Virus record (IMG/VR): IMGVR_UViG_3300002483_000007 | Coordinates: 1 to 20,223 of that record | DNA: 20,223 bases | From: a virus | Reading direction: 5' to 3' (one strand) | Shown here: one piece after another, positions 1 through 20,223 of the stretch | How positions within the stretch are numbered: position 1 is the first letter of the stretch | Layout of the letters: each line of letters opens with the position of its first letter | Made by a program: the position numbers and the translations under genes | The notes under the pieces: model-generated | What the model was told of the DNA's origin: nothing | What the model saw: the letters and a program-made list of their open reading frames with translations, nothing else | The model's database searches: none

Positions 1-82
1 TTTTTTTTATTGCATTTTAGGGGTTTACAATCCTGCAAAACTGTATATAATTTAAAGGTATCCTTTATGGTGGGCTGGATTA

Positions 83-520
83 CTAGTGTAATTTATTTTT
101 ACCGGGCCCAGGGAATAACTTAATTACATTATCGTTATCGCTGTCTTCATCTTCTCCGTCAAGGATTGCTGTGATTTTTTTCATATACTTTTTAAATTTT
201 TCGTCGCCGTCAACTGGCGAGCGGTCATCATTTTCTGAGCTTAGCGCGTTGTAATATTCTTTTACTACTTCCTTTATAGGAGTTGCTTCTACAAGAATAT
301 GTTCGGCGTTTAAAGTTTGAAACGTTCCTTCTTCGAGCTGCATAATCATTAGGGGTCTAAAAATGTGATACCGTAATCCATCAGGTCTATCTACAGTAAC
401 TACCTTCAAAGGATTACGTATGACAAGACCAGGACCTTCATCATCAGTCCAATCAACTACCTCGCACACAATTTCGTCGCCGGTGCTAAGTAAGCATTGT
501 TTTACAATTATATCGGTCAT
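83..520 (-). CDS. Hypothetical acidic protein, possible Sm-like N-terminal fold
   Basis: This 145-residue protein is encoded directly after uvsW, and its ATG overlaps the uvsW stop codon in an ATGA arrangement, so translation is probably coupled. The first 80 or so residues look like a compact beta-rich domain: a 'STGDEIVCEV' strand-turn-strand, a 'GLVIRNPLKVV' strand, and a later aromatic 'YHIFRPLM' strand. This pattern resembles Sm/LSm-like small barrels, where a G-D/E-x-V strand is followed by a polar loop and an I-x-N-P segment. The C-terminal half (about residues 90-135) is strongly acidic with a helical stretch, then ends in a basic tail. I do not recognise a named family. Its position suggests it is part of the replication and recombination cluster. 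The Sm-like reading is inference from the pattern only. Confidence 0.8.
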   Translation of the reverse strand: MTDIIVKQCLLSTGDEIVCEVVDWTDDEGPGLVIRNPLKVVTVDRPDGLRYHIFRPLMIMQLEEGTFQTLNAEHILVEATPIKEVVKEYYNALSSENDDRSPVDGDEKFKKYMKKITAILDGEDEDSDNDNVIKLFPGPGKNKLH

Positions 521-1995
521 ATGTCTACCTTAATGACTTTATATTTAAATTGTTCTTTGTCGTATATTTTTATGCGTTCAGCGCCATGAAGTAACGTGTA
601 ATTTTTTCTATTCTGCCAGTGTAAGTCGTCGGTTATGTCGTAGAGTGTTGTTTCACGTCCATCATCGGATTGGCGTAACCCTCGTCCGATAGATTGTAAA
701 ACCTTAATTTGAGACTTTGACGGGCTAGCGAACACGATATTATGCAGATTCCGTATATTAATACCAGTACTAAAGGTACCAAGACTTGCAACAATAATTG
801 CACCATTTTGTTTCTCCACTATTTTACGAATTGCTTCTCTATCTGAAGTTGCCACTTCACCAGACACAAAGAAAACTTTTCTTCCTTCCTCTGCCTTACT
901 ATTTATTAAATCATAGAGAGGCTTTCCATGAGCCTCCACACGACTAAATAAGACAAGAGTATTTCCCTTAGCATCCAGAGCGAGATTCCGAATAAGCCTA
1001 TTACGAGTAGTATTTCCAATAATGAATTCAATTTCATCTTGATATGTTTTGTTGCCAAAGTCTTTCCTCACTTCTTCTGTATAATTTAATAAAAGTACTT
1101 TAATATCTAAAGGAGCCAATGTTCCTTCGTCTTGTAACGTTTTGGTCATGGTAACCTGATGCACAGGCCCAAATAATCCCTCAAGGACGAGTCTATGTGT
1201 CTGCGTGCCGTCGAGTGTGCCAGTTGTGCCGAACCTATACTTTGCTTTTGTCGCCTTATTCATTATTGACGACAGGGACTTAGATTTAAATCCGTGGCAC
1301 TCATCTCCTATTACCATACCAAACTGTTCAAACCATTTCTTAGGAAACTTATATATCGACTGCCAGGTTGAAATAATAACACGTTTAGGAGAGTTCTTAT
1401 CTTTACCTGAATATATTCTATGACACATATCTTCTACGTTCATATTATAATCTTTAAAGTCTGTATACATTTGTTCAACTAAAGAAGTAGTTGGAACGAT
1501 AATTAAAACTTTATCATTTTCATTCTCCATTTCCATCCAGTACTTAATAATAAGATAGATGATAAATGATTTACCAGATCCTGTAGGTGATAATAGAATA
1601 GCACGATTTGAAATTAAAGAACGAATAACTGCGTCGTACTGATAGTCTCTTGGAGCAAACGGAAGATTTGAAACGCTTAAGAAATTATCAAATACTTTTT
1701 GATCAACTACATTCTTATCGGTAGGAGATCCATAATCCGATTCTTCTAATTCATATGTATATCCTCTTTCAGTACAAAACTTACGAAGATAATGAAACAA
1801 TCCAGCATTTAATTCGTTTGTAAGATTATTATATAAACGTATCTTACCATCCCATACCTTATTCTTATACGCAGGCATAAACTTATATCCTGGAACATAG
1901 AATGAAAAGTACTCGGATAGTTCTTGAGCTGGACCACGTTCGCAGTCTACATACATCATACTATAATCTTTTAGCTGAACTTTAAAGTCTGCCAT
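517..1995 (-). CDS. uvsW: UvsW-type RNA/DNA helicase (SF2)
   Basis: UvsW unwinds R-loops and branched DNA and drives branch migration, switching T4-type phages from origin-dependent to recombination-dependent replication. Helicase motifs are clear in the 492-residue product: Walker A SPTGSGKS (residues about 136-143), motif Ia IVPTTSLVEQ, the DEAD-box variant DECH (231-234), motif III GTTGT (about 256-260), and motif VI QSIGRGLRQ (434-442). An N-terminal region of about 110 residues precedes the helicase core, as in T4 UvsW, and length is close to the T4 protein (about 500). I chose the ATG at 1995, whose A is shared with the last base of the uvsY stop (TGATG). A TTG one codon upstream (1998) is possible but less likely. 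The gene sits between uvsY and an overlapping hypothetical gene, the usual arrangement in marine T4-like phages. Confidence 0.96.
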   Translation of the reverse strand: MADFKVQLKDYSMMYVDCERGPAQELSEYFSFYVPGYKFMPAYKNKVWDGKIRLYNNLTNELNAGLFHYLRKFCTERGYTYELEESDYGSPTDKNVVDQKVFDNFLSVSNLPFAPRDYQYDAVIRSLISNRAILLSPTGSGKSFIIYLIIKYWMEMENENDKVLIIVPTTSLVEQMYTDFKDYNMNVEDMCHRIYSGKDKNSPKRVIISTWQSIYKFPKKWFEQFGMVIGDECHGFKSKSLSSIMNKATKAKYRFGTTGTLDGTQTHRLVLEGLFGPVHQVTMTKTLQDEGTLAPLDIKVLLLNYTEEVRKDFGNKTYQDEIEFIIGNTTRNRLIRNLALDAKGNTLVLFSRVEAHGKPLYDLINSKAEEGRKVFFVSGEVATSDREAIRKIVEKQNGAIIVASLGTFSTGINIRNLHNIVFASPSKSQIKVLQSIGRGLRQSDDGRETTLYDITDDLHWQNRKNYTLLHGAERIKIYDKEQFKYKVIKVDI

Positions 1996-2441
1996 CAATC
2001 GCCTTGTTCAAACTGCCTCCAACGAATCATATTGGAAATAGTTTGATGTCTCCATTTTAAGTTATCAATTATATCGGTAAGACTATCTATAACTGTCTTC
2101 CAATATTCTATTTTTTCTTCGGACTGCTGGATCTCAGGATCCGAGTCATAGTAATAATCCATCTCGCCTTTGAGGATACGCAATCCATTGAAAGGATCAG
2201 GATCCCAACCTTTTTCGGCTAATTCATCTTGATCCATTTTACCATTATAGTAAAGCCATTTTTCTTTAAGCAAATTTTTCTGCGTAAACTCTGCTTTCTT
2301 CTTCATAAGCTTGGCCTCGGCCAGTAGCTGAAGATATTTAGCATGTAATTTTGGAGTGTCTCTAGAAGTAGCATCTAGTTTGCTGTTATCAATAATGCAA
2401 TCCTCTTGCCACATAGCAAGAATCGTTTTCAAGTCAATCAT
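1995..2441 (-). CDS. uvsY: UvsY recombination mediator
   Basis: UvsY loads the UvsX recombinase onto single-stranded DNA coated with gp32. The 148-residue product matches T4 UvsY (137 residues) in layout: an N-terminal 'DCIIDNSKLD' segment (T4 has a similar 'DVFIDSTKL'), a lysine-rich helix with 'KKKAEF', a 'WLYYNGK' motif corresponding to the T4 'LDYYSGRGD' region, and a C-terminal helix ending 'MIRWRQFEQG' against T4 'MRAFEAGK'. The start is an ATG preceded by AGGAAC at a suitable distance. It overlaps uvsW by one base through TGATG. I saw no clear middle promoter of its own; it is probably read from the late promoter upstream of the preceding gene and possibly from an unrecognised earlier one. 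No UvsX gene is in the window. Confidence 0.93.
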   Translation of the reverse strand: MIDLKTILAMWQEDCIIDNSKLDATSRDTPKLHAKYLQLLAEAKLMKKKAEFTQKNLLKEKWLYYNGKMDQDELAEKGWDPDPFNGLRILKGEMDYYYDSDPEIQQSEEKIEYWKTVIDSLTDIIDNLKWRHQTISNMIRWRQFEQGD

Positions 2442-2457
2442 AATGTTCCTATTTCAG

Positions 2458-3003
2458 TTAAGAAATTTCAAAGTAAGAGAATCTAAAATTAGCAGGGTAC
2501 GTAAGAAAAGATTCAGTTGTAGTCGATTCAAATGTTATGTTACCAAGACCAGTTGGTATACAATCTTTGTATTTAATTTTTCGTGTGGTATTATTGTGGC
2601 TAGATAAAATAGACACAGTAATATCAGCATTGGTTGGTGGTATCTGCTCAGATCTATTTAGTGGCGATTTATAATCCTGTTGAACGATACGAGTAATCCA
2701 GTTGTACATTTCAATGTATGAGTTCATATTCTCATCAAGAATAATCATTGCAGATAGTTCGCCAAACCGAAGTGTATCTCCAGCAAAAGGTACATTGGCC
2801 ACACGTAGATGTGGAAGTTCTGCTGCCGTAAGAGATGTGTCTGGATGTAGCACAGATTGAGCAAAGAACTCTAGGTTAGGAAAGTTCTTTCGATCAATTG
2901 AAAGTTTAAACGCGTTTGGCTGTAGATAGTTAATATTATTGAGCTGGCTTTGTGAGCTCGTAGTACTAACTGCTACAGTTACTGCTGGATTTAATGTAGG
3001 CAT
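2458..3003 (-). CDS. Putative tail-tube-fold structural protein (possibly gp3-like tail completion)
   Basis: This 181-residue protein begins with a low-complexity Ser/Thr/Gln stretch (about residues 9-22). A domain follows that reads like the tail-tube or tail-terminator fold of contractile-tailed phages: 'NAFKLSIDRKNFPNLEFFAQSV', a Pro-rich segment, 'FAGDTLRFGELSAMIILDENM', and a helix 'EMYNWITRIV'. Order of elements (F-x-L strand, 'PG/AGD-L-F' strand, 'DENxxxYxExxxWI') is typical of small virion proteins in marine T4-like phages. In several of these a gp3 tail-completion gene lies between gp23 and uvsY. I infer a structural role from fold pattern and position; the gp3 identity is not established. 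It has its own canonical late promoter 26 bases upstream, consistent with a virion protein. The gap to uvsY is 16 bases. Confidence 0.75.
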   Translation of the reverse strand: MPTLNPAVTVAVSTTSSQSQLNNINYLQPNAFKLSIDRKNFPNLEFFAQSVLHPDTSLTAAELPHLRVANVPFAGDTLRFGELSAMIILDENMNSYIEMYNWITRIVQQDYKSPLNRSEQIPPTNADITVSILSSHNNTTRKIKYKDCIPTGLGNITFESTTTESFLTYPANFRFSYFEIS

Positions 3004-3028
3004 ATTCTTTTTCCGTTCTGCTTACATC

Positions 3029-3036
3029 TATTTATA
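3029..3036 (-). promoter_or_regulatory. T4-type late promoter (TATAAATA)
   Basis: The minus strand reads TATAAATA exactly, the consensus -10 element recognised in T4 by the gp55 sigma factor with the sliding clamp. It lies 26 bases upstream of the ATG of the tail-fold gene and just downstream of a strong intrinsic terminator, so it starts a new transcription unit that would run on through uvsY and uvsW. Confidence 0.85.
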
Positions 3037-3040
3037 TAAG

Positions 3041-3065
3041 AAAAAAGGCTGCTTTTCAGCAGCCT
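3041..3065 (-). terminator. Intrinsic terminator after the two-gene cassette
   Basis: The minus strand forms a 7-base-pair stem GGCTGCT/AGCAGCC closed by a GAAA tetraloop and followed by six T residues. The TGA stop codon of the 71-residue gene lies in and next to the loop, so the terminator overlaps the end of the coding sequence. It separates the cassette from the late promoter immediately downstream. Confidence 0.9.
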
Positions 3066-3271
3066 ACCTCTTTCATGTAAAACCCAGGCGTGCATTTTCT
3101 AGGTATCATTTCCCATAAGGCCGATATTGTAAAGTGACCTTCTTTCTCTGGGCAAGCTTTGAGTGACCATTGTCTAGCTTTTTCGTACACGTCTTCTTTT
3201 GTTGCGCCGTGCAAAGTTGTTTCGCACCAGCCATAATCATTGCGCCAAAATGTGAATGCCATTTTATACAT
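3056..3271 (-). CDS. Hypothetical 71-residue protein
   Basis: I do not recognise this protein. It is aromatic-rich and has three cysteines (one near residue 16 after 'DYGW', one in 'KACPEKEG', one in 'PRKCTPGF') plus a fourth as the last residue. An internal amphipathic helix 'TKEDVYEKARQWSLKA' is likely. There is no signal peptide or clear membrane segment. Its ATG shares a base with the stop of the preceding small gene (TAATG), with GAGGT about 8 bases upstream as a ribosome binding site; an in-frame ATG at codon 4 is an alternative. Its stop falls in the loop of an intrinsic terminator. The two small genes form a compact unit between gp23 and the tail-fold gene, where T4 has no counterpart. 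Likely an accessory gene. Confidence 0.72.
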   Translation of the reverse strand: MYKMAFTFWRNDYGWCETTLHGATKEDVYEKARQWSLKACPEKEGHFTISALWEMIPRKCTPGFYMKEVGC

Positions 3272-3522
3272 TAAGCTACCTCGTAACCAAAGTTTTCTAC
3301 TAAAAAGTCATTACCGTATTCTTCAGCAATCGCCATGCAGATTTGCTCACGTGGTTCAGTATCCATTTCGTCTACTAATGCTGAAGCCATTTTAAACTGC
3401 TTCATTCCAAGGTGAAAATGTACTGCTAAGAAAGATTTACAATCGCTCATATACAGATCTTTAAGATCTTTGTTTGTTTGTGCGTAGCTGAATGTTTGAT
3501 CTATTAGAGTTTTTACTGACAT
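3271..3522 (-). CDS. Hypothetical 83-residue protein
   Basis: I do not recognise this protein. It appears almost wholly alpha-helical and mildly acidic, with helices at about residues 3-25, 27-45 and 52-70, two cysteines (about residues 28 and 61), and no signal peptide or membrane segment. The ATG is preceded by AAAGGA at good spacing. It overlaps the next small gene by one base, so the pair is probably co-translated. It lies downstream of the strong gp23 terminator and a 90-base repeat region, and no late promoter is visible before it. Expression therefore depends either on readthrough or on a promoter I cannot identify. A small accessory or host-interaction protein is possible but is only inference. 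Confidence 0.72.
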   Translation of the reverse strand: MSVKTLIDQTFSYAQTNKDLKDLYMSDCKSFLAVHFHLGMKQFKMASALVDEMDTEPREQICMAIAEEYGNDFLVENFGYEVA

Positions 3523-3586
3523 TTGGTTTTTCCTTTATCTGATATATCTAGTCTACCATAGTTTCTCGGGAATGTACACCTTTTTG

Positions 3587-3610
3587 TTTCGTTTAAAAAC
3601 AACTACTTAC
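3587..3610. repeat. 24-bp direct repeat, copy A
   Basis: This is a perfect 24-base repeat of the segment at 3652-3675, with the starts 65 bases apart. The core on the plus strand is CGTTTAAAAACAACTAC. It lies in the noncoding gap between the gp23 terminator and the 83-residue gene. Its last ten or so bases also form one arm of an inverted repeat with 3623-3632. Confidence 0.9.
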
Positions 3611-3632
3611 GCTTTTTTTTCATAAGTAGTTG
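3600..3632 (-). terminator. Hairpin with T tract; possible attenuator or weak terminator
   Basis: CAACTACTTA at 3600-3609 and its exact reverse complement TAAGTAGTTG at 3623-3632 form a 10-base-pair stem with a 13-base loop. Read on the minus (transcribed) strand, the second arm is followed by TTTTT, so it has the outline of an intrinsic terminator with an AT-rich stem. The arm at 3623-3632 can instead pair with the second repeat copy at 3665-3674, which would be transcribed first. The two hairpins exclude each other. Function is inferred; the symmetry is seen directly. Confidence 0.5.
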
Positions 3633-3651
3633 AAAACAAACAAAACTTTCT

Positions 3652-3675
3652 TTTCGTTTAAAAACAACTACTTAC
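3652..3675. repeat. 24-bp direct repeat, copy B
   Basis: This is the second perfect copy of the 24-base element at 3587-3610. On the minus strand it is transcribed just after the gp23 terminator. Its distal end (3665-3674) is complementary to the inverted arm at 3623-3632 and can form a hairpin with a 32-base loop in competition with the 3600-3632 hairpin. Confidence 0.9.
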
Positions 3676-3705
3676 AAAATAAAAAAAGGGCCGCCGAAGC
3701 GACCC
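3676..3705 (-). terminator. Strong intrinsic terminator after gp23
   Basis: The minus strand reads GGGTCGC-TTCG-GCGGCCC followed by seven T residues and a further AT tract. This is a 7-base-pair, GC-rich stem (one G-T wobble) capped by a C(UUCG)G-type tetraloop, about 30 bases after the gp23 stop codon. It should stop most transcripts of the capsid operon. Confidence 0.93.
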
Positions 3706-3734
3706 TAGTAGTATCGAGCTAGTGATACTTAATC

Positions 3735-5054
3735 TTATGCCATGATGTTGTCAACACGGAAGATTCTGTAGTACTGGTTTGTTTTCGCTGTTGCAAGACC
3801 ATTAGCTGGTGCTGAACCTACGAATGGGTTTGACGCCATGCCGTAACGAGTTTTAAAACCAATTTTTGGCTGGAAGTCATTCTCACCAACCGCACGTACC
3901 ATTGTTAACGGTACATATGGACAGTAGAAAACACCTGCGTCATATGGGTTAGTACCCTTATAACCTACAGTTACATAATCGGTTGTTGAATACGGGTCAA
4001 TATAGACTCGTGTTTTACCGTTCATAACACCTGCAAATGTATTACCTGTGTCATCAACATTCAAGTTAGTTGAAAGTGCCGGAGCATAATCCAAAGAACC
4101 TGCAGCTGCTAGAGCAGAAGCAACGTCTGAAGAACAGATAATGAAGTTACCTTTTCCTCTACGTGTTTCTTTTGCAATCACGTTTGAATCTCTTTCGATT
4201 TGTACGTGTAAGCCTTTGAATTTTTCAACTGACCAACGACCGTCAGCATCTGTTGACATGTCAAAGATACCGTTGATTGCTGTTGAGGATTGACCTGCAC
4301 CAGTTTTAGCTTGTGAGTTGATTGTTCGGATTACTTCACGGTTAATTTCCGCTAAGATCTCTGTTGACAGAATGTTTGCCAATTCTGTCTCAGCATCAAG
4401 ACCATGAATTGCTTTCAAGTCTTGTGCTAGTTCTAGAGAGTATTCCGCTTTCAACGCACGTGACTTCGCAGTCACAGTTGATTTTTCGATGGTGAAGCCC
4501 ATGTTACGGAATGCACCTGAAAGTTCAGATCTACCGGTGTCTATACCGTCGCCGAATGTAAGGCTTCGTTCTGAGTCAAGTGATGAGTCACCGGCAACGT
4601 TACCAGCTGCTGGATCGATTCCGTCAAGACCTGATGGTGATGAGGAATGAGTATCTGAAGAGTCACCAGCGAATGTAGTGTCTGCTTCGTTGAATAGAGC
4701 TTCGGTTGCACCAGTTGTACCACTTGTGTAGCGAGCTTTCATCGCGAAGATCAGGCCTGTTGGACCAGTCATCGGCTGAACGCCTGCAACGTCATAAGCG
4801 ATCATGTTAGGTGCTGCACGACGTACTAATGAAATCAATACTGGATCCCAGTTTGATACAGATGCATTAGATACAGAAGTTGCAGGTGCTTCTGACAAGA
4901 AGCTCATCTGTGCGCGCTCTTCTTGAAGAGCTTTTTCTGTGTTCTCTAAGAGAACAGCTGTTACTGCTTTACGGTGGTTGTCAGCGATAGTACCGGCAGA
5001 TTCTTCTGCTAATACTGGATTCCACTTTTCCACCAAACGATCATAAGTTTCCAT
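3735..5054 (-). CDS. 23: Major capsid protein gp23
   Basis: gp23 forms the hexameric shell of the prohead and mature head. The 439-residue product carries the conserved T4 gp23 core: 'LVRRAAPNMIAYDVAGVQPM' followed by 'GPTGLIFAMKARY' (T4 'MVRRAIPNLIAFDICGVQPM...PTGQVFALRAVY'), and later 'RRGKGNFIICSSDVASAL' and 'DYVTVGYKG'. It is shorter than T4 gp23 (521), as in marine relatives. The N-terminal region of about 55 residues ends in 'FLSEAP', which fits the (L/I)-x-E consensus of the gp21 protease, predicting cleavage after Glu55. An AAGGAG ribosome binding site precedes the ATG. The gene follows gp22 after 12 bases and ends before a strong terminator. No gp24 vertex gene lies next to it, unlike T4. 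Confidence 0.98.
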   Translation of the reverse strand: METYDRLVEKWNPVLAEESAGTIADNHRKAVTAVLLENTEKALQEERAQMSFLSEAPATSVSNASVSNWDPVLISLVRRAAPNMIAYDVAGVQPMTGPTGLIFAMKARYTSGTTGATEALFNEADTTFAGDSSDTHSSSPSGLDGIDPAAGNVAGDSSLDSERSLTFGDGIDTGRSELSGAFRNMGFTIEKSTVTAKSRALKAEYSLELAQDLKAIHGLDAETELANILSTEILAEINREVIRTINSQAKTGAGQSSTAINGIFDMSTDADGRWSVEKFKGLHVQIERDSNVIAKETRRGKGNFIICSSDVASALAAAGSLDYAPALSTNLNVDDTGNTFAGVMNGKTRVYIDPYSTTDYVTVGYKGTNPYDAGVFYCPYVPLTMVRAVGENDFQPKIGFKTRYGMASNPFVGSAPANGLATAKTNQYYRIFRVDNIMA

Positions 5055-5066
5055 TTCTAGAACTCC

Positions 5067-6119
5067 TTAAGGATTTGATTTTCTAATTGCGTTAAGGTAC
5101 TGAGACATTACATCGCTAACTTCTACAGAAGGTGTATCTTCATCTGTAGTGTCTTCTACGATTGCGGACTCAGCGGTTTTCTTTGCAAAATATGTTTCTT
5201 TGATAGTAGCAACTTTTTGTGTAAAAGTTTCTTCATCTTCAAAGTCAATTTCTTCTGCTAGAGTTTTTAGCTTCTCGACTTGAGTTTCTGCTAGATCTTT
5301 AGATGCTTCACGGATGATAGCATCACGCTTAAGATCTTCTAGTTCTTCAGCAAGTGCGATAGACTTAGTCATTGCATCGTTGTAGCTTTCTTCAAGCTCT
5401 TCGTTTGCACTGGCTAGTTCGTCGACGAGGTCAACTTTGGACTCAGGTACTTCTACGTAAGACTCTACGAATAGATCTTTCATCTTGTTCATAAATGTCT
5501 CAGCGATTTCAGTACGCAAACCTGTTTGTACAGCAAGTTTGTTTTCTTCCATCCATGTCTCAACCACATAGTTGAGGTAGCTATCAACCTTCTCTACCAT
5601 CTGTTCTTTTGTAGAAGCAAGTTCTGTTTCCAGTTCTTCTTTATACGCTTCTTCCAAACGATCGATTTCTTGAGAAAGTTTTGCCTTTACCGCAGCTTCA
5701 AAAATTACAGCTGTTTTGGCTTTGAACTCTTCGGAAAGAGTTGCCTCAGATTCGACTAATGCATTTAGGTCATCAGAGAAATCAACTTTAATGTCGAGTT
5801 CTTGATCTTCAATAATTGTATCTTCGATATCATCGGCAGATACGTCTTCACCCATCATTTTACCATATGCAGCCATTAGCTGGTCTTTTTTCATACCAGT
5901 CATCATGCCGTGCATAGCATTGATCATGCCAGCTTTTGTCTTTGGCATTGGTTCGCTGTTTTTCTTATCACCTTTGCGAGCCGGAGCTTGCGAGGTGTTA
6001 TCCCCAGCTTTATCTACAGAAGCGACAGATTGTGCCTCTGCATTTTTAGGATCGTGAGCTTCTTCCACAACGTCGTTGTCATCGAGCTCAACTTCCTGGT
6101 CTTCTACTTGATCAGTCAT
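5067..6119 (-). CDS. 22: Prohead core scaffolding protein gp22
   Basis: gp22 is the main internal scaffold of the prohead and is degraded by gp21 before packaging. The 350-residue product is very acidic and mostly helical or coiled-coil (about residues 120-330). It matches T4 gp22 in 'VVETWMEENKLAVQTGL' (T4 'HLAKEWLAENKLAVDKGI') and 'MKDLFVESYVEVPESKVD'. T4 gp22 has 269 residues; here an extra N-terminal segment of about 100 residues contains an acidic tract, a basic 'ARKGDKKNSEPMPKTK' patch and a Met-rich segment (about residues 64-88). Several L/I-x-E sites for gp21 are visible. The ATG is preceded by AAGGAG. The gene lies between gp21 (10-base gap) and gp23 (12-base gap), probably in one late transcript. 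Confidence 0.95.
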   Translation of the reverse strand: MTDQVEDQEVELDDNDVVEEAHDPKNAEAQSVASVDKAGDNTSQAPARKGDKKNSEPMPKTKAGMINAMHGMMTGMKKDQLMAAYGKMMGEDVSADDIEDTIIEDQELDIKVDFSDDLNALVESEATLSEEFKAKTAVIFEAAVKAKLSQEIDRLEEAYKEELETELASTKEQMVEKVDSYLNYVVETWMEENKLAVQTGLRTEIAETFMNKMKDLFVESYVEVPESKVDLVDELASANEELEESYNDAMTKSIALAEELEDLKRDAIIREASKDLAETQVEKLKTLAEEIDFEDEETFTQKVATIKETYFAKKTAESAIVEDTTDEDTPSVEVSDVMSQYLNAIRKSNP

Positions 6120-6129
6120 GTTTGACTCC

Positions 6130-6789
6130 TTATGTTTTACTTTTCAGCAACGAGAGGAAATTCTTAAACTCACGAGTCTGAACCTCATAGAGATCCTTTC
6201 GTGGAGCCTTTTTAATTTCAGTCTCCATTTTTTCAATTTCTCGAGCTTCAATAACGCCGTTATTCCAGATCCACTCAACACCTTCCATTATTCCATTAAC
6301 AAAAGCAGTTGGTGCTGATGGGTCTTGTACGATATCAACCGTATTAAGAATAAAGTCGTCCTTGACGACCATTGCGCCGTTTCTTTGCTCGAGGCTACCC
6401 ATACCACGAGTTGAAACACCCAGTTTGACTCCGCCATCAAGCAGACCCTTAACGATCTGTCCATTTGGAGTATCCAAAATGCGTGCTTTACCCACAACAT
6501 CGTCTTTTTGCCAATCAAGGGCTTCGATGAGGTGGGATACTTTGTCTAAGTTTACAGTCGGTCCATCAGGGTGGTTTAACTCTCCAACTGCACGCTTAGT
6601 GCTAACTTGTTCTTTAACGTATTTGTCAACAGCCTTTTCCATAATAGGCTTAGGATAAACTCTGCCATTACGGTTTTTCTTCTCGGCCTGCATGAACACG
6701 CCTTCGATGAAATAATCTTTACTACCATTTTCTTTTGCTTCAGTAATGATTTCAACATCGTTGTCGCTATATTCAGCAATTAATTTCAT
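6130..6789 (-). CDS. 21: Prohead core protease gp21
   Basis: gp21 is the serine protease that cleaves the scaffold core and trims gp23 during head maturation. The 219-residue product matches T4 gp21 (212): 'FIEGVFMQAEKKNRNGRVYP' (T4 'YIEGIFMQAETKNRNGRIYP'), 'GELNHP' containing the catalytic His (about residue 73) and 'GVSTRGMGSL' containing the catalytic Ser (about residue 126). A 'VDIVQDPSAP' segment follows, as in T4 'VDAVWGPSAP'. The fold belongs to the herpesvirus assemblin-like prohead proteases. It starts 4 bases after the small gp68-position gene, with AAAGG upstream. The C-terminal 40 residues are Lys/Glu-rich and probably removed by self-cleavage. Confidence 0.97.
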   Translation of the reverse strand: MKLIAEYSDNDVEIITEAKENGSKDYFIEGVFMQAEKKNRNGRVYPKPIMEKAVDKYVKEQVSTKRAVGELNHPDGPTVNLDKVSHLIEALDWQKDDVVGKARILDTPNGQIVKGLLDGGVKLGVSTRGMGSLEQRNGAMVVKDDFILNTVDIVQDPSAPTAFVNGIMEGVEWIWNNGVIEAREIEKMETEIKKAPRKDLYEVQTREFKNFLSLLKSKT

Positions 6790-6793
6790 AGTC

Positions 6794-7009
6794 TTAACCT
6801 TTATATTGTTTTATAAACTCTTTACCCATCTTCTCGGCTTCAGCCGCGGTGCGATAAGAGTCTAGTTTTTCATTATCAATATAGGTAATGAATCGTCCTT
6901 TGTCCTTGTGAATCATGAGACGATTCTTCCCAACCTTCATGTCTTTAACATGCTGACCGGGAGGCATTTTACCACGAGTTTTTTCTCTCAGCTGTTTAAA
7001 CGTTTTCAT
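6794..7009 (-). CDS. Small basic protein in the gp68 position (putative prohead core)
   Basis: This 71-residue basic protein lies between gp67 and gp21, where T4 has gp68, a 141-residue prohead core protein. Visible features are a basic N-terminus ('MKTFKQLREKTRGKMPPGQH'), two or three short beta strands ('KNRLMIHKDKGRFITYIDNEKLDSY') and a C-terminal helix ('AAEAEKMGKEFIKQY'). The strand pattern would suit a small wHTH- or SPOR-like mini-domain, but I cannot assign one. Position suggests a core or protease-associated role; sequence similarity to T4 gp68 is not evident to me. A canonical late promoter lies 21 bases upstream, so this is the first gene of the unit running through gp21, gp22 and gp23. 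A short AAGG precedes the ATG. Confidence 0.75.
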   Translation of the reverse strand: MKTFKQLREKTRGKMPPGQHVKDMKVGKNRLMIHKDKGRFITYIDNEKLDSYRTAAEAEKMGKEFIKQYKG

Positions 7010-7029
7010 TTTAAACCTTGTTTAACTAT

Positions 7030-7037
7030 TATTTATA
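7030..7037 (-). promoter_or_regulatory. T4-type late promoter (TATAAATA)
   Basis: The minus strand reads TATAAATA exactly in the 50-base gap between the gp67 stop and the gp68-position gene. It would start a transcript for the protease, scaffold and capsid genes, letting these highly expressed proteins be made in excess over portal and gp67. Confidence 0.85.
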
Positions 7038-7059
7038 CTAATTAAAATTTGTAATAAAA

Positions 7060-7317
7060 TTATTCTTCATCTTCTGTTTCTTCCTCAGATGATTCTTCCT
7101 CAGATGATTCTTCCTCTTCTGTTTCTTCAACTTCTTCATCATCTAGATCTAGTTCTAATTGTTCTTCTTCTTCGCCATTAAAAATGTGTCCGGCCACTTT
7201 AACCTTTTCAGCTTCTAATGCATCATTTACTTTTGATTGAAGTATAGTGTGGAAGTGTGGTTCCGCTTTAGCAAAGTTTTGTCTAGTTATATCGTCAATT
7301 AAATCTTCAATACTCAT
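7060..7317 (-). CDS. 67: Prohead core protein gp67
   Basis: gp67 (PIP) is a small core protein of the T4 prohead needed for correct head shape and is cleaved by gp21. The 85-residue product has the same build as T4 gp67 (80 residues): an N-terminal helical part 'IEDLIDDITRQNFAKAEPHF', a middle 'EKVKVAGHIFNGEEEE' (T4 'EEKIAIARNFLIEGEE') and a C-terminal third almost entirely Glu, Asp and Ser. The ATG overlaps the gp20 stop by ATGA. A GGAG lies upstream inside gp20. The acidic tail is encoded partly by a 15-base tandem repeat. Confidence 0.92.
   Translation of the reverse strand: MSIEDLIDDITRQNFAKAEPHFHTILQSKVNDALEAEKVKVAGHIFNGEEEEQLELDLDDEEVEETEEEESSEEESSEEETEDEE
7081..7110. repeat. 15-bp tandem repeat in gp67
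   Basis: Two perfect copies of TTCCTCAGATGATTC (plus strand) lie side by side, followed by a partial third copy. Each encodes five residues of the acidic tail (Glu-Ser-Ser-Glu-Glu on the minus strand). It is a likely spot for repeat-number change. Confidence 0.9.
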
Positions 7318-8825
7318 TGTTCATCTCCAGTTGGTTCATCGTCTGTTGGACCTTCATCATCCATTTGTTTACCTAAGTTTTCAATTTCTTCATCAGTGAA
7401 CTGAAGCACGTTTTTCATTACCCATTCTTTTGAATAGTATTCGCCAACGTACTGCTGCATCTGATCAAGTGTTTGAATTCTTTCTCTCAATATTTCTGCG
7501 TCTCTGAGTTCTGTAAAATGATTATCGCGTGTATGTTCTACTATAATGCTGTTTTTCCAGCTGTCCCAGTCTTCTTCAGTAATAATACTTTTTAAGATCA
7601 ATTGCTTTTTTAATATGCCATAGAACAGCATATTAAATCGCGATCTCAATCTATCTATAAACTTCTGAAACTTTAATTCATCACGGTTAATCTCAGTAGA
7701 TCTACCAAGTGAGAACTGTGATTCTTGCTCAAGCCTGTTTATAGGTACGTTAAGCGATCTGTAGAGACGTTTCTGGAAGTATATGATATCGTCGATCTGT
7801 CCCAGGTTTTCACCGCCTGGTAAGGTAGAGATCTCAGTTCCTCGACCACCTTCTCGTCTTGGAAGCCAAAAATCTTCAAGCATCGACATACTTTTTCTAT
7901 CATCTCTTATTGCCCCTGTGCTAGCATCATATACCAGTTTATTACGATACTTCGCCATAATATTTTTCATATATTCTTCGGCCTTACCTCTTGGTAAGTT
8001 ACCAACATCAATATAGAATATTCTACGTTCAGGAGCTCGAGCTAGTCTGTATATAACCAGCGAGTCTTCCATCATGCGTAATTGGTTAATAGGTTTTAGT
8101 GCCTTATGTAAATGAGACACAACCTTACGACGTTCTTCGTCAAGTAAACCGGATGTAACATAACTTACAGAATCAGGACTCATCTTGATTCCTTGTTTAG
8201 TTGTTCCTGGTTTGTCCTGATAGATAAAAAACTCGTTTACATTTTCAATAATAGAAGCACCACTAATTGGATCTCTTTTCTTCTTAACTTCTTTTACTTT
8301 ACGAATCTTTGCTGCGTCTATAGGACGTATTTCTTGAATACCAAGCTTAGGATTCTTTTCGTCTACAACTAAGTGATGATACATTCTACCATCGACGTAC
8401 CAACGCTTGTATATGTCATGCCCTAAGGTATTAAACTCAAGCATTGAATATACTTGATCAAATTCTTCTTGAATTTGTTTCTTTATATTATCTGGTGCTT
8501 CAACATTATCAAGCACAAGCGATACAGATTTTTCTGTATCTGAAGATGTAACTGATTCGTTTACAATATCTTCTACAGCAGCATCAACCTCTGGATGGGT
8601 TGCTACTTGTCTATATTGTCGAATAAGTTGAAAGTCGTCTTTGGATTTTTTATCGTCATCACCAATGTTTACGTAGGTACCATAATGTGCACCAGCAGCA
8701 GTTACATAACCTGCTCCATCCTCATCTACAGGAGGTACGATTGACGGCAGCATATCCTTTCCGCTAGATGCTTTCGCTCTACGGATTTCAAATCCAAATA
8801 ATTTAAGTCCGCTATTATCTGCCAT
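7314..8825 (-). CDS. 20: Portal vertex protein gp20
   Basis: gp20 forms the dodecameric portal at one head vertex. It initiates prohead assembly and is the channel for DNA packaging by gp17 and the docking site for the neck. The 503-residue product is close to T4 gp20 (524), with the diagnostic 'RAPERRIFYIDVGNLPRGKA' (residues about 263-282), 'KLVYDASTGAIRDDR' (about 296-310), 'WLPRREGGRGTEISTLPGG' (about 320-338) and 'LYRSLNVPINRL'. The C-terminus is acidic, as in T4. The ATG is preceded by AAGGA. It overlaps gp67 by 4 bases. A hairpin that may be a terminator separates it from gp19. Confidence 0.98.
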   Translation of the reverse strand: MADNSGLKLFGFEIRRAKASSGKDMLPSIVPPVDEDGAGYVTAAGAHYGTYVNIGDDDKKSKDDFQLIRQYRQVATHPEVDAAVEDIVNESVTSSDTEKSVSLVLDNVEAPDNIKKQIQEEFDQVYSMLEFNTLGHDIYKRWYVDGRMYHHLVVDEKNPKLGIQEIRPIDAAKIRKVKEVKKKRDPISGASIIENVNEFFIYQDKPGTTKQGIKMSPDSVSYVTSGLLDEERRKVVSHLHKALKPINQLRMMEDSLVIYRLARAPERRIFYIDVGNLPRGKAEEYMKNIMAKYRNKLVYDASTGAIRDDRKSMSMLEDFWLPRREGGRGTEISTLPGGENLGQIDDIIYFQKRLYRSLNVPINRLEQESQFSLGRSTEINRDELKFQKFIDRLRSRFNMLFYGILKKQLILKSIITEEDWDSWKNSIIVEHTRDNHFTELRDAEILRERIQTLDQMQQYVGEYYSKEWVMKNVLQFTDEEIENLGKQMDDEGPTDDEPTGDEQ

Positions 8826-8841
8826 TTTAATTCCTTTTAAC

Positions 8842-8872
8842 AGTAAAGAAAGGGCAGAAAAGCTCTGCCCTT
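8842..8872 (-). terminator. Probable intrinsic terminator between gp19 and gp20
   Basis: On the minus strand AAGGGCAGA and TCTGCCCTT form a perfect 9-base-pair stem with a 5-base loop, followed by the interrupted T tract TCTTTA. It follows the gp19 stop by about 17 bases. The T tract is weaker than that of the other terminators here, so partial readthrough into gp20 is likely. Confidence 0.65.
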
Positions 8873-8877
8873 CCCTC

Positions 8878-8885
8878 TATTTATT
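8878..8885 (-). promoter_or_regulatory. Possible degenerate late promoter (AATAAATA) before gp20
   Basis: The minus strand reads AATAAATA, one mismatch from the late consensus, in the gap between gp19 and gp20. It is the only late-promoter-like element that could serve gp20 and gp67. A start about 8 bases downstream would fall inside the hairpin, so that transcript would not form the terminator. Single mismatches also occur by chance in coding sequence, so this is tentative. Confidence 0.3.
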
Positions 8886-8888
8886 CAC

Positions 8889-9416
8889 TTACGTAGTGGT
8901 ATTAGATTCCCAGTACTGGACTTGGAATTCCACCGTGAATCTCTCGATTTCGTTTTCTGAAGCATAGTTCAGATCGATTGGAGAGACCGCAGTTGGAAAA
9001 CAACCACGGAAGTTATAAGTCTTCAGAGTAGATCCGTCTTTGTCGATTTGATCAACAATAAGATCTGCCTCGTAATCTGTGACGTTGGTTAGACCAGTGT
9101 TTTGCTGGTGGCCGTTCATGCCATTCATCCAACGCTCCATTGAATCACGAATTCTGAAGTCTGTGTCGTTTATAATAGTCGGCGTCCATACATCGAATAC
9201 ACGATCGCCGGCCATTTTTAATTGTCTACCTCGGAAAGGTACGATAATAGTACCGATAGTAGAACCTGGAAGCTGAGCTGCCTCGCAAAGGAATGAAGTA
9301 ATTTCTACATCACCGTTTGCGTAAGTAGGAAAATTGATAGTAGCTTTAAACAGATTAGGTCTAGCGCCACCACCTCTCAGCTTGGATTTGAAGTCATCAA
9401 CTCCTAAAATAGCCAT
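8889..9416 (-). CDS. 19: Tail tube protein gp19
   Basis: gp19 stacks as hexameric rings to form the inner tail tube through which DNA passes. The 175-residue product has the standard length (T4 163) and pattern: N-terminal 'GVDDFKSKLRGGGARPNLFKATINFP', 'FLCEAAQLPGSTIGTIIVPFRGRQLKMAGDR', and 'SMERWMNGMNGH', followed by C-terminal strands 'YNFRGCFPTAVSPIDL'. The ATG has a strong AGGAG ribosome binding site, fitting a protein needed in many copies. It follows gp18 after 21 bases and is the last gene of the sheath and tube unit. Confidence 0.97.
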   Translation of the reverse strand: MAILGVDDFKSKLRGGGARPNLFKATINFPTYANGDVEITSFLCEAAQLPGSTIGTIIVPFRGRQLKMAGDRVFDVWTPTIINDTDFRIRDSMERWMNGMNGHQQNTGLTNVTDYEADLIVDQIDKDGSTLKTYNFRGCFPTAVSPIDLNYASENEIERFTVEFQVQYWESNTTT

Positions 9417-9437
9417 TTGTTATCTCCTCTGACGCTG

Positions 9438-11180
9438 TTATACTGTGCCTGCTACTTCTTCAAATTCCACGCCAGTTCTTACAGCTACAAAGTTTAGAGT
9501 GATGTAGTTGACCGAACGTGCTGGCTTAATGAAGATATTAGCAACAAATTCATTTCTATCGATTACGGCCGCAGTGTTATTTGTTGCGTCACACACAACT
9601 CTGAAGTCCGTTATACCTCTTCTACCTTGGATTTCTCTCAAGAAAGGCTCGACAATGTTTACGAATTCAGCACGGGAAAACTCATCGTTAAATTCGAAGA
9701 GTGTATTTCGAGCAGCCAAAGAAACAGCTCTTTCAACTGTTAGGAACAATCTCCGAACGTTGATTCTGTCGAATGCCGAAGGCCGTGCTAATTTTGTTTT
9801 ATCACCAAACAATAGGACACCTTGTCCTGGTATGTTTGAGATTGGGTTAACGCCTGCTTTATATAAAGTATCACGCTGTGACTTATTCGGTGAAGAAGCC
9901 AGAGATGTAATACCTAGATATGCACCCCGCCTTGGACCGGCTGGTGAGAACCAAGGTGCAGCATTTGCGTCTGTTGCAGCCATGATACCAGCAGTAGAAG
10001 ATGCGGCTGGGATGAAGCGGTATTTATCGTTATATTTATCGTAAACTTTTAGATAGTTGTTATCAACTACCAGATAAGATGAATTTGTAAATGTATCTGA
10101 TGTTGCTATCGCGTTTGTTACTTGAGTAGCTGGTGATGATACGTTTACGACATCTGATCTTGCAGGGGATGTAACTACAACACAGTCTTTACGAGTAGTT
10201 CCGGCTGTTGTAACTAGATCGTTTACAACCGTAGTTTGATCTGATCTTGAACTCATGCCAGGTGCAATCAAGAAATCTACTGTTATCGTATCTTTATCTT
10301 CTAAAGTATCGAATCCAGTAGCTATATTGCCAGCTGATAGTGTGCTAGCATCTGTACCGTTTGCAAGTGATGTGGTTCTTACATCTCTAACTTCAGAGCT
10401 GTAATCTTTACCACTGACTGCGGCTGAACCAGCGTCAGCATCGAACTGACCTGCTGCGCCGAAACCTGCCATCCATACATATTCTGATTTTCCGTTAATC
10501 GTTTCTACTGCGTAGTTAGATGAACCATCAGGTGACTTTGCGTTTGAAGCCTTTGAAATAAATGGGAATGTTTCGAGGATTGAACCGCGAGTTCCGGAGA
10601 ATAATCCGTCTTCATCGACAACTGCAACATGCATCTCATCGTTTGTTGCACCGACTCCAGTAGCGTAAGTAGATGTACCAGGTGCAGCATCAAAGCTACC
10701 CTTATAGATCCAGTTAGTAAATGCTGAGTCAGCTGCAGATTGCGGACAGACAGAAACTGATAATGAATTACCAAGCGCTCCTGGCCATTTTGCGACAAAA
10801 ACATTATTGTCGCTGTCTCGGGCCGCTAATTGTGCGTTCCAATTATCGAGACTTTTTACAACGGGCTGACTGCTTTGAGCTACATCAGTCGCGTTATTTG
10901 CATTACTGTCGATTGCTCGAACAGTTTGCATAGAATTTGAGTATCTTAAGAAATACGCCGCCGATAGGAAATCGACTGCTCTTCCTTCATTATCGTCAGG
11001 AGATCCAAAAGTCTCAGCAAGTGTCGCCTCACCATCGATGAGGGTAGCTTGTTCAACCGGACCCCAACGAAAGTTCCCGACGAATGCGCCAGTGGTAGAT
11101 TGTACATTAGGCACAACGCCCGTAAGATCTACTTCCTTGACAACAATCGCTGGAGACTCTGAGGGAGTAAATAGTGCCAT
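9438..11180 (-). CDS. 18: Contractile tail sheath protein gp18
   Basis: gp18 forms the contractile sheath around the gp19 tube. The 580-residue product is shorter than T4 gp18 (659). Both ends are conserved: N-terminal 'SPAIVVKEVDLTGVVPNVQS' and 'GAFVGNFRWGPVEQ', and a C-terminal domain with 'GQGVLLFGDKT', 'FDRINVRRLFLTVERAVS', 'FEFNDEF' and 'FREI'-like 'FLREIQGRRGI', ending in the strand-exchange region 'NYITLNFVAVRTGVEFEE'. The middle (about residues 80-330) is Ser/Ala/Asp-rich and corresponds to the variable, surface-exposed part of sheath proteins. AAAGGA precedes the ATG. A canonical late promoter lies 66 bases upstream. Confidence 0.97.
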   Translation of the reverse strand: MALFTPSESPAIVVKEVDLTGVVPNVQSTTGAFVGNFRWGPVEQATLIDGEATLAETFGSPDDNEGRAVDFLSAAYFLRYSNSMQTVRAIDSNANNATDVAQSSQPVVKSLDNWNAQLAARDSDNNVFVAKWPGALGNSLSVSVCPQSAADSAFTNWIYKGSFDAAPGTSTYATGVGATNDEMHVAVVDEDGLFSGTRGSILETFPFISKASNAKSPDGSSNYAVETINGKSEYVWMAGFGAAGQFDADAGSAAVSGKDYSSEVRDVRTTSLANGTDASTLSAGNIATGFDTLEDKDTITVDFLIAPGMSSRSDQTTVVNDLVTTAGTTRKDCVVVTSPARSDVVNVSSPATQVTNAIATSDTFTNSSYLVVDNNYLKVYDKYNDKYRFIPAASSTAGIMAATDANAAPWFSPAGPRRGAYLGITSLASSPNKSQRDTLYKAGVNPISNIPGQGVLLFGDKTKLARPSAFDRINVRRLFLTVERAVSLAARNTLFEFNDEFSRAEFVNIVEPFLREIQGRRGITDFRVVCDATNNTAAVIDRNEFVANIFIKPARSVNYITLNFVAVRTGVEFEEVAGTV

Positions 11181-11229
11181 GACTGTTTTTCCTTTTCCAG
11201 TGTTCTAATTATAAGCAAAACATAATAAG

Positions 11230-11273
11230 AATCTTCACTTGATAGTATTTATAATAATTTTAAAATGAAGATT
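11230..11273. repeat. 8-bp inverted repeat flanking the gp18 late promoter
   Basis: AATCTTCA at 11230-11237 and its exact reverse complement TGAAGATT at 11266-11273 bracket the TATAAATA element at 11246-11253. With a G-T wobble and one more pair the arms extend to 10 bases. The arms are 28 bases apart, so it could be a protein-binding symmetry or a weak hairpin at the end of gp17. Confidence 0.55.
11246..11253 (-). promoter_or_regulatory. T4-type late promoter (TATAAATA)
   Basis: The minus strand reads TATAAATA exactly in the 94-base gap between the gp17 stop and gp18. It would drive the sheath and tube genes separately from the terminase genes, whose products are needed in far fewer copies. 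Confidence 0.85.
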
Positions 11274-11274
11274 T

Positions 11275-12861
11275 TTACCACTGTTCTTCATACGTTATGG
11301 CCCATGGGTGTTCTTCTCGGTCCTGTTGAGCAATATATTCTGATCCATCATCTACAAATCCAAAAGGTAACACGTCTTCTTCAATCTCTTTTATTCTTTG
11401 TTTAAACATCATTTCTTTAAGATTGATGTCTGTCATGTCACCGAAGTAATTACTTGTAGCAAAATAACCAAACATCACTAGATTCATCATTAAGTCATCA
11501 TGGTTGCCTTCTGCTGCTTGGTATGATTGGCCTCTTGATACAAACGTAGATATTTCTAAAATAGTATTTTCATCTACAATCTTGAGCTTATTGTTTTCAA
11601 TAATATCTTTAATCGCAGAACATCCAAGTCTTTTTACTTTACGAGTCATTTCAATACCAAGAGCATTTGCCTTTATGGCAGACTCAACATGCATGTTTTC
11701 ATATTCTAATTCATGATACAGGCCATTGGTTACCACACCACCTTGATCATTTGATTCAATTACTACATATGCTTCATTGTAGACTTTTGCATATTTATAG
11801 ATAATATTAGGGAAGAGTAATGGAGAGATAATATTATTGCGATATACAGCAACCTGTGCAAACGGGCGAGAGCTAATATCGATCACATTAAACGTAGAAT
11901 AATCCTGTCCTCTTCCTCTACTAACATCTACGGTCATGATATAATCATGGCCTTTAACGGGTTCTTCATAAATAAGAACAGAATTATCTTCTATTCTTCT
12001 TAATGGTTCTTTTGCTTTTAGATCTAATAAAGTATCTGCACCAACTAACGTATCACCTGTTCCAAAGAATGTATTTCCAAATTCCTGATCAAATTGCATC
12101 TGTGAAGTATTAGCAATTGTTTGTTTCTTCCATGCAGCATCTCGTCCTGGAACATCCCACCAATCAACTCTAAATGGTGAGTATTCATTTGTCCCTTGTA
12201 CGGCACCTTCCCATATCTTATAAAACGTGTTACCTATACCATTAGCAGTCGACGTTATAATAACCTTCGTGTCCTTACCAGATGATACAACTGGATACGT
12301 AGAAGTATAGAACTCAGATGCTCTTTCCACAAACGCGAACTCGTCAAGGTATAGTAGGTTCACCGACATACCACGAATAGATGAACCACTCGTTGCAGCT
12401 GCAACTATTCTTGAGTTGTTTGAAAACTCGATTGAACCTTTGTTTAATGCTTTACAACCAGGCTGTAGAAAGAAAGGAAGATTCTCGAGCATAAGAGTGA
12501 CTCTTGCCAGCATCTCACGCGCCGTAGCACCTTTATTGGCAAGTATCGCAATCGTTTTTTCAGGATGAAATATAGCAAACCAAAGTAAGTAAGCAACAGA
12601 ACTAATTGATTTACCAGACTGTCTACATGCTAAAACAATGCTGAATCTATTATTATTAAAAGAATCAAACATTTTTTGCTGATACGGATATAGATGAAAC
12701 GGCACCAGGCCTGTATCAAGTGAAATTATTTTAGCATAATTTGTAGCAAAGTAGGCTGGATCTTTCATGCATTTGGCGTATTCTTGGACGTCTTCTTTTG
12801 TCCATTCTGTAACTACACCATCTCTTTTTACATTAACGTTTCCAAGATATGTTTCATTCAT
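11275..12861 (-). CDS. 17: Terminase large subunit gp17
   Basis: gp17 is the packaging motor ATPase and headful nuclease acting at the portal. In the 528-residue product (T4 610) the ATPase shows Walker A 'CRQSGKS' (about residues 79-85), Walker B 'LLYLDE' (169-174) and the coupling motif 'TSTANG' (about 203-208). The RNase H-fold nuclease shows the three acidic positions in 'TVDVSRGRGQDYS' (Asp312), 'VVIESNDQGG' (Glu369) and 'GNHDDLMMNLVMF' (Asp454/455), spaced as in T4. I chose the ATG at 12861, which overlaps the end of gp16 by 8 bases. An in-frame TTG at 12882 would add 7 residues but lacks a ribosome binding site. Weak initiation and overlap suggest coupling to gp16. Confidence 0.98.
   Translation of the reverse strand: MNETYLGNVNVKRDGVVTEWTKEDVQEYAKCMKDPAYFATNYAKIISLDTGLVPFHLYPYQQKMFDSFNNNRFSIVLACRQSGKSISSVAYLLWFAIFHPEKTIAILANKGATAREMLARVTLMLENLPFFLQPGCKALNKGSIEFSNNSRIVAAATSGSSIRGMSVNLLYLDEFAFVERASEFYTSTYPVVSSGKDTKVIITSTANGIGNTFYKIWEGAVQGTNEYSPFRVDWWDVPGRDAAWKKQTIANTSQMQFDQEFGNTFFGTGDTLVGADTLLDLKAKEPLRRIEDNSVLIYEEPVKGHDYIMTVDVSRGRGQDYSTFNVIDISSRPFAQVAVYRNNIISPLLFPNIIYKYAKVYNEAYVVIESNDQGGVVTNGLYHELEYENMHVESAIKANALGIEMTRKVKRLGCSAIKDIIENNKLKIVDENTILEISTFVSRGQSYQAAEGNHDDLMMNLVMFGYFATSNYFGDMTDINLKEMMFKQRIKEIEEDVLPFGFVDDGSEYIAQQDREEHPWAITYEEQW
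11792..11799 (-). promoter_or_regulatory. Possible intragenic late promoter in gp17
   Basis: An exact TATAAATA on the minus strand lies within gp17, encoding Tyr-Lys-Tyr near residue 357, at the start of the second half of the nuclease domain. It may be chance in AT-rich coding DNA. Confidence 0.3.
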
Positions 12862-13213
12862 CTTTATAGTCTTTAATGTCAATTACATTACTAGTATCAA
12901 CTTCTTTCAAAAGCATTCTTTGTAAATCAGTAGTAGAACCTACAAACAAATTATTCGTTGTTCCGTTAGGTAAACCCTTTAGATCTTCCTTATGTTTATA
13001 TGCTTTCTTTTTCTTGTGCATATCCATAAGGTTACCATTGATGTCAGACACAGTCTTCATCGTAGTAGCAAGAACTTCAAACGCTCGAGGATGTTCAGTG
13101 TTACGTGCGACATCCATCATATCGTCAAGTGCAGCTGATCCTTTTGCTAAAAGATCGTGGTACATTTGACGGGCATATTCAAAATCATTTTCTGCATTAT
13201 CAGAATCATTCAT
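12854..13213 (-). CDS. 16: Terminase small subunit gp16
   Basis: gp16 forms rings that regulate the gp17 ATPase and select DNA for packaging. The 119-residue product is short for the family (T4 164). It keeps the characteristic central helices with 'ARNTEHPRAFEVLATTMKTV' and 'INGNLMDMHKKKK', the counterpart of the T4 'EHPRVYEVL...INKEMMDLHKK' region. N- and C-terminal parts are acidic and probably flexible. I chose the ATG at 13213, which shares its A with the gp15 stop (TGATG); a GTG one codon earlier is possible. The gene overlaps gp17 by 8 bases. Confidence 0.94.
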   Translation of the reverse strand: MNDSDNAENDFEYARQMYHDLLAKGSAALDDMMDVARNTEHPRAFEVLATTMKTVSDINGNLMDMHKKKKAYKHKEDLKGLPNGTTNNLFVGSTTDLQRMLLKEVDTSNVIDIKDYKDE

Positions 13214-13995
13214 CACGCACTATCCACAGATTGAGTTATTGTTTCACTAAATCCGAAATCAGAATCAGGACTTACAGACAGAGGATTAGGTTTGACTGTA
13301 AGAGTTTGTAGTAATTCATCAGAATCAAGCATTCCGTTGCCGATCTGATAAAAGTTATTTATTGAAGTTCTAACGATACCAGCTTCAGCAATTGGTCCGT
13401 AGAAGTTCGCTTTCATTTCAAAATCAAGCGTATATATGATTGTACGTCTTTGTTCTTGCGGACCCTCAAAGTCGTCTGTAAATGTTACGCCTGCAATTGT
13501 GATTGGAACATCTTCTTTAATATCCGGTATACTACTCAATGGTTTTACTGTCAAGGTGTATGTAGGATTGAATCTTGGAAGAATCTGTTCTACTATTTGT
13601 AGAGCGTCATCTTGATTCTTAGTGAATATGTTTAACTGAAAACTAAGATTATAAGGTACGTAACTATAAATTCTATTACGTGTATTAATAGTAGTACCAT
13701 TATTAATGTAATTGTTTATCTTTGGTAACTGACGTGCAGTGTCGTATGAAATACCTAATATCTCAAATGACATACGAGGTAACTTTACCGCAACACTTTG
13801 ATCTGTTTCTAGATTAGGAAATGATCTAATTCTTTCGAGAAACTTTTGCTTAGGTGCATATGCTAAAGGAACTTTTACTTGAGAAATTGTGGCTCCGGCT
13901 GAGTTCTTTCTCAAAATGTATAGATCATTAAACATACGTCCAAAAAGCGCAACGCTTTTCCGCATTCTTTGATGATAAAAATGTACTCCAAACAT
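13213..13995 (-). CDS. 15: Tail sheath stabiliser and completion protein gp15
   Basis: gp15 caps the finished tail as a hexameric terminator and provides the contact with the neck of the filled head. The 260-residue product is close to T4 gp15 (272). It shares 'RMFNDLYILRKNSAG...KVPLAYAPKQKFLERI' (T4 'LFSNIQIKRQ...RVPITYASKEHFMMKL'), 'FQLNIFTKNQDDALQIVEQILPRFNPTY' split over two strands and a helix, and 'RRTIIYTLDFEMKANFYGPI'. The ATG overlaps the gp14 stop (TAATG) and has GGAG upstream. It overlaps gp16 by one base. Confidence 0.96.
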   Translation of the reverse strand: MFGVHFYHQRMRKSVALFGRMFNDLYILRKNSAGATISQVKVPLAYAPKQKFLERIRSFPNLETDQSVAVKLPRMSFEILGISYDTARQLPKINNYINNGTTINTRNRIYSYVPYNLSFQLNIFTKNQDDALQIVEQILPRFNPTYTLTVKPLSSIPDIKEDVPITIAGVTFTDDFEGPQEQRRTIIYTLDFEMKANFYGPIAEAGIVRTSINNFYQIGNGMLDSDELLQTLTVKPNPLSVSPDSDFGFSETITQSVDSA

Positions 13996-14876
13996 TAGCT
14001 AGGATCTCCAAACGGGTTAGATTCACTGAAGTCAAGGAAGTCAGTTAGTGTTTCAAAGAACTCGTTTTGTGCGTTGACTTGCGCAATTGTTTCGTTAATA
14101 GCAGAAATAGTACGAGTCAAAGTTTGTTCAGCAGAATCTTCGGATTTAATAATACCAGCTGCTGTGAACAAGTGGAAGTTACCATCGTCTGCTCCAACAT
14201 TCGCAACCGAAACAACATTGCTTGAGTCATTATAATCTACAATCTCACCAGAAATAATTACACCAGTAGATAATGTTTGTGTAAGTGTATTACCAACTAT
14301 AAATCCAGTGTCGGCTGAATCTACAAGTGTAAGATTTGCGGTGTAACCTTTTTTCTCGACCTGATCAATTTCAACAACGCTTGTATCAAAGTCTTCATCA
14401 TTATAATCAAATAGTTCACATCGCAGCTTAAAAGTCGGAAGATTTTTTAGTTGATAAAAAGGTTGTTCATGCTCAACATGCATGATTTCAAATATTTTTT
14501 TAGAGAATGGTACATAAAGTAAGTCCCCTTCATGTGGCCTTACGGCTTGAATCTCGTTATCAAGTCTTTTTACAGTATGATTCCACCTGCGTTTTGAAAT
14601 AACAAACGTTGCTTGGTCTCTAATCTCAACACCAAACTTTGTAAATATGTCACCTTCTCCATCGAATCCTTCTATGTTTTCGATGTACATCTCAACTTTA
14701 TATGCCGAATTAAATCTTGAAGGAACATCTTCACCAAGGATTCTATCCTCGTTAACTATATCACGAGGTAAGTAATAAACGTCCTGGCCGAACATCTTTA
14801 GTGATTCTATCACTATATCTTCATAAAGATCTTGCTCGCCCTTTACACCTTGAGTAAAGTAAAGATTTGTGACCAT
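13995..14876 (-). CDS. 14: Neck protein gp14
   Basis: gp14 joins gp13 to complete the filled head and make the site to which the tail attaches. The 293-residue product (T4 256) has the conserved 'IVIESLKMFGQDVYYLPRD' (T4 'LVAESIQMRGVECYYVPRE'), 'RILGEDVPSRFNSAYKVEMY', 'FTKFGVEIRDQATFVISKRRW' and 'RPHEGDLLYVP'. The C-terminal 120 residues include a beta-rich stretch ('GYTANLTLVDSADTGFIVG') that is longer than in T4. It begins 3 bases after gp13 and overlaps gp15. Confidence 0.96.
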   Translation of the reverse strand: MVTNLYFTQGVKGEQDLYEDIVIESLKMFGQDVYYLPRDIVNEDRILGEDVPSRFNSAYKVEMYIENIEGFDGEGDIFTKFGVEIRDQATFVISKRRWNHTVKRLDNEIQAVRPHEGDLLYVPFSKKIFEIMHVEHEQPFYQLKNLPTFKLRCELFDYNDEDFDTSVVEIDQVEKKGYTANLTLVDSADTGFIVGNTLTQTLSTGVIISGEIVDYNDSSNVVSVANVGADDGNFHLFTAAGIIKSEDSAEQTLTRTISAINETIAQVNAQNEFFETLTDFLDFSESNPFGDPS

Positions 14877-14879
14877 GAA

Positions 14880-15632
14880 TTACCCCACAAAGAAGTCAGC
14901 TGGCATTTCATGCTCTAGCCTAATTACTTCTCTTAGTCTTTCTATTTCTGCCATTGCATCTTCAAATATCTGCCGGCCATTTATTGTTACACCACCAGGA
15001 AGTTGCATGCCTTCAAATTTAATTAAGTTAGCGCCCCATTGTCTTTTAATTAATGCTGTAGTATAGTTCTTTAACCACATATCATTAAATACAGAAGTAT
15101 GAGTTGTAGGTTCTACAATTTCAAATACTTCCGCAACAAGATAATCACCTTCTACTAAATCATCTGTTTCTTTTTCACCATGAATATAAAGTCTGTTCTG
15201 ATGTCTAGAAAACTGGACAAGAGGATGTCCATTGAGCTTCATATCAATTAATGATAGGTACTGCTGCATTTGTTCGTAATAAGCTAGATCACCCATATAC
15301 GAATGCATGTTAGCAATATCATTTAAATGTAACTGGTATTTAATATCAAAGAAGTCTCTTGTCAAAGAACCAGACGCAACCGGAAATAACTTTGAGACAA
15401 AGATAATATTAGATGAGATTGAGATGTATTCGTTTGATACATCAGTAGCAGTGATCTGATGTTTTAAGAACGTACGAAGAGTCGCGTCAGAATGAAACTG
15501 TTGATAGTATTGTAAAGCTTCATCTACTCGATCTTCAAGCTGATCTGGATCTACGTTGATTTCAATGACCGGATCACCTAGCTCTCTGAGGCAGTAATCA
15601 ATCAGTCCTTGTCTTGTGCTTGGGTTCGCCAT
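14880..15632 (-). CDS. 13: Neck protein gp13
   Basis: gp13 is the head-completion (neck) protein that binds the portal region after packaging and works with gp14. The 250-residue product (T4 309) starts 'NPSTRQGLIDYCLRELGDPV', then 'INVDPDQLEDRVDEALQYYQQFH', which is the typical N-terminal helical segment of this family. It also carries 'WGANLIKFEGMQLPGGVTING' and a C-terminal helix 'IFEDAMAEIERLREVI'. AGGATAC lies upstream of the ATG. A canonical late promoter is 30 bases upstream, so it begins the gp13 to gp17 unit. Confidence 0.95.
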   Translation of the reverse strand: MANPSTRQGLIDYCLRELGDPVIEINVDPDQLEDRVDEALQYYQQFHSDATLRTFLKHQITATDVSNEYISISSNIIFVSKLFPVASGSLTRDFFDIKYQLHLNDIANMHSYMGDLAYYEQMQQYLSLIDMKLNGHPLVQFSRHQNRLYIHGEKETDDLVEGDYLVAEVFEIVEPTTHTSVFNDMWLKNYTTALIKRQWGANLIKFEGMQLPGGVTINGRQIFEDAMAEIERLREVIRLEHEMPADFFVG

Positions 15633-15650
15633 GTCTGTATCCTATTAAAC

Positions 15651-15662
15651 ACTGTTAACAGT
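15651..15662. repeat. 12-bp perfect palindrome beside the gp13 late promoter
   Basis: ACTGTTAACAGT is its own reverse complement and touches the TATAAATA element at 15662-15669. On the minus strand it covers the expected transcription start region, where an operator or a short 5' hairpin could act. No similar palindrome lies at the other late promoters. Confidence 0.6.
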
Positions 15663-15669
15663 ATTTATA
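15662..15669 (-). promoter_or_regulatory. T4-type late promoter (TATAAATA)
   Basis: The minus strand reads TATAAATA exactly, between the fibre gene stop at 15674 and gp13. It would begin the neck and terminase transcript. Confidence 0.85.
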
Positions 15670-15673
15670 AGGT

Positions 15674-18235
15674 TTATGATTTAACTACTAACTCTGTAGC
15701 TGAAATTGCTGTTCCTGCGAATACACTTGGGCTACCCGCAGTTTCACTGATCGTTCCATCTGTTTGTACAAAGTATTGCTGTCCTGGAGTAAGACCACTT
15801 TGATTATTAGATACAGAGCCTATGACATCTATTGATGCAGGTTGACCGCTTGCTACTTCGCCTCTTACATCTACACTGTGTACCACAGCACTTCCTGTGT
15901 TACCCGTATTTTCTTTCCAAGCAAAAACAAGATTATTAGTTCCACCATCTACAATTACTGATGGACGTAATACAGCGTTATCATCACTATAGTAGGCAAC
16001 TGGTGAAGAAAAACTGCCAATAGTAGTTCCACTTACTTTTCCAGTTACAAACCTACCTTTACCAGAAGGAGTGTATGAAATGTAATTTATAACAATTTGG
16101 CCAGTTGGAGAATGATAAGTAGGGTCAAAGTTACCAGTTACTCTAGAATCAAATTGAACAGGTGTTCCAAAAGAAATACTAGTTCCTGATACTGTGCCTA
16201 CAACTGCCATCCCCTTATCGCCGTTACCTCCATCTTTATATGTAATTACTGATTTATTGTTTACAGGATCATATACAATACCAACATCTGACGTTGAGGA
16301 TGAGTTATACGTTGCCGCGGAGCCGAAAGAGATAGACGTACCAGATACTGTTCCAACTACGGCTGTACCGTAACTTGAATTATTGCTGTCCATAAATGCG
16401 ATAACTATCTTTTGTGCGCTGCTGTCGTAAATTGCTTTTATGTTGTAACTAGCGTTGTTTCCATGAAATCTAACCTCTGTACCAAAACTTATGCTTGTCC
16501 CTGAAACCGTACCAACAATTGCTGTACCCCTGTTGCTAGTTCCTGAGTCTCTGTAAACAACTACTGTCTTCCCTGAATTAACATCATACACACAACCTTG
16601 TATTTGTGTGTTTTGCGTGTTTAAAACAGTAGGACTTCCAAAACTTATAGATGTTCCTGAAACCGTACCAACAATCGCTGTACCATAGTCACTTCCAGCC
16701 TCATCACAAAATGCAATAACTACTTTATCATTAGCGGTATCATAAGCAACAAAGAAATCTTTACTCTTAGCTGATTCAAAAACTACGGGAGTACCAAAAG
16801 AAATACTTGTACCACTCACTGTTCCAACTACAGCTTGTCCGTAAAAAGAATTTCCTTCATCCTGATACGCTATTATAATCCTTCCAACATCAGGATCATA
16901 AACCATACCAATATGTTCTGATCCCATAGCGGATGACTCAAAAGTAACTTTTGACCCAGCTACTGCAGGATTCGCAAAACCCCTCGATATACCAATGTAG
17001 TTTTCTGAGGTGAGGGTATCAAAACCTGTAGTAACAACGGCTGCTGTACCGTAACTTGAATTTGCGCTATCACTCCAAGCAACAACTATTCTACCAGCGT
17101 TAGCGTCATAAACACTCTTTGGAACAGCTGATGCATCGGAATCAATAGTTACTGTAGAACTATCAACATCAAGAGAAGTACCATTTATTGAAGCACCTAT
17201 AGCTTTAACTGGCGTGCCCGAATCATCTACGAAAGTTATCATAAACTTTCCAGCGGCGGTGTTGTAATTTATGTCATTGTTATCTGCTCTAGTAGAAAAG
17301 TATACAACTTTAGAACCAACGCTTATAGATGTTCCGCTTACTGTTCCAACTACAGCTGTTCCTACATCGCTGTTACCTTCATCTCTAAAGACTATGACAA
17401 CCTTGTTGTTAACGGGATCAAACGCTATGCCTTGATCTCTAACGTGATCGGTGCTGTACACAGTAGCAGATCCAAAAGATATGCTTGTTCCGCTTACTGA
17501 TCCTACTATCACATTTCCTGCGCTATCAGGATGATTTCTGTATGCTATCACAACTTTATTATTTGTGCTATCAAACGTGCATGCGGTGTAGTATGTGGCA
17601 TCTGTTTCAAAATTAACAGGAGTACCCCAAGATATTGATGTTCCACTCACTGTTCCTACACATGCTTGTCCTCTGTCACTTTCATCAATATTTTGGTATA
17701 CTACAACAACTTTACCACTTGCGCTGTCAAATGTAACTGATTGGTAATCAGTTCTATCAGTCACATAATGCGCTTCTGAACCAAAGCTTATGCTTGTTCC
17801 ACTTACTGTGCCAACAACTCCATTACCGCGGCTACCACTGCTGTTGTCAGTATAAATTATTACAACTTTATTATTAGTAGTATCAAAAGTAACATTGATA
17901 TTAGTTGTGTTTCCTACGTTAAAAACAGTAGGGCTTCCAAAACTAATAGAATTATCAGAGGAGTCTACTGTTCCAACAATTGCTGTGCCTCTGTTTGAAT
18001 TGCCCTCATCTCTATATGCAACAACAACTTTATTGCTATTGGAATCATAACCAATATCAATATTATTACTGGTTGCTGATTCAAAAACAACGGCTGTTCC
18101 TGCTGAAGCAGCTGTGGCAACCGGTAAGCTAACAGTTCCGTCAGAATTAACAATAACTGGTCGGCCGCTGGGTAATGTACCACTAGCTATCGCTTTTAAC
18201 TCACCAGTACTTTCAGCCCCTATACGTTTTAGCAT
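15674..18235 (-). CDS. Repetitive fibre-like protein with two seven-repeat blocks
   Basis: This 853-residue protein has a short N-terminal segment (1-45) with 'ASGTLPSGRPVIVNSDGTVS', then 14 copies of a roughly 52-residue repeat. Each repeat has a 'YDxxxxKVVIAYRD' strand pair, a 'GNSxxGTAIVGTVSGTSISFG' turn and strands, and a final 'xxVVF'. Repeat strands begin near residues 63, 117, 169, 221, 272, 324 and 376, then after an 18-residue extra linker ('TSENYIGISRG') near 446, 498, 550, 603, 655, 707 and 762. Seven plus seven units suggest two seven-bladed beta-propellers. The C-terminal domain (about 792-853) has 'LTPGQQYFVQTDGTIS' and 'SVFAGTAISATELVVKS', nearly shared with the preceding gene. 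There is no signal peptide or membrane segment. Position before gp13, where T4 has fibritin and short fibre genes, suggests a virion fibre or adhesin; that role is inferred. Confidence 0.88.
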   Translation of the reverse strand: MLKRIGAESTGELKAIASGTLPSGRPVIVNSDGTVSLPVATAASAGTAVVFESATSNNIDIGYDSNSNKVVVAYRDEGNSNRGTAIVGTVDSSDNSISFGSPTVFNVGNTTNINVTFDTTNNKVVIIYTDNSSGSRGNGVVGTVSGTSISFGSEAHYVTDRTDYQSVTFDSASGKVVVVYQNIDESDRGQACVGTVSGTSISWGTPVNFETDATYYTACTFDSTNNKVVIAYRNHPDSAGNVIVGSVSGTSISFGSATVYSTDHVRDQGIAFDPVNNKVVIVFRDEGNSDVGTAVVGTVSGTSISVGSKVVYFSTRADNNDINYNTAAGKFMITFVDDSGTPVKAIGASINGTSLDVDSSTVTIDSDASAVPKSVYDANAGRIVVAWSDSANSSYGTAAVVTTGFDTLTSENYIGISRGFANPAVAGSKVTFESSAMGSEHIGMVYDPDVGRIIIAYQDEGNSFYGQAVVGTVSGTSISFGTPVVFESAKSKDFFVAYDTANDKVVIAFCDEAGSDYGTAIVGTVSGTSISFGSPTVLNTQNTQIQGCVYDVNSGKTVVVYRDSGTSNRGTAIVGTVSGTSISFGTEVRFHGNNASYNIKAIYDSSAQKIVIAFMDSNNSSYGTAVVGTVSGTSISFGSAATYNSSSTSDVGIVYDPVNNKSVITYKDGGNGDKGMAVVGTVSGTSISFGTPVQFDSRVTGNFDPTYHSPTGQIVINYISYTPSGKGRFVTGKVSGTTIGSFSSPVAYYSDDNAVLRPSVIVDGGTNNLVFAWKENTGNTGSAVVHSVDVRGEVASGQPASIDVIGSVSNNQSGLTPGQQYFVQTDGTISETAGSPSVFAGTAISATELVVKS
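15863..16954 (-). repeat. Second seven-unit block of the 853-residue fibre gene
   Basis: Seven tandem units of about 156 bases each (residues about 428-791). The protein repeat is well conserved at the GTVSGTSISFG core, while the DNA is diverged between units. The last unit runs into the C-terminal domain. Confidence 0.85.
17030..18094 (-). repeat. First seven-unit block of the 853-residue fibre gene
   Basis: Seven tandem units of about 156 bases each (residues about 48-402). Units 1-5 keep the VSGTSIS-type core; units 6 and 7 are degenerate, the same order of decay as in the matching block of the neighbouring gene. A linker with 'ENYIGISRG' follows. Confidence 0.85.
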
Positions 18236-18237
18236 TG

Positions 18238-20223
18238 TTACCCTTTCACTATAAGTTCGGTTGCTGATATGGCAGTTCCTGCAAAGACGCTTGGATCATC
18301 TGCTGTCGTTCCTATTGAGCCATCAGACTGAACAAAGTATTGCTGTCCTGGCGTTAATGCACTATGATTTTTAGATATAGCGCCTTGTGTGTCTACCAAA
18401 ACTGTTTTACCACTTGCCACTTGGCCTCTTGAAATGCTGTTGAATCCAAGTGCAACCACTCTAGCCTTTCCGTTAGTAGAAGTCTGATCTCTTCCTGAAA
18501 ATACTAATCTCTCATTTGTGCTATCATAAGCGACATCATTGTATGTTGCATCGCCATCAAATATATTAATAGCTGTATCAAAGGTTAAAGATGTACCTGA
18601 AACAGTTGCTGATATAGCTTTACCTTTTGATCCAGCCTGATATGCAAGCACAGCTTTTCCTGCACTGCTGTCAAAAACTGCATTAGGATAAGCCATATTG
18701 GTATCACTTCCAAATTGAACAGCAGTTCCAAAACTAATTGACGTTCCAGACACAGTTCCTACTACTCCGTAAAGCGCATTATTGGTGTGCTCATAGAACA
18801 CTACTACTTTACCACTTACGGGATCAAACGTTACAGCATTATCTGGAGAGTTGTTTGTATTGTAAACTACTTCTGAACCAAAACTAATAGATGTTCCTGA
18901 TACAGTACCTACGATAGCCGTGCCTTTACCAGAGTTTCCATCGTCTTGGTATACAATTATAACCTTATTATTAGTAGAATCAAATGTCATATTTTTATCA
19001 CCAGTATTCGCTGCGTTGAAAGTTACTTCAGATCCAAAACTTATAGATGTACCTGAAACAGTTCCAACTATCGCTTTACCGTGATCACTTGATGCTCCAT
19101 CTTTATAAGAAATTACAATTTTGTTACTGTTACTATCAAAGGTTGCAGCTAAGTTAGTTGTTGCGTTGCCTGAATTATAAACAACAGGTGTTCCAAAACT
19201 AATTGACGTACCACTCACTGTTCCAACTACAGCTGTTCCGTAATTTGAATTGCCACCATCATAGTAAACAATAACAACTTTACCTGAGTTACTATCAAAT
19301 CTAACATGAGCATCAGCAGTGCCGTTATTTGTGTAAACAGCAGAACTACCAAAAGAAATAGAATTATCAGAAGGATCTACTGTTCCAACAATCGCTGTAG
19401 AGTAATTTGAATTGTTACCGTCTCTATATGCTATCACAACTTTATTATTTGTGCTGTCAAATCCAATTCCTGACTGTGTTGCATCTCCGGATTCAAATAC
19501 GGTTTCTGAACCTAGAGCCTGTGTCCTACTAGAGACTAGGTTTCTTCCTGCACTTATTCCTATATAACTCTCTGTAGTAAAGTTAGTTAATGCAAAGCTG
19601 CTGTCTAGAGCTTGTAGTGTTCCATAGCTTGAATTTCCAGTATCTCTATAAACAAGTAGAGCTTTTCCTGCGCTAGCATCATATACAACGCCTGTATCTG
19701 TTATGTTTGCAGAACTTATAACATTTTCTGAGCCAAAACTAATAGATGTACCAGAAACGGTTCCTATTTTTCCTGCCATACCATAATTTTTATCATAAAA
19801 GAGAAAGAATTGATTGTTTGCAGTATCATATGCTAGGTCGGCATCATAACCGGCAGCAGATCCACTGAAAACTGTTTCTGAACCAAAGGACATTGATGTT
19901 CCGCTTATTGTACCAACAATCGCGGTTCCACGGCTGCTATTTCCACCATCAGGATAAGTAACCACTATTTTGTATGAATCAGGATCGTATGCTGCTGTTA
20001 TGCCGCCATCAGTAGTAGCCGCATGAAAAGCTGCGGTAGTTCCACCACTTATGGATGTTCCACTCACTGTTCCAACAACGTAGTATCCATGACCGGTTGC
20101 ATTGTCTTGATAAAAAACTGCTGTTTTATTTGCGTTGGCATCATATACTGTATTAATACTTGTATTAACCGTTCTATTAGCAAGTGTAGCAGTGGTACCA
20201 AAACTTATGTTTGTACCAGATAC
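18238..20223 (-). CDS. Repetitive fibre-like protein, partial at the window edge
   Basis: The reading frame is open to the last base of the window, so the 5' end is missing; 661 codons are visible. A GTG at 20067 inside a repeat is not a start, because the 52 codons upstream form exactly one more repeat unit. Visible content, numbering from the edge: four units (near 27, 79, 132, 181), a linker with 'TTESYIGISAGR' (about 216-227), seven units (near 254, 309, 362, 414, 466, 517, 566) and a C-terminal domain (about 596-661) with 'LTPGQQYFVQSDGSIG' and 'SVFAGTAISATELIVKG'. The block after the linker again has seven units, supporting seven-bladed propellers. It is a paralogue of the next gene, which starts 2 bases after its stop, so the two are probably co-translated. 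A virion fibre or adhesin role is inferred from position. Confidence 0.87.
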   Translation of the reverse strand, partial: VSGTNISFGTTATLANRTVNTSINTVYDANANKTAVFYQDNATGHGYYVVGTVSGTSISGGTTAAFHAATTDGGITAAYDPDSYKIVVTYPDGGNSSRGTAIVGTISGTSMSFGSETVFSGSAAGYDADLAYDTANNQFFLFYDKNYGMAGKIGTVSGTSISFGSENVISSANITDTGVVYDASAGKALLVYRDTGNSSYGTLQALDSSFALTNFTTESYIGISAGRNLVSSRTQALGSETVFESGDATQSGIGFDSTNNKVVIAYRDGNNSNYSTAIVGTVDPSDNSISFGSSAVYTNNGTADAHVRFDSNSGKVVIVYYDGGNSNYGTAVVGTVSGTSISFGTPVVYNSGNATTNLAATFDSNSNKIVISYKDGASSDHGKAIVGTVSGTSISFGSEVTFNAANTGDKNMTFDSTNNKVIIVYQDDGNSGKGTAIVGTVSGTSISFGSEVVYNTNNSPDNAVTFDPVSGKVVVFYEHTNNALYGVVGTVSGTSISFGTAVQFGSDTNMAYPNAVFDSSAGKAVLAYQAGSKGKAISATVSGTSLTFDTAINIFDGDATYNDVAYDSTNERLVFSGRDQTSTNGKARVVALGFNSISRGQVASGKTVLVDTQGAISKNHSALTPGQQYFVQSDGSIGTTADDPSVFAGTAISATELIVKG
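18454..19509 (-). repeat. Complete seven-unit block of the partial fibre gene
   Basis: Seven tandem units with a period close to 52 residues, residues about 239-590 counted from the window edge. The first unit has the longer 'GTVDPSDNSISFG' turn, matching 'GTVDSSDNSISFG' in the first unit of the neighbouring gene, so the blocks are aligned unit for unit. Confidence 0.85.
19606..20223 (-). repeat. Incomplete repeat block running off the window
   Basis: Four units plus the tail of another are visible before the 'ESYIGISAG' linker. If the block also has seven units, these are units 4 to 7, and three or so lie beyond the edge. Confidence 0.75.

Follow-up and report, generated by a model that had tools for sequence, protein, structure and literature searches.

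Tandem paralogous genes of a T4-like phage encode a likely adhesin family of predicted seven-bladed β-propellers exchanged whole between conserved ends

Phage propeller adhesins are already known as a kind, so far from few single examples. The receptor-binding protein gp45 of phage phi11 has a propeller whose ring is completed by an N-terminal strand (PMC4901313), and the myophage PhiKZ carries a seven-bladed propeller protein, gp131C, at the baseplate periphery with a putative receptor-binding role (as cited in PMC4901313). The Photorhabdus lectins PLL, PLL2 and PHL also form seven-bladed propellers, and the sugar sites of PLL sit between blades (PMC6943638). A tail fibre and its partner gene are common to morphologically different marine phages in the case of Alteromonas phages A5 and V22 (PMC10579305). 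In the cultured Lentibacter phage ICBM2, the closest isolate identified, gp48, whose annotation reads tail fibre or tail assembly chaperone, is followed by the repeat protein gp49 and then by a gene annotated as tail-fibre assembly, and variable tail-fibre genes are described in that region (PMC6775973).

The locus described here resembles each of these in part. Its proteins share a predicted propeller with phi11 gp45, which differs in having five blades, in forming a homotrimer with stem and tower, and in coming from a Staphylococcus siphophage. PhiKZ gp131C is absent from the top 50 fold matches of our model, was not compared directly, and no three-gene cassette is described for it in PMC4901313. 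The A5/V22 system consists of one tail fibre with a chaperone, and no propellers are described in the abstract (PMC10579305). ICBM2 gp48 is 43% identical to a small 85-aa protein of our locus, and gp49 is a repeat protein that has diverged in sequence but is predicted to fold similarly; unlike our locus, ICBM2 has a single propeller gene with a different N-terminus and few repeats detectable by sequence. New here are the family itself, which is present in hundreds of viral contigs, its three-gene cassette, and a rule by which its heads are exchanged.

The stretch of DNA analysed (the window) comprises the first 20,223 nucleotides of the IMG/VR record IMGVR_UViG_3300002483_000007; the full viral record (G000) is 99,580 bases long. 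Its relevant features are as follows, in window positions unless marked G000.

14880..15632, minus strand: T4 gp13-like neck protein gene (PHROG 211, head-tail adaptor Ad2), the cassette boundary in this phage
15674..18235, minus strand: PROP3, third propeller gene of the cassette, 853 aa, 7+7 predicted blades
15677..15844, minus strand: PROP3 C-terminal module, residues 798-853, ending LTPGQQYFVQTDGTISETAGSPSVFAGTAISATELVVKS
15845..16957, minus strand: PROP3 predicted propeller 2, residues 427-797, seven repeats
16958..17005, minus strand: PROP3 inter-propeller linker, residues 411-426
17006..18100, minus strand: PROP3 predicted propeller 1, residues 46-410, seven repeats
18101..18235, minus strand: PROP3 N-terminal position-specific tag and conserved strand, residues 1-45, beginning MLKRIGAESTGELKAIASGTLPSGRPVIVNSDGTVS
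18238..20223, minus strand: PROP2, second propeller gene, truncated by the window edge (whole gene G000 18238-20799, 853 aa, 7+7)
18241..18426, minus strand: PROP2 C-terminal module, residues 792-853
18427..19515, minus strand: PROP2 predicted propeller 2, residues 429-791, seven repeats
19594..20223, minus strand: PROP2 predicted propeller 1, portion within the window, residues 193-402
G000 20809-21066, minus strand, outside the window: 85-aa gene between propeller genes 1 and 2
G000 21070-23667, just upstream and outside the window: PROP1, third paralogue, 7+7 repeats
G000 23679-24053, outside the window: 124-aa gene before the cassette

A repeat HMM finds 14 units in PROP3, seven over residues 45-410 and seven over residues 426-797 (independent E-values 4e-27 to 4e-14), with a step of 51-54 residues between repeats and of 70 across the linker. 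As this HMM was derived from these same repeats, the E-values speak for self-consistency only; 300 shuffled copies of the three proteins yielded no domain at E ≤ 0.01. The repeats of PROP3 are near-identical in places. Within the window PROP2 shows four repeats, a linker and then seven, and the complete protein is 7+7, although its first repeat is weak (score -2.3 by one HMM and 5.1 by the other). All six blocks of the three tandem paralogues thus have seven repeats each. A first-pass annotation, made from sequence alone, had reported two tandem genes with repeats 51-55 residues apart: seven, a linker 18 residues longer than the normal spacing and seven more in the 853-residue protein, and a linker followed by exactly seven in its neighbour. 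Both layouts held, the second with the whole PROP2 gene extending to 7+7 beyond the window edge; the spacing had to be corrected for PROP2, whose steps run from 49 to 54, and the two genes are in fact three, with the 85-aa gene between PROP1 and PROP2. The third gene, the two small partner genes and the non-obligatory pairing of propellers (many relatives have only one) lay outside that annotation.

The count of seven was followed in two samples of relatives. The first came from an alignment search that took in 79 viral loci out of at least 475 candidates, and exactly 7 or 14 repeats were counted in 157 of 188 complete relatives; the remaining 31 have fewer confident repeats, with lengths mostly in the same two classes (about 460-526 and 816-956 aa) and weak repeats visible in the gaps. 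That search was biased towards two-block proteins, so single-block members of a divergent clade served as queries for a second sample. It contained 119 distinct complete proteins, 98 with 7 repeats and 12 with 14 (110/119 together); the other nine show 3-6 detected repeats, and no protein with 8-13 was present among the 119. Repeats follow one another at an average of 52.3 residues (standard deviation 2.0). The HMM counts overlook degenerate blades in the 31/188 and 9/119 exceptions. A count of 7 or 14 is kept at identities of about 40% and below and changes only by sevens. Such a fixed count is a requirement of a closed ring and not of an open shaft, and it supports the propeller reading; the first-pass annotation had named freely varying block counts in homologues as a refutation, and the relatives do not show them. 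Three seven-repeat relatives of about 740-750 aa (L015:3757-5994, L026:3901-6117 and L081:4472-6709) carry some 250 extra residues after the propeller, in a domain that remains unidentified, and a few proteins of the second sample are as long as 981 and 1398 aa.

Structure prediction gave the same picture. Block 1 of PROP3 alone, modelled in AlphaFold2 with 81 relatives, is a compact domain (pLDDT 92.4, pTM 0.89). The full PROP3 chain, modelled with 66 relatives, reaches a pLDDT of 90.3 with a pTM of only 0.59; because of this low value, the relative placing of the two rings is undetermined in what is a single-chain prediction without oligomer. The best Foldseek matches of the block 1 model are the seven-bladed lectins PLL, PLL2 and PHL, with TM-scores of 0.63-0.66 (query) and 0.75-0.77 (target), and for the full chain the matches are solved structures that each contain a pair of seven-bladed propellers (AIP1, Elp2, Pwp2). 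Each repeat is predicted to comprise four strands, with seven A-B-C sets per block, and in each block blade 7 lacks a fourth strand of its own and a lone strand lies ahead of blade 1. We read this as the usual 3+1 ring closure, arguing from the predicted strand pattern and the fold matches; the coordinates were not inspected. The seven-bladed fold proposed at first pass is supported by the near-fixed count, by the predictions for the block alone and the whole protein, which had been suggested as a check, and by the matches to closed propellers, yet it remains a model prediction with no experimental structure. The rival reading, an open-ended β-solenoid or fibre shaft with seven repeats by descent only, can draw on the near-identity of some repeats, as is seen in shafts. 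It is all but excluded by the persistence of 7 or 14 repeats in divergent relatives, by shifts in sevens only, and by the compact predicted domains.

The likeness to PLL does not extend beyond the fold. The single block superposes on 5c9l and 6rgg with TM-scores of 0.66/0.77 and 0.63/0.76, at about 12% identity, and a PDB profile search returned no PLL chain at E ≤ 1, so that no sequence homology to PLL was found. The tryptophans of the PLL sugar sites are unmatched (the three phage proteins contain 3, 3 and 1 Trp), and the PLL proteins are free bacterial lectins. A PDB sequence search with the PROP3 protein found nothing, and the profile search found antibody light chains only (E about 0.1-0.3). 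For the propeller proteins and the two small cassette proteins of this genome there is no credible Pfam or PHROG family, all matches being short or weak: Cyclophil_like2 passes the Pfam cut-off over 36 residues only and was judged spurious, while Agenet and WDR35 were rejected as short or below cut-off. A search of papers turned up neither the repeat motif nor any pelagiphage propeller. Many sialidases appear among the fold matches and propeller tail enzymes are known in phages, which speaks for a second rival reading, that the propellers are not passive binders but attack surface glycans enzymatically, as sialidase-like proteins or depolymerases of another kind. We regard it as unlikely: sialidases fit worse (TM about 0.5) than lectins, and no strict Asp box (S.D.G..W) occurs in the three proteins, although catalytic residues were not systematically modelled.

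The phage is marine and T4-like, with contractile-tail genes. Upstream of the propeller genes lie tail-fibre and baseplate genes, and downstream of PROP3 the gp13-like neck gene is followed by gp14- and gp15-like genes; the propeller genes meet the criterion, applied to tail fibres, of being encoded among tail-fibre and neck genes. The host-recognition island of pelagimyophages always ends at the neck gene gp14 (PMC7029224), and the propeller cassette adjoins gp13/gp14, the position at which that island ends. In relatives the cassette opens with a gene of about 124 aa; propeller gene 1 comes next, and a second small gene (about 85 aa) separates it from propeller genes 2 and 3. Three propeller genes are present in 48 of the 64 loci that have complete propeller genes only; other loci may be cut by contig ends. 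The number of propellers per gene varies, with cassettes of 1-1-2, 2-1-1, 1-1-1 and 2-2-2 among them. The cassette is kept across dozens of contigs, in marine phages that otherwise differ, and the virion genes downstream of it vary, among them a PHROG 3287 virion protein in several contigs and gp13 in this phage. The same order occurs on contig L096, binned with a marine euryarchaeote, whose propeller protein is only 26% identical to the query; L096 also carries relatives of viral genes and is a phage that was binned wrongly or else a virus infecting that archaeon.

The 85-aa gene is conserved (L014:4275-4526 and relatives), and its product is possibly an assembly partner. A 97-aa plus-strand ORF (G000 20780-21073) was set aside: its recurrence in relatives is due to its overlap with the conserved 85-aa gene on the opposite strand. 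The 124-aa gene is likewise conserved (e.g. L018:1237-1596), with relatives in HTVC033P, S-SKS1 and Phage DSL-LC04 (“putative lectin”). HTVC033P was rejected as a carrier of the cassette, having the 124-aa neighbour without propellers.

Comparison of 47 three-gene cassettes separated the behaviour of the protein ends from that of the propellers. For the N-terminal 30 residues, the best match came from a protein at the equivalent gene position in 133 of 137 cases; for the last 60 residues this held in 130 of 141, and for the propeller region in only 63 of 141. When propellers were scored singly, which removes the best-hit bias from two-propeller proteins, 72 of 159 agreed in position, against 55.5 expected from position frequencies. 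A propeller in L060 gene 2 has a 94% identical counterpart in L036 gene 1, and one in L082 gene 3 has a 93% identical counterpart in L075 gene 1; in such cross-position pairs, identity rises at the propeller start and drops past the propeller end. Replacement is also seen between closely related T4-like phages. This phage and L012 are 96-99% identical in neighbouring structural genes, 99% in the 124-aa gene, 95% in PROP3 and 93% in PROP2, whereas in PROP1 the two propellers are only 42% and 38% identical between an N-terminal tag of 90%, a linker of 77% and a C-terminal module of 86%. With L048, the neighbouring genes are 94-97% identical and the available part of PROP3 55%, a replaced stretch. 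From the high identities across positions and the L012 and L048 replacements it follows that whole propellers are a unit of exchange. The rule is clear: the ends are set by gene position and the heads are swapped as whole rings. The propeller genes also meet the tail-fibre criterion of fast change or replacement relative to neighbouring structural genes.

These exchanges bear on a third rival reading, under which the propellers would not be adhesins but structural parts of the tail, namely hub or nozzle domains such as those in the T7 and SU10 nozzle proteins. In its favour, the core of the SU10 nozzle protein is a seven-bladed propeller (PMC9509320), and in podovirus-like contigs the cassette adjoins the PHROG 3287 virion structural gene. 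Hub proteins are conserved and single-copy, unlike the propeller paralogues: the three genes differ in propeller number, swap propellers and are replaced between near-identical phages, and the cassette is present in a T4-like phage with contractile-tail genes. We consider a hub or nozzle role very unlikely.

The best explanation, and a likely one, is that the products of the three genes belong to one family of adhesins on the virion, in which receptor-binding heads can be exchanged while the docking ends stay fixed; each protein would hold one or two predicted seven-bladed propellers between short conserved ends. The repeat counts, the cassette, the position-specific ends and the propeller exchange rest directly on sequence and the fold on prediction, whereas virion location, docking and receptor binding are inferred. 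The N-terminal tag and C-terminal module, specific to the three gene positions, would presumably set the docking site on the virion or the assembly, perhaps assisted by the two small cassette proteins. With about 52 residues, each blade would form a four-stranded sheet; a strand from the block start would close the ring, and proteins would lengthen or shorten by a whole ring and not by a single blade. Host recognition would then shift by recombination that replaces whole propellers as interchangeable heads.

Adhesion is inferred from the genomic location, from replacement between near-identical phages, from the precedent of propeller receptor-binding proteins in phages (PMC4901313), and from a fusion in Marine virus AG-345-O18, where a divergent propeller and a similar C-terminal module follow a segment that resembles proteins annotated as tail fibres in T4-like cyanophages. 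The fused fibre sequences are not recognised by PHROGs or Pfam. The N-terminal ends of L050 and of ICBM2 gp49 seemed by eye to be tail-fibre anchors, which searches did not confirm. The adhesin role suggested at first pass has gained independent support in the tail-fibre fusion, the allele replacement and the propeller shuffling, but is still inference, with no direct evidence of virion presence or binding; the “whisker” structure suggested alongside it is neither supported nor excluded. A fourth possibility is that these are decoration or lectin-like proteins that retain the phage close to cells, mucus or particles but do not determine which host is infected. Short N-terminal tags in place of long fibre shafts, a lectin-like best fold match and several separate tail-fibre genes in the same genome would fit; the location in the tail-fibre region and the AG-345-O18 fusion speak against it, and we hold it very unlikely compared with host-deciding adhesins.

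For the adhesin reading, the predicted binding face would likely be the one bearing the D-A and B-C loops, which are variable. A blade of four antiparallel strands places these loops together on one face, opposite the A-B and C-D turns. When 12 close pairs were compared, differences were counted at 207 of 1454 loop cells of the D-A/B-C face and at 58 of 988 of the other (odds ratio 2.7). The pairs are not independent and the loops are possibly just less constrained; since surface loops are more variable than tight turns whatever the fold, this is weak, supporting evidence on its own. A bolder reading, which we could as readily see fail as hold, is of a mobile three-gene adhesin cassette common to unrelated marine phages, whose position-specific docking ends take seven-bladed propellers singly or paired and which gains receptor-binding combinations by trading whole propellers. 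The family would aid the finding of host-recognition genes in unannotated ocean phages, and the role of propeller exchange in host recognition becomes directly testable.

Two further regions of the record, both outside the window, deserve mention. A second array of tandem paralogous tail-fibre-like proteins (G000:25022-35723; 652, 436, 435, 759 and 869 aa) has PHROG 19943 and 24898 in its first four proteins, the unit being apparently doubled in some. Far from the tail cluster, a run of genes at G000:76111-85205 resembles sugar-nucleotide and glycosyltransferase genes by their first residues.
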